From a bacterium (lineage in GTDB: Bacteria > Caldisericota > Caldisericia > UBA6126), in contig JAJFUD010000010.1 of the NCBI GenBank assembly GCA_021372585.1, positions 1-51,077 of the forward strand: DNA of 51,077 nt. The letters run 5' to 3'. Below the pieces are notes generated by a model that was not told where the DNA came from, did no database searches, and worked only from the letters and a program-made list of their open reading frames with translations. This document shows positions 1 through 51,077 of this stretch, piece by piece (positions within the stretch are counted from its first letter, which is position 1; each line of letters starts with the position of its first letter). Both the position numbers and the translations under genes were made by a program.

Positions 1-1
1 C

Positions 2-1063
2 AAAGCAGAGTCTTTTTCTGCAAAACAACCCATTCAGTACAATTGGGCATGGGATATCAATGACTTAGATCAGAAAGTGTCGATACCATTTGAAAGGTAT
101 TCCTATCACCGGTATATCAAAGCAGAAACAGATCAAACCTCGTTTTATCTGGCTCGTGGCTCGGAAACTCCGATTGAATTTGATTCATTTCATCGATATG
201 AAGGTAGCATTAATTGGAGAATTCAGCTTAAAAAAAGATGGGTAGCTGATCAGGCATTCCTGATCAATCAAAGTTCGGTTTTATTGAATCTTGAGGGGGA
301 AACCAGAATATATGATTTAAAATCAGGCACTTTTCTAGAACAAATAACCCTGGCTACCCAAACTGTATATGGTATCTTTTTTGATGATGAGTGGATACTC
401 TATGAAGAACCGGGGAAGGCTCTTCACGGCTGGAACCGAAACAAAAAATCCAATGTCTGGGATTTCTCGCTCCAGGCATATGACACATACCGTTTGCTTG
501 GAAAATGGAAGGATAGGTATCTTGTCGCGGTTATCCGGTCCAATTCGCTTTATCTTGTGGGTATCCCGCTGGACAATGGAAAGGAAGTAATCCTTCAAAA
601 ATGGGAAGGCATACCTCTAAGACTGGACGTTTTGGTTGAAGAATCGGTCATTTGGATAGCAAGTCTGCAAAAAAATGGGTTTATTTTACTTGAATTACTG
701 TCTGAAGCGTCACCCAAAAAAATTGAGTTTCCAGTTTGGAATGAGAATCAGCTGAAATCAAGCAATTCCGATCTATTGAGAGAGGATGCATTTTTAGGAT
801 TGCGTCTTTTCTCACATGAGAAAGGGATTTTTATAACAACATTTAGACAAAATACTCCCTCTGGCATAGATCTGAAGATCATCGCTTTGGACAATGAGAT
901 GCATCAGACTTGGGAAAAAGAGTATCTCTCGGAGATACCGGCAGTTTCTGTTCTAAAAAACGCTTTTATTGATAAAACCTTGCTTCTGTTTCAGTACCCG
1001 ACCCGAAACAGTTATTCCAATAGGATTCAGCTATGTTTTTGGATTATTTGTTACCGGGGATGA
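2..1063 (+). CDS. Hypothetical beta-propeller-like protein, 5' partial
   Basis: I do not recognise a family. The reading frame is open to the left window edge, so the true start lies outside; about 354 residues are visible. They consist of short alternating strands with recurring aromatic residues and phrases such as RIYDLKSGTFLEQI and IIALDNEMHQTWEKE, which resemble PQQ/WD-like beta-propeller blades (inference). The frame ends at TGA 1061-1063 after an unnatural-looking tail (LCFWIICYRG), while propeller-like sequence continues in another frame from about 1010. The gene is therefore probably longer and interrupted by a frameshift. No signal sequence can be judged because the N-terminus is missing. 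Confidence 0.5.
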   Translation, partial: KAESFSAKQPIQYNWAWDINDLDQKVSIPFERYSYHRYIKAETDQTSFYLARGSETPIEFDSFHRYEGSINWRIQLKKRWVADQAFLINQSSVLLNLEGETRIYDLKSGTFLEQITLATQTVYGIFFDDEWILYEEPGKALHGWNRNKKSNVWDFSLQAYDTYRLLGKWKDRYLVAVIRSNSLYLVGIPLDNGKEVILQKWEGIPLRLDVLVEESVIWIASLQKNGFILLELLSEASPKKIEFPVWNENQLKSSNSDLLREDAFLGLRLFSHEKGIFITTFRQNTPSGIDLKIIALDNEMHQTWEKEYLSEIPAVSVLKNAFIDKTLLLFQYPTRNSYSNRIQLCFWIICYRG

Positions 1064-1199
1064 GTCAAGATGCAGTATTGGAATAATGGAAAAAGACCCT
1101 GAGTTGGGAATTTTTATACCAACTGTCAAGGGAGAGTATGATTTTAAGAGTCAAGCAACCACAAAGGAAAACGAGTATATTTTTTGGCACCCCCTTTAG
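969..1199 (+). pseudogene. Middle frame segment of the interrupted hypothetical gene
   Basis: This is not an independent gene. The sequence from about 1020 (SYVFGLFVTGDESRCSIGIM, then PELGIFIPTVKGEYDF) reads as a natural continuation of the upstream propeller-like protein but lies in a different frame. It ends at TAG 1197-1199, just after a T6 run and a C5 run (1178-1192). There the reading sense passes back to the frame used upstream. Two compensating indels, either real mutations or assembly errors at homopolymers, would explain the pattern. Confidence 0.45.
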
Positions 1200-1612
1200 T
1201 CAAAAAAGGAGCGGAAACTTTTTTTGAGGTTTTGGATGGATTTCACTATGTCGATGATATGGGCAGAGGAAGCTATATGGAGGGATACCAGTATGTAGAC
1301 CCATGGTCAGGAGAACCTTGTTCTCAGCTGTTTCTGAAACAGCTGAAAGAGCAGTTGGATTTGTTATATGTCTATTTCTTTTACTACCGTTCTTTCTGCG
1401 TTACCCCTGGAAAAGTACCTTATGGCGAGCATATAGCAACTTTACCGGATGGTCGTACGAAGCCCATCTATGTTTCAGATTCAGTCTATATCATCCAGTA
1501 TTTTGAGAATTGGTTCTATCTGTATGATGACAGTTACACATTTTATACCAATAGGACAATTCCCGATAACCATGTGTTTGTAAATAGGGCATTTACTAAA
1601 GCTTTAAGATAA
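1184..1612 (+). pseudogene. C-terminal frame segment of the interrupted hypothetical gene
   Basis: About 140 residues with no recognisable family. The segment has no convincing start codon or ribosome site of its own: it would begin at TTG 1184 inside the preceding coding sequence. Its protein (LVKKGAETFFEVLDGFHYVD, later YIIQYFENWFYLYDD) is rich in aromatic residues, with a hydrophobic stretch LLYVYFFYYRSF in the middle. The simplest reading is that 2-1612 is one gene encoding about 530 residues with two frameshifts. Alternatively it is a separate small protein, which I consider less likely. Confidence 0.45.
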
Positions 1613-1637
1613 GCATTTTGTATATATACTCAATAAA

Positions 1638-2597
1638 ATGGTGAAAAAGTGGAATCCGTTGAATATTGGCTATACAAAAACCCTCATTTTTTTATTAGTG
1701 GTTTGGGGATTTTTCTTTTTTGGCATCGGAGCATTTATTGGCAGTTTTTTTAATAATGCCTATCTGAACAAATTTCCTGAAATGGTACCAACGGATAAAA
1801 TCCTGATAGTGGCACCGCACATTGATGATGAAATTATCAGTAGCGGAGGATTGATTCAAAAAGCAATTCTTATGGGAGCGAAAGTCAGGATTGTCTATAT
1901 AACGAATGGTGATAACAATGTAAATGTAGTGATCGAGGAAGATAAACGATTGCGAATCAATGCATTGGATTTTATCTCTCTTGGTGAACAAAGAATGCAA
2001 GAAGGTCGGAATGCTGGGAAAGCATTAGGATTAGAAGAAAAAAACCTGGATTTTTTAGGTTATCCTGATAAAGGGCTGGCTCAACTGTTTAGCAACTATT
2101 ACAGCATTAATAAAAAGTATCCTGCAAAAGGAACAAAATTTACTTTTAATCCTTATAACGGTACATACAGGAAAAATCAGGATTATAACGGTGAAAATCT
2201 CTTTAATGACTTGTCTGCTATTTTGGATGAATACAAACCAACCATTTTGATTGTTCCTCATATGTCGGATATTCACCCTGACCATAAAAGCACCTTTAGA
2301 TTTATAGAAAAATACTTGTTGGAAAAACAAGTGAAAAATAGCCGCGTTTGGATGTATTTGGTTCATTATAAGAATTTCCCTGCTGATAAATCGATCTCTA
2401 CGAATAAGTTGTTATATCCTCCCTCAAATTTATTTCATCAGGGAAATTGGTATAGCTTAGAATTGGAACAAAATGAGATTCAGAAGAAATATCTTGCTAT
2501 GGAAGCGACTAAAAGCCAATTATTGAAAATGCCTTTTCTGGATATTCGGAGATTTGTCAGAAGGAATGAATTATTCGAGCTTTATGAATTAAACTGA
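1638..2597 (+). CDS. Membrane-anchored PIG-L/LmbE family deacetylase
   Basis: Zinc-dependent N-deacetylase of the PIG-L superfamily, which removes acetyl groups from amino-sugar conjugates; the substrate cannot be told. Residues 13-38 form one hydrophobic segment (TLIFLLVVWGFFFFGIGAFI), so the catalytic domain is probably tethered to the membrane, facing outward. The zinc-site motifs are present: APHIDDE at residues 59-65 and IHPDHKS around 212-218 (His213, Asp215, His216). Length 319 residues. There is no Shine-Dalgarno before ATG 1638, but TATACT (1625-1630) ends 7 nt upstream of it, suggesting a leaderless or very short-leader transcript. The gene follows the broken hypothetical gene and converges on the CoA-transferase gene. 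Confidence 0.8.
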   Translation: MVKKWNPLNIGYTKTLIFLLVVWGFFFFGIGAFIGSFFNNAYLNKFPEMVPTDKILIVAPHIDDEIISSGGLIQKAILMGAKVRIVYITNGDNNVNVVIEEDKRLRINALDFISLGEQRMQEGRNAGKALGLEEKNLDFLGYPDKGLAQLFSNYYSINKKYPAKGTKFTFNPYNGTYRKNQDYNGENLFNDLSAILDEYKPTILIVPHMSDIHPDHKSTFRFIEKYLLEKQVKNSRVWMYLVHYKNFPADKSISTNKLLYPPSNLFHQGNWYSLELEQNEIQKKYLAMEATKSQLLKMPFLDIRRFVRRNELFELYELN

Positions 2598-2646
2598 GTA
2601 TTTACCCCCGTTTTGTGTGTCATGGGAACAGGGTTGTTGACACTTT

Positions 2647-3831
2647 TTAGAGAACCCCTTGGGCGTAGAACTCGTCAATTTGAGAAGATGTATAGCCTAG
2701 TTCGGAAAGTACTTCACGGGTATGCTCCCCGAGAGTGGGTGGAGGGTATTGGATACCAAGATTTTCTCCATCAATATGGATCGGACTTTGCATCATTTCA
2801 ACTTTACCATATGTCGGATGGTGGATATTCTGTACAAGGTTTCGATGAAGTACTTGTTCATCCTGGAACATCTCCGGTATGGTATTAACCGGTCCGGAAG
2901 GGATCCCTTTCTCCTGGCAAGCTTGAATCCAGTAAGCTGATTCTTTGCCGGAGAAGATATCTTCCAGGAAGGGAATCAAGATATCCCTGTTTTCGACTCG
3001 CTTCTCATTAGTAATATACCTGGAATTGGTCGCCAGATCGGGTCTTTCAATGATCTCAGTCAGTTTTTTCCACTGGGAATCGTTGCCTACAGCAAGAATA
3101 AAGTGCCCGTTTAAGGTTCTGAAGACTTCATAGGGTACAATATTCGGATGGGCATTCCCAAACCGTTTGGGTGTCTGTTTGCTCATCAGGTAGGAACTGG
3201 CTACATTGACCAGCGAAGAGGCGGTGGATTCGAGCAAAGATTGATCGATCATCGCTCCTTGTCCGGTTGTGTTTCTTCTCACCAACGCAGAGGTGATACC
3301 GATAACGGTGTATAAAGCTGTCAATACATCCGCCATTGCCACCCCGATTTTTTGCGGTTCCCTGTCTTTCTCACCGGTAATACTCATTAATCCGGATAAT
3401 CCTTGGATCATGATGTCGTACCCAGGTTCGTTTGATCTCGGTCCGGTCAGACCAAAACCGGAAATATTCGCCCAGATAATCGCTGGATTCATTTGAAAAA
3501 AAGCCTCATAGGTTAGATTTAATTTTGTCAGGTGCCCGACTGGAAAATTCATTGCAACGACATCAGATTGCAAAGCTAATTTGGATAGTATCTCTCTAGA
3601 AGAGGGATGTTTTAAATTCAACGTGATGGAGCGTTTGTTTCGGTTAGCACATAGATAATAAGCGCTGATACCATTCTGAAACGGCGGTCCCCAGGCTCTT
3701 GTTTCGTCTCCCTGATGGGGATTTTCCACTTTGGTGACGGTGGCTCCCAAATCGCCTAAAATCATGGTGGCGGTTGGTCCGGCTAGTACTCGGGTTAAAT
3801 CAAGAACCTTTATTCCATCCAGTGGTTTCAT
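2647..3831 (-). CDS. CaiB/BaiF family (class III) CoA-transferase
   Basis: Transfers CoA between carboxylic acids through an aspartyl-CoA anhydride intermediate; the acyl substrate is not identifiable. The 394-residue length is normal for the family. The N-terminal signature LDGIKVLDLTRVLAGPTAT and the region ISGFGLTGP ahead of PGYDIMIQG are typical. Asp168 in IGVAMAD fits the catalytic aspartate (Asp169 in formyl-CoA transferase). The C-terminal GEHTREVLSELGY is also family-typical. The start at 3831 is preceded by GGAGGGAAAACG, a strong ribosome site. It stands alone on the minus strand, divergent from the HAD gene, so the context does not reveal the pathway. Confidence 0.88.
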   Translation of the reverse strand: MKPLDGIKVLDLTRVLAGPTATMILGDLGATVTKVENPHQGDETRAWGPPFQNGISAYYLCANRNKRSITLNLKHPSSREILSKLALQSDVVAMNFPVGHLTKLNLTYEAFFQMNPAIIWANISGFGLTGPRSNEPGYDIMIQGLSGLMSITGEKDREPQKIGVAMADVLTALYTVIGITSALVRRNTTGQGAMIDQSLLESTASSLVNVASSYLMSKQTPKRFGNAHPNIVPYEVFRTLNGHFILAVGNDSQWKKLTEIIERPDLATNSRYITNEKRVENRDILIPFLEDIFSGKESAYWIQACQEKGIPSGPVNTIPEMFQDEQVLHRNLVQNIHHPTYGKVEMMQSPIHIDGENLGIQYPPPTLGEHTREVLSELGYTSSQIDEFYAQGVL

Positions 3832-3928
3832 CGTTTTCCCTCCAAAAACACTTGTTAATTGTAGTATAATAAGAATCGGTATGAAAAGAAAAGCACAACA
3901 GGAAAATTGGTAAGGTTGTTGGGTTCAC

Positions 3929-4552
3929 TTGAATACCATACTTGTTTTCGATCTGGATAACACATTATACCCTGACCAATCGGGGTTATATTCCCATATT
4001 AACAAGAGGATGAACCGCTTTATCGCAGATCGACTGCATGAAAGTCTTTCCAGTGTAGACCAAATTCGTACAGATTATATCCAAAAATACGGTACTACCC
4101 AGGAAGGATTATCGAGAGAGCACGGTATTCCTCCAATGGAATTTCTTTCTTATGCGCATGATATCTCTATTGGAAAATTTCTACGACCCAATAGAGCATT
4201 TCAGGATTATTTACGTGAAGTGAATGATCCGAAATATATTTTTTCCAACAGTCCCGCTTTTGCCATTCAACGAATCCTTGCCCATTTGCAAATTGAAACG
4301 TTGTTTCATGAGATTATCTCGATAGAAATGATGGGTTATGTTGGGAAACCTAACCCATCTGCTTTTGAAGCTTTAATTCAGCATCTGCCTATTGGATATG
4401 AACGGATTCTTTTTTTTGACGATGAACCAAAAAACATAGAAATGGGCAGAAAATTTGGTTTCATCAGTTTCCTGGTGAATAACAAAGGGTTTTCTCCCGA
4501 AGATTATTATGGTTTATACCTAATCCCATTGATAAAGGAGAGTTTATCATGA
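3929..4552 (+). CDS. HAD-superfamily hydrolase, pyrimidine 5'-nucleotidase-like
   Basis: Cytosolic phosphatase of the HAD superfamily, most like the SDT1/YjjG-type nucleotidases. All four HAD motifs are visible: DLDNTLYP (residues 7-14), the Ser of FSNSP (about 108), the Lys of GKPNPSAF (about 138) and FFDDEPKN (about 163). The only usable start after the in-frame stop at 3911 is TTG 3929, with a weak upstream G-rich site. The stop overlaps the ddl start (ATGA), so the two are cotranscribed. Substrate unknown; the neighbourhood (ddl, pyrG) does not decide it. Confidence 0.8.
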   Translation: MNTILVFDLDNTLYPDQSGLYSHINKRMNRFIADRLHESLSSVDQIRTDYIQKYGTTQEGLSREHGIPPMEFLSYAHDISIGKFLRPNRAFQDYLREVNDPKYIFSNSPAFAIQRILAHLQIETLFHEIISIEMMGYVGKPNPSAFEALIQHLPIGYERILFFDDEPKNIEMGRKFGFISFLVNNKGFSPEDYYGLYLIPLIKESLS

Positions 4553-5622
4553 AAACTGTCACTCTAATATTCGGTGGAGTTTCTCCTGAACATGAGATTT
4601 CTATTCTTTCCGCCAGATCATTTTATCAAGCTTTATTATCATTAGGGTATGAAGTGAGGCTGATCGGTATTACCAAAACCGGCAAGTGGGTCATAACGGA
4701 TGAAACCACTCTCTTGCACCAACCTGTTGTACCGGAAACTGGGCTACCGGTTTCTCTGTCAATGAATCCCAATCAGCCTGGTTTGCAGATAAAAGGGCAA
4801 TTGATTTCCCTTGAATATGTGATTCCTATCTTGCATGGTCAAGGAGGAGAGGATGGCACCATACAAGGTTTGTTTGAATTAATGGGGGTATCTTATCTTG
4901 GTTGTGATATGGAGTCTTCAGTTTGTTGCATGAACAAGATTATTACTAAACAATTATTAGAAGCCGCTCATATCGAGGTTACACCTTGGGTGTGCCTGGA
5001 ACGGGAGATGAGACTGGATAAGCAAGCTTTGCAAGCCTTAGTCCAATCGCTTTCCTACCCTTTATTTGTGAAACCAGCTCATGGTGGATCCAGCATCGGC
5101 ATCTCCAAGGTAAAACAATCGGAAAAGCTTGAATCTGCTGTTCAGGAAGCGCTGCTATATGACCGGGAAGCATTAATAGAACAGGGTATTCAGGGTCGAG
5201 AGATTGAGTGTAGCGTATTAGGAGATTATGAGATGATTAATGCCTCTCTGCCTGGAGAGATTTGTCCAGAAAGAGAGTTTTACGATTATGAAGCTAAGTA
5301 CATCGAAAAGACTACCCGCTTAATGGTTCCTGCAAAATTGACAGGTGAACAGATTCAACGAATACAACAAATCGCTATCGCAGTGTTTAAAACTTTACGA
5401 TGTTATGGGATGGCAAGAGTTGACTTTTTTCTGGACGAAGATACAAATAAACTGTTTGTAAATGAAGTGAATACTATTCCAGGTTTCACCAGTATTAGTC
5501 TTTATCCGAAACTCTGGGAGGTAGAGGGTCTTTCATATCAACAACTAGTGCAGAAGTTGATTGATTTGGGTTCCAAAAAAGAACCGATTCAGGTGCGATG
5601 CAATCAAGGAGGGTCCAGATGA
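4549..5622 (+). CDS. ddl: D-alanine--D-alanine ligase
   Basis: ATP-dependent ligase that makes the D-Ala-D-Ala dipeptide for peptidoglycan. The N-terminal GGVSPEHEISILSA motif, the ATP-grasp core (YPLFVKPAHGGSSIG at about 173-187) and the metal/product site FVNEVNTIPGFTSISLYP near residue 310 are all present. Its 357-residue length is normal. The start ATG 4549 overlaps the HAD stop and has AAGGAG about 9 nt upstream; its own stop overlaps the pyrG start. It is part of a tightly packed plus-strand operon running to uvrA. Confidence 0.95.
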   Translation: MKTVTLIFGGVSPEHEISILSARSFYQALLSLGYEVRLIGITKTGKWVITDETTLLHQPVVPETGLPVSLSMNPNQPGLQIKGQLISLEYVIPILHGQGGEDGTIQGLFELMGVSYLGCDMESSVCCMNKIITKQLLEAAHIEVTPWVCLEREMRLDKQALQALVQSLSYPLFVKPAHGGSSIGISKVKQSEKLESAVQEALLYDREALIEQGIQGREIECSVLGDYEMINASLPGEICPEREFYDYEAKYIEKTTRLMVPAKLTGEQIQRIQQIAIAVFKTLRCYGMARVDFFLDEDTNKLFVNEVNTIPGFTSISLYPKLWEVEGLSYQQLVQKLIDLGSKKEPIQVRCNQGGSR

Positions 5623-7229
5623 GTACGAAGTATTTGTTTATTATGGGTGGCGTCATGTCTTCGCTGGGTAAGGGAATCCTCACCTCTTCGATTGGCAGGA
5701 TACTGAAATCAAAAGATTTTAAAGTCAATATCATCAAATTTGACCCTTATTTGAATGTCGATGCCGGATTACAGAATCCCTACCAGCATGGCGAGGTATT
5801 TGTAACCGACGATGGTGCAGAAACAGACCTTGATTTAGGTCATTATGAACGGTTTCTGGATGAAAATCTGACTCATCTAAGCAACGCTACTTCCGGATCT
5901 GTTTACTCCAAATTGATTGAAAAAGAGAGGAGAGGCGATTTTCTGGGAGCTACGGTTCAAGTAATCCCTCATCTGACTAAGGAGATCAAAGATAGGATTG
6001 TTGAATTGGAGGAGAAAACCAAGCCCGATGTTATTATTGCTGAGATTGGCGGAACAATTGGCGATATTGAGGGTTTGCCCTTCCTGGAAGCGATCCGTGA
6101 GTTTCAGATTGAACATTCCAGAGGAGATGTCTTGTTTATTCACTTGACCTATTTGCCTCATTTACATGCAACCGATGAGTTAAAAACAAAACCAACCCAG
6201 CATTCTGTCGCTGAATTACGCAGAGTCGGTATTCGTCCTGATATCATCGCTTGTCGTTCTGATATCCCAGTTAGCCAGGATATCCGGGAAAAGATATCTT
6301 TATTTTGCGATGTCCCGAAAAACCATGTATTTTCTGTATTAGATGTCGCGAATATCTATGAAGTACCCTTAAAGATGGAAGAAGAGGGAGTCTGTGACGC
6401 TTTAATGGCGCTTTGGGGCCTGGAAAAGAAGAAATCCAACCTGGAAGAGTGGGAAAAAATGGTCAATATCATGAACAATGTAAACCAAGTTGTTCATATT
6501 GGTGTGGTTGGTAAATACATCTCGTTGTGTGATGCCTATATGTCGTTTACTGAAGCTTTAAAACATGCACAAAATCCAAATATGGCAAGGGTGCAACTAC
6601 ATTGGATCAATTCTGAGGACATAGAGAATAAATCTCCGGAAGAGATGTTGGCAGATATGGATGGAATTCTGGTCCCCGGAGGATTCGGGAAACGAGGAAT
6701 TGAGGGGATGGTGCTGGCTTCCAAATTTGCCAGGGAGAACAAAGTCCCCTATTTTGGCGTCTGTTTAGGTCTTCAGATTGCTGTTTTGGATTATGCCAGG
6801 CATGTATTGAGATTGACTCATAGTAATTCAACCGAGTTTGATCCAGGCACTCCGTATCCGGTAATTGATTTAATGCCGGAACAAAGGACTATTAAAGACA
6901 AAGGAGCCACCATGCGTTTAGGGGGTATTGATGTAAAAATTCTACCCAACACCCTCGCACACCAGATCTACCAATCAGAACAGATCCGACAACGTCACAG
7001 GCACCGTTACGAATTTAATAATTCTTTTAAGCCGCGGTTCGAAAATGCTAAAATGGTGTTCTCCGGAATGAATATTGAGAAAAATTTGGTAGAAATTTTA
7101 GAATTACCCTCTCACCCATTTTTTATCGGCTGTCAATTCCATCCAGAGCTGATATCCAGACCAACTAAGCCGGAACCGCTGTTTACTCATTTTATTAAAG
7201 CCGCTTTGGAATACTCAGACCATAAATAA
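5619..7229 (+). CDS. pyrG: CTP synthase (glutamine-hydrolysing)
   Basis: Converts UTP to CTP using glutamine and ATP. The N-terminal synthetase domain shows GGVMSSLGKGI, KFDPYLNVDAG and the GAETDLDLGHYERF region. The C-terminal class I amidotransferase domain has the nucleophile in YFGVCLGLQ and the His/Glu pair in CQFHPEL. I set the start at ATG 5619 because AGGAGGGTCCAG lies immediately before it and it overlaps the ddl stop (ATGA). That gives 536 residues, the normal size; the frame extends seven codons upstream without a ribosome site. Confidence 0.96.
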   Translation: MSTKYLFIMGGVMSSLGKGILTSSIGRILKSKDFKVNIIKFDPYLNVDAGLQNPYQHGEVFVTDDGAETDLDLGHYERFLDENLTHLSNATSGSVYSKLIEKERRGDFLGATVQVIPHLTKEIKDRIVELEEKTKPDVIIAEIGGTIGDIEGLPFLEAIREFQIEHSRGDVLFIHLTYLPHLHATDELKTKPTQHSVAELRRVGIRPDIIACRSDIPVSQDIREKISLFCDVPKNHVFSVLDVANIYEVPLKMEEEGVCDALMALWGLEKKKSNLEEWEKMVNIMNNVNQVVHIGVVGKYISLCDAYMSFTEALKHAQNPNMARVQLHWINSEDIENKSPEEMLADMDGILVPGGFGKRGIEGMVLASKFARENKVPYFGVCLGLQIAVLDYARHVLRLTHSNSTEFDPGTPYPVIDLMPEQRTIKDKGATMRLGGIDVKILPNTLAHQIYQSEQIRQRHRHRYEFNNSFKPRFENAKMVFSGMNIEKNLVEILELPSHPFFIGCQFHPELISRPTKPEPLFTHFIKAALEYSDHK

Positions 7230-7235
7230 CAACCA

Positions 7236-10022
7236 ATGACGGATAATTGGATTCGTATACGTGGAGCCCGGGTTCATAACCTGAAGAATATTCAGGTGGA
7301 TATCCCCAGGGATAAGTTAGTGGTTGTCACCGGTTTGTCCGGCTCCGGAAAATCCTCTCTCGCTTTCGATACCATCTATTCGGAAGGACAAAGAAGGTAT
7401 CTGGAGTCTTTGTCCTCTTATGCCAGGCAGTTCATCGGAGAGATGCGCAAACCGGATGTTGACCAGATAGAAGGTTTATCTCCCACGATCGCCATCACCC
7501 AACATTCAGGCAGTCGAAATCCCCGTTCTACGGTTGGCACGATGACAGAAATTTACGATTACCTTCGTTTGTTATATGCCAGAATCGGCATTCCCCATTG
7601 TCCTTCGTGCGGTAAAGAGATCAGGCGGCAGAGCATTGACCAGATGATCGATATCGTCATGGAACAATTCATGAACCGTAAAATTCAGATATTGGCACCC
7701 ATCGTCAGAGAAAAAAAAGGCGAATTCAAGCAGATGTGGGTCGACCTTCGAAAAAAAGGATTTGTACGAGTACTGGTGGACGAGATTGCGTACGATTTGG
7801 ACGAAGATATCCCTTTAAAAAAGACCGAGAAACATTCTGTGTCTGTCATTATGGACCGATTACGCGTCTCGATGGGTGAAAAATCCCGCATCGTCGATTC
7901 CATGGAACAAGCTCTGCAGATGACAAAAGGACTGGTGGAAGTTTTGGTGCAAAATGACCAGGAGGAGTGGGAAACAATGCTCTTTTCAGAGAATTTTGCG
8001 TGTCCTGATTGCGGAATCAACATCCCTGAAATCGAACCGAGACTGTTTTCGTTTAATAGCCCTTTTGGTGCTTGTCAATCCTGTGACGGCTTAGGTTTCA
8101 TCAATGAAGTGGATCCGACCATGATCATCCCGAATCCGGCATTATCTGTGGGTGAGGGAGCGATCCAGATTCCCGGTTTTCGGAATTATATAGACAATTA
8201 TTCTATGCGTTTTATCGAGAAGATCTTGAATTACCATGGAGAAACAAAGGATATTCCTTTCGAACAACTGAAAGAAGAGACCAGGAAGGCTGTTTTTTAT
8301 GGTGAGAAACGTTATGAAGGGCTAGTCCCGATGATCGAGAGACGGTATCGGGAGACCGGATCGGACATGGCTAGATTTGAGTATGAAAAGTTGATGGTGC
8401 GAAAAACTTGCCCTGAATGCCATGGCAGCAGACTGAAAAAAGAAGCGATGGCGGTTACCATCCAAGGAAAAGACATTCATAAACTAACCAGCTATTCGCT
8501 CCGGATCATTCAGCAGTTTTTTCAGAATCTTCTTTTAACCTCAACTGAGAAAATCATTGCTGAAAGGGTAATCAAGGAAATCACGTTGCGTTTGCAATTC
8601 ATCATCGATGTCGGATTGGACTACCTGACTTTGAGCCGATCTTCGGCTTCTCTGTCCGGTGGCGAGGCGCAGAGACTTCGGCTGGCTTCCCAGGTTGGCT
8701 CGGGTTTAGTAGGGGTATTGTATGTTCTGGACGAACCCAGCATCGGATTACACCCAAAAGATAACGATAAACTGCTGACTACTCTGGTTCATTTGAGGGA
8801 TATCGGCAACTCTCTGATCATCGTGGAGCACGATGAGGAGACGATCCGTAAAGCAGATTATATAGTGGATGTCGGTCCAGGTGCCGGCAGACACGGTGGA
8901 GAAATCATTTATGCCGGTCCTTTTAAAGGATTACTACAGTGTAAGCGCTCTATTACAGCACAATATCTGAATAAGCAAGAACAGATCCCATTACCGGACA
9001 AACGTCGCGAAGGGAATGGAAAGCAATTACTACTCACAGGAGCGGAAGAGCACAATCTTCAGAACGTGGATGTTTCTTTTCCTTTAGGGACGATGATTTG
9101 TGTGACAGGTGTCTCAGGCTCGGGGAAAAGTACATTAATTCATGATATCCTGTATAGGGCGTTAGCAAAACAATTATACCGATCAAAAGAAGAGCCTGGG
9201 AGATACGATACTCTTGAAGGGATAGAACATGTTTCACGGGTGATTATCGTTGACCAGAGCCCCATCGGCAGAACGCCTCGTTCGAATCCTGCTACCTACA
9301 TCGGGCTTTGGACTGAAATCCGAAGCCTTTACGCTATGCTTCCTGAATCAAAGATGAAAGGATACCAGCAGGGAAGATTCAGTTTTAATGTAAAAGGGGG
9401 AAGGTGCGAAGCTTGCCAGGGAGATGGTGTAAAAAAAGTCGAGATGCAGTTTCTACCAGATGTGTACGTACCTTGCGAGGTTTGTGAGGGAAAACGGTTT
9501 AACCGGGAAACACTCGAGGTAAAATTCAAGAATTATTCGATATATGACATATTAGAAATGACAGTGGATGATTCTTTGGAATTATTTCAGCATTTTCCGA
9601 TTATTAAACGAAAACTCACCTTATTGAAAGAGGTGGGATTGGAGTATATCAAGCTGGGCCAACCCGCTTCCACTCTGTCTGGCGGAGAAGCACAGCGTAT
9701 CAAGTTAGCCTTGGAATTATCCAGAAAGCCGGATGGCCGGTCACTTTACATTTTAGATGAGCCAACCACCGGTTTGCATTTTGCCGATATCAGAAAATTA
9801 TTATCAGTGCTGGACCAACTGGTGAAAACCGGTAACACCGTCATCATAATCGAGCATAATTTAGACGTAGTGAAAACAGCCGATTATGTAATTGATTTAG
9901 GACCCGGGGGTGGCGAATATGGTGGCAAAGTAGTTGCTACCGGTACTCCGGAAGCTATATCAAGACAGAAGAATTCTTTTACTGGGCAATACCTGAAAAA
10001 GATGTTGTATGATCTTTCATAA
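7236..10022 (+). CDS. uvrA: Excinuclease ABC subunit A
   Basis: DNA damage-recognition ATPase of nucleotide excision repair, working with UvrB and UvrC, which are not in this window. It has two ABC ATPase modules: Walker A GLSGSGKSS (about 33-41) and GVSGSGKST (about 624), each followed by a signature LSGGEAQR and a DEP Walker B. Zinc-binding CxxC pairs are present (CPSCGKE, CPDCG, CQSCDGLGF, CPECHGSR, CEACQGDG, CEVCEGKRF). Length 928 residues, slightly shorter than the usual 940-960. It starts 6 nt after pyrG without a clear Shine-Dalgarno, so translational coupling is likely. Its end overlaps the next gene by 14 nt. Confidence 0.97.
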   Translation: MTDNWIRIRGARVHNLKNIQVDIPRDKLVVVTGLSGSGKSSLAFDTIYSEGQRRYLESLSSYARQFIGEMRKPDVDQIEGLSPTIAITQHSGSRNPRSTVGTMTEIYDYLRLLYARIGIPHCPSCGKEIRRQSIDQMIDIVMEQFMNRKIQILAPIVREKKGEFKQMWVDLRKKGFVRVLVDEIAYDLDEDIPLKKTEKHSVSVIMDRLRVSMGEKSRIVDSMEQALQMTKGLVEVLVQNDQEEWETMLFSENFACPDCGINIPEIEPRLFSFNSPFGACQSCDGLGFINEVDPTMIIPNPALSVGEGAIQIPGFRNYIDNYSMRFIEKILNYHGETKDIPFEQLKEETRKAVFYGEKRYEGLVPMIERRYRETGSDMARFEYEKLMVRKTCPECHGSRLKKEAMAVTIQGKDIHKLTSYSLRIIQQFFQNLLLTSTEKIIAERVIKEITLRLQFIIDVGLDYLTLSRSSASLSGGEAQRLRLASQVGSGLVGVLYVLDEPSIGLHPKDNDKLLTTLVHLRDIGNSLIIVEHDEETIRKADYIVDVGPGAGRHGGEIIYAGPFKGLLQCKRSITAQYLNKQEQIPLPDKRREGNGKQLLLTGAEEHNLQNVDVSFPLGTMICVTGVSGSGKSTLIHDILYRALAKQLYRSKEEPGRYDTLEGIEHVSRVIIVDQSPIGRTPRSNPATYIGLWTEIRSLYAMLPESKMKGYQQGRFSFNVKGGRCEACQGDGVKKVEMQFLPDVYVPCEVCEGKRFNRETLEVKFKNYSIYDILEMTVDDSLELFQHFPIIKRKLTLLKEVGLEYIKLGQPASTLSGGEAQRIKLALELSRKPDGRSLYILDEPTTGLHFADIRKLLSVLDQLVKTGNTVIIIEHNLDVVKTADYVIDLGPGGGEYGGKVVATGTPEAISRQKNSFTGQYLKKMLYDLS

Positions 10023-10716
10023 AGACCCTATCGTCTTTGATGCTTGGGTGGATCAGTCGGATCTGGATGAGACGCTGTTAGCATTTGCTGTAGAGGAAAA
10101 AGTTCACGTGATCATGGCGATTGCCCATCCGCTTCAGCAGGATTCCTCTTCCGAAACAGCTGCTATAGTGTGTAAGCAATTCATACAGGATCGTTTTTTA
10201 CAATTTTCCACCTGGATGCCTCATCGTTCATTCTCTTGGTCAGATGAATTGGCAAAACAGCTATCGGAAATTAAACAATGGGTGATGCCAAAAGAGAAAA
10301 CTCCTTATAAAGCTATTAGCCAGATGATTTGGATGAACTGGTTAATCGTGGTACATCCCAGAACAGCTTTTATGTTATCAATCGGGGAGATTCACGCTCA
10401 TTTGCTTAGACAAAAGGAGTGGCAGTCCTGGTGGGAAGTGCCGGTTGATTACGCTGTTACGGATGTTTTCTCCGGCTCTCCAAGACCGGATGAGCTTCCT
10501 TCTATTAGCTTGCGACAGGTTACGTTATATCATGGAGACAGAATCTTAATGGCAGACCAAATCGATTCATTGAAATTTGCTCTCTGTCTAAATCGTAAAG
10601 ATGTTAAGGCAGGGCAGGATGTCGCCAAAGAAACACTTGATGATCTGAACCGCCAGATGGATCATTTGCACCTGACAAAACCAAGACAATCCGTCGGATT
10701 ACTACAGGTGCTGTAG
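10009..10716 (+). CDS. Degenerate PP2C-like protein (possible pseudophosphatase)
   Basis: No obvious family at first sight, but the layout mirrors a bacterial PP2C phosphatase. HVIMAIAHPLQQDSSSETAA (34-52) sits where PP2C has VADGMGG..GEVAS. FMLSIGEIHAHLLR (121-134) replaces the vanGDSraYLLR strand. VTLYHGDRILMADQID (171-186) replaces l.pGDrlLLcSDGL. The metal-binding aspartates of DG, GD and SDG are missing or changed, so catalysis is unlikely if the assignment is right. 235 residues. It overlaps the uvrA end by 14 nt and converges, 4 nt apart, on the DsrE-like gene. The PP2C assignment is inference from pattern; a structure search would decide it. Confidence 0.55.
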   Translation: MIFHKDPIVFDAWVDQSDLDETLLAFAVEEKVHVIMAIAHPLQQDSSSETAAIVCKQFIQDRFLQFSTWMPHRSFSWSDELAKQLSEIKQWVMPKEKTPYKAISQMIWMNWLIVVHPRTAFMLSIGEIHAHLLRQKEWQSWWEVPVDYAVTDVFSGSPRPDELPSISLRQVTLYHGDRILMADQIDSLKFALCLNRKDVKAGQDVAKETLDDLNRQMDHLHLTKPRQSVGLLQVL

Positions 10717-10720
10717 CGAG

Positions 10721-11041
10721 TTAAAAAGTCAGCACTTTATCTGCCCATTCCACCATTTGTAAACAATCCGTCATCGTCGAGAGGGGGCAGCTTTCTGACC
10801 CATCCATATTTCTGGATTTCAAACAAGTACCACAGGCAAGAAAAGTGCCGTTCAGCTCAAGGAAAGCCTTTATCTGTGTCTGGATGTCAAATTGCTCGTG
10901 ATGTATATCGACGATTTCTACCCCTTCTCCCATTAAGAACGCAGTGACTTCATGATTGTTTTTTCTCGCAGTGACTGCAAACCGCATTGCATTCCAAGCT
11001 TTTTCATATTCCTTGGTTTCAATAATGATGCCTATTTTCAT
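10721..11041 (-). CDS. DsrE/DsrF-like small sulfur-relay protein
   Basis: 106-residue protein with the DsrE/F/TusD fold pattern: MKIGIIIETKEYEKAWNAMR, then a hydrophobic strand EVTAFLMGEGVEIVD, then a cysteine-bearing loop CGTCLKSRN and ESCPL, and a C-terminal ADKVLTF. Such proteins carry or bind sulfur on conserved cysteines or act in thiol redox chemistry. Here there are three cysteines near the C-terminal half (about 71, 74, 86) plus one at about 94. The start at 11041 has AGGAGATATT upstream. It is the only gene on its transcript and has an unusually long leader. The exact role is unknown. Confidence 0.7.
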   Translation of the reverse strand: MKIGIIIETKEYEKAWNAMRFAVTARKNNHEVTAFLMGEGVEIVDIHHEQFDIQTQIKAFLELNGTFLACGTCLKSRNMDGSESCPLSTMTDCLQMVEWADKVLTF

Positions 11042-11168
11042 AATATCTCCTTTATTCGTTGGTTATTTGATAACTTTCAGCTCTAACTCGGGTGCGACTA
11101 TCGGACTCCCAATCGCGCTCCAACTACATTACCCGTTCCAGGTAAATTTCTCCTGCAAAGTCCCTGTT
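11042..11168 (-). promoter_or_regulatory. Long, possibly structured 5' leader of the DsrE-like gene
   Basis: A gap of about 195 bases separates the DsrE-like gene from the GNAT gene. On the minus strand a -10 box (11176-11181) predicts a leader of about 127 nt, much longer than at other operon heads here. Within it, TTACC and GGTAA can pair around TGGAACG. A second nested stem forms from GCG-ATTGG-gagt-CCGAT-agt-CGC. It matches no riboswitch consensus that I can recall. A relic of a mobile or repeated element is an alternative. Confidence 0.35.
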
Positions 11169-11175
11169 TAAAAGT

Positions 11176-11181
11176 ATTATA
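11176..11181 (-). promoter_or_regulatory. -10 box for the DsrE-like gene
   Basis: A perfect TATAAT on the minus strand, placing the start site near 11169. The -35 region upstream is T-rich (TTCGTT and TTTCTT) but not close to consensus. Confidence 0.4.
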
Positions 11182-11210
11182 CATCATGAAAAAAGAAACG
11201 AAGTGAATCA

Positions 11211-11238
11211 AAGGAACCGTCCCTACGTGTTACGTGTT
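11211..11238. repeat. Short REP-like sequence with GGGACGGTTCC core and tandem heptamer
   Basis: The plus strand shows AAGGAACCGTCCCT followed by two tandem copies of ACGTGTT (11225-11238), running into the GNAT stop codon. From memory, GGGACGGTTC sequences next to GTGT/ACAC repeats are scattered in many Clostridia-like genomes, often with REP-associated Y1 transposases. Only one copy was noticed in this window. Confidence 0.35.
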
Positions 11239-11659
11239 ATTTCTGGAGGCTCATCTCGATATGTTCGATACCGGCGTCCATAAAGGTTTTGCCGTGAGGG
11301 ATATAGCCCAGCTTACGATAAAAAGGCTCTACCTGGATCTGGGCATGCAAAGAAATCGTCTTGGCACCCCTATCGACTGAAATTTGCATCATGGTCTCCA
11401 TGAGTCTTTTCCCAACTTTTCTTCCCCGATAGTTCTTTTTGACTGCCACTCTGCCGATCCAGGCTGTACTGCCTTCCATAATAATGCGTCCGCAACCGAC
11501 CACTTGGTTGTCTTCCATGGCTATCACATGAGTTGCGGTTTTATCCAATTCATCCAGTTCAAGTTCCGTCGGTACATGCTGTTCCCGGACAAACACTTCA
11601 GTTCGTAGGTCAAATGCGCTTTGCCGTTCTTCTTCCGTGGAAACTACTTTGACTACCAT
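11237..11659 (-). CDS. GNAT family N-acetyltransferase (YjcF/ElaA-like)
   Basis: 140-residue acetyl-CoA-dependent acyltransferase. The acetyl-CoA-binding segment IGRVAVKKNYRGRKVGKRLM (68-87) carries the R/Q-x-x-G-x-G/A pattern of the fold. The C-terminal SLHAQIQVEPFYRKLGYIPHG followed by FMDAGIEHIEM is characteristic of the YjcF/ElaA group, whose substrates are mostly unknown. It has no Shine-Dalgarno; TATACT on the minus strand ends 6 nt before ATG 11659, so the message is probably leaderless. It stands alone, divergent from the pentapeptide-repeat gene. Confidence 0.85.
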   Translation of the reverse strand: MVVKVVSTEEERQSAFDLRTEVFVREQHVPTELELDELDKTATHVIAMEDNQVVGCGRIIMEGSTAWIGRVAVKKNYRGRKVGKRLMETMMQISVDRGAKTISLHAQIQVEPFYRKLGYIPHGKTFMDAGIEHIEMSLQK

Positions 11660-11665
11660 ACCGTT

Positions 11666-11671
11666 AGTATA
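11666..11671 (-). promoter_or_regulatory. -10 box, leaderless GNAT promoter
   Basis: TATACT on the minus strand, separated by 6 nt (ACCGTT on the plus strand) from the GNAT start codon. The -35 at 16 nt (TTTTCC, 11688-11693) is poor. Confidence 0.4.
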
Positions 11672-11789
11672 CTCAGGATTTATTTCCGGAAAACATCATT
11701 TTTCCAAAGAAATAACTGGTTCGATTTGGAAAAAACACAATCCAGTGCTAAAAAAGCAGGTAAGAAATACAACCTACGGGAGAGCGAAG

Positions 11790-12308
11790 ATGAAAGACCA
11801 GCCCTATTTTGAACAGGTGACGTTTTCGGAGCAGGATTTTACGAACCATGATTTTTCCGGTCATGTCTATCGCAATTGCACTTTTCAACAATGTAACTTA
11901 ACCAATGTTATCCTGAAACAAACCCGATTTCAGGAGGTCCTCTTTAAGGATTGTAAAATTCTGGGACTCCTGTTCTCTGAGTGTAACCCTTTTCTTCTCA
12001 GCATGAATTTTGAGGACTGCCATATCTCGACCTCTGTGTTTTCTGACCAAAAACTGACGGGGATATCTTTTATTCGATGTCAGGTTCATGAATGTGATTT
12101 TATTAACACTGATTTAACCGAGGCGATTTTTGTAGGGTCAGACCTGGAAAAATCCGTGTTTGAGAACACGAACCTATCAATGGCTTCTTTTGTGGGGGCG
12201 GATAATTATTTCTTTGACCCTAACAAAAACACGTTAAAGAAGACAAAATTGTCTTTACCGGGGGCTTTATCCCTTCTGTATGTTTTTGATGTAATTATTG
12301 AGCTTTAA
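11790..12308 (+). CDS. Pentapeptide-repeat protein
   Basis: 172 residues forming a right-handed quadrilateral beta-helix: successive five-residue units of the A(D/N)LxX/F type run almost throughout (for example CTFQQ CNLTN VILKQ, and later SDLEK SVFEN TNLSM ASFVG). The end YFFDPNKNTLKKTKLSLPGA is typical of a widespread small subfamily related to Qnr/MfpA-type proteins; DNA mimicry is known for those but not shown here. I chose ATG 11790 because GGGAGAG lies 5 nt upstream. The frame runs further upstream but there overlaps the GNAT gene antisense. It converges on mutS2 with a 9-nt gap. Confidence 0.85.
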   Translation: MKDQPYFEQVTFSEQDFTNHDFSGHVYRNCTFQQCNLTNVILKQTRFQEVLFKDCKILGLLFSECNPFLLSMNFEDCHISTSVFSDQKLTGISFIRCQVHECDFINTDLTEAIFVGSDLEKSVFENTNLSMASFVGADNYFFDPNKNTLKKTKLSLPGALSLLYVFDVIIEL

Positions 12309-12317
12309 ATGCAAGAT

Positions 12318-14690
12318 TTAAGAGTTTTCTAATGCTTTTAAAACTTCATTTCTTAATACGACAATCGTATGACCTGGTTGGGAGATCAATTGAGAAACAT
12401 GCGGGTGTTGCTTTAAGTGTTTCCGGATCTCTTCCCGAAGGATTCCGGTACCGATCCCGTGCAGGATCCAAACCTGCGAATGACCAGCCAGATAAGCGTC
12501 GTCAAGGTATTTATCGATGAGAGGCAGGGCTTCTTCCGTCCTCAGTCCGTGTACGTCTATTTTTTGTGCGACCATGGATTTTCTGGGTAATTCCGGTTCA
12601 GAATCGTCTGTTTCAGTAGGTGGATTGATTATTTTTCGGATCTTATTCCTGGATAAGACCATGCGAATACTATTCGGGAATTGCACCTCCACTTTATCCT
12701 TATCCGGTAGAGTGTTGATCACAATCGCGGTTTGCTTGGTCAGCTCAACCATAACAGTGTCAAATTTCTTGATTTCCGTATCAACATCCTCATAATGAAT
12801 GGATTCTTCCGGGAAGAGGGATTGCAGATTTTCCAGCTTCTCGTCCAACGTTTCTTTGTTCTGTTCAAACTCCTGAATGATTTGGTTCTGCTGCGAGGGG
12901 GAGATGTCTTTTCTGGCCAATTCCTTAACGATTTTTTTCATGTCAGCAGATAGTTTATTCAGGTCTGCAGTGTATTTCTGAACCAAATCTTCCTTGATCT
13001 GTTTGTTTTTCTCGATAATAGCCTCTAACTCAGCTCTATGGGAGGATTCCAGCTCCTGAATTCGTAAACGGACCGCTTCGGTTTCCTGTCTGTTCATCTC
13101 CATCTCTTCTGATTTTTTTTTCAATCCTTCGATCAATTTTTTCTGGTCTTGGTCTGTTCTGGAGATGTACCTTTCTGCTGTGCTGATTAATTCTTCATTC
13201 ATTCCTAACCGGGCGGCGATCTGAAAAGCGTGGCTTTGACCGGGAACGCCCATCAGCAGGTGATAGGTTGGTTTTAAGGTTTCCAGGTCGAATCCGACAC
13301 AAGCGTTTTCTGCTCCGGGAAAGTTATACGCAAACGATTTAATCAAACTAAGGTGGGTGGATATAATCTGCAGGGAATGTAATCTGTGGAAATACGACAA
13401 AACAGCCATTCCAAGCGCTGCTCCTTCATCAGGGTCAGTTCCGGCTCCTAATTCATCCAATAAAATTAAACTGGAAGGATCAGCTGTCTCGATGATCAAA
13501 ATAATATTCGACATATGGGAGGAAAAACTGCTCAGGTTTTGTTCAATGCTTTGTTCTTCCCCAATATCAGCCAGGATCGAAGAAAAGTGTCCTATCACCG
13601 AGTTTTCACTCGCCGGGATATGTAATCCGCAATACGTCATCAAAGTGAATAAACCAACGGTTTTCAGGGTGACTGTTTTTCCCCCGGTATTGGGTCCGGT
13701 GATGATCAAAGTTCGATACGAATCTGTCATGTTGATTGAGATGGGGACAACTTTATCATCCGGTATCAGGGGGTGCCTTCCATTCTCAATTTTCACGATT
13801 GGTTCCTGGACCAAAGTAGGACAAGTGGCTTTCCAGCGAATGGCTAACTCGGCTTTGGCATACAATACATCCAGAATCTCCTCTGTGTCTAATGCGGAGA
13901 GAATTTCCTTACTTTCGTTTTGAACCAGAACAGTCAGTTCGGAGAGTATTTTCTCAAACTCTCTCTTTTGTTTCAGGAGAAGGATCCGGTAATCATTATT
14001 GAGGGAAGTGACCGCGATCGGTTCCACAAATACAGTCTCACCTGACACTGATTGGTCATGTACGATGGAGGGAAAGTGAGTTTTATGCTCGCTTTTTAAT
14101 GGGATGACGAAACGATCGGACCGGATAGTGATAACCTGATCCTGAAACATTTTGCTGTAACTGGAAGAATTTAAGAGCTCATTCAATTTGTCATAAATCC
14201 GGTTCCTGGTATCCAGAATGTGATGACGGATAGATTTCAATTCCGATGTCGCATCATCCTTGATCTCTCCGTTGGCATCAATCTTAGAAAAAATAGCGGT
14301 TTCTATCTCTTTGGAATACCGTATTCGACTGGCATACTCGTACAGGATAGGGTATGAATCCATTTGCTCCCGAAGAGATTCTTTGAATTTGCGCAAGTTT
14401 TGCAAGTGATTGCCAAGTACAAAGAGCTGATCTGATCCTAATACAGATTGCAGCATCGCTTTTTCGATAAAGTCGCGGATCTGTCTGATATCCAGAAATC
14501 TTGGTTTTGTAAACTGGAGAGTGTACTGCTTAGCTTCTTCGGTCTCATGTAATCTTTGGTTGATTTCAGTCATGGAATCAGAAGGCGCCAGTAACCTGGC
14601 TTTTTCCTTGCCTACATCAGTTTGAGCACATTGACTCAGGAAATGAACGATTTTGTCAAGCTCTAATGCTGTACAGCTAAACCTATCCAT
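12318..14690 (-). CDS. mutS2: MutS2 endonuclease/ATPase
   Basis: MutS-like ATPase with a C-terminal Smr domain. MutS2 proteins act on recombination intermediates and, in some Gram-positives, on collided ribosomes. The core/lever domain is followed by Walker A TGPNTGGKT, Walker B LILLDELGAGTDPDEG, a long coiled coil rich in E/K/Q, and the Smr domain (IDVHGLRTEEA, HGIGTGILREEI). The start is ambiguous: ATG 14690 has GTGGGTGG just upstream and fits the family N-terminus (MDRFSCTALELDKI); a TTG seven codons earlier (14711) is possible. About 790 residues. It is last in a minus-strand run after fmdB, pheS and pheT. Confidence 0.93.
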   Translation of the reverse strand: MDRFSCTALELDKIVHFLSQCAQTDVGKEKARLLAPSDSMTEINQRLHETEEAKQYTLQFTKPRFLDIRQIRDFIEKAMLQSVLGSDQLFVLGNHLQNLRKFKESLREQMDSYPILYEYASRIRYSKEIETAIFSKIDANGEIKDDATSELKSIRHHILDTRNRIYDKLNELLNSSSYSKMFQDQVITIRSDRFVIPLKSEHKTHFPSIVHDQSVSGETVFVEPIAVTSLNNDYRILLLKQKREFEKILSELTVLVQNESKEILSALDTEEILDVLYAKAELAIRWKATCPTLVQEPIVKIENGRHPLIPDDKVVPISINMTDSYRTLIITGPNTGGKTVTLKTVGLFTLMTYCGLHIPASENSVIGHFSSILADIGEEQSIEQNLSSFSSHMSNIILIIETADPSSLILLDELGAGTDPDEGAALGMAVLSYFHRLHSLQIISTHLSLIKSFAYNFPGAENACVGFDLETLKPTYHLLMGVPGQSHAFQIAARLGMNEELISTAERYISRTDQDQKKLIEGLKKKSEEMEMNRQETEAVRLRIQELESSHRAELEAIIEKNKQIKEDLVQKYTADLNKLSADMKKIVKELARKDISPSQQNQIIQEFEQNKETLDEKLENLQSLFPEESIHYEDVDTEIKKFDTVMVELTKQTAIVINTLPDKDKVEVQFPNSIRMVLSRNKIRKIINPPTETDDSEPELPRKSMVAQKIDVHGLRTEEALPLIDKYLDDAYLAGHSQVWILHGIGTGILREEIRKHLKQHPHVSQLISQPGHTIVVLRNEVLKALENS

Positions 14691-14770
14691 CGCCACCCAC
14701 TTATCAATCAAGTATTATTATGGCATACTCTAACATGCAATTCTTAAAAAATCAAATCCTGCAAAGCTTT

Positions 14771-17188
14771 TCATTGTTTTCTGAGCTCGATATGATGGGT
14801 TTTCTCCAAATGACGGATGATCTCTTCAATTTTTAGCTGGATCTGTTCTTTCGAGATATTCGACCGAAAATTGAAGTACATTCGAATCGCGATGCTCTTT
14901 TGAGATGGATTCAGTTTGTCTCCTTCAAATTTATCGAAAACAAGGGTTCTTTGTAAGGTGTCACCACCGATGGTTTGAATACTTTGCAAAATATCTCCGA
15001 TTTTCACTGTCTTCTCCACAAAAAAGGCAATATCACGGACGATATCCTGGGTGAATGAGATTGGTTTGTAAACAGGAGATTTCAGGATGAATTTCTGAAG
15101 TTTATGAATTAGCAAAGTCCCATAATAAACCGGATTGTCGATATCGTAGGCTTTCAGTAGGCTTGGTTTCACTTTTCCAAAATAACCGATCAGGGTGTTC
15201 TGGTAATAATAACTAACCGATTCTTTATCAAAAGGAGCCTCTGTGCAGACTTTTAATTCAAAGGGAACGCCTAAGGTTGTCAGAAATTGTTCAAAATACC
15301 CTTTACCCCAATAAAAGTCAATTTCTACAGACTTTTGCAACCAGTTGTCTTCATGCATTTGACCATTTAATGTGATAAACAGAGCCTCAGTTTCTTCTTT
15401 GTAATAATTTTTCCCAATTTCAAACAGCTTCATATCTGTTTTTTTTCGGGATTGGTTTCTTTGGATCACCGGTAAGTGCATTAGCACTTTATCCGGAACC
15501 AAGTAATGAAATCCGGTTTTTAACGGATTATCGATTCGGAAAAGATTCGTCAGGTCTTTCGGGAAAAGGAGTTTCACCTCATCTTCAGAAGTGATCGAAT
15601 CCGTTACAATTTCATAAAATCCCATGCTGACCAGTTTATTACGAAACCATTCATTGACGGTGTAGTTTTCATTTTCCGGTGTGTAATGAATAGCAAATTG
15701 TAAAGGGGTAGGTTTGATTTTATCGTATCCAATGAAACGAAGTAATTCTTCAATGATATCGACAGATTCTTTCAGATCGGAAGATCTGAAAGAGGGTACA
15801 TGAATTAACATCGTATCCTGGTCCTTGATGTCAAATGGAATCTCAAGGTTAGCCAGAATCCTGCTGGCAGAGTATTTTGAGATATCCATTCCAGTCACTT
15901 TAGTGAAATGGCTGAGTTTCAGTTCGATATTTTGTTGAATAACCGGAAAAGCACCTTCCCGGTAAGTCTCCCCGGCAATCGTAGCATTGGATAGGATGGA
16001 GATTAGCGATCCGGTTTGTACTAATACATCGCGGACCTGGGAAGGTTCGACCCCTCTGCCAAAACGAGAGGACGCATCTGTCACCAGGTTTAGCCGATTG
16101 CTTGTGTTCATGATGGTCGTTGGATTGAAATAGGCGGATTCAATAAATATATGTTTAGTATGGTTATCTATTTCGGTATCTTTCCCGCCAATAATACCCG
16201 CTAATCCGATGGGGTGGATCTCATCCGCTATGATTAAATCCGTATCCTGCAGAGAATAACATTTGTTGTCGATTGCATCCAGAGTCTCCCCTTTGGCTGC
16301 GTATCGGACAAGAATGTGTTTGTTGATAATCTTGTCGTAATCAAAAGTATGAAGCGGTTGTCCAAAAAAGATCATAATGAGATTGGCGATATCCACAATG
16401 TTATTGACCGGTTTCATCTGGAAGGCAAATAATCGTTTTCGGATTTCATATCCGGAAGGTTTAATCGTCACATTTTCAATAATCATGCCGGTATAAAACG
16501 GGCAAGCGTCTTTCGCAACGACTTCAATCCGTTTAAAGTCGCTTCTTGAAACGGATCTTTTAAGCAGAGCTTCCTTAAAGTCAGGAAATATCCAGCGAAT
16601 ATCCTTTTTATTCAGGTTGGTGGACGAGATCTCAAAAGCACACATAATTTCTCTCAATAAGCCGATCATGGAATAACAGTCGGGCCGATTGAAAGGAACA
16701 TAGACATTCAAAATTGGTTTTGTCAACCAAAAGGTCTCGTAAAAGTTTTTTCCGATAGGGCTGTCGTCCGGTAACCGGAATAATCCTTCTCTTTCTGATG
16801 TTGACAGTAAATCGCCCGGTAATCCGAGTTCTTTATAGGAAAGGAGCATGCCTTGAGAAGTGTACTGCTGAAAATCTTTGGATTGCAGGGTCTTTCCGTC
16901 AATCTCAGTTCCCGGTTCTGCATAGGCATATATTTGACCCTGCTGGATTTTCAAATCACTGGTGATGACTTGAAAAGTATGAGTAAGGTCGGTAATGTTT
17001 ACCTTGAGGAGTTTGGTGTCAGGAATCAGCTCTGCTTCCTGAACCAGAACAGTCATGATCTGATTGGATGGGTATTGAATCATCTCTTCTACTTCGAAAC
17101 CGATATGAATCAGTTTTTTTGAGAGTTCATCTAAAGTGGGGCAGCGGTCCCCCAGAATTTCTTGCAAAAAGGCATAAGATATATACAT
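14771..17188 (-). CDS. pheT: Phenylalanyl-tRNA synthetase beta subunit
   Basis: Large subunit of the heterotetrameric PheRS, which charges tRNA-Phe together with PheS. Its 805 residues match the full bacterial form. Visible parts are the N-terminal domain, a diverged tRNA-binding OB domain (about 40-150), the B3/B4 editing region (RDIRWIFPDF onward, then EGAFPVIQ), the B5 segment and the C-terminal anticodon-binding FDX-ACB domain (KPISFTQDIVRDIAFFVEK). It lies 9 nt downstream of pheS, in the usual order. Confidence 0.96.
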   Translation of the reverse strand: MYISYAFLQEILGDRCPTLDELSKKLIHIGFEVEEMIQYPSNQIMTVLVQEAELIPDTKLLKVNITDLTHTFQVITSDLKIQQGQIYAYAEPGTEIDGKTLQSKDFQQYTSQGMLLSYKELGLPGDLLSTSEREGLFRLPDDSPIGKNFYETFWLTKPILNVYVPFNRPDCYSMIGLLREIMCAFEISSTNLNKKDIRWIFPDFKEALLKRSVSRSDFKRIEVVAKDACPFYTGMIIENVTIKPSGYEIRKRLFAFQMKPVNNIVDIANLIMIFFGQPLHTFDYDKIINKHILVRYAAKGETLDAIDNKCYSLQDTDLIIADEIHPIGLAGIIGGKDTEIDNHTKHIFIESAYFNPTTIMNTSNRLNLVTDASSRFGRGVEPSQVRDVLVQTGSLISILSNATIAGETYREGAFPVIQQNIELKLSHFTKVTGMDISKYSASRILANLEIPFDIKDQDTMLIHVPSFRSSDLKESVDIIEELLRFIGYDKIKPTPLQFAIHYTPENENYTVNEWFRNKLVSMGFYEIVTDSITSEDEVKLLFPKDLTNLFRIDNPLKTGFHYLVPDKVLMHLPVIQRNQSRKKTDMKLFEIGKNYYKEETEALFITLNGQMHEDNWLQKSVEIDFYWGKGYFEQFLTTLGVPFELKVCTEAPFDKESVSYYYQNTLIGYFGKVKPSLLKAYDIDNPVYYGTLLIHKLQKFILKSPVYKPISFTQDIVRDIAFFVEKTVKIGDILQSIQTIGGDTLQRTLVFDKFEGDKLNPSQKSIAIRMYFNFRSNISKEQIQLKIEEIIRHLEKTHHIELRKQ

Positions 17189-17197
17189 GTTTTCTTC

Positions 17198-18223
17198 CTA
17201 AAACTGTTCTAAGAATGACAGGTTATTCTCAAAAAAGAGTCGAATATCATCAATGCCGTATTTAATCATCGCTAAACGTTCGACGCCCCATCCGAAAGCA
17301 AATCCCTGGTATTTTGTTGGATCGATATTCACATTTCTCAGGACCTGGGGGTGAGTCATTCCTGAGCCACCAAGCTCAATCCAGCCTGAGTTCTTACAAA
17401 CAGAACAGCCGTCTCCTTTACAAAAAGGACAGCTAATTAAAGTTTCGGCACCTGGCTCCACAAATGGAAAATAAGAGGGGACAAATCGGATTTCAACCGG
17501 CTTTCCGAAAACACCCCGCATCATTTCCGAAAGAATTTCACTGAGATGGCAGAAATTGATATTTTCGTCTACCACTAATCCTTCGATTTGGTGAAAAACC
17601 GCGGAATGAGTAGCGTCAGAAGCGTCGCGTCTGTAACATCTGCCGCCTATTGTTACCATCCGGATCGGGGGCGATATCTTCTCCATGGTGCGAATCTCGA
17701 CAGGAGAGGTATGGGTTCGAAGGACACTGCCATCCGTAAGAAAAAAAGTATCGTTTAATTTTCTGGATGGATGCCACTTAGGGATATTCAATGCATCAAA
17801 ATTGTGGTACTCATCCTCGATCTCTCGATCTTCCACCACCATGAAGTTCATGCTTCGAAAAATCTGGTATAGTTCTTCGCAAATTAAGGTAAAAGGGTGC
17901 TTCTTCCCAATAGAATACGGAAAACCCGGTAAGGAGTAGTCGAATACCTGATTTTCAGGGGAAGTTTGTATTTTGGACTGGATAGATTCCCCTTTTTGAC
18001 TGATTTTTGACTCGATTTCCATCTTGAGTTTGTTGATGGATTCTCCGTAATGTTTTTTTTCAGAGTCAGAAAGCTGGCTTAGCTGAGAAAAAAGATCTCG
18101 TATAAGCCCTTTTCTACCCAGAAACTGGACTTTTATATCCTCCAGATCCTGATGAGAAGAAATGCTTTTGAGTGTCTGTTCGCACTGGGATAACACCTGG
18201 TTAATTCTCTCGTCTAAATCCAA
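17198..18223 (-). CDS. pheS: Phenylalanyl-tRNA synthetase alpha subunit
   Basis: Catalytic subunit of PheRS, 341 residues. An N-terminal coiled coil is followed by the class II core. Motif 2 lies in GGRCYRRDASDATHSAVFHQ with IEGLVVDE following; motif 3 is GFAFGWGVERLAMIKYGI. A four-cysteine insert (CPFCKGDGCSVC) near residues 265-276 looks like a small zinc knuckle. The start codon is TTG 18223, chosen because GAGG lies 6 nt before it. It follows the zinc-ribbon gene by 12 nt. Confidence 0.96.
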   Translation of the reverse strand: MDLDERINQVLSQCEQTLKSISSHQDLEDIKVQFLGRKGLIRDLFSQLSQLSDSEKKHYGESINKLKMEIESKISQKGESIQSKIQTSPENQVFDYSLPGFPYSIGKKHPFTLICEELYQIFRSMNFMVVEDREIEDEYHNFDALNIPKWHPSRKLNDTFFLTDGSVLRTHTSPVEIRTMEKISPPIRMVTIGGRCYRRDASDATHSAVFHQIEGLVVDENINFCHLSEILSEMMRGVFGKPVEIRFVPSYFPFVEPGAETLISCPFCKGDGCSVCKNSGWIELGGSGMTHPQVLRNVNIDPTKYQGFAFGWGVERLAMIKYGIDDIRLFFENNLSFLEQF

Positions 18224-18235
18224 TCATTACCTCGC

Positions 18236-18472
18236 TTATTTTTTCTTATCGGAACAACAGGTTCCCTTGGTTTCACAGCTACTCTTAGATGAACAGCAAG
18301 ATACACTGGAGTGAGCTTGGTCAGGATGTTTCATGAACCCCAAATTCGATACTAATCTTTTCAAATTTTTGGATTGACAGTGTGGACAGACCACGCTGTC
18401 ACGGTTATTGGTGTTCGTAAACAGATCAAACCTATTTTGGCAATCAATACATTCATATTCGTATATTGGCAC
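18236..18472 (-). CDS. FmdB-type zinc-ribbon protein
   Basis: 78-residue protein with the FmdB/YgiT-like N-terminus: MPIYEYECIDCQNRFDLF, then VCPHCQSKNLKRLVS. Two CxxC pairs make the zinc ribbon. The tail (SSVSCCSSKSSCETKGTCC) holds six further cysteines that could bind metal. The function of the family is not well established; a regulatory role is usually assumed. GTG 18472 is preceded by GGAGGAAAGC. It is the first gene of the pheST-mutS2 run, with a good promoter upstream. Confidence 0.8.
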   Translation of the reverse strand: MPIYEYECIDCQNRFDLFTNTNNRDSVVCPHCQSKNLKRLVSNLGFMKHPDQAHSSVSCCSSKSSCETKGTCCSDKKK

Positions 18473-18502
18473 GCTTTCCTCCTTATAAAATCACAGACTA
18501 AA

Positions 18503-18531
18503 AATGTACATCATAACGCTCTCATCGTCAA
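18503..18531 (-). promoter_or_regulatory. Promoter of the fmdB-type/pheST transcript
   Basis: On the minus strand TTGACG (18526-18531), 17 nt, then TACATT (18503-18508): a near-consensus housekeeping promoter about 30 nt before the zinc-ribbon start codon. Confidence 0.55.
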
Positions 18532-18572
18532 CCAACTATCCCAGTCTTAATTATTCCCAAGCAAAGTGTCTG

Positions 18573-18600
18573 TAGGCAAGCAAAAAAAAATGAATACAAT
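18573..18600 (+). promoter_or_regulatory. Probable leaderless promoter of ispH-miaA
   Basis: TAGGCA (18573-18578), a 16-nt spacer and TACAAT (18595-18600), ending 7 nt before ATG 18608. No Shine-Dalgarno lies before this ATG. Confidence 0.45.
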
Positions 18601-18607
18601 AACCCTT

Positions 18608-20425
18608 ATGAAACGTATAGTCATCTGTGACAATATCGGTTATTGCAGCGGAGTCAGGAACGCTATCTGGAAATCAGTGTTGAGCCTATCTGCTGAGAAG
18701 CCAACGGTAATTTACGGAAATCTGATCCATAATGAGCGAGTTTTAAGAGAGATTTCTTATAATCACATTCAATTAATCAATGATATTGGTGCCATACCGA
18801 TGAATTCACGTGTTATCATTCCTGCGCATGGTATTACTAAGGATGACGAGATGCGGATTCTGAGGATTACCCAGGATGTTTGGGATATGACTTGTCCGGT
18901 CGTAGTCAGATTCAGGCGTCAACTTGCCGTTCTTTCCAGAGATGGTTACCAGATCGTATTATTTGGTAAGAGGCAACACCCGGAAATTGTAGGCGCTGTC
19001 AGTCATGCTGTACCCGGTCACGTTCATATCATCGAGAAAGTAGAGGACTTGGATCCTATTGACTGGAACCAGCCAAAATGGGCAGTGATGTCGCAAACGA
19101 CTGCAAACCAGGATGTGTTTGAGAATGTGATCCAAATCCTTCAAGCCAAGCATTTACCGGAATTGGCAATTTTCAGAACACTCTGTCCAACTGTGTCTGA
19201 TCGACAAAATAGCGTAGAATTGTTATCAAGGGAATCAGATGTGGTATTGGTGGTGGGTGATGCAAAAAGCTCAAATACCCTGAGTTTGTATAATAAAAGC
19301 CATCTGATTAATCAGGATACTTATCTTGTAGAGAGCAATCATCCCTATCAATTCGAACACCTTGTTCTCGGAAAGATACATAAGGCAGATCAAGTCGGAT
19401 TTTTAGCGGGTACTTCCACCCCGTTTTACTGTATCGATGAAATCCTTGAAAAGATTTCGCTTGCTTGTTCCCCGGAAAAGAAATTTCAGCCGGTTCTCGT
19501 TCTGTTTGGTCCAACGGCAGTCGGTAAGACTGATTGCGCTGAGAATCTGGCGGGTATTTTACAAACTGAGATTATCAATTGTGATTCCATGCAGATATAC
19601 AAACACATGACTATCGGCACCGCTAAGCCAACCTTTCCGCACCCAACGATTCCCTATCACATGGTGGATATTCTGGAGCCTAATCAGCGATTTTCAGTCG
19701 CAGCATTCAGGAATGCAGCAGATCCCATTATTGCGGACATTTTAAAGCGTGGCAAGATGCCTATTATTTCCGGAGGAAGCTACCTTTACCTTACTTCCTT
19801 GATTGATGGATTGTTTGAGATGCAACAAGCTGAAACCTGTATGATGATTCGCAAACAACTGGAAGCACAATGTGAGAGCCGTGGATTGGACAGTCTTTAC
19901 TCTGTCCTGCAGGAGGTTGATCCGGAAGCGTTCTCCAGAATCTCTTCTCAGGATAAAAAAAGAATTATTCGTGCCTTGGAAGTCTATTATACTACCCAAC
20001 AGCCTATTAGCTTATTACAAAAGGAAAAGACGATTCCGCTTCCTTATTTTTTCATTAAGATCGGACTTGTAAGAAACCCGGAAGATCTCTATCTTCGTAT
20101 TCATGAACGAACTGAGCAAATGGTAAAAAATGGTTTAAAGGAAGAGATTCGTTTTCTTGCCGACCAAGGTTACCGAAAAGACATTGAATTTATAAAAGCA
20201 CATGGATACAGAGAATTAATGGAAGCAAATGAAGGGGCTGTTACTTGGGAAGACGCTCTCTATACTATGGAAAAGAACACCCGACATTATGTGAAGCGAC
20301 AGTTAAGTTGGCTAAGGCAACGATCTGACTTTCATTTGATTAATCTTAACCTGGGAAATACGGAAGAAGCTGTCAAGGTCATTCTGACTTTGGTGCAGGA
20401 TTGTACAGCCTGGTTAGGATCTTGA
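18608..20425 (+). CDS. IspH-MiaA fusion: HMBPP reductase / tRNA dimethylallyltransferase
   Basis: One 605-residue frame carries two complete enzymes. Residues 1-288 are IspH (LytB), the [4Fe-4S] enzyme making IPP and DMAPP from HMBPP. Cluster ligands Cys13 (GYCSGV), Cys96 (MTCPVV) and Cys193 are present, with His41, His74, His124, Glu126 (HPEI), the SSN at 221-223 and Ser270. Residues 295-605 are MiaA, which transfers the dimethylallyl group of DMAPP to tRNA A37: P-loop GPTAVGKT (301-308), DSMQIY, GGSYLYL, KKRIIRALEVY and the C-terminal RHYVKRQLSWLRQR. The linker is only about 10 residues. ATG 18608 is chosen from the IspH N-terminus and the -10 spacing; ATG 18590 is possible. Confidence 0.93.
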   Translation: MKRIVICDNIGYCSGVRNAIWKSVLSLSAEKPTVIYGNLIHNERVLREISYNHIQLINDIGAIPMNSRVIIPAHGITKDDEMRILRITQDVWDMTCPVVVRFRRQLAVLSRDGYQIVLFGKRQHPEIVGAVSHAVPGHVHIIEKVEDLDPIDWNQPKWAVMSQTTANQDVFENVIQILQAKHLPELAIFRTLCPTVSDRQNSVELLSRESDVVLVVGDAKSSNTLSLYNKSHLINQDTYLVESNHPYQFEHLVLGKIHKADQVGFLAGTSTPFYCIDEILEKISLACSPEKKFQPVLVLFGPTAVGKTDCAENLAGILQTEIINCDSMQIYKHMTIGTAKPTFPHPTIPYHMVDILEPNQRFSVAAFRNAADPIIADILKRGKMPIISGGSYLYLTSLIDGLFEMQQAETCMMIRKQLEAQCESRGLDSLYSVLQEVDPEAFSRISSQDKKRIIRALEVYYTTQQPISLLQKEKTIPLPYFFIKIGLVRNPEDLYLRIHERTEQMVKNGLKEEIRFLADQGYRKDIEFIKAHGYRELMEANEGAVTWEDALYTMEKNTRHYVKRQLSWLRQRSDFHLINLNLGNTEEAVKVILTLVQDCTAWLGS

Positions 20426-20430
20426 AAGAA

Positions 20431-21042
20431 TCAGGGAATAAAAGTAGGATTTAACAATCTGTAGTCTGATTCTGTGTTCACATTAATGAAAGATTGCATA
20501 CCTGGGTCGTAACGTTTGATTTCTTCTGTCTGAATCTCTGCTGTATTGATCCTGTCAAACAATTTTGAAACCTGATATATTTCAGAATCAATCATCGTTT
20601 TGATCGGATGAATGCACTGTTTGGTGTAGATGCAGAATAAGGGTTCAAATCCTTTATCATTTCTTGGAACAACCGCGTCATAGCGATCGATTTTTGTGAA
20701 CATGTAACGAATGAGGGGCAAAGAAATAAATGGTTGGTCGGCAGCCAGAAAAAAAGCGTTGGAAGAGGGCATTGAATTCAGACCGGTGTAAATTCCCACC
20801 AAGGGGCCACAGGACGTAATGATGTCTGTGACTACAGAAACAGAAAAGTACCGGCTTTGGTTTACCATCTGCTGCATCCTTTGCCGGTACTCTTCATTCG
20901 TTACGATACAGATCGTCTGAAAATAATTGGTTAACCTATGTAACATATATGCCATCAGGGTTTCTTCCTGATCAAACGGTAAAAACAGTTTATTCCGTTT
21001 CATTCGCCTGCTTTTTCCGCCCGCTAACAAAACCAGATCCAT
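20431..21042 (-). CDS. mobA: Molybdenum cofactor guanylyltransferase
   Basis: Attaches GMP to molybdopterin to give the MGD form required by DMSO-reductase-family enzymes such as the FdhA in this operon. The nucleotide-binding signature LVLLAGGKSRRMKRNKLFLPF (near residues 3-23), GPLVGIYTGL and AADQPFIS are clear. 203 residues, normal length. It is the last gene of the fdh operon, 22 nt after focA, and converges on ispH-miaA with only 5 nt between stops. Confidence 0.92.
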   Translation of the reverse strand: MDLVLLAGGKSRRMKRNKLFLPFDQEETLMAYMLHRLTNYFQTICIVTNEEYRQRMQQMVNQSRYFSVSVVTDIITSCGPLVGIYTGLNSMPSSNAFFLAADQPFISLPLIRYMFTKIDRYDAVVPRNDKGFEPLFCIYTKQCIHPIKTMIDSEIYQVSKLFDRINTAEIQTEEIKRYDPGMQSFINVNTESDYRLLNPTFIP

Positions 21043-21064
21043 TATTCAGCTTCTTTTAGGAAAA

Positions 21065-21862
21065 TTAAGCAGCTTTTTTTGCCTTTCTGACATAAGCTAC
21101 CCAATACATAAAACCGACGAAGAAAGCTCCGCCAATAATATTACCGATGGTTACCGGCAGTAGGTTGTTCATGAAAAACTGACCCCAAGTGACTTCCGCA
21201 CCTAAGAAAATACCAAGCGGAATAAAATACATATTCGCAATACTATGCTCAAATCCTAACGCTACAAAGGTCATAATGGGGAAGAAAATGCCAAAGACTT
21301 TACCAATGACTTCCTTGCTGGCAGATGCAAGCCAGACAGCCATACACACTAGCCAATTACAAAGAATACCTCTGAATAAAGCGGGGCCAAAAGCAAGTCC
21401 GGCTTTTGTCTGGGCAATCTTTATGGCAGCCGTACCAATTTCAGGGGTGGCTTCCCATAATCGGGTTCCAAAATAGAGCCAAGCAACCAACAAAGCACCA
21501 ATAAAGTTAGCAATAAAGACAATAATCCAATTCCTGAATAAAGCGCTCCAAGGCACTGTTTTGTTCAAAGCAGAAAGCATAATCAGGTTATTTCCGGTAA
21601 ATAACTCAGCGCCACCGATGACAACGAGCATCAGGCCAACGCTGAAAACGCTACCGCTCAGGATCTTGCTTAAACCATATCCTAAAGTGTCAGCGGTGCC
21701 AACTCCTGCCAGGGTAGAAATCATCCCTCCGAACCCAATGAAAGCACCTGCCAGAATTCCGAGAACCAATAAATAAGTAAAGGGAGCTTTCGCTTTCTTC
21801 ACGCAAATTGTCTCAGTAAAATTCTCTGCTACTTGTGCTGGAGTGAAACAAAGTTGATCCAT
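21065..21862 (-). CDS. focA: Formate/nitrite transporter (FocA-like)
   Basis: Pentameric inner-membrane channel of the FNT family, 265 residues with six hydrophobic segments. Family motifs are GGAELFTGNN and GFEHSIANMYFIPLG, the latter holding the conserved pore histidine. Its place between fdhA and mobA argues for formate rather than nitrite. The start ATG 21862 has AGGAG about 8 nt upstream. Transport direction (uptake of substrate or release of product) cannot be told from sequence. Confidence 0.92.
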   Translation of the reverse strand: MDQLCFTPAQVAENFTETICVKKAKAPFTYLLVLGILAGAFIGFGGMISTLAGVGTADTLGYGLSKILSGSVFSVGLMLVVIGGAELFTGNNLIMLSALNKTVPWSALFRNWIIVFIANFIGALLVAWLYFGTRLWEATPEIGTAAIKIAQTKAGLAFGPALFRGILCNWLVCMAVWLASASKEVIGKVFGIFFPIMTFVALGFEHSIANMYFIPLGIFLGAEVTWGQFFMNNLLPVTIGNIIGGAFFVGFMYWVAYVRKAKKAA

Positions 21863-21891
21863 GATCTTATACTCCTTTCTAATATATCGAT

Positions 21892-24609
21892 CTATTTTTT
21901 CTGAATATGACAGGCTGCAACTTTAAATTCAGGAATCTTGGCTACCGGATCAAGCGCTGCGTTGGTTAATATATTTGCCGGTGCTTCACTGAAATGAAAT
22001 GGAATAAACACGACTCCTTTTTTCGGTCTCTCGGAGATTTTGGCATTTAGCTCCAGCTTACCTCTTCTGGTAGTCACAATCACAAGGTCGTTTGCCTGGA
22101 TACCAAGTTCTTTTGCATCCAAAGGATTAATCTCTACATAATTCTTTGGGACGAATTCATTCAGCACACTGGTTCTTCGGGTTTCGTTGCCGGAATGGAA
22201 ATGGTACAAAATTCTACCGGTAGTAAGAATGAACGGATAATCGGAATCGGGTAATTCCTGAGCAGGTTTAAAATCGATCGCATGCAATAGCCCTTTTTGG
22301 TTGGGTCGTTTGGTGACGCCTTCTTTATGAAGAATGGGTGTACCCGGATGCTCCAGGGTAGGACAAGGCCATTGTAAACCTGATTTTTCAAGTCTTTCCA
22401 TGGATATGCCCCCATAGGAAGGAGTCATTTTGTTAATTTCGCGGTTGACATCCTGGACAGAGTCAAAGCCAAGGTCATATCCCATTTTCTGGGACAGCCG
22501 TGATACAATTTTCCAATCATCCATAACGTTGGGATGATGTTTTCTGACAGGTCTAAGCAGTTGTACACGTCTCTCGGTGTTGACAAAAGTTCCGTATTTT
22601 TCATAGGCAGAGGTAGAGGGAAAAACAACATCGGCTACTGCTACGGTTTCGCACATAAAGATATTTTGAACAGCGATGAATTCAATTTTATCAAATCCTT
22701 CGCGTACAGCAGTAATGTCTGCATCAGTCATCAATGGATTTTCACCCATTATGTAGACTGCTTTTAATTCTCCGGTCAGTCCTTTTTCGCCAAACAAAGT
22801 AGCTTGTAAACCAATCTTATCTGAAAGTGTCACTTTCCATTCAGCCTCAAATTTCTCTTTTACAGCCGGATCAGTCACTGACTGATAACCGGAGTAAACG
22901 TTCGGAAGTGCACCCATATCACAAGCTCCCTGTACATTTGCCTGACCGCGCAATGCCATAATACCGGCGCCTGGTTTTCCCAGATTGCCGGTTAATAAAG
23001 AAAGATTGGCTATGGAGAGTACATTATCTACACCGGTGGAATGCTGTGTGATACCCATAGAATAGAAAGTCATCATGTTTTTAGCTTTTCCGATAATAAG
23101 GGCGGCTTCTTTGATCAGTTCAGCCTTAACGCCAGTAATTTCAGCCACTTTCTCTAAGGGGTACTCACTAATTTTTTGCTTAAAAGCATCGAAGTTTTCA
23201 ACGTGTTCTTCAATGAATTTTGTGTTTTCCAACTGCTCATCCAGAATGATCTTCATAATGCCATTTAACAAGGCAACATCTGTTCCGGGAGTATGTTGAA
23301 TATGGATCTTGGCATGTTTTGTGATATCCGTCTTTCTTGGATCACAAACGATCAGAGTACAATCGGATTTTCGTAAATGCTCCTTCATGATCTGTGCTAT
23401 CACCGGATGAGTTTCGGTCGTATTCGATCCAATATCAAAAAACACATCGGAAGCGCTGAAATCAGAATAAGAGTTCGTGGCCGCGCCTGCACCAAATGAT
23501 TTAGCTAAGCCGGCGACTGTTGATGAATGACAGAGTCGGGCGCAATTATCAATATTGTTGGTGCCAATGGTCGCTCTTGCAAATTTCATGATAGCATAAT
23601 TGTCTTCGTTGGAACAACGGGAGGATCCCAGCACACCAATGGAGTCAGATCCATATTTTTCTTTTATCTCACTTAAACGTTTCGCGGTATAATCCAGGGC
23701 TTCTTCCCAGGAGGCTGGCTCCAGCACGCCATTTTTCCGGATGAGGGGGGTGGTCAATCTGTCAGGATGCTGGGTGTACTCATGTCCGTATCTTCCTTTG
23801 ACGCAAGTTCTGCCATTATTCAATGTCGGATCACCAATAACGCCTTTTGCCATGATCAGGTTATCAGCAGAGTCCTTATAGATGGATAGGTTACAGCCAA
23901 CTCCGCAGTAAGCACAGGTAGTATCCGTTTTGGTAAAATCTTTCAATTTCCCTTTGCCGACACGGGTCTTTTCTATGAGTGCACCAACCGGGCAAGCCTG
24001 GACACAAGCAGCACAGAACTGGCAGGTGGTACTTTCCAGCGGTAAATCAAACGGAGTAGATACTTTAGAGAGGTGACCACGATTGGCAATCGCAATGGCT
24101 TCTACTTGTGCGGTGTTCATACAGGCGTTTACGCATCTTCTGCACAATACACATTTCTGTTCATCAAAGAGAATGAAGGGGTTATCTTTCCAGGCATTTT
24201 CTTTAAGAGTGGATATCTGGTCCTCTTCGGTTAAAAAACGGCTTTTTTTCACACCGTACTGATACGCTAAATCCTGCAACGTGCAATCACCGTCTTTGTC
24301 GCAAGTCATGCAGTCTAACGGATGGTGAGCCAGTGCTAATTCCAGATTCATTTTTCTGGCTTTATAAATTGCTTCCGATTCGGTAGTAATTTTCATCCCT
24401 TCAAAGATGATCGTATTGCAGGCTCTGTCAAACGTTCTGGATTTTTCCACTTTTACCACACAAATGCCGCAGGAACCTTCGTCGCTTACTCCTTGTAAAT
24501 AACAAAGCGTTGGAATGGCTATCCCAGATCTGTTACAGGCTTCCAAGATAGTGATGTTGCCAGGGAACGTGTAGTGTTTTTCATTGATGACGATATTGAC
24601 ATCGTTCAT
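21892..24609 (-). CDS. fdhA: Formate dehydrogenase catalytic subunit with NuoG-type Fe-S head (Cys form)
   Basis: Soluble Mo/W bis-MGD formate dehydrogenase, 905 residues. Cofactor sites in order: [2Fe-2S] Cys36, 47, 50, 64; His/Cys-ligated [4Fe-4S] with His96, Cys100, 103, 109; two ferredoxin-type clusters (Cys153-163, with Cys156 and 159; Cys196-206, with Cys199 and 202); and the catalytic-domain cluster Cys232, 235, 239, 269. Catalytic Cys360 followed by His361 (DNCARLCH) stands where E. coli FdhF has selenocysteine. Electrons should pass from formate through these clusters to the NuoE/NuoF partners encoded just upstream. The nuoF stop is 2 nt from its start. Confidence 0.95.
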   Translation of the reverse strand: MNDVNIVINEKHYTFPGNITILEACNRSGIAIPTLCYLQGVSDEGSCGICVVKVEKSRTFDRACNTIIFEGMKITTESEAIYKARKMNLELALAHHPLDCMTCDKDGDCTLQDLAYQYGVKKSRFLTEEDQISTLKENAWKDNPFILFDEQKCVLCRRCVNACMNTAQVEAIAIANRGHLSKVSTPFDLPLESTTCQFCAACVQACPVGALIEKTRVGKGKLKDFTKTDTTCAYCGVGCNLSIYKDSADNLIMAKGVIGDPTLNNGRTCVKGRYGHEYTQHPDRLTTPLIRKNGVLEPASWEEALDYTAKRLSEIKEKYGSDSIGVLGSSRCSNEDNYAIMKFARATIGTNNIDNCARLCHSSTVAGLAKSFGAGAATNSYSDFSASDVFFDIGSNTTETHPVIAQIMKEHLRKSDCTLIVCDPRKTDITKHAKIHIQHTPGTDVALLNGIMKIILDEQLENTKFIEEHVENFDAFKQKISEYPLEKVAEITGVKAELIKEAALIIGKAKNMMTFYSMGITQHSTGVDNVLSIANLSLLTGNLGKPGAGIMALRGQANVQGACDMGALPNVYSGYQSVTDPAVKEKFEAEWKVTLSDKIGLQATLFGEKGLTGELKAVYIMGENPLMTDADITAVREGFDKIEFIAVQNIFMCETVAVADVVFPSTSAYEKYGTFVNTERRVQLLRPVRKHHPNVMDDWKIVSRLSQKMGYDLGFDSVQDVNREINKMTPSYGGISMERLEKSGLQWPCPTLEHPGTPILHKEGVTKRPNQKGLLHAIDFKPAQELPDSDYPFILTTGRILYHFHSGNETRRTSVLNEFVPKNYVEINPLDAKELGIQANDLVIVTTRRGKLELNAKISERPKKGVVFIPFHFSEAPANILTNAALDPVAKIPEFKVAACHIQKK

Positions 24610-24610
24610 A

Positions 24611-26272
24611 TTAATGCATTCCCTTCAAATTAGATTCTGATACAACGGTGCTTGTTTCAATCGGACAAACATGAACCGGACATTTCTTTTCCTGTATATG
24701 GATTAAAATCTCCTCACGGAATTTCTTGAGTGCTTGGATTAAAATGTTCGGAGCCGCTTGTCCGAGTGGACAAAAGGAAGTGCTGTTCATTGTTTTGGCT
24801 AAATCTTCCAATGTGGTAAGGTCTTCCAATTCTCCTTCCCCGTAAGAAATTCGATCCAGGATTTTTACAATCTGATCATTCCCGACACGGCATGGAGTAC
24901 ACTTCCCACAACTTTCATGTCGGAAAAACTGGGCGATATTAAGGAGAATATCTACAATACATCTTGTTTCATCCATGGCTACAATCGATCCGGATCCTGG
25001 TCCGGCTTCAATTCTGGCTAAGGATTGAAAGTCTACGGCTGTATTCAACTCCGGAGGCAAAATCAAAAATCCGGAAGAGCCGCCCAAAATAATGCCTTTT
25101 AATTTTTTATCACCTTTAATCCCTTGCCCGATATTATTCACAATATCACCGATTGTCGTGCCAAATGGGATTTCAACCACACCTTTCCAGTTGAGGTCAC
25201 CCATTAAACTAAAGAGTTTGGTTCCTCTGGAGCCTTCCACTCCAATTCCTTTGAACCAGTTGCCACCCTTAGCAATGATCAATGGAATGTTAGCTAAGGT
25301 TTCCACATTGTTGACAACTGTAGGTTTCATCCACAAACCAGCGGTAGGGGGGTAGGGAGGTTTTTTCCTGGGTTCTCCTCTTTTTCCTTCGATGGATTCT
25401 ATTAGGGCAGTTTCTTCACCGCACACATAAGCGCCAGCCCCTTTGTGGACAAAAATATCAAAGGAAAAGGAGGTGCCGAGAATGTTGTTTCCTAATAAAC
25501 CATACTGCCTGGCATCCAGAATAGCTTTTTCCAGTCTGCGAATGGAGAGATCGTACTCTCCCCTTATGTAGATATAACCAATTTTTCCACCGGTAGCGTA
25601 ACCGGCAATCATCATTCCCTCAAGCAATTTATGCGGATCCCCTTCCATGATCTCCCTGTCTTTAAATGTTCCCGGCTCCCCTTCATCGGCGTTACAAATC
25701 ACGTATTTCATCTCGTTGATAGATTTTGCAGTGAAATCCCATTTCATTCCAGTGGGAAATCCGGCACCACCGCGTCCTCTTAATTCAGAGGTTTTTACTT
25801 CCTGGATGATTTCCTCCGGTTTTAAGGAGAATAAAGCTTTCTCTAAAGCTACGTAACCATCTTGAGCGATGTATTCATCTATATTTTCCGGATTAATGAT
25901 ACCTACATTTTGTAAAACAAACCGTTCTTGAATATCCTTAATGTACTGTGTTTCGTATGTTCCCCTGGAAACATCCTGGTTTTTAAATGGGGCTAACCAT
26001 TTTGAGACCACTCTTCCTTTTAATAGATGTTCTTCGACTAGAAAAGGAATATTGTCTAATGTGAGGGGACAATATACGATTCCTTCAGGATAAACCGCAA
26101 TGGCGACTCCTTGGTCTTCATAGCCTAGACTTCCTGTGGGGATAACTCGGATTTCATCCTGTAAACCAAAGCGTTGGATCGATTCAATTAAAGCTTCTTC
26201 TATTCTCTTGGCTCCGATTAATAAACTCTTTGTGTCTTCAGCTACTAGTACATGACTTCGATAGAATTTCAT
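24611..26272 (-). CDS. NuoF-type diaphorase subunit 2 (FMN/NADH), ferredoxin domain without cysteines
   Basis: Flavin subunit that would exchange electrons between NAD(H) and the formate dehydrogenase; 553 residues. NADH/FMN motifs are GRGGAGFPTGMKW and NADEGEPGTFKDR; the C-terminal [4Fe-4S] site is CGKCTPC plus FCPLG. The GEPGTFKDR form resembles complex I and NAD-linked formate dehydrogenases more than HydB. The N-terminal thioredoxin-like domain (1-80) has lost all four [2Fe-2S] ligands: compared with the paralogue in this operon, Cys11, 16, 48, 52 are Ala, Ser, Ser, Glu. It overlaps nuoE2 by 4 nt and lies 1 nt from fdhA. Confidence 0.92.
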   Translation of the reverse strand: MKFYRSHVLVAEDTKSLLIGAKRIEEALIESIQRFGLQDEIRVIPTGSLGYEDQGVAIAVYPEGIVYCPLTLDNIPFLVEEHLLKGRVVSKWLAPFKNQDVSRGTYETQYIKDIQERFVLQNVGIINPENIDEYIAQDGYVALEKALFSLKPEEIIQEVKTSELRGRGGAGFPTGMKWDFTAKSINEMKYVICNADEGEPGTFKDREIMEGDPHKLLEGMMIAGYATGGKIGYIYIRGEYDLSIRRLEKAILDARQYGLLGNNILGTSFSFDIFVHKGAGAYVCGEETALIESIEGKRGEPRKKPPYPPTAGLWMKPTVVNNVETLANIPLIIAKGGNWFKGIGVEGSRGTKLFSLMGDLNWKGVVEIPFGTTIGDIVNNIGQGIKGDKKLKGIILGGSSGFLILPPELNTAVDFQSLARIEAGPGSGSIVAMDETRCIVDILLNIAQFFRHESCGKCTPCRVGNDQIVKILDRISYGEGELEDLTTLEDLAKTMNSTSFCPLGQAAPNILIQALKKFREEILIHIQEKKCPVHVCPIETSTVVSESNLKGMH

Positions 26273-26703
26273 AATCCACCGCCTTGTAGTTGATGAATAA
26301 TTTTATTGACTTTTTCTGTGGTTAGGTTGCCATAGGGTTGTTCATCGATCATCATGGAGGGAGCCACCGAACACATACCTAAACAACTGCTCAGTTCCAA
26401 AGTAAACAGACCGTCTTTAGTGGTTTCTCCAATACCAATTCCCAGTAAATCCTGTAAATGTTCAATAAGTTGTTCTGCTTCTGCCATGTGACAAGTCTGG
26501 TTTTCACAAATTCGGATGATATGTTTTCCTCTTGGTTTCGTTGAAAACATCGTGTAGAAAGTAGCGACTCCATACACTTTTGATGGAGCAATGCGGTCAT
26601 TTTCAGATAAAGCCATAATCTCCTTTTCAGGTAGAAAATGCTGATCAGGATGGTTGTCCTGAATGTCATGCAACTTCTCAATGAGAGATTTTTTTTCTTG
26701 CAT
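26269..26703 (-). CDS. NuoE-type [2Fe-2S] subunit 2
   Basis: 144-residue thioredoxin-fold [2Fe-2S] protein of the NuoE/HydC family, partner of the NuoF immediately downstream. A helical N-terminal domain is followed by the ligand set CENQTC and, further on, CLGMC, giving the usual C-x4-C ... C-x3-C. ATG 26703 is chosen because GGAGGTTAAGAAAC precedes it; the frame is open for 45 more codons inside nuoF1. The first 26 nt overlap the nuoF1 end, so translation is coupled. Confidence 0.92.
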   Translation of the reverse strand: MQEKKSLIEKLHDIQDNHPDQHFLPEKEIMALSENDRIAPSKVYGVATFYTMFSTKPRGKHIIRICENQTCHMAEAEQLIEHLQDLLGIGIGETTKDGLFTLELSSCLGMCSVAPSMMIDEQPYGNLTTEKVNKIIHQLQGGGL

Positions 26704-28339
26704 GTTTCTTAACCTCCTTAACAGGGGATGATAGGGTGCAAACGTTACATAAACACTTTTTATCACGAATATGAGACTCATATTCGTTTCTAAACCATCG
26801 AATGGTTGATAATACAGGATTAGGAGCACTTTGACCAAGGTTGCACAAAGAAGTTTGTTTAATAGTATTTCCTAATTCCTCTAATCTCTCAATATCACCT
26901 TCCTCTCCTTGTCCGGAAGTGATTTTTTCTAGTATGTTCAGCATCTGCTTAGTGCCTTCCCGACAGGGAGTACATTTACCACAGCTTTCATCAACCGTGA
27001 ATTTTAGAAAGAATTTTGCGATATCCACCATACAGCTATCTTCGTCCATGACAATTAAGCCACCGGATCCCATCATGGATCCGAGGGAGTTCAGCGATTC
27101 GTAGTCAATGGGAGTGTCAATATGGGTAGCTGGGATAACTCCGCCGGAGGGTCCACCGGTTAAGGCACCCTTGAATTGTTTGTTATGTGGGATACCTCCG
27201 CCAATATCAAATATGATTTTGCGAAGGCTGATTCCGAGTGGCACCTCTATTAATCCGGTCGTATTTACCTTTCCTGCTAAAGAAAAGACTTTCGTTCCAG
27301 TGTTATTCGGTACACCGATCGTTTGGAAAAAGTCTGCTCCCTTGGTCATGATGACCGGTATATTGGCAAATGTTTCCACATTATTGATCACGGTTGGTTT
27401 TCCAAATAATCCCTTTTCCGCTGGAAAGGGTGGTTTCTTTTTCGGCTCCCCGCGGTTTCCTTCGATAGAATTCAAGAGAGCTGTCTCTTCCCCGCAAACA
27501 AAAGCCCCGGCTCCTACGCGGATCTCTAAATCAAATGAAAAATCAGAGCCCAGGATCTGTTGACCTAAAACACCGGATTGCTTGGCTTGTTTGATTGCAT
27601 GAGTTAAGCGTTTAATCGCTAAAGGATATTCAGCCCGGACATACACATACCCTTTTTGGGCGCCGATAGCATAGGCGGCAATCGCCATACCTTCAATCAC
27701 GGAATGCGGATCTCCTTCTAGAACGGAGCGATCCATATAAGCACCGGGATCTCCTTCGTCAGCATTGCAAACCACATATTTGATGTCGCTTGTTTGCAGA
27801 TAAGCGGTTTCCCACTTGCGACCCGTCGGGAATCCTGCACCACCTCTTCCCCGTAGACCTGATTTTTTGATCTCATCAATGACCAGTTTTGGGTCTTTAT
27901 CGGCAATGGCTTTAGCTAATCCCTGATACCCGTCTCTGGCGATATACTCTTCAATATTTTCAGGGTTAATTAAACCGCAATTTCTGAGAACAAGCTTGGT
28001 TTGATGGGCAAAGAAAGGGACTTCTTCTAATCGTGGAAAAGCGCCTTCTTCTTTTCTCCACATCAAATGTTCAACAGGTCTGCCTTTCAGAAAATGCTCC
28101 TTTGTAATAATCTCAGCATCTTCCGGTTTTAAACGGACATACACCACACCTTCCGGATAGATAACCATCATAGGACCCATTTCACACGATCCCATGCAAC
28201 CTGTTTCTACGATCTGGATCTCTTCCGCTAAATCAGCAGCTTGCAGCTCTTTTTTTAAGGCACTCTCAAAACTATCTCCACCCGCAGAGATACATTGACC
28301 TCCTGCACAGATAAGAGCATGTATTCTGTAGATTTTCAT
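26678..28339 (-). CDS. NuoF/HydB-type diaphorase subunit 1 (FMN/NADH)
   Basis: 553 residues. The N-terminal thioredoxin-like [2Fe-2S] domain is intact (Cys11, 16, 48, 52). FMN/NADH motifs are GRGGAGFPTGRKW and NADEGDPGAYMDR, the latter typical of HydB of electron-bifurcating hydrogenases. The C-terminal [4Fe-4S] site is CGKCTPC plus LCNLG. The two-cluster ferredoxin tail found in Thermotoga-type HydB is absent; the protein ends in KKHARKKISH. Its ATG overlaps the stop of the upstream gene by one base. It is paralogous to the second NuoF of the operon but belongs to a different subtype. Confidence 0.92.
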   Translation of the reverse strand: MKIYRIHALICAGGQCISAGGDSFESALKKELQAADLAEEIQIVETGCMGSCEMGPMMVIYPEGVVYVRLKPEDAEIITKEHFLKGRPVEHLMWRKEEGAFPRLEEVPFFAHQTKLVLRNCGLINPENIEEYIARDGYQGLAKAIADKDPKLVIDEIKKSGLRGRGGAGFPTGRKWETAYLQTSDIKYVVCNADEGDPGAYMDRSVLEGDPHSVIEGMAIAAYAIGAQKGYVYVRAEYPLAIKRLTHAIKQAKQSGVLGQQILGSDFSFDLEIRVGAGAFVCGEETALLNSIEGNRGEPKKKPPFPAEKGLFGKPTVINNVETFANIPVIMTKGADFFQTIGVPNNTGTKVFSLAGKVNTTGLIEVPLGISLRKIIFDIGGGIPHNKQFKGALTGGPSGGVIPATHIDTPIDYESLNSLGSMMGSGGLIVMDEDSCMVDIAKFFLKFTVDESCGKCTPCREGTKQMLNILEKITSGQGEEGDIERLEELGNTIKQTSLCNLGQSAPNPVLSTIRWFRNEYESHIRDKKCLCNVCTLSSPVKEVKKHARKKISH

Positions 28340-28713
28340 TATTGTTTGTTCCTCGCAATCACCCATTCGCTGATGATTTGCCCGTTGATGACATGTTGGG
28401 CAACTATTTGTCTGGCCATTTCAGGCTGGACTTTGCCATAGGTGGTTTGGAACCCATCCCGTTCTACAACAATAACGGGCTCTTCTTTATCTAAGCCCAT
28501 GGATCCGCCCTCAATGATCTCTACTTCATGGAAATTTCTTTTTTCCAGTTCATCGATAATCGCTTTTAAAACTTCTCTGGCTCCTCCGGCAATACCGACA
28601 GTGCCCATACTGGCACGGATTCTGACTTTTGCTTCCCCACTGCGCGCTGTCATGGATTCCTTCGCCTGATCCCGAAGTTTTCGAAGTTCATCTAATGAAT
28701 TAATCTTAGCCAT
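28339..28713 (-). CDS. Stand-alone thioredoxin-like ferredoxin homologue lacking all cysteines
   Basis: 124 residues. The sequence follows the thioredoxin-like (2Fe-2S) ferredoxin family found in clostridial hyd operons: a charged N-terminal helix, SMGTVGIAGGAREVLKAIID (36-55), GGSMGLDKEEPVIVVE, and a C-terminal VTYG-like strand plus HVINGQIISEW. Family members normally have MGTCGIA and GCxGxC. Here the positions are Val, Ser and Asp, and the whole protein contains no cysteine, so no cluster can be bound in the standard way. A structural or regulatory role is inferred. ATG 28713 has GGAGGTAAGCATT upstream. Confidence 0.85.
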   Translation of the reverse strand: MAKINSLDELRKLRDQAKESMTARSGEAKVRIRASMGTVGIAGGAREVLKAIIDELEKRNFHEVEIIEGGSMGLDKEEPVIVVERDGFQTTYGKVQPEMARQIVAQHVINGQIISEWVIARNKQ

Positions 28714-29266
28714 AATGCTTACCTCCATACAATTGATTCTTATTCTCAAGCAAAAAAGTTTCTAAACCTTGCAAAATCTTTGGATTGTTGATAGGTACGT
28801 CCTGAAATACCTCTTTCAATTCAGATGTGGATATCTCAAAGGAGTTATTGTCCACTTCATGGGTGAATATAAATTCTATGTCGGAGTGGATCGCATACAT
28901 CATTAAAACAGTCGATACGATATCTCCCAGAGGAGGTCTGTCAATATGGGTGTGTTGAAACCAGAACGAGACCTTTGTACCTACACCCGGCTGACTCTCC
29001 AATTCACAACCGCCATGGCACATCTCGGCTTCCTGTTTCAATAAAGGTAGTCCCAAACCTACTGTTTTTGTTGTGCTGGTGGTGGTGAAGGGATCAAATA
29101 AGGAATCAACCATCGCCTGATCCATGCCTATGCCATTGTCTTCTATTCTAAAACCAAGGAAATCTTTTGTTTCCAGATATTCCTGAAGCGTCAGATGAAT
29201 GCGGGTAGCTCCCGCATGAACTGAATTCTCGAGAATATCAAGGATATTGAGCGATAGTTCTTTCAT
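28706..29266 (-). CDS. Histidine-kinase-like ATPase (HATPase_c) regulatory protein
   Basis: 186 residues. A lone GHKL ATPase domain without sensor, transmembrane or phosphoacceptor-His domain: N box ENSVHAGATRI (about 13-23), G1 DNGIGMD, the lid and G2 region TKTVGLGLPLLKQEAE, then GVGTKVSFWF. The C-terminal 70 residues are family-specific. Such genes recur in front of hydB in clostridial hyd operons; the role is unproven, presumably nucleotide-dependent control of the enzyme or its expression. It starts just after the nuoE1 stop and overlaps the ferredoxin-like gene by 8 nt. Confidence 0.85.
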   Translation of the reverse strand: MKELSLNILDILENSVHAGATRIHLTLQEYLETKDFLGFRIEDNGIGMDQAMVDSLFDPFTTTSTTKTVGLGLPLLKQEAEMCHGGCELESQPGVGTKVSFWFQHTHIDRPPLGDIVSTVLMMYAIHSDIEFIFTHEVDNNSFEISTSELKEVFQDVPINNPKILQGLETFLLENKNQLYGGKHYG

Positions 29267-29268
29267 CG

Positions 29269-29742
29269 TTATTGATATTTGGAGAGAATACCGGGTATTT
29301 GTTCGGGAGTGAGACGACCATAAATATCCGTTCCATCCACGCTGATCACCGGAGCCATACCGCAAGCTCCCAAACAGCGAACTTCACGGATGGAGAATTT
29401 CTTATCCGGCGTGATCTGTCCTTTTCTGATGTGCAGTTCACTCTCAAATTTCTTCATTACTTCAGCAGCACCTTTAACGTAGCATGCGGTCCCCATACAA
29501 ACCATGATCACATGATCTGCATCTTTCGTTGTTTTAAAAAAGTTATAAAAAGATACAATACCAAATACTTTAGAGGGGGGAATGTTCATTTCTTTGGCGA
29601 TATAATCCTGCGTCTCCACAGATAAGTAACCCAGCATCTCTTGGACTCCGTGTAAAACCTGGATGAGCGATTCCACTTTGTTTCCTTCTCTTTTGATGAC
29701 TAAATCAATTTGAGGGAAAGATTCTTCTCTACTTGTTTCCAT
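29269..29742 (-). CDS. NuoE/HydC-type [2Fe-2S] subunit 1
   Basis: 157-residue NuoE-family subunit, expected to pair with the HydB-type NuoF. The helical domain (VESLIQVLHGVQEMLGYLS) precedes the thioredoxin-fold cluster domain with CMGTAC and CLGACG, giving all four ligands. The region PPSKVFGIVSFYNFF is diagnostic. ATG 29742 is chosen for the strong GGAGGAAAAAA just before it; the frame continues upstream into the preceding gene. In the operon it lies between two regulatory cassette genes. Confidence 0.93.
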   Translation of the reverse strand: METSREESFPQIDLVIKREGNKVESLIQVLHGVQEMLGYLSVETQDYIAKEMNIPPSKVFGIVSFYNFFKTTKDADHVIMVCMGTACYVKGAAEVMKKFESELHIRKGQITPDKKFSIREVRCLGACGMAPVISVDGTDIYGRLTPEQIPGILSKYQ

Positions 29743-30082
29743 TTTTTTCCTCCTTGAGCATGTTGTAGAGCATTCCACTTGTTTCAAACGATGTATACGG
29801 ACTTAAAAGGATGACAATTCCTTTTTCTTGGGCTTTGCTAACAAGGTCCTTGTCAGGCATCAGGTTTTCTGAAAGAATGATCGCGGCAGCTTGTTTGATT
29901 GAAGCTACCCCTAAAATATTTTGGTGCACCTGCACCGTCACCCACACATGATCTTCTGTGACTTTTGCTAAGGCAGCGCTTAATAGGTCTGATGTGTACA
30001 CATCATGAAAAGAACCATTGACATTAAGCTGAGTGGTCAATAATTGTAAAGGCAGTTGTTCAATGAGTTGTTGGATCGTCAT
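29729..30082 (-). CDS. DRTGG-domain regulatory protein 2
   Basis: 117 residues. Starts MTIQQLIEQLPLQLLTTQ and has a small alpha/beta domain of the DRTGG type: DVYTSDLLSAALAKVTEDHV, then VASIKQAAAIILSENLMPD, KAQEKGIVILLSP and SGMLYNMLK. DRTGG domains occur next to CBS and ATPase modules and are thought to be regulatory; the ligand is unknown. ATG 30082 has GAGGTATGGAACG upstream. It overlaps the preceding HATPase gene by 23 nt and the following nuoE1 by 14 nt. Confidence 0.75.
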   Translation of the reverse strand: MTIQQLIEQLPLQLLTTQLNVNGSFHDVYTSDLLSAALAKVTEDHVWVTVQVHQNILGVASIKQAAAIILSENLMPDKDLVSKAQEKGIVILLSPYTSFETSGMLYNMLKEEKNGNK

Positions 30083-30521
30083 CGTTCCATACCTCAAATA
30101 TAAGGGTGGTTCCTTTCTTGGAAGATTCAATATAGAAATAATCTGCAAATCGTTTGATGTTATTGAGCCCCACGCCTCCGCCAAATCCGAGTTGTCTGGC
30201 AGATTCGGGCGCCGTAGAAAAACCTGGTGTCAGAGCTTTTTTCATGTCTTTCATACCAGGACCGTCATCTTTAGCGGTGATTCGTACCCTGTCAGAAAAA
30301 ATCATGACTTCAATGGAGCCACCATGAATCGTGTGAATCGCCAGGTTCGCTTCTGCCTCAAACACACAAACCCCTAAGCGACGAAGATAATCGTTCTTAG
30401 GAAAGTAATCATTCAGCATTTTTTTGACCGCCAGAGCTTTTGACCCGATCGTATCAAATTGTGCGCCTATCACATCATATAGAAAAACTTTATCAGTGGT
30501 GGTACTTAGCGTATTTTCCAT
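30060..30521 (-). CDS. RsbW-like ATPase (anti-sigma-factor type HATPase)
   Basis: 153 residues, a single GHKL ATPase domain resembling RsbW/SpoIIAB: N box FEAEANLAIHTIHGG (about 54-68), G1 DDGPGMKDMKKA, G2 GFGGGVGLNNIKRFAD, and a final strand GTTLIFEVW. RsbW proteins are serine kinases that bind sigma factors or partner proteins. In hyd-type operons the target is not known. It lies between two DRTGG genes and overlaps both (16 nt and 23 nt), suggesting stoichiometric synthesis of a complex. Confidence 0.83.
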   Translation of the reverse strand: MENTLSTTTDKVFLYDVIGAQFDTIGSKALAVKKMLNDYFPKNDYLRRLGVCVFEAEANLAIHTIHGGSIEVMIFSDRVRITAKDDGPGMKDMKKALTPGFSTAPESARQLGFGGGVGLNNIKRFADYFYIESSKKGTTLIFEVWNDDDPTTH

Positions 30522-30871
30522 GGTGATCCTTCTAAACCGGCTTGGTACAACAAACCACAGGTTACAAACATAATATTGCTGGAGCGTAGAACCAATATTT
30601 CGTTCTCTTTAGCGAGTTCAATCGTCTGCTCAGGCACTTGTTTCCCTCTAACAATCATAATAGCGGGAATATCCAAAATAATCGCTGTCCTGACAACAGA
30701 AGTATTTGTCACGCCCGTAATCAGGAGCAAAGGCTCATCATCCCGCATAATAATAAATAAGGTATCGCTCATCAAATCGGCGGCAAAAGCATACCGAATA
30801 TCTACATCCTTGCGGCCTATTGGCTGTATTATCTCTGCAGCCGTTATCTCACATATCTTATCAATTTTCAT
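30506..30871 (-). CDS. DRTGG-domain regulatory protein 1 (head of fdh operon)
   Basis: 121 residues. The DRTGG core is clear: AADLMSDTLFIIMRDDEPLL, LITGVTNTSVVRTAIILDI, PAIMIVRGKQVPEQTIELA, and a C-terminal MFVTCGLLYQAGL. It is the first gene of the operon running to mobA. There is no Shine-Dalgarno; a TATAAT box ends 8 nt before its ATG, so the transcript is probably leaderless. A long inverted repeat lies directly upstream of the -35. It is paralogous to, but distinct from, the shorter DRTGG protein two genes on. Confidence 0.8.
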   Translation of the reverse strand: MKIDKICEITAAEIIQPIGRKDVDIRYAFAADLMSDTLFIIMRDDEPLLLITGVTNTSVVRTAIILDIPAIMIVRGKQVPEQTIELAKENEILVLRSSNIMFVTCGLLYQAGLEGSPWKIR

Positions 30872-30879
30872 TTCTTTAC

Positions 30880-30907
30880 ATTATAGCAAAGATTTGTTAC
30901 ATCTCCA
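30880..30907 (-). promoter_or_regulatory. Promoter of the fdh operon
   Basis: On the minus strand TGGAGA (30902-30907), 16 nt, TATAAT (30880-30885). The -10 ends 8 nt before the DRTGG start codon. The -35 matches 4 of 6 consensus bases, compatible with an activated promoter given the inverted repeat just upstream. Confidence 0.5.
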
Positions 30908-30909
30908 CG

Positions 30910-30946
30910 CAGGTGTAAATTACCATAAAGATGGAATTATCACCTG
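30910..30946. promoter_or_regulatory. 37-bp imperfect inverted repeat upstream of the fdh operon promoter
   Basis: CAGGTGTAAATTACCAT (30910-30926), loop AAAG, then ATGGAATTATCACCTG (30931-30946). Fourteen bases pair, with one 2-nt mismatch and one bulged A. The ends CAGGTG/CACCTG are perfect. It includes the thyX stop codon and ends 2 bp before the -35 of the fdh operon. Its position suits an activator or repressor site. As RNA it has no U-tract on the minus strand, so it is not a standard terminator for thyX. Confidence 0.5.
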
Positions 30947-31605
30947 TTTATTTTCTTCTTGAGAAATACCGGTAGCAATTTACACGGTTTTTTCTCTCTA
31001 CAAAAACCTTCATGGAAGCACTTTGGGTAAAGATACAAAGCAAGTTCGGGGTAAGTATGCTGGATGAGGGAACGAATACGCCAGAACAGGTGACGAATTT
31101 CCCATTGTGATTTCATGCACAATCGAAGCTCCATGGCATGTATTAACTCTCTATAGTTCATTGTCATAAAAAGTGAAGTGTTAGCAGCGTTGGGTAACAG
31201 AAAGCGAGCATCTTCTTTGGGGATGCCCATCCTGATAAGATCAATATAGGATTGTTGAAGATCGGTCATTTTTTGCAGAAATAATGAATTCGCTGCTTCA
31301 TTTTTTTGAATCGTAGGGGGGATGGTGTAGGTAAAATTCTCTTCATTCGTATACCGTTGGCTTCGTTGAGTAAAACTGACACCCACTCGAAACCGGACTA
31401 ACTGATGAGAGCAGGCTCGGGAAATATCCTCAATGAAAAAAGTGAATGAAACGTGTTCAAAAACACTGAAATGCCCAATCTGATACAATAAATCCAGGTA
31501 ATACCTGTCTGATTGGTGAGATTGAGTTTTACCGTGTGTAATTCTGGCTGCATCAGCGATTAGTCTAACAGGATCCGGAGTAGAGGACAATAAGGAAACT
31601 TTCAT
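30940..31605 (-). CDS. thyX: Flavin-dependent thymidylate synthase with altered ThyX motif
   Basis: FAD-dependent conversion of dUMP to dTMP, 221 residues. Family features are the FSVFEHVSFTFFIEDISRAC helix, ARFLLPNAANTSLFMTMNYR, the ELIHAMELRL segment with SQWEIR, and a C-terminal cysteine-rich tail (PKCFHEGFCREKKPC). The signature normally written RHR-x7-S reads RFRVGVSFTQRSQRY, so the His is Phe and the spacing is one residue longer. It begins 2 nt after the pyrE stop and is the last gene of the pyrimidine operon, linking UMP synthesis to dTMP. Confidence 0.92.
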   Translation of the reverse strand: MKVSLLSSTPDPVRLIADAARITHGKTQSHQSDRYYLDLLYQIGHFSVFEHVSFTFFIEDISRACSHQLVRFRVGVSFTQRSQRYTNEENFTYTIPPTIQKNEAANSLFLQKMTDLQQSYIDLIRMGIPKEDARFLLPNAANTSLFMTMNYRELIHAMELRLCMKSQWEIRHLFWRIRSLIQHTYPELALYLYPKCFHEGFCREKKPCKLLPVFLKKKINR

Positions 31606-31607
31606 TT

Positions 31608-32186
31608 CTACTTTTTTAACCTTCGGGATCCCGGTTCATCCAACGGTATGTGTTTTTTGCATAGAGGGCAATTCTCTGCTTCCCAGGTTTCCGCCGGTAC
31701 TTTTATTACCGATTGAAAGGGATAGGGAATCGATTCTGACAAAGTTCTTCTGTCTACAATACTGACTACAGCAAGAGGATCATATCCCTGTTGTTGGATT
31801 AAAGCGACTAGTTCCATAGTAGTCTTTGCGGTCGTTACCACATCTTCTACTATCACTATCCTGTCATCCGGGAGGATCTCAAAGCCTCTCCGAAAACACA
31901 ATTGGCCGTCTGCTCTTTCTGCAAAAATACATCTTGCATGAGCCAAGTTGGCTAATTCATAGGCAGCAACGATTCCCCCTACTGCTGCGCCGATAATCAG
32001 AGTGGGTTGATAGGGAAGGATAAAGTTGGCGATTTCTTGCATCACCTTTCGGTTTAAAACGGGATATTGCTGCAGCAAAGCACACTGTAAGTAAGTGTCA
32101 GCATGTCTTCCTGAGGAAAGTTTAAAATGTCCTTTTTTAATGACACCTACTTCTTGCATCAACTCTAATACTTCATTTTCTTGCAT
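31608..32186 (-). CDS. pyrE: Orotate phosphoribosyltransferase
   Basis: Makes OMP from orotate and PRPP. The PRPP-binding motif RIVIVEDVVTTAKTT is present, and the length of 192 residues and the ending ENCPLCKKHIPLDEPGSR fit the longer PyrE group common in Clostridia and thermophiles. ATG 32186 is chosen for AAAGGGATTCATC before it; it overlaps the pyrF end by 14 nt. Confidence 0.94.
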   Translation of the reverse strand: MQENEVLELMQEVGVIKKGHFKLSSGRHADTYLQCALLQQYPVLNRKVMQEIANFILPYQPTLIIGAAVGGIVAAYELANLAHARCIFAERADGQLCFRRGFEILPDDRIVIVEDVVTTAKTTMELVALIQQQGYDPLAVVSIVDRRTLSESIPYPFQSVIKVPAETWEAENCPLCKKHIPLDEPGSRRLKK

Positions 32187-32892
32187 GATGAATCCCTTTC
32201 TCCATTTCCTCAAAATAAAGTTTTACCTCTTTCTTCGGGTCCTGGGCTTGTATAATGGGTCTTCCCACTACGATGTAATCCGCTGATTTTTTCATGGCAT
32301 CAGCGGGGGTGACAATTCTTTTTTGATCATTCGCTACGTCTGTCGCTCTCCGAATTCCCGGGCAAATTGTGATAAAATCCTGTCCACAATGTTCTTTCAC
32401 AGAAGCTGCTTCCTGGGCAGAAGCAACCACGCCGTCGAGATTGGCGCTTTTGGCGAGTTGGCATAAGTGGATAACAGTCTCCTGTACAGTGGAGTGAAAA
32501 CCAAATTGGTGAAGGTGTTCGTCGTTTAAGGAGGTTAAAATGGTCACTCCAATCAACTTAGTGTTCCAATTCTGCTGTACGAGAAAGTCTTTTGACTTTA
32601 CCATCGCTTCTTGTCCGGCTAATGTGTGCATATTGATAAAATCCACATCAAGATCTTTCAGAGATTTTAATGCTGAGACGACGGTGTTGGGGATATCATG
32701 AAGTTTCAGGTCCAGAAAGATTTTCTTACCCTGATGTTTGATCTTTTTGACCAGATCGGCTCCGTAGCGATAAAACAGCTGCATGCCGATCTTGTAAAAG
32801 ACTACATCATCTTGCAGTTGTTCAATTAAAGCTAACGCTTGGGTATCGATTTCAAAATCCAGCGAAACAATTAAACGTTCTTTTAATTCCAT
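32173..32892 (-). CDS. pyrF: Orotidine 5'-phosphate decarboxylase
   Basis: Decarboxylates OMP to UMP. The catalytic Lys/Asp tetrad is in IFLDLKLHDIPNTV (near residue 58-71), with the first aspartate in VSLDFEID. The phosphate-binding end is TPADAMKKSADYIVVGRPI. 239 residues, TIM-barrel group 1. It begins 3 nt after the pyrD stop. Confidence 0.95.
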   Translation of the reverse strand: MELKERLIVSLDFEIDTQALALIEQLQDDVVFYKIGMQLFYRYGADLVKKIKHQGKKIFLDLKLHDIPNTVVSALKSLKDLDVDFINMHTLAGQEAMVKSKDFLVQQNWNTKLIGVTILTSLNDEHLHQFGFHSTVQETVIHLCQLAKSANLDGVVASAQEAASVKEHCGQDFITICPGIRRATDVANDQKRIVTPADAMKKSADYIVVGRPIIQAQDPKKEVKLYFEEMEKGIHHARK

Positions 32893-32895
32893 CTA

Positions 32896-33810
32896 TTATT
32901 CCTTTCGATGGGCTAATCCGATTAATTTTTGAAGAGTCAATTGATTTTGCTCACAATACTTCATCAAATCCCGGATGATGGTTGACATGGTGGTTGGGTC
33001 AATCAGATTAGCGGATCCGACTTCAACGCAGGTAGCCCCGGCAAGGATAAATTCGAGAACATCTTTTACACTCCTGATCCCACCACAACCGATAATCGGT
33101 ATTTTAATTCCGGATTGATAGACTTCCCAGACGGCACGAAGAGCGATCGGCTTAATGGCTGGACCTGACATGCCTGCAATTTGATTTGAAAAATAAGGTT
33201 TTTGTTTTTCCAGATCAATCACCAATCCCCTGACCGTATTGCCAATGCAAACAGCCGAAAATCCTTCATCCTCAATCATGTGACAAATGTCCGTAATGGG
33301 TGGGGATTCTAGGCTGATTTTGATAATCTTGGTGACCGGATTCACTTTTTTGACGGCTTTTAACAGCTCTTTCAGAGAAGGAATATGGAAGCAAAAAGGA
33401 ACGCCTCCTTTTTTGACATTCGGGCAAGATACGTTTATTTCAACCGCATCCAGCTGAAAATCCTGTAATTTGCTTAAGAGTTCCACATATTCAGATACTG
33501 CTGAACCGGCAATACTTACCCATTTTAAGGTTTTAAGAGAAGAGATAAATGGATAGATTTCCGATACAAATTGAGGCCATCCCTGATTCTCTAAGCCTAT
33601 GGAGTTCATCAGTCCTAATTCGATTTCAAATAATCTTGGTTGCGGATTCCCTTTTTTAGGCAGCAGCGTGATGCTCTTGGTTAATATGGCTCCTAATTCA
33701 TTCAAATCCATCCATTCGCTCAGCTCAAGCCCATATCCTATCGTACCGGATGCCGGCACTATGGGATTAGCAAGTGTTAAGGATCCAATATTGGTTGAGA
33801 GCTGGTTCAT
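32896..33810 (-). CDS. pyrD: Dihydroorotate dehydrogenase, NAD-linked type (catalytic subunit)
   Basis: Class 1B FMN subunit that oxidises dihydroorotate and passes electrons to PyrK. The catalytic base is the Cys of EINVSCPNVKKGG (near residue 130), as in class 1B enzymes. FMN-binding features are IGCGGIRSVKDVLEFILAGA and VEVGSANL. Length 304 residues from ATG 33810, which overlaps the pyrK stop (ATGA). Confidence 0.94.
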   Translation of the reverse strand: MNQLSTNIGSLTLANPIVPASGTIGYGLELSEWMDLNELGAILTKSITLLPKKGNPQPRLFEIELGLMNSIGLENQGWPQFVSEIYPFISSLKTLKWVSIAGSAVSEYVELLSKLQDFQLDAVEINVSCPNVKKGGVPFCFHIPSLKELLKAVKKVNPVTKIIKISLESPPITDICHMIEDEGFSAVCIGNTVRGLVIDLEKQKPYFSNQIAGMSGPAIKPIALRAVWEVYQSGIKIPIIGCGGIRSVKDVLEFILAGATCVEVGSANLIDPTTMSTIIRDLMKYCEQNQLTLQKLIGLAHRKE

Positions 33811-34583
33811 AGTAGATTCCAATCTAATTCACTACCGTCAAAAACGGGACCATCTGAGCAAACGCTTTTCATCCCGTCAGATGTAGAGATGCTGCAGCCT
33901 TTACAAAATCCTAATCCGCAAGCCATCATCATCTCAAGTGAGACAAAGTGAATTCTATTCTCCTTCGTGAAATACCTGCTAAAGGCTCTCATCATTGGCA
34001 ATGGGCCACAGACGAAGGCGGTATCAAAATCAATTTTCGGCAATGTTTGATAATACTGGAAGAGATTGCTGTTAGTTTGAGAGGCAGATTGATCAGCATG
34101 AAAATAATATTGAAGCACATCTAAATAGCCCGGTAATTCTATTTTATCCTCCTCAAAGGAGGTGCCATGAAGCAGAGTGATGGATAGTTTTGGATAGAGT
34201 GGAAGGTAATGGGATATATAGTAATAAATGGGAGCCAACCCTACCCCTCCGGCAATCAGAAGGATCTTGTTATCTGCGGTTGGAGGGAGAAACGGCTTTC
34301 CCAATGGGGATAACATTGTGATTTTATCTCCCGGTTGTAAATGGGATAGGTTATTGGTGCCCTTTCCTTTGTTTTGAATTAAAAAATACCAATCCTGATG
34401 CCTGATCATAAAGGGACTAAACGGGCGGTTCAGATATACGGGGTGGTTACCTTGGCATTGCAGCTCTACAAATTGACCGGGTTTGATCTCCATAGAATGA
34501 TCCGGAAACGCCACCATCAGCTCGAATATATTTGGCGTGAGCCATCGATTATTTTTTACTGTGCCAATAACGGGGTGCTTCAT
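33807..34583 (-). CDS. pyrK: Dihydroorotate dehydrogenase electron-transfer subunit
   Basis: FAD/[2Fe-2S] subunit that lets the PyrD enzyme use NAD+. The flavin domain contains NRPFSPFMI and LLIAGGVGLAPIYYY; the NAD region has FVCGPLPMMRAF. The C-terminal cluster ligands are in MACGLGFCKGCS and SVCSDGPVF, all four present. 258 residues. It overlaps the pyrC end by 35 nt. Confidence 0.95.
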   Translation of the reverse strand: MKHPVIGTVKNNRWLTPNIFELMVAFPDHSMEIKPGQFVELQCQGNHPVYLNRPFSPFMIRHQDWYFLIQNKGKGTNNLSHLQPGDKITMLSPLGKPFLPPTADNKILLIAGGVGLAPIYYYISHYLPLYPKLSITLLHGTSFEEDKIELPGYLDVLQYYFHADQSASQTNSNLFQYYQTLPKIDFDTAFVCGPLPMMRAFSRYFTKENRIHFVSLEMMMACGLGFCKGCSISTSDGMKSVCSDGPVFDGSELDWNLL

Positions 34584-35841
34584 ATACGACCTTTCCTTGA
34601 AATAGAGTCATCGCCGGAAAACCGGAGAGTTTTTTCCCGATAAAAGGAGAATTATTGCTTTTTGACTGGAACATGTTGCTACTGATTATCTGCTCTTCTA
34701 ATGCAATCAGGGTAATATTGGCGGGATTTCCTATCTTGATAGAACCTTCCTCTGATAAACCTAAAATTTGTGCAGGATTGGAAGTAAACCATGGAATGAT
34801 GGTCTCAAAAGGAATTCTCTTCTCAAGAACCAATGCGGTGTAAACCGCTGCAAAAGCTGTTTCCAACCCGATAATGCCAAAAGGGGCTTCCAAAAAAGAC
34901 TGTTGCTTTTCTATCTGGGAATGCGGGGCATGATCAGTGGCCACCACCTGAATCGTGCCATCTAATAATCCTTGGATTAATGTTTCTCTGTCAACTTCTG
35001 CCCGAATGGGTGGTTTCATTTTGTAATTGGAATCTGTCAAGGAGATAGTTTCATCTGAGAAAAACAGGTGGTGGGGAGTCACATCTGCCGAATAAGGGTA
35101 TTGAAGGTTTTTGCTTGTTTTCAGCATCTCAACAGACGCTTGAGAAGAGATATGGGTGAAGTGTAGCGGATATCCTATCTCTTTAGCGATTAATAAGTCT
35201 CTCATAATGGGGACAGATTCTGATAAAGAGGAGATAGTAGGATACCCTGATCCTGCCGCTTTCATTCCATCATGGATTACCCCATTTTGACTGATATTGG
35301 CATCTTCTTCATGTAAGATTAAAACCGCTCCGATTGATTTAGCAATCTTTAGGGCTTCTTTCAGGAGCGCTGAGGAAGCAACTCCTTTTCCGTCATCTGA
35401 ATATACCGGAAGATTTGAATGTAAAAGCAAGGGAGAGAGTTTTTTCCCTTCAAGCTGGTCTGTGATCGTGCCTGCCTGAGTGACTGATATGATCGCTTCT
35501 TTCTTGATGATTTGTTGGATTTTGGTGTAGATTTCTTTGGTTGACACCGGTGGTTTGGTGTTTCCCATCGCGACGATATGGGTATAACCGCCTTTTGCGG
35601 CAGCCAAAGTACCGGAATGGATGGTTTCTTTATGAGTTTCTCCCGGTTCTCGCAGGTGTGTATGTAAGTCGATTAAACCGGGCAGGACATAATAACCCGA
35701 TGCATCAATCGTTTCTGTGCCAAGGATTTGAAGATTCTCGCTAATCTCCTGGACAACACCATTATCAATGAATAAAGAGTTTCGATGGAATGATTTTTTA
35801 TCAGAATCATATAGGAATCCATGTTCTATTATTATGCTCAT
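34549..35841 (-). CDS. pyrC: Dihydroorotase
   Basis: Zinc amidohydrolase forming dihydroorotate from carbamoyl-aspartate. Class I type, 430 residues: metal site DLHTHLREPG (58-67), histidines in VLILHEEDAN and LHFTHIS, and the Asp in VVATDHAPHS. First gene of pyrC-K-D-F-E-thyX. The leader is only about 4 nt by the best promoter and lacks a Shine-Dalgarno, so no PyrR-type attenuator can be present. pyrA and pyrB are not in this window. Confidence 0.95.
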   Translation of the reverse strand: MSIIIEHGFLYDSDKKSFHRNSLFIDNGVVQEISENLQILGTETIDASGYYVLPGLIDLHTHLREPGETHKETIHSGTLAAAKGGYTHIVAMGNTKPPVSTKEIYTKIQQIIKKEAIISVTQAGTITDQLEGKKLSPLLLHSNLPVYSDDGKGVASSALLKEALKIAKSIGAVLILHEEDANISQNGVIHDGMKAAGSGYPTISSLSESVPIMRDLLIAKEIGYPLHFTHISSQASVEMLKTSKNLQYPYSADVTPHHLFFSDETISLTDSNYKMKPPIRAEVDRETLIQGLLDGTIQVVATDHAPHSQIEKQQSFLEAPFGIIGLETAFAAVYTALVLEKRIPFETIIPWFTSNPAQILGLSEEGSIKIGNPANITLIALEEQIISSNMFQSKSNNSPFIGKKLSGFPAMTLFQGKVVYEAPRYWHSKK

Positions 35842-35852
35842 CTAAAACAGAT

Positions 35853-35880
35853 ATTTTACTGATTATTAGTGCAAAATCAA
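35853..35880 (-). promoter_or_regulatory. Promoter of the pyr operon
   Basis: On the minus strand TTGATT (35875-35880), 16 nt, TAAAAT (35853-35858), ending 11 nt before the pyrC ATG. This leaves almost no leader RNA. Confidence 0.4.
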
Positions 35881-35889
35881 TAAAACTGT

Positions 35890-36300
35890 CTATTCTTTGA
35901 TGTCAGTAAATTCTATCTGAAAAGCCGATATCCGATAATTTCCTTCCCCGGCTTCCAAAATACCGGTGACAATCACGTTTTTTCCGACTGAGCTCTGTGG
36001 AACATCAAAATTCTGAGGTTTTAAATTCACATACATTTCATTTCCTGCCTCATCCTGAATATAAAACCAGCATCCGACTGAGCAGATAGTAGTAATTTTT
36101 CCTGTTACACTTACAAAAGAACCTGCATATTGGTCTGCACTTTCAATTACTTCCTGAATGCTGACATTGGCAACAATTGAAGGATCAAATTCACTGTCAC
36201 CTCTATAAATTCGTTGAAGTGTCTCCTGCGGTTTTGCACAAGCCTGGATTAACAATACAACGATAAAAAACGATAGAAGAGTTAGTAGCGTTTTTTTCAT
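35890..36300 (-). CDS. Lipoprotein with OB-fold (DUF4920/tRNA_anti-like)
   Basis: 136 residues. The N-terminus MKKTLLTLLSFFIVVLLIQAC is a lipoprotein signal ending at Cys21, although the Gln two before it is not classic lipobox. The mature part is an OB-fold: SFVSVTGKITTICSVGCWFY (60-79), IQDEAGNEMYVNL, then VIVTGILEAGEGNYRISAF. This resembles DUF4920-type small periplasmic or surface proteins of unknown function; the two cysteines around residues 72 and 76 may bind metal. GGAGATTAAAAA precedes ATG 36300. It lies 70 nt downstream of feoB with its own promoter. Confidence 0.75.
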   Translation of the reverse strand: MKKTLLTLLSFFIVVLLIQACAKPQETLQRIYRGDSEFDPSIVANVSIQEVIESADQYAGSFVSVTGKITTICSVGCWFYIQDEAGNEMYVNLKPQNFDVPQSSVGKNVIVTGILEAGEGNYRISAFQIEFTDIKE

Positions 36301-36331
36301 TTTTTAATCTCCTTCAATTATCATGCTTAAG

Positions 36332-36359
36332 TAAATATGACAATTTTGCATTCGTTCAA
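36332..36359 (-). promoter_or_regulatory. Promoter of the lipoprotein gene
   Basis: On the minus strand TTGAAC (36354-36359), 16 nt, TATTTA (36332-36337), about 30 nt before the start codon, in the gap after feoB. Confidence 0.4.
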
Positions 36360-36370
36360 TAAATAATCTT

Positions 36371-38350
36371 TTAAACCAGGAAATGAATTGCCCAGGCAAA
36401 AATCCAAGCGACAGAAGAACTCCATATAACCGAGAAAAGAGCCCAATTCAAGGAATGACTCTCATTTTTGATACTGGCAACGGTTGCCAAGCAGGGTGTA
36501 TAGAGCAGTTGGAATATAAGGAAAGCCAACAAGGTCCCTCTGGAGAAAAAAGCGAACAAGCCGGTCATATTACCGGCAGATTGATTAAACAAGATAGAAA
36601 CTGTAGATAGTATTAGTTCTTTAGCGACAAAACCACTGATCAGACTGACTGTGAGCCGCCAATCAAATCCTAAGGGAGAGAAGACCGGTGCCACCCATTT
36701 ACCCAAGGTTCCTAAAGCACTGGTGCTTCCGCCAAAATCTGAGGGGTTTGGGAAGTACGACAGGAACCAGATAAGCACTGAGACAAGGAAAATGATGGTT
36801 CCGGCTTTCACGAGAAACTGCTTGGTTTTTTGTATGGCACTCTTCAGGTTATTTTTAAAATAAGGCCATCGATAAGGGGGTAGTTCCATAATTAGCTCCC
36901 CGGGTGGCGAGTGAATCAGAGTTTTTTCCAGAATGAAGGCAGTCAGGACAGAGATCAGGATTCCCAACAGGTACAGAATAAACATCCATAATCCTGCAGA
37001 CCGGGGGAACAACAGACCACACATCGCCAACAATACCGGTAGCCTTCCGGAGCAGGGAATAAAGGACACCATCATCATCGTCTTGATTTTTTCTTGTTCA
37101 GTTTCCATGGTTCTGCATGCCATAACAGCCGGAACGTTGCACCCAAAACCAAGAATTAAAGGAATGAAAGATTTTCCATGCAAACCCAACTTATGCATAA
37201 ATCGATCCATCACATAGGCAGCACGGGATAAATATCCTATATCTTCCAACCAGGAAAGAAATAAAAACGAACTAAAAATGAAGGGAAGAAGTAGAATGAT
37301 ATTGCCTACGCCCTGTAAAAGCGCCCGGGATAAGAACGATTGCCATAAAGGAGATTGAAGGTGAAGAATGCCACGATTGATGGCAGAAAGAAGAATTTCC
37401 AAGTACCCTTTCAGAAAACCTCCGGTGAAATAAATAGCCTGGAAAAGCAAAAACATCACCACTGCAAAAATAACTACCCCTATCCAAGGGTGGAGAATCC
37501 AGTTCTCAAACCGGTTCATCTTTTGATCTAACGATTGAGCTATCGGTTTTTCTCTGGTGTATTTGGTAATTTGGGTTTCAATGGATTTCGTCCAAGTATA
37601 AATAGTTTGGTAAAGGTATTCTGAAAGCTTTTGGTGATGAGTTTGCTCCCAATTGACTATGCTTTTTTTTAGTTCTGTGATCTCGGAAGTAGTCAAACTG
37701 TGCTGTTTCTGGTCCAATAAATCAGGTGACAACAGTAGTTGGAAGGCTTGAAAATCAAGAGTGGAGTCTTTCTTATCCTTTCCAATTCGGTTTCGAATCT
37801 GTGAAAACAACGGATGGATAAGGTTGAATTCCGGATTGAGCAACGGATGGTTAGGTTGAGTGCTTACAGTGTCCAGGACGAACATGTCAGTAAGACGGGT
37901 TAACCCTTTGCCTGTCCTGGCAACAATCTGTGCTACGGGGGAGTGAGTAATAGAACTTAGTTTCTCGGTATCTACCATCACTCCTTTTTGCTCCACTTCA
38001 TCCATCATGTTCAGAGCAATGATCATTGGTTTTCCCAATAACCACAATTGAAAAGTCAGAAAAAGCTGTCTTTCCAGGTGATTGGCATCCAGTACATTGA
38101 TTATTCTAATGTCATTGTGTTCTAAAAGGTAATCCCGTGTTACCTTCTCTTCCATTGTGAATGGACTCAGGCTGTACACACCAGGTAAGTCGATGATAGT
38201 ATAGGTTTCGTTGTGTATTCTGCATTTTCCTTCTTTAATCTCTACCGTGACACCGGGCCAGTTGCCAACTTCTTGGCTGGCACCGGTTAGCAGGTTAAAT
38301 AAGGATGTTTTTCCGCTATTCGGTTGGCCTAATAAAACAATTTTTTTCAT
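36371..38350 (-). CDS. feoB: Ferrous iron transport protein B
   Basis: Inner-membrane Fe(II) transporter with a cytosolic N-terminal G domain, 659 residues. G motifs: GQPNSGKTS (G1, 7-15), a T in GVTVEIKEG (G2), DLPGVYSL (G3) and NMMDE (G4). Two Gate domains follow in the membrane part (PFIFSSFLFLSWLEDIGYLS, GFGCNVPAVMACRTM and a repeated segment ending in IWSSSVAWIFAWAI). Its ATG overlaps the stop of the upstream regulator (ATGA), so iron control and uptake are cotranslated. Confidence 0.95.
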   Translation of the reverse strand: MKKIVLLGQPNSGKTSLFNLLTGASQEVGNWPGVTVEIKEGKCRIHNETYTIIDLPGVYSLSPFTMEEKVTRDYLLEHNDIRIINVLDANHLERQLFLTFQLWLLGKPMIIALNMMDEVEQKGVMVDTEKLSSITHSPVAQIVARTGKGLTRLTDMFVLDTVSTQPNHPLLNPEFNLIHPLFSQIRNRIGKDKKDSTLDFQAFQLLLSPDLLDQKQHSLTTSEITELKKSIVNWEQTHHQKLSEYLYQTIYTWTKSIETQITKYTREKPIAQSLDQKMNRFENWILHPWIGVVIFAVVMFLLFQAIYFTGGFLKGYLEILLSAINRGILHLQSPLWQSFLSRALLQGVGNIILLLPFIFSSFLFLSWLEDIGYLSRAAYVMDRFMHKLGLHGKSFIPLILGFGCNVPAVMACRTMETEQEKIKTMMMVSFIPCSGRLPVLLAMCGLLFPRSAGLWMFILYLLGILISVLTAFILEKTLIHSPPGELIMELPPYRWPYFKNNLKSAIQKTKQFLVKAGTIIFLVSVLIWFLSYFPNPSDFGGSTSALGTLGKWVAPVFSPLGFDWRLTVSLISGFVAKELILSTVSILFNQSAGNMTGLFAFFSRGTLLAFLIFQLLYTPCLATVASIKNESHSLNWALFSVIWSSSVAWIFAWAIHFLV

Positions 38351-39009
38351 TCTGAAAGCGTTTCAACAGGTTTTATAAGAATTTTCTCACCGATGCCTCT
38401 TCCAATCGCAATTTGATAACCTTTCACCAGTATTAAATAAGGGCAATTTGAGATATTACGGACCATCTCAATCGTCTCATTCACCAGAAAACCATATTCC
38501 TGTAAGCGCTTTTTTATGCATTCTCCCCCGTGAATACAAAGAACAATCCCTTTCTCTCCTTTTGCCAGACGGGAGAGAGGGATGGCTGATGCGGCATTTT
38601 CGCATGACATTTCTTCCTGCAGATAAGATTTAGAGCAGTCATCCTGTTCCAGTTTTGACATAAATTCCTGGATATGCTCTAATGACTCCTGGCTGATGAT
38701 ATGTTCGATCAGACAAGCGTCCTTTTCTGCATTCACCTCGGATACTCCCAATCCGTTCACTAAAAAGGATTTCAGGACATGGTGTTTATCGGCAATCATT
38801 TTCGCTTGTTCCAATCCTTTTTGGGTAAGCTCAATCTTACTGTACGGCAAGTGTTTGATGAATTCTAGTTTGACTAATTCTTTGATCGCTTGGTTCACAG
38901 AAGGTTGGCTTACGCCCATTTCCAGAGCGATGTCTTTTACCCGTATCTCAGCCAGGTTTAAACGCAAACCGTAAATCTTTTCGAGATAATCTTCCAAACT
39001 TTTGGTCAT
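38347..39009 (-). CDS. DtxR-family metal repressor fused to a FeoA domain
   Basis: 220 residues. The N-terminal winged helix (VKDIALEMGVSQPSVNQAIK) and dimerisation domain carry likely metal ligands: Asp of LEDYLEKIYG, His of DKHHVLKSF, and Cys/Glu/His of DACLIEH. The Cys is as in DtxR/IdeR, while the Asp near the N-terminus is as in MntR. Residues about 145-215 form an SH3-like FeoA domain (IPLSRLAKGEKGIV, AIGRGIGEKILIKP). It probably represses feoB and may also bind FeoB. ATG 39009 follows GAGGAGACA; ATG 39030 has no such site. Confidence 0.9.
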   Translation of the reverse strand: MTKSLEDYLEKIYGLRLNLAEIRVKDIALEMGVSQPSVNQAIKELVKLEFIKHLPYSKIELTQKGLEQAKMIADKHHVLKSFLVNGLGVSEVNAEKDACLIEHIISQESLEHIQEFMSKLEQDDCSKSYLQEEMSCENAASAIPLSRLAKGEKGIVLCIHGGECIKKRLQEYGFLVNETIEMVRNISNCPYLILVKGYQIAIGRGIGEKILIKPVETLSE

Positions 39010-39020
39010 TGTCTCCTCAT

Positions 39021-39034
39021 TTAGTTTCAACTAA
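39021..39034. promoter_or_regulatory. Palindrome upstream of dtxR-feoAB, candidate operator
   Basis: TTAGTTTCAACTAA, a perfect 6-bp inverted repeat around a 2-bp centre, ending 11 bp before the repressor start codon, with more TTAG/CTAA elements nearby (39045-39050, 39086-39093). DtxR-family operators are AT-rich palindromes built on TTAG-like half-sites, so autoregulation is plausible. Confidence 0.4.
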
Positions 39035-39145
39035 TTTTATTTCTACCTAAATATATGGTTTTCTTGAAAAAAGATTTCATTTTTTTAGTTTAGTATAAAA
39101 TTTGATTTATCTTGATTTCTCTGGTCAAGAGCAGACATCGATAGC

Positions 39146-39173
39146 TTGACACCTTTTGAAGTCAATCTACAAT
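39146..39173 (+). promoter_or_regulatory. Leaderless promoter of hisS
   Basis: TTGACA (39146-39151), 16 nt, TACAAT (39168-39173). The -10 ends 6 nt before ATG 39180, so transcription should begin at or within a base or two of the start codon. No Shine-Dalgarno is present. Confidence 0.6.
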
Positions 39174-39179
39174 GGTTTC

Positions 39180-40451
39180 ATGAAATATACAAGATTAATT
39201 GGGACAAAAGATATTTTACCGGGGGAGACCTTTCCTTGGGTTGCATTACAAAATATTTTGCGTGATGTCTCTGCCAGGTTTGGATACCATGAAATCATCA
39301 CCCCTTTGATTGAAACCACCAATTTGTTTATCCATTCAGTCGGAGACGTGACTGATATCGTGTCAAAAGAAATGTACAGCTTCAAAGATAAAAGCGAGCG
39401 CGATATCACATTGAAACCGGAAGGTACTTCTTCGGTGGTACGGGCTTATCTGGAAAACCATCTGACTGACCTTAGCAAGCCGGTGAAATTATACTATATT
39501 GATCGGTTTTTTCGGTATGAAAAACCTCAAAAGGGGCGATACCGGGAATTTTATCAATACGGGGCTGAGTGTTTTGGAAGCGATTCTCCCGCAGTTGACG
39601 CAGAGGTGATCCAATTAGCGTTTCATCTCCTCCTATCGATGGGTATGAAAGACCTGATTCTGCAATTGAATTCTATTGGTTGTCCCTCCTGCCGCCCCCG
39701 GTACCGTGAACAATTGGTTGCTTTTTTAAAGCTTCATGAGAACGAATTATGCAGTGAATGTAAACTGAGAGCGGCGACAAATCCATTGCGCGTGCTGGAT
39801 TGTAAAAAAGAATCCTGCCAGGCTGTATTGGCTGGTGTCCCCATTACAACGAACCATTTATGTCGTGATTGTGCCCAACATTTCAATACTTTACAAGAGC
39901 TGTTGACTGCTTTAGGTCTTCCGTTTCAATGTAATTCCAGATTAGTTCGGGGTTTTGACTATTATAACCGGACGGTTTTTGAAATTTCAAGTATCTTTCT
40001 TGGCTCTCAGAGTGCTTTGTTAGGGGGAGGCCGGTATGATGATCTGGTCGAGATGCTCGGAGGTTCTCCTACTCCGGCTGTAGGTTTTGCGATGGGGTTA
40101 GAGAGAGCAATGATGATTATTCAGGAATCGAATTCGATGGCTTTTGTCGAACCATCCACTACCTTATGGATCGCTAATTTCGGGGGCATTACTCTGACCG
40201 AATCACTCTCTATTGCGAATCAAATTCGTCAAGCCGGGATCAGGGTGGAAGTAGACCTTGAGGGCAAAGGGATTAAAAAATCCCTGGAATCTGCTTTAAA
40301 GAGAGGGATACCTTATCTGCTCATCATCGGAGAAGATGAATTGAAAAACCGGCTCTTTACTTTAAAAGATCTTCAGAAAAAGGACCAACAATCTCTGACG
40401 CTACAGGAAATTATTGGTACCATACAGAATAGTCAGATGAACTCTCTTTGA
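39180..40451 (+). CDS. hisS: Histidyl-tRNA synthetase
   Basis: Class II synthetase, 423 residues. Motif 1 region EIITPLIETTNLF, motif 2 DRFFRYEKPQKGRYREFYQ, the histidine-specific LVRGFDYYNRTVFEI and motif 3 GFAMGLERAMMI are all present, followed by the anticodon-binding domain. A CPSC...CSEC...C..C...C..C set (roughly 176-238) could bind zinc in the insertion domain. ATG 39180 fits both the family N-terminus (TRLIGTKDILP) and the -10 spacing. aspS follows 42 nt downstream. Confidence 0.95.
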   Translation: MKYTRLIGTKDILPGETFPWVALQNILRDVSARFGYHEIITPLIETTNLFIHSVGDVTDIVSKEMYSFKDKSERDITLKPEGTSSVVRAYLENHLTDLSKPVKLYYIDRFFRYEKPQKGRYREFYQYGAECFGSDSPAVDAEVIQLAFHLLLSMGMKDLILQLNSIGCPSCRPRYREQLVAFLKLHENELCSECKLRAATNPLRVLDCKKESCQAVLAGVPITTNHLCRDCAQHFNTLQELLTALGLPFQCNSRLVRGFDYYNRTVFEISSIFLGSQSALLGGGRYDDLVEMLGGSPTPAVGFAMGLERAMMIIQESNSMAFVEPSTTLWIANFGGITLTESLSIANQIRQAGIRVEVDLEGKGIKKSLESALKRGIPYLLIIGEDELKNRLFTLKDLQKKDQQSLTLQEIIGTIQNSQMNSL

Positions 40452-40493
40452 CCGATAGCGTTTACATAGAAGCCATATACCAGGAGGAAGATA

Positions 40494-42257
40494 ATGTACA
40501 GAACGTGGTATTGTACCGAAGTACAAATGGAACAAGTCAACCAATCTGTTGTACTCTCAGGCTGGATCGAGAGAATACGTGAGATCGGAGGATTGGCATT
40601 CATTCTGCTTCGTGACCATACCGGCGTCATCCAGATTGTCATTCAACAAAATAATCCTTGTATGTCTCAGATTAAAAACTTGCATCATGAAGATGTGATT
40701 AAAATAACCGGAACAGTTCGGGCAAGAGAATCCGAATTAGTGAACCCTGCCTTAAAAACCGGGACATTGGAAGTGGTATTACAGGAATTGGAAGTATTGA
40801 ACCCCTGTGCTGCACTTCCTTTTCAACCGTTTCAATCTCAGAACGTGGATGAAAACTTGCGGTTAAAATACCGGTATCTGGACACAAGAAATTCTCAGGT
40901 GATCGAGCGTTTTAAAACGAAACATCAAATAATGCAGACAACCCGAAACTTTTTTTCTAACCATCAGTTTATGGAAATTGAGACCCCGTATTTAGGGAGA
41001 AGCACCCCGGAAGGAGCGAGAGATTTCATCGTCCCTTCCAGAATATTACCTGGAAAATTCTATGCATTAACCCAATCTCCTCAATTATTCAAGCAATTGC
41101 TAATGATCGGAGGAATCAACCGGTATTTTCAGATTTGCCGGTGTTTTAGAGATGAAGATTTTCGTTTAGACAGGCAGCCGGAGTTTTCTCAGATCGATTT
41201 TGAGCTTTCATTTACGACCGAGCAAGAGATACGCTTCCTGATTGAAGGATTAATGAAAGAAATCTTTACCGCATTAGATCTACCTGAACTTTCTACTCCT
41301 TTCTTTACTATGACACACCAGGAGGCAATTTCTCGATATGGTACCGATAAGCCTGATTTGAGATACGATTTATCTTTTGTTTCGCTAAATGAGCTTCTCC
41401 GGGATTCCCCGCAGGAATTTGTTCAACAAAATATGGCTGATGGAAAAGAGTGGGTTGGATTTCGTTTGCCAGGAGAGCTAGTATCACTTTCCCGAAAAGA
41501 TATCGATAAGATAATGGGAGATTTCCCTTCAGGTGGTGATAAATTATATATACTGAAATACAGGGAAGATGGATTAAATGCAAATTTTTTGGGTGATCAG
41601 GAGAAAGAAGCTTTACAGGAAAAATTGGCATTGTTTCCAAATGATTGGTTGGTGCTTTGTATTGGTCAGCAGAGATCAGTGTTAAAATTGCTGGGTTCTT
41701 TGCGTTCTCATTTTGGAAAAACGTATATCCTTCCTCATGCAAAACCCTCTTTTCAATTTGCCTGGATTGTCAATTTTCCTCTTTTTACCTGGAACGAAGA
41801 ACTCTCAAAACTAGATTCGGAACATCATCCGTTTACCCTGCCAAGGATTGCCAATGAGGAGGAATTGAATCAGTTGGATCCATTAACTATCGGCAGCCAT
41901 GCATTTGATCTGGTATTGAACGGTTTCGAGCTTGGTTCCGGCGGTTTAAGAATCTATAAGCCATCCATGCAGAGAGAAGTATTTCGAAAAGTCGGTTTAT
42001 CGGATGCAAAGATAGAACAGGATTTTGGGTTTTTACTGGAAGCATTAAGCCTGGGAGCACCACCTGAGGGAGGTTTTGCCATCGGATTGGACCGCTTGGT
42101 GATGTTGATCTCAGACAGCTCTTCTCTCCGTGAGGTGATTGCATTCCCAAAAAATACCAAAGGCGTTTCTCCTTTAACCGGTGAGCCGTCAGCTCTTTCT
42201 TCCAAACAACTGGATGATTTATCTCTTCATGTAATAAGTGAAGCTAAGATTGAATAA
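40494..42257 (+). CDS. aspS: Aspartyl-tRNA synthetase (bacterial type)
   Basis: Charges tRNA-Asp; 587 residues. An N-terminal OB anticodon-binding domain is followed by motif 2 (FRDEDFRLDRQPEFSQIDFE), the bacterial GAD insertion (about 290-400, rather diverged) and motif 3 (GGFAIGLDRLVMLISD). Whether it is discriminating or also charges tRNA-Asn cannot be settled here; no gatCAB genes are in view. AGGAGGAAGATA precedes its ATG. It forms an operon with hisS. Confidence 0.95.
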   Translation: MYRTWYCTEVQMEQVNQSVVLSGWIERIREIGGLAFILLRDHTGVIQIVIQQNNPCMSQIKNLHHEDVIKITGTVRARESELVNPALKTGTLEVVLQELEVLNPCAALPFQPFQSQNVDENLRLKYRYLDTRNSQVIERFKTKHQIMQTTRNFFSNHQFMEIETPYLGRSTPEGARDFIVPSRILPGKFYALTQSPQLFKQLLMIGGINRYFQICRCFRDEDFRLDRQPEFSQIDFELSFTTEQEIRFLIEGLMKEIFTALDLPELSTPFFTMTHQEAISRYGTDKPDLRYDLSFVSLNELLRDSPQEFVQQNMADGKEWVGFRLPGELVSLSRKDIDKIMGDFPSGGDKLYILKYREDGLNANFLGDQEKEALQEKLALFPNDWLVLCIGQQRSVLKLLGSLRSHFGKTYILPHAKPSFQFAWIVNFPLFTWNEELSKLDSEHHPFTLPRIANEEELNQLDPLTIGSHAFDLVLNGFELGSGGLRIYKPSMQREVFRKVGLSDAKIEQDFGFLLEALSLGAPPEGGFAIGLDRLVMLISDSSSLREVIAFPKNTKGVSPLTGEPSALSSKQLDDLSLHVISEAKIE

Positions 42258-42280
42258 GGGGGAGTATTTTTACCCTTTAA

Positions 42281-42308
42281 TTGACATATAGTCTATATTA
42301 GCTATATA
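42281..42308 (+). promoter_or_regulatory. Promoter of oppD-oppF-divIVA-lspA-rluD
   Basis: TTGACA (42281-42286), 16 nt, TATATA (42303-42308). It gives a leader of about 50 nt ending in GAGGGGG before the oppD ATG. Confidence 0.55.
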
Positions 42309-42365
42309 TATTTACTAGTTTGTTTTGTGTTGATTTTGGTTTTTTGAAAGAGGGGGTTGTGTAGT

Positions 42366-43370
42366 ATGCCTTTACTCGAAGTGAAAAATTTGCATACTTA
42401 TTTTTACACTATGGATGGATTGACAAAATCCGTCGAAGGTGTCAGTTTTTCTATTGAAAAAGGGGAGACGTTAGGATTGGTTGGTGAGTCCGGATGCGGA
42501 AAATCTGTTACTTCCCTTTCTATCATGCAATTAGTCGCCAGACCACCAGGAAAAATCGAACAAGGGCAGATTATCTTTAAAGGGGAAGATTTGCTCAAGA
42601 AAAACTCCGAAGAGATGAGAAAGATTCGAGGAGAACAGATCTCCATGATTTTTCAGGAACCAATGACTTCTCTCAATCCAGTGTTTACGGTTGGAAACCA
42701 AGTGGCTGAAGTTCTCACCAGCCATTATAATATCTCAAAAACAGAAGCAAAGCAGAAAGTTATCGATGTTTTCTCCCTGGTTGGCATCCCTGATCCGGAG
42801 AGACGTTTTAGTAACTATCCTCATCAAATGTCAGGCGGAATGCGTCAACGTGTCATGATCGCTATGGCTTTAGCTTGCGACCCTGATTTATTAATTGCAG
42901 ATGAACCGACCACCGCCTTGGATGTAACCATCCAGGCGCAAATACTTGAATTAATGCGTGATATCAAGAAAAGAACCAATATGTCAATTATCTTGATCAC
43001 TCATAATTTAGCGGTTGTAGCCGAAATGGCAGATAAAGTCGCGGTCATGTATTACGGTCGCATTGTTGAATATACCACCATAAAAGAAATTTTCTCTCAT
43101 CCTATGCACCCATATACTTACGGATTGCTTCACTCGATTCCTCGTGTTGACCAACCGCGAACCAAAGAACCTTTACCAGCCATTCGCGGTGTGGTTCCGA
43201 ATCCTTATATTGCTCCAACAGGATGCAAGTTTCATCCAAGGTGCAATTTTGCAAAAGATAAATGCAGATCCATAGAACCCGATTATGTTGAAAGTTCACC
43301 TACTCATGCCGTTCGATGTTGGTTTCCACTTGAAAAACAAGAACAATCATATGCCAGCAGAGGAGCTTAG
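42366..43370 (+). CDS. oppD: Oligopeptide ABC transporter ATP-binding protein
   Basis: Cytosolic ATPase of an oligopeptide/dipeptide (Opp/Dpp) importer, 334 residues. Walker [12 protein letters not shown], signature MSGGMRQRV, Walker [14 protein letters not shown] and the H-loop ITHNLAVV are present. The C-terminal oligopeptide extension carries cysteines in [15 protein letters not shown], typical of OppD/F Fe-S or zinc-like tails. ATG 42366 follows GAGGGGG; TTG 42357 is less likely. The permease and binding-protein genes are not in this window. Confidence 0.93.
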
Positions 43371-43372
43371 TC

Positions 43373-44383
43373 ATGCAAGAAAAAACCATTCATAAAGACG
43401 TGATTATCAAGGTAGATAACTTAGTAAAGTATTTTCCGATTTACGGAGGGCTGTTTGGCAAGAAAATTGCTGAAGTAAAAGCTGTGGACGACATCTCTTT
43501 TGAGGTAAAAAGGGGAGAGACATACAGTTTAGTGGGTGAATCCGGTGCAGGTAAAACCACAGCAGCCAAAACTGCTATTCGTTTATATGAACCAACAAGC
43601 GGAAAAGTGTTGTTTAATAGTTCTGATGGAAGAGAGCTGATCGATATCACCAAATTGAGAGGGGAGAACCTTCGGAAGACTCGTAAACACATGCAGGTTA
43701 TCTTTCAGGATCCTTGTGGTTCTCTCAATCCAAGAATTCCTGTCGGTGATATTATTTCTGAACCGTTGATCGTTCATGGGATTAAAAATAAAACAGAGCG
43801 GAAAGACAGAGTCGTTGCGATCATGAAGACTGTCGGTTTGAGACCGGAGTACCTGAAACGATATCAACATGAATTTTCCGGTGGACAGAGGCAGCGTATC
43901 GGTATTGCCCGCGCATTAGTGTTAAATCCTGATTTTATCGTTTGCGATGAAGCTGTTTCAGCGCTAGATGTCTCTATTCAGTCTCAGATTATCAACTTAT
44001 TGCAAGAGTTACAGCAACAATTTGGATTAACTTACCTGTTTATCGCTCATGATTTAGCAGTGGTTCGTCACATGTCTGATACAATCGGCGTTATGTACCT
44101 CGGAAAATTAATGGAAGTGGCTTCTAATGCGGTTTTATTTGAAAATCCTTTACATCCTTACACTAAAGCATTATTAAATGCTGTGCCAATCCCAAATCCA
44201 GAGTTAGATAGAAACCGGAAGATCATAATGGGAGACATCCCCTCTCCTATTAATCCGCCTTCCGGATGTCGTTTCAGAACACGCTGCCCATACGCTATAC
44301 AAGATTGTCACAAAATCATTCCAGAATTAAAACAAATCACTCCCGGTCATTTTGCTGCTTGTCTACGTATTGGACAAATTTAA
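43373..44383 (+). CDS. oppF: Oligopeptide ABC transporter ATP-binding protein
   Basis: Second ATPase of the same importer, 336 residues, starting 2 nt after oppD. Family-specific N-terminal VKYFPIYGGLFGKKIAEVKA, Walker A GESGAGKTTAAK, signature FSGGQRQRIG, Walker B FIVCDEAVSALDV and C-terminal SGCRFRTRCPYAIQDC. It heterodimerises with OppD at the permease. Confidence 0.93.
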   Translation: MQEKTIHKDVIIKVDNLVKYFPIYGGLFGKKIAEVKAVDDISFEVKRGETYSLVGESGAGKTTAAKTAIRLYEPTSGKVLFNSSDGRELIDITKLRGENLRKTRKHMQVIFQDPCGSLNPRIPVGDIISEPLIVHGIKNKTERKDRVVAIMKTVGLRPEYLKRYQHEFSGGQRQRIGIARALVLNPDFIVCDEAVSALDVSIQSQIINLLQELQQQFGLTYLFIAHDLAVVRHMSDTIGVMYLGKLMEVASNAVLFENPLHPYTKALLNAVPIPNPELDRNRKIIMGDIPSPINPPSGCRFRTRCPYAIQDCHKIIPELKQITPGHFAACLRIGQI

Positions 44384-44402
44384 CCATAAGGAGTATAGCT
44401 CT

Positions 44403-44903
44403 ATGTTAACACCTCTGGAAATATCCAAAAAAGTTTTTAAAACCTCTATGGCTGGAGGATATAACAAAAGAGAGGTCGATGAATTTTTACAGCAGTTGCG
44501 GGAAGATTATGAAATTTTATACCGTAATGTGATCGACTTGAAAGAAGAAAGTAACCGGTTTAAATCCGAAATTGATCGGTACTCCAGTACCAGTGACCAG
44601 TTGCAAAAAGCACTCACAATTGCACAGAAAACTGCTGATGAAATCAAAGTTTCTGCAGAACGTCAGGCTGATCTTTCCATTATGCAAGCCAATATCAAAT
44701 CTCAACAAATTCTTCAAAATACTGAAACGAAACTGAAACATCTGAACCAGATGTATCGCCAGTTTAGTTCTGAATTCAGTTCTTATCTTGAAACGTTCCA
44801 AAAGCTTCTGACTAAACTCGACGAGGATTCTCAAAAAGTTGAAAAACAGATATACAATCAACAAGAGATAGAAACCGGGAATACATCTGATAGTGAACAA
44901 TGA
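44403..44903 (+). CDS. divIVA: DivIVA-domain protein
   Basis: Curvature-sensing coiled-coil protein that marks poles and division sites; 166 residues. The N-terminal membrane-binding signature is LTPLEISKKVFKTSMAGGYN followed by KREVDEFLQQLREDYE. Two long coiled coils follow, and the C-terminus is acidic and polar. ATG 44403 has AAGGAG upstream; the frame is open earlier inside oppF but without a start site. It precedes lspA with overlap. Confidence 0.9.
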   Translation: MLTPLEISKKVFKTSMAGGYNKREVDEFLQQLREDYEILYRNVIDLKEESNRFKSEIDRYSSTSDQLQKALTIAQKTADEIKVSAERQADLSIMQANIKSQQILQNTETKLKHLNQMYRQFSSEFSSYLETFQKLLTKLDEDSQKVEKQIYNQQEIETGNTSDSEQ

Positions 44904-45354
44904 TAAAAAGGTAATTTGGTTATCGATCGGGCTTTTTGTTTTCATATTGATAGCAGACCGTATCACAAAATATTTAGCCGTTCGGTATTTACAGGTAAAA
45001 TCTATTCATATAATGCCTTGGATTGATTTAGTCTATGTTACGAACAAGGGGATCGTCTTTGGGCTTTTCTCAGATACGAAATTTAACCTGCTTTTTCTTT
45101 CGATTGCTTCATTGTTGATCATTTCCATCTTAATGATTTATTGGTTTAAACCGATCCCATATCCTATCATTGCTATGATTTTAGCAGGTGGAGTAGGTAA
45201 TTTGATCGACCGTATCCAATATGGCCATGTGGTGGACTTTATCAAAATACACCAATTCTATGTCTTTAATGTGGCAGATGCTTCGATCACCATTTCAATC
45301 ATTCTGTTTCTTTGGTTTTATCTATTTAAGGCTAATGGAAAAAATACAGTATAA
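44893..45354 (+). CDS. lspA: Lipoprotein signal peptidase
   Basis: Membrane aspartyl protease (signal peptidase II) that cleaves prolipoproteins, such as the OB-fold lipoprotein encoded upstream in this window. 153 residues with four hydrophobic segments. The catalytic pair is Asp115 (GHVVDFI) and Asp129 (FNVADASI), with the NLIDR motif in front. It starts at GTG 44893, overlapping the divIVA stop. Confidence 0.93.
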   Translation: MNNDKKVIWLSIGLFVFILIADRITKYLAVRYLQVKSIHIMPWIDLVYVTNKGIVFGLFSDTKFNLLFLSIASLLIISILMIYWFKPIPYPIIAMILAGGVGNLIDRIQYGHVVDFIKIHQFYVFNVADASITISIILFLWFYLFKANGKNTV

Positions 45355-46219
45355 AGAATCTGATTCAATCAGGCTGGATAAATATTTATCTGATTATTTA
45401 GGGATCACCAGGAATAAAGCACAGGACTTGATTGACGCGGGACATGTTGCGATTAATCAAAAACAGGCAAAAGCTTCTTACCGATTACAGACCGATGATT
45501 GGATCGAGTATTCTCTGGAGCCTGCCAATCCGAATCTTCTGCCAGAGAATATGGTCATTCCCATCGTCTACGAAGATGAGAATCTTCTGATTGTGAACAA
45601 ACCGAAAGGAATACTGACACACCCTACACCCAAGATACGGAATAACACTTTGGTGAATGCTTTGTTGTACCATCAAAGAGAATTGTCTCAATCCTATGGC
45701 GAAGAAAGGGCAGGGATAGTGCATCGAATTGATCGGGATACCAGCGGATTGCTGATTGTCGCTAAAAATAACAAAACACATGAGTATATCGCAGGGATGC
45801 TGAAAGACCGCCTCATCCAAAAATACTATATTGCTTTGATACATGGGCGATACCCCCATAAAAAAGCCTCTATCACCCTTCCGTTAATGCAGAATGTCAC
45901 CCGCAGGAAAATTGAGGTAAACGCCTCTGGTAGATATGCCAGGACCGATATGACTGTTATCAAGCTGTATAAGGAGTATACATTGGTTCGATTACAGATT
46001 TTCACGGGACGTACCCATCAGATTCGGGTGCACCTGGCTCATATCGGTTATCCTGTTGCCGGAGACAGGGTATATGGAAAAGAAGATGAATTCCAGGGGG
46101 GGCAGGTCTTGCATGCTCATCAATTAGGATTGATATTGCCTAACCAGGAAAAAGTGACTAATTTCTTTGCGCCGATGCCGGATTATTTTTTACAAATCCT
46201 CAGGTCCTTGCCTGTCTAA
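45335..46219 (+). CDS. rluD: Ribosomal large-subunit pseudouridine synthase, RluA/RluD family
   Basis: 294 residues. An N-terminal S4 RNA-binding domain (RLDKYLSDYLGITRNKAQDL) precedes the catalytic domain with HRIDRDTSGLLIVAK; Asp133 is the catalytic residue. FTGRTHQIRVHLAHIGYPVAGD is the family C-terminal motif. The exact 23S site cannot be assigned, although lspA-rluD is a common pair. ATG 45335 overlaps the end of lspA by 20 nt and has AAGG upstream. Confidence 0.92.
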   Translation: MEKIQYKESDSIRLDKYLSDYLGITRNKAQDLIDAGHVAINQKQAKASYRLQTDDWIEYSLEPANPNLLPENMVIPIVYEDENLLIVNKPKGILTHPTPKIRNNTLVNALLYHQRELSQSYGEERAGIVHRIDRDTSGLLIVAKNNKTHEYIAGMLKDRLIQKYYIALIHGRYPHKKASITLPLMQNVTRRKIEVNASGRYARTDMTVIKLYKEYTLVRLQIFTGRTHQIRVHLAHIGYPVAGDRVYGKEDEFQGGQVLHAHQLGLILPNQEKVTNFFAPMPDYFLQILRSLPV

Positions 46220-46270
46220 ACCTACAATCCATATTTATTAGATCGCGTGTTGATAATTCCTCAGCTTATC

Positions 46271-46299
46271 TTGAACCAATCAAGAAGCACGAGTATAAT
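46271..46299 (+). promoter_or_regulatory. Leaderless promoter of smpB
   Basis: TTGAAC (46271-46276), 17 nt, TATAAT (46294-46299); only GCCATT separates the -10 from ATG 46306. It is the cleanest leaderless arrangement in the window. Confidence 0.65.
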
Positions 46300-46305
46300 G
46301 CCATT

Positions 46306-46758
46306 ATGGAAACTGCTGAAAATGGCGTTATATTAATCGGGGAAAACAAAAAAGCTTACCATTATTACTCTATTGTCGATACTTTTGAAGCGGGAATAGC
46401 ATTAGAAGGCGCTGAAGTAAAAGCGTTACGCCAGGGAAAATTCCATTTTTCCGATAGCTATGTCGATCATCAAAATCAAGAACTTTTTTTAACAGGTTTC
46501 CATATCGAAGCAGTGCCGGTATTTGGTAAATTTAATCCTGAACGCAAGAGAAAATTGCTGTTACATCGTTATGAAATCTCCAGAATTATTGCAAGGTCAA
46601 CAGAAAAAGGGTTAACGATTATACCGTTAAAAATCTATTTTAAAAAACAACATATTAAACTTTTGATTGCGTTGGTGAAAGGTATAAATAGATATGATAA
46701 AAGACAAAAAATCAAGGAAAAGGATTCCAGGAAAGAGATTAGACATGAAATGGAATAA
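46306..46758 (+). CDS. smpB: SsrA-binding protein
   Basis: Binds tmRNA and brings it to stalled ribosomes; 150 residues, a small beta-barrel protein. Family features: YHYYSIVDTFEAGIALEGAE with VKALRQGK, DSYVDHQNQELFLTGFHI, and LVKGINRYDKRQKIKEKD. The basic C-terminal tail, which enters the mRNA channel, is present. No ssrA gene was recognised next to it. The start codon coincides with the predicted transcription start. Confidence 0.94.
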   Translation: METAENGVILIGENKKAYHYYSIVDTFEAGIALEGAEVKALRQGKFHFSDSYVDHQNQELFLTGFHIEAVPVFGKFNPERKRKLLLHRYEISRIIARSTEKGLTIIPLKIYFKKQHIKLLIALVKGINRYDKRQKIKEKDSRKEIRHEME

Positions 46759-46771
46759 GGTGGGCATCAAG

Positions 46772-49765
46772 ATGATAAAACTAAATCAACTGCTTCCATG
46801 GGTGTTAGGTTTATGTTTATTGGCTTCCGGAATTCCTACGATCCCTGTGCAGGGAGAAACTTTTCGATATGCGGTAGTTTCGCCGACAGTGAACGTCCGG
46901 AATGCCATTTCTCAAACGGCTGACATTGTGTATGTGATAAAAGAAGCCGGGAAATACCTGATTATGAGTGAGAGCAAAGATAATGAAGACAGGTTATGGT
47001 ATAAAATAAAAATCAACGAGACTATCCAGGGTTTTATTGCTTCCTGGGTGGTAGATTCTGTGATAAAGCAAGAATCAGAAACTCCGGTCAGTGGAAAAAA
47101 AGCGGTTTTGGAGCCTGGCGTGAAAATACGTCTTCAGCCATCTCTGGACGCTGAGATAGATCAAATTATCAATGCGACAGTAGAGAAAGTAATCCTGGCA
47201 GAAATCAAGGACAATGAAAACCGATCTTGGTATAGGATTCAATTGAACAGTGGAAAAATGGGATGGGTCGCTTCCTGGGTTGTCATTGTTAAATCCATTA
47301 ACACTGAGAAAAAATCAGCGACCGATAAACTGATCATTCTGGAAAATGTGAACATCCGAAAAGGACCCGGACAGGAGTATGACGTTGTAACCTACGTTTC
47401 AAGTCATATTGAAGCCAGGGGCATCGTGGAAGAAAATGACAAAAACGGGAAAGTTTGGTACCTGATTAAACTCCCCAATAATGTTGAGGGCTGGGCAGCA
47501 TCATGGGTGGTGGGAGTGAAGGCTTACTCAGAAAAAAAGGAAACCGTATCCGGTAAAAAAGTCAAGATAGAGCCTGTGGTAAATGTTCGTAAAGGACCCT
47601 CCACTACTACAGATATTGTAAAAACAGTGACCGTGGTCGCTGAGTATCCAATTTTATCCCAGGGTACCGACATCAATGGAAAAGCCTGGTATGAGATCCA
47701 ACTGGATCCCACCCTAACAGGCTGGGTAGCCTCATGGGTAGTTAAGGTAATGTCCATTACCATAAACAATGAAGTCAAGGATTCTGCTAACCTTAGAAAC
47801 GGCCCCGGCACTAATTTTGAAAAAATAGCTGATTTAAAGGCGGGAAGAACCTTTCAATTATCAGGCTCCGCTTTTAACGCTAACAAAGATACTTGGTATG
47901 CTATCCAGATTGATGGCAAGAACGGATGGATCTTTGGGCAGTTAGTTACGGTGGTCAATCCGAAAGAACTTGATATTTCAAAAATCGGTACAAAAATTAC
48001 CTTGAACGCTATAGATACAGTGGCTTATTCCGGTCCTTCCGTCCGATTTTCCAAAGTAGAAATCCCAAAAAAGGAGATTCAATATACGATTGTCGGAGTA
48101 GCAGTTAACCACGAAGGAGAAGCTTGGTTTCAAATTAACCAGGATAATGCAACGGATTTCTGGATTTTACAACAAAACCAGATGAATATTCCGGCCAAGC
48201 CTGCCCAGAAAATTACTTCACTCAGCTGGAGCAAGAAACAGCAAGGCATAGAGATTGCTTTAGCATTTGAAGAGGTCGGAGAGTTAGAATATGACTCATT
48301 TCATCTGACCAATCCCACACAGATGGTCATCGATATAAAAAATGCTGTTCTCTTTAAAAAAGAACATTTTGAGCTCATCAATCATGCGGGTGTTGTGAGT
48401 ATGAGAGTGACACAGTATTCCGTGAATCCACATATTGTTAGAATTGTATTAGAAACCTCAAAAGAATTTCAACTTATCCAGCGGGCTGAACAAAAAACTT
48501 CTTTCTTTGAGTTGACTGATTTTGCTTCTTATCAAGGCCCAAAACTAGTTGTAAACGGTCAGGAGATTGAAAACCATCTTTCTTTGAAAGAAAGCAAAGG
48601 GATCCTTTATATCCCATTGTATGTTTTCTCTAATATGGTTAATGGATTGCTATCATGGGATAAAGATAAAAATGAAGCGGTCTTGAAGTTGGGACAAAAA
48701 GAATTTCGGTTTATGCAGGATGCTAAATATGTATTGGTTTCCAGCTTAACAGGACAGGAGAAGGTTACCATTACCCATCCAGTCTCAGTGATGGGAGAGG
48801 TGATGTATATTCCCTACAACGGTTTGGAGCCGGTGTTCAAAGTGAAAACGTATTCGATTGGCAATTGGTATTATGTAGATAACCAGCTGTTAGAAATTGT
48901 CACTTCGGATGAAAAAACTAATCCTGTCATGAAATGCACTTTCTCCCTACCGGTCAATGTACAAAAAAAAGCCGGAGAAGGCATTATGCTGTTTTCATTC
49001 AAAAACACCGCGCTTGATCCTGCTTTTAAAGCGCCTTCCATGGACTTTATTGACAAAATACTATCCCTTAAGAGAACCAGCACTACGGTTTCCAGTGTGG
49101 AAATCAGCTTGTATATGAGCGCCTTTCCCACTTTGGATACAGCGAACCTTGAGGAGGAATTTACCTACGTGATCTCGATGAAAAAGTTAAAAAGCAAAGG
49201 GCTAGCCGGGAAAAAGATCATCTTGGATGCCGGTCATGGTGCATTTTCCGAAGAAAACTATTATGATACCGGCGCGATTGGGCCTACCGGGTTACTGGAA
49301 AGCGTCGTGAATTTGAAAGTAGTGCTCTCTTTAAAAACCAAGCTGGAGAAAGCCGGTGCAGTGGTCATTTTAACGCGTGACCAGGAACAAAATAAGGAAG
49401 CTTTGACCTTAGAACAACGAATCACCATGGCGAATAAGAGCGGAGCTGACCTGTATATCAGCATTCACCAAAATGCATCGATTAACCAGGAAGCGAAGGG
49501 TTCAGAGGTTTATTACTATAGTGAAGATGCCCTGGACTTTGCCGAAAAGATGCTGAAATCGCTGATATCCTTTACAGGATTAACTTCCCGGGGTTCGAAA
49601 AAACGAGGTTTTGCTGTCACCAAAGAGATAACCACGATGCCGTCCATTTTGATTGAATGTGCATTTATCTCCAATCCTGAAGAGGAAAGAATGATGCAGA
49701 GTGATAAATTTACTGAACTCATAACGGATGGTCTGTTAAAAGGTCTGCAAGTTTATTTCGAATAA
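46772..49765 (+). CDS. Secreted N-acetylmuramoyl-L-alanine amidase with SH3 repeats
   Basis: Zinc amidase that cuts the stem peptide from murein; 998 residues. A signal peptide (1-28) is followed by five bacterial SH3 repeats (about 31-95, 108-172, 185-248, 260-325, 331-395), four of them ending in (A/V)ASWVV-like strands, and a degenerate sixth (405-468). Then come an AMIN domain (about 481-580), a copper-amine-oxidase-N-like domain (about 590-715) and Amidase_3 (about 812-998). The last has the ligands of DAGHG, the Glu of LLES, the His of SIHQNAS, and catalytic Glu in LIECAFISNPEE. ATG 46772 follows AAGGTGG. smpB ends 13 nt upstream. Confidence 0.93.
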   Translation: MIKLNQLLPWVLGLCLLASGIPTIPVQGETFRYAVVSPTVNVRNAISQTADIVYVIKEAGKYLIMSESKDNEDRLWYKIKINETIQGFIASWVVDSVIKQESETPVSGKKAVLEPGVKIRLQPSLDAEIDQIINATVEKVILAEIKDNENRSWYRIQLNSGKMGWVASWVVIVKSINTEKKSATDKLIILENVNIRKGPGQEYDVVTYVSSHIEARGIVEENDKNGKVWYLIKLPNNVEGWAASWVVGVKAYSEKKETVSGKKVKIEPVVNVRKGPSTTTDIVKTVTVVAEYPILSQGTDINGKAWYEIQLDPTLTGWVASWVVKVMSITINNEVKDSANLRNGPGTNFEKIADLKAGRTFQLSGSAFNANKDTWYAIQIDGKNGWIFGQLVTVVNPKELDISKIGTKITLNAIDTVAYSGPSVRFSKVEIPKKEIQYTIVGVAVNHEGEAWFQINQDNATDFWILQQNQMNIPAKPAQKITSLSWSKKQQGIEIALAFEEVGELEYDSFHLTNPTQMVIDIKNAVLFKKEHFELINHAGVVSMRVTQYSVNPHIVRIVLETSKEFQLIQRAEQKTSFFELTDFASYQGPKLVVNGQEIENHLSLKESKGILYIPLYVFSNMVNGLLSWDKDKNEAVLKLGQKEFRFMQDAKYVLVSSLTGQEKVTITHPVSVMGEVMYIPYNGLEPVFKVKTYSIGNWYYVDNQLLEIVTSDEKTNPVMKCTFSLPVNVQKKAGEGIMLFSFKNTALDPAFKAPSMDFIDKILSLKRTSTTVSSVEISLYMSAFPTLDTANLEEEFTYVISMKKLKSKGLAGKKIILDAGHGAFSEENYYDTGAIGPTGLLESVVNLKVVLSLKTKLEKAGAVVILTRDQEQNKEALTLEQRITMANKSGADLYISIHQNASINQEAKGSEVYYYSEDALDFAEKMLKSLISFTGLTSRGSKKRGFAVTKEITTMPSILIECAFISNPEEERMMQSDKFTELITDGLLKGLQVYFE

Positions 49766-49792
49766 GTTATTTCGCTCAAGAGGGAAGATCAG

Positions 49793-49821
49793 TTTTGATT
49801 CATACTGATTTTAGATATAAT
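49793..49821 (+). promoter_or_regulatory. Promoter of tRNA-Arg
   Basis: TATAAT at 49816-49821 with a TTTTGATT -35 region (49793-49800; spacing 15-17 depending on register), 12 nt before the mature tRNA 5' end. Confidence 0.45.
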
Positions 49822-49833
49822 ATTTCTTGTTGT

Positions 49834-49907
<74 letters not shown>

Positions 49908-49912
49908 CTTTT

Positions 49913-49940
49913 TTGATGGGAAGAGGGTTTCTGGTAATAT
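49913..49940 (+). promoter_or_regulatory. Possible promoter of the recombinase gene
   Basis: TTGATG (49913-49918), 16 nt, TAATAT (49935-49940), directly after the tRNA and about 60 nt before the recombinase start. Confidence 0.35.
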
Positions 49941-50002
49941 AACCAATCAAACAATCATCACTAAATCCTATGAGACCGTTGCTGTTGAAAAGGGGGATTT
50001 TA

Positions 50003-50944
50003 GTGCCGAAAACGATGATTTTACGTAGAGAGAAATATACATGGGAAACTCTTCTGGATGATTTTTTATTAGTAAAGAAGGTTGATGGTTGTAGAGACAG
50101 GACATTACAAGATTACCGTTACCACATAAGGTTATTTTTCAAAGAATATCCAAATGCTTTGTTTGATAACACTTCATTAGTCTATGCCATTCGTTCTTAT
50201 TTTTCAAAACATTGTGCTCCTGCAACGTTTAATATTAGGCGTGAGAATTTGAAAGCCTATTTCTCATTTTTATTAGATGAAGGCATTATTGATAAAAACC
50301 CGATAACTTTTCAGAAAAGAAAAGATGAGGGGAAAGCCTATCAAATACCTGAAGAGACAATTAAGCTGTTGTTAACTCTCCCTGACAAAAGAACCTTTGC
50401 CGGCTTGAGAGACTTTTGCTTATTGCTGCTTACTTTAGATACAGGTATTAGACCAAAAGAAGCTTTAAGTATCTTGGCTAAGGATATCAACCTTGGGAGC
50501 TTTGAATTAAACATAAGGGGTATCGTCTCCAAAACCAATTCATCGAGAACATTACCTCTATCACCTTATACGTGTACGTTTTTAATGAAGTTTCTCAATA
50601 CCAGGCCTTCTTTTTGGGAATTTAATGTACCTGTTTTTTGCTCATACAATGGAAAACCCATGCTTGAATCAAGCTGGGGTCATAGACTGAAGAAATATAG
50701 CAAGCGACTTGGCTTTGCAGTGGCTCCCTATTCTCTTCGACATTGTTTTGCTCTCTATTATCTCAGGAATGCGGGAAATATCTTCACCCTTCAGCGTACG
50801 ATGGGACATACCGACCTAAACATGACGAAACGATATTTAGCATTAACCCAAGCAGATATGAAAGAGCAACACCTAACAACAGCCTCCCCGGTGAATATGT
50901 TTGTTAAGAAGAGGGTGAAAATTATATCGCCAAAGGAAATTTAA
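50003..50944 (+). CDS. Tyrosine recombinase/integrase
   Basis: Site-specific DNA recombinase, 313 residues. An N-terminal SAM-like core-binding domain (about 12-100) is followed by a catalytic domain with the first Arg in LDTGIRPKEAL, a Lys in the following hairpin, YSLRHCFA (Tyr replaces the first His of HxxR), MGHTDLNMTKRY with the His and the nucleophilic Tyr. GTG 50003 is chosen because AAAGGGGG lies 7 nt upstream. It sits 95 nt downstream of tRNA-Arg in the same orientation, the typical place of an integrase that targets the tRNA 3' end. A chromosomal Xer-like role is the alternative. Confidence 0.88.
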   Translation: MPKTMILRREKYTWETLLDDFLLVKKVDGCRDRTLQDYRYHIRLFFKEYPNALFDNTSLVYAIRSYFSKHCAPATFNIRRENLKAYFSFLLDEGIIDKNPITFQKRKDEGKAYQIPEETIKLLLTLPDKRTFAGLRDFCLLLLTLDTGIRPKEALSILAKDINLGSFELNIRGIVSKTNSSRTLPLSPYTCTFLMKFLNTRPSFWEFNVPVFCSYNGKPMLESSWGHRLKKYSKRLGFAVAPYSLRHCFALYYLRNAGNIFTLQRTMGHTDLNMTKRYLALTQADMKEQHLTTASPVNMFVKKRVKIISPKEI

Positions 50945-50977
50945 GAAATTCATTTAATGAAAATCAGAACCTTTGAG

Positions 50978-51005
50978 TTGCATAAGTCAAACCTATAAAT
51001 AAAAT
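50978..51005 (+). promoter_or_regulatory. Possible promoter of the gene at the right edge
   Basis: TTGCAT (50978-50983), 16 nt, TAAAAT (51000-51005) in the gap after the recombinase. Confidence 0.35.
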
Positions 51006-51052
51006 ACTGCATAAAGAATTACATCTTTTTTAAAGGAGAGAAAATAAAAAAA

Positions 51053-51077
51053 TTGTTCTGTCCAGATTGTGGTGAAC
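51053..51077 (+). CDS. Start of a zinc-ribbon protein, 3' partial
   Basis: Only the first residues are visible (LFCPDCGE), showing a CxxC zinc-ribbon start. AAAGGAG at 51032-51038 is a ribosome site. The start could be TTG 51053 (14 nt away) or an unusual ATA 51044 in the same frame at better spacing. It would be the first cargo gene after the recombinase if an integrated element begins at the tRNA. Confidence 0.35.

Follow-up and report, generated by a model that had tools for sequence, protein, structure and literature searches.

The IspH-MiaA frame and its surroundings

The window, the whole 51,077-nucleotide stretch of DNA analysed here, carries a composite gene at 18608–20425 on the forward strand. 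This gene is one unbroken frame of 605 codons plus stop, encoding IspH and MiaA in a single 605-residue polypeptide, and it is kept at full length in three other genomes. The original prediction of an uninterrupted IspH-MiaA frame is thus borne out, with Pfam and NCBIfam matches for both domains. Translation would begin at the ATG at 18608 (MKRIVIC...), and the stop codon ends at 20425. Two alternative in-frame starts lie upstream, a GTG at 18566 and an ATG at 18590; alignment with relatives favours 18608.

The nearest genes are a pheS-like gene (17198–18223), named from its own sequence, and mobA (20431–21042). Both lie on the reverse strand, so the fusion gene stands alone in the window. Scans for promoters and terminators gave signals near chance level. 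Downstream of the fusion, the reverse strand from 20431 to 26272 holds mobA followed by focA-like, formate-dehydrogenase-like and nuoF-like genes, and focA and nuoF-like genes also adjoin the fusion in a related genome (G002). Farther along, 46694–49765 encodes a protein of 1023 residues, the C-terminal 180 of which are similar to the amidase CwlD. A tRNA-Arg(acg) then opens the interval 49834–50944, followed after about 60 bases by a XerC/D-like tyrosine recombinase gene (49970–50944) near the contig end; this pair is a possible mobile-element integration site.

The IspH (LytB) domain covers residues 4–283 (18617–19456, forward strand, as for all features of the fusion below). It matches PF02401 (E 2.4e-61) and scores 202.5 bits against the NCBIfam IspH equivalog model TIGR00216, above the curated cut-off of 187.85. 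Three cysteines expected to hold the Fe-S cluster, Cys13 (18644–18646), Cys96 (18893–18895) and Cys193 (19184–19186), align with those of Aquifex aeolicus IspH (3dnf). The pocket residues H41, H74, H124, E126, T164/165 (TT), S221, S222, N223 and S270 are all present, with roles that we take to be those of the corresponding residues in E. coli IspH. The presence of these residues and of the three cysteines agrees with what had been read from this sequence alone, and all of them are invariant across the four fusions.

The MiaA (tRNA dimethylallyltransferase) domain follows at residues 295–605 (19490–20422), supported by Pfam, NCBIfam and a structure model. The PF01715 (IPPT/MiaA) match spans residues 329–571 (E 2.6e-74), and the TIGR00174 equivalog score of 283 bits is well over the curated cut-off of 148.65. 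Its P-loop, GPTAVGKT, occupies residues 301–308 (19508–19531) and reads GPTA[VI]GK[TS] in all four fusions. Alongside the full MiaA fold, the DSMQ, GGxxLY, GYRE and KRQ (KRQLSWLRQR) motifs are also present, so that the predicted P-loop and tRNA-handling motifs are intact. The P-loop, DSMQ, GYRE and KRQLSWLRQR motifs are invariant among the four fusions save for a few conservative changes within them. GGS stands at the position of E. coli GGT, and separate MiaA proteins of sister families have Ser there too. As judged from sequence, both fused domains are complete.

The two domains are joined by a short linker at approximately residues 285–294 (19460–19489), which aligns without gaps between the four fusions. 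In the structure model, helix 273–287 is the last of IspH and strand 295–300 the first of MiaA. These limits put the modelled linker at about 7 residues. The predicted length of about 10 residues falls within our overall estimate of 7–10, the lower value coming from the better of two structure models. Across the junction (residues 280–300) protein identity among the fusions drops to 24–38%, and the frame is never lost.

The better AlphaFold2 model was built from a 40-row alignment, with four fused rows and the rest single-domain. IspH-only rows were trimmed before the final alignment, as wider untrimmed alignments misplaced part of IspH against MiaA. This model reached a mean pLDDT of 93.6 and a pTM of 0.89; an earlier one built from the four fused rows alone gave 72.8 and 0.47. 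The modelled MiaA part superposes on E. coli MiaA in its complex with tRNA(Phe) (2zm5/3foz) with a TM-score of 0.92–0.93, and the IspH part on E. coli IspH:HMBPP with 0.82–0.83. For two domains of equal size, a pTM of 0.89 suggests that their packing is defined rather than floppy, though the value comes from an alignment with only four fused rows.

Copy number, distribution and origin

The host genome spans 1.88 Mb in 104 contigs and presumably comes from a metagenome; its completeness is 97.7% and its contamination 0.03%. Searches of it gave no second ispH or miaA: its lone PF02401 match and its lone PF01715 match both lie in the fusion gene, and the check for separate copies that the original prediction called for leaves the fusion as the sole source of each. 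Among related pathway genes, ispG is over cut-off in all four fusion-carrying genomes and miaB in all five genomes of the family. Neither type 1 nor type 2 IPP isomerase scored over cut-off in the family genomes, which makes IspH probably the sole source of DMAPP. Type 2 isomerase went undetected across the class, including sister lineages with separate ispH and miaA, so its absence alone cannot account for the fusion.

The same full-length architecture occurs in three further genomes (G002, G003 and G004) of this family of uncultured bacteria, in proteins that are 45–48% identical from end to end. Every further genome of the family with this locus is among these three, and the fusion spans three genera. 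In a congeneric genome that is 75% complete, neither an IspH nor a MiaA domain was found. A genome of a sister family in the same order has only the last 58 MiaA residues, in a frame cut off where the contig stops, and a separate ispH was not found there; this fragment is compatible with a fusion. Outside these, no fused match appeared in the other families of the class (43 genomes) or in the phylum's remaining five genomes, and where both genes were found in these sets they sit at separate places. Searches of two further phyla (39 and 291 genomes; E ≤ 1e-95), which offered no positive control, returned no fusion. A contig scan with patterns from close relatives matched only a separate MiaA, in Natronincola.

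Gene context differs among the carriers. A flavin-reductase-like frame precedes the fusion in G003 and G004 and overlaps it slightly, whereas the G002 fusion faces focA and a nuoF-like gene, like that of the window (neighbour names in these three genomes were read from sequence). The junction has therefore been retained in two gene neighbourhoods. When family members are compared, identity at third codon positions is 26–44%, which is saturation, and at first and second positions 52–84% in both domains. On this codon evidence both domains are under strong purifying selection.

Phylogeny places the MiaA half more firmly than the IspH half. A maximum-likelihood tree gathers the fused MiaA domains into a single clade, which is joined to the stand-alone MiaA of f6, a further family within the class (support 97–100). 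This grouping indicates that the fused MiaA probably descends vertically from the class's own MiaA. The fused IspH domains also form one clade (support 100), and with support of 17–35 at the deepest nodes of that tree their origin is left unplaced. Since the other families keep the genes separate and the MiaA comes from the class itself, this family or its order is where the two genes were probably fused. In three sister genomes (G013, G009 and G020) ispH and miaA lie about 20–43 kb apart on one contig, a spacing from which a local rearrangement could possibly have joined them.

Proposed function and its alternatives

A fusion of this kind is of interest because its two partners catalyse successive chemical steps. 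With its [4Fe-4S] cluster, the IspH domain would reduce HMBPP to IPP and the five-carbon unit DMAPP. The MiaA domain would then transfer the dimethylallyl group from DMAPP to tRNA position A37, giving i6A, which the MiaB encoded in the genome could convert to ms2i6A. The short linker would keep the two active sites together and locate MiaA where DMAPP is made, while most of the IPP and DMAPP would diffuse away to supply all other isoprenoid synthesis. It is very likely that both domains are enzymatically active, given their homology, intact residues, status as sole copies and the selection acting on them. We consider the best explanation to be a bifunctional HMBPP reductase and tRNA dimethylallyltransferase in which tethering favours MiaA, and this reading is probable.

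That tethering functionally favours the supply of DMAPP to MiaA is a tentative proposal, quite possible while short of probable, and the poor conservation of the linker counts against it. A further step, in which DMAPP passes preferentially from IspH to the tethered MiaA and so couples i6A37 directly to MEP-pathway flux and Fe-S status, is rather unlikely. If it were true, this lineage would have a two-step enzyme that ties i6A37 in tRNA to MEP flux. The sole IspH must feed all isoprenoid synthesis, which makes a sealed channel unlikely and exclusive delivery of DMAPP to MiaA implausible.

The alternative that survives best is a passive fusion. Here the domains would work independently, with only co-expression and a 1:1 stoichiometry fixed by the joining, and the arrangement would be kept by drift or because it is hard to reverse. 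A weakly conserved linker is what such a fusion would be expected to show, as is an enzyme that has to serve the whole cell, and the 20–43 kb spacing in sister genomes means that chance could have brought the genes together. However, the architecture has persisted in three genera at 45–48% identity with silent sites saturated, and the confident two-domain model points away from independent domains. We regard a passive origin and upkeep as a credible explanation, if a somewhat doubtful one.

Improbable by comparison is regulatory coupling, in which the Fe-S state of IspH or its occupancy by HMBPP alters MiaA activity and so links i6A37 to redox state, iron or MEP flux. MiaB, like IspH, is an Fe-S enzyme, and a role as an Fe/O2 sensor has been proposed for IspH-S1 fusions (PMC4746011), but no feature pointing to allostery was found in the fusion sequence. 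Control of i6A37 by redox or Fe-S state is speculation.

It is very improbable that one domain is a degenerate passenger whose activity is supplied from elsewhere, as the catalytic residues are invariant, both domains are under purifying selection and there are no other copies; GGS in place of GGT lends this idea no support, since sister families have the same Ser in their separate MiaA. That adjacent genes were joined by an assembly or frameshift error, conceivable for a genome in 104 contigs, was rejected as having a negligible chance, because the junction recurs in three other genomes that were assembled independently and in which the neighbouring genes differ.

Comparison with known IspH fusions

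Set beside its stand-alone relatives, the bifunctional enzyme proposed here shares the whole domain, cysteines and pocket with IspH proteins of the TIGR00216 type and adds a C-terminal MiaA. Likewise, it shares the whole domain, P-loop and motifs with MiaA proteins of the TIGR00174 type and adds an N-terminal IspH, the fused MiaA being closest to that of a sister family.

IspH fusions are already known as a class. The original prediction named only a fusion to ribosomal protein S1; that fusion is indeed described and no earlier MiaA fusion came to light, but a published IspH-UbiA fusion had been missed (PMC4746011). We found no IspH/LytB-MiaA fusion in the open-access papers searched. MiaA is absent from the paper describing the other two fusions (PMC4746011) and from two recent overviews of the MEP pathway in bacteria, which mention IspDF (PMC10663253, PMC13001223); other databases may possibly carry an annotation of it that has gone unreported. 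Among curated NCBIfam models, the fusion protein returned a bifunctional IspH/S1 model and no IspH/MiaA model. MiaA as a partner is thus new to the literature and curated families that we searched.

The IspH-RPS1 fusion is represented by more than 400 sequences, and IspH activity has been shown in one (PMC4746011; NCBIfam NF000907). It resembles IspH-MiaA in having IspH at the N-terminus and an RNA-related partner at the C-terminus. In contrast, its S1-repeat partner is not an enzyme and makes no use of the IspH product. Our protein falls outside this family: only its IspH part matches NF000907, at 210.9 bits against a cut-off of 624, and it has no S1 domain.

A further parallel is IspH-UbiA, reported in 47 sequences mainly from sulfate-reducing bacteria, for which expression of the full-length protein failed (PMC4746011). 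A probable example turned up in a genome of another phylum (G056; L053:245–1981, reverse strand), where a 579-residue frame encodes IspH followed by about 300 hydrophobic, UbiA-like residues without a Pfam match. Both IspH-UbiA and IspH-MiaA place an N-terminal IspH before a C-terminal prenyltransferase, pairing a maker of prenyl diphosphate with a consumer of prenyl groups, and the case for each is built on sequence. They differ in the consumer. The C-terminal part of our fusion is IPPT/MiaA, not UbiA; UbiA is embedded in the membrane, whereas MiaA is soluble and has DMAPP as its own substrate and tRNA as its target. IspH-MiaA is a 'Rosetta stone' fusion between partners of plainly linked chemistry, the product of one being a substrate for the other. 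It offers a soluble, assayable counterpart to IspH-UbiA and a single protein in which the coupling of isoprenoid supply to tRNA modification can be tested directly.
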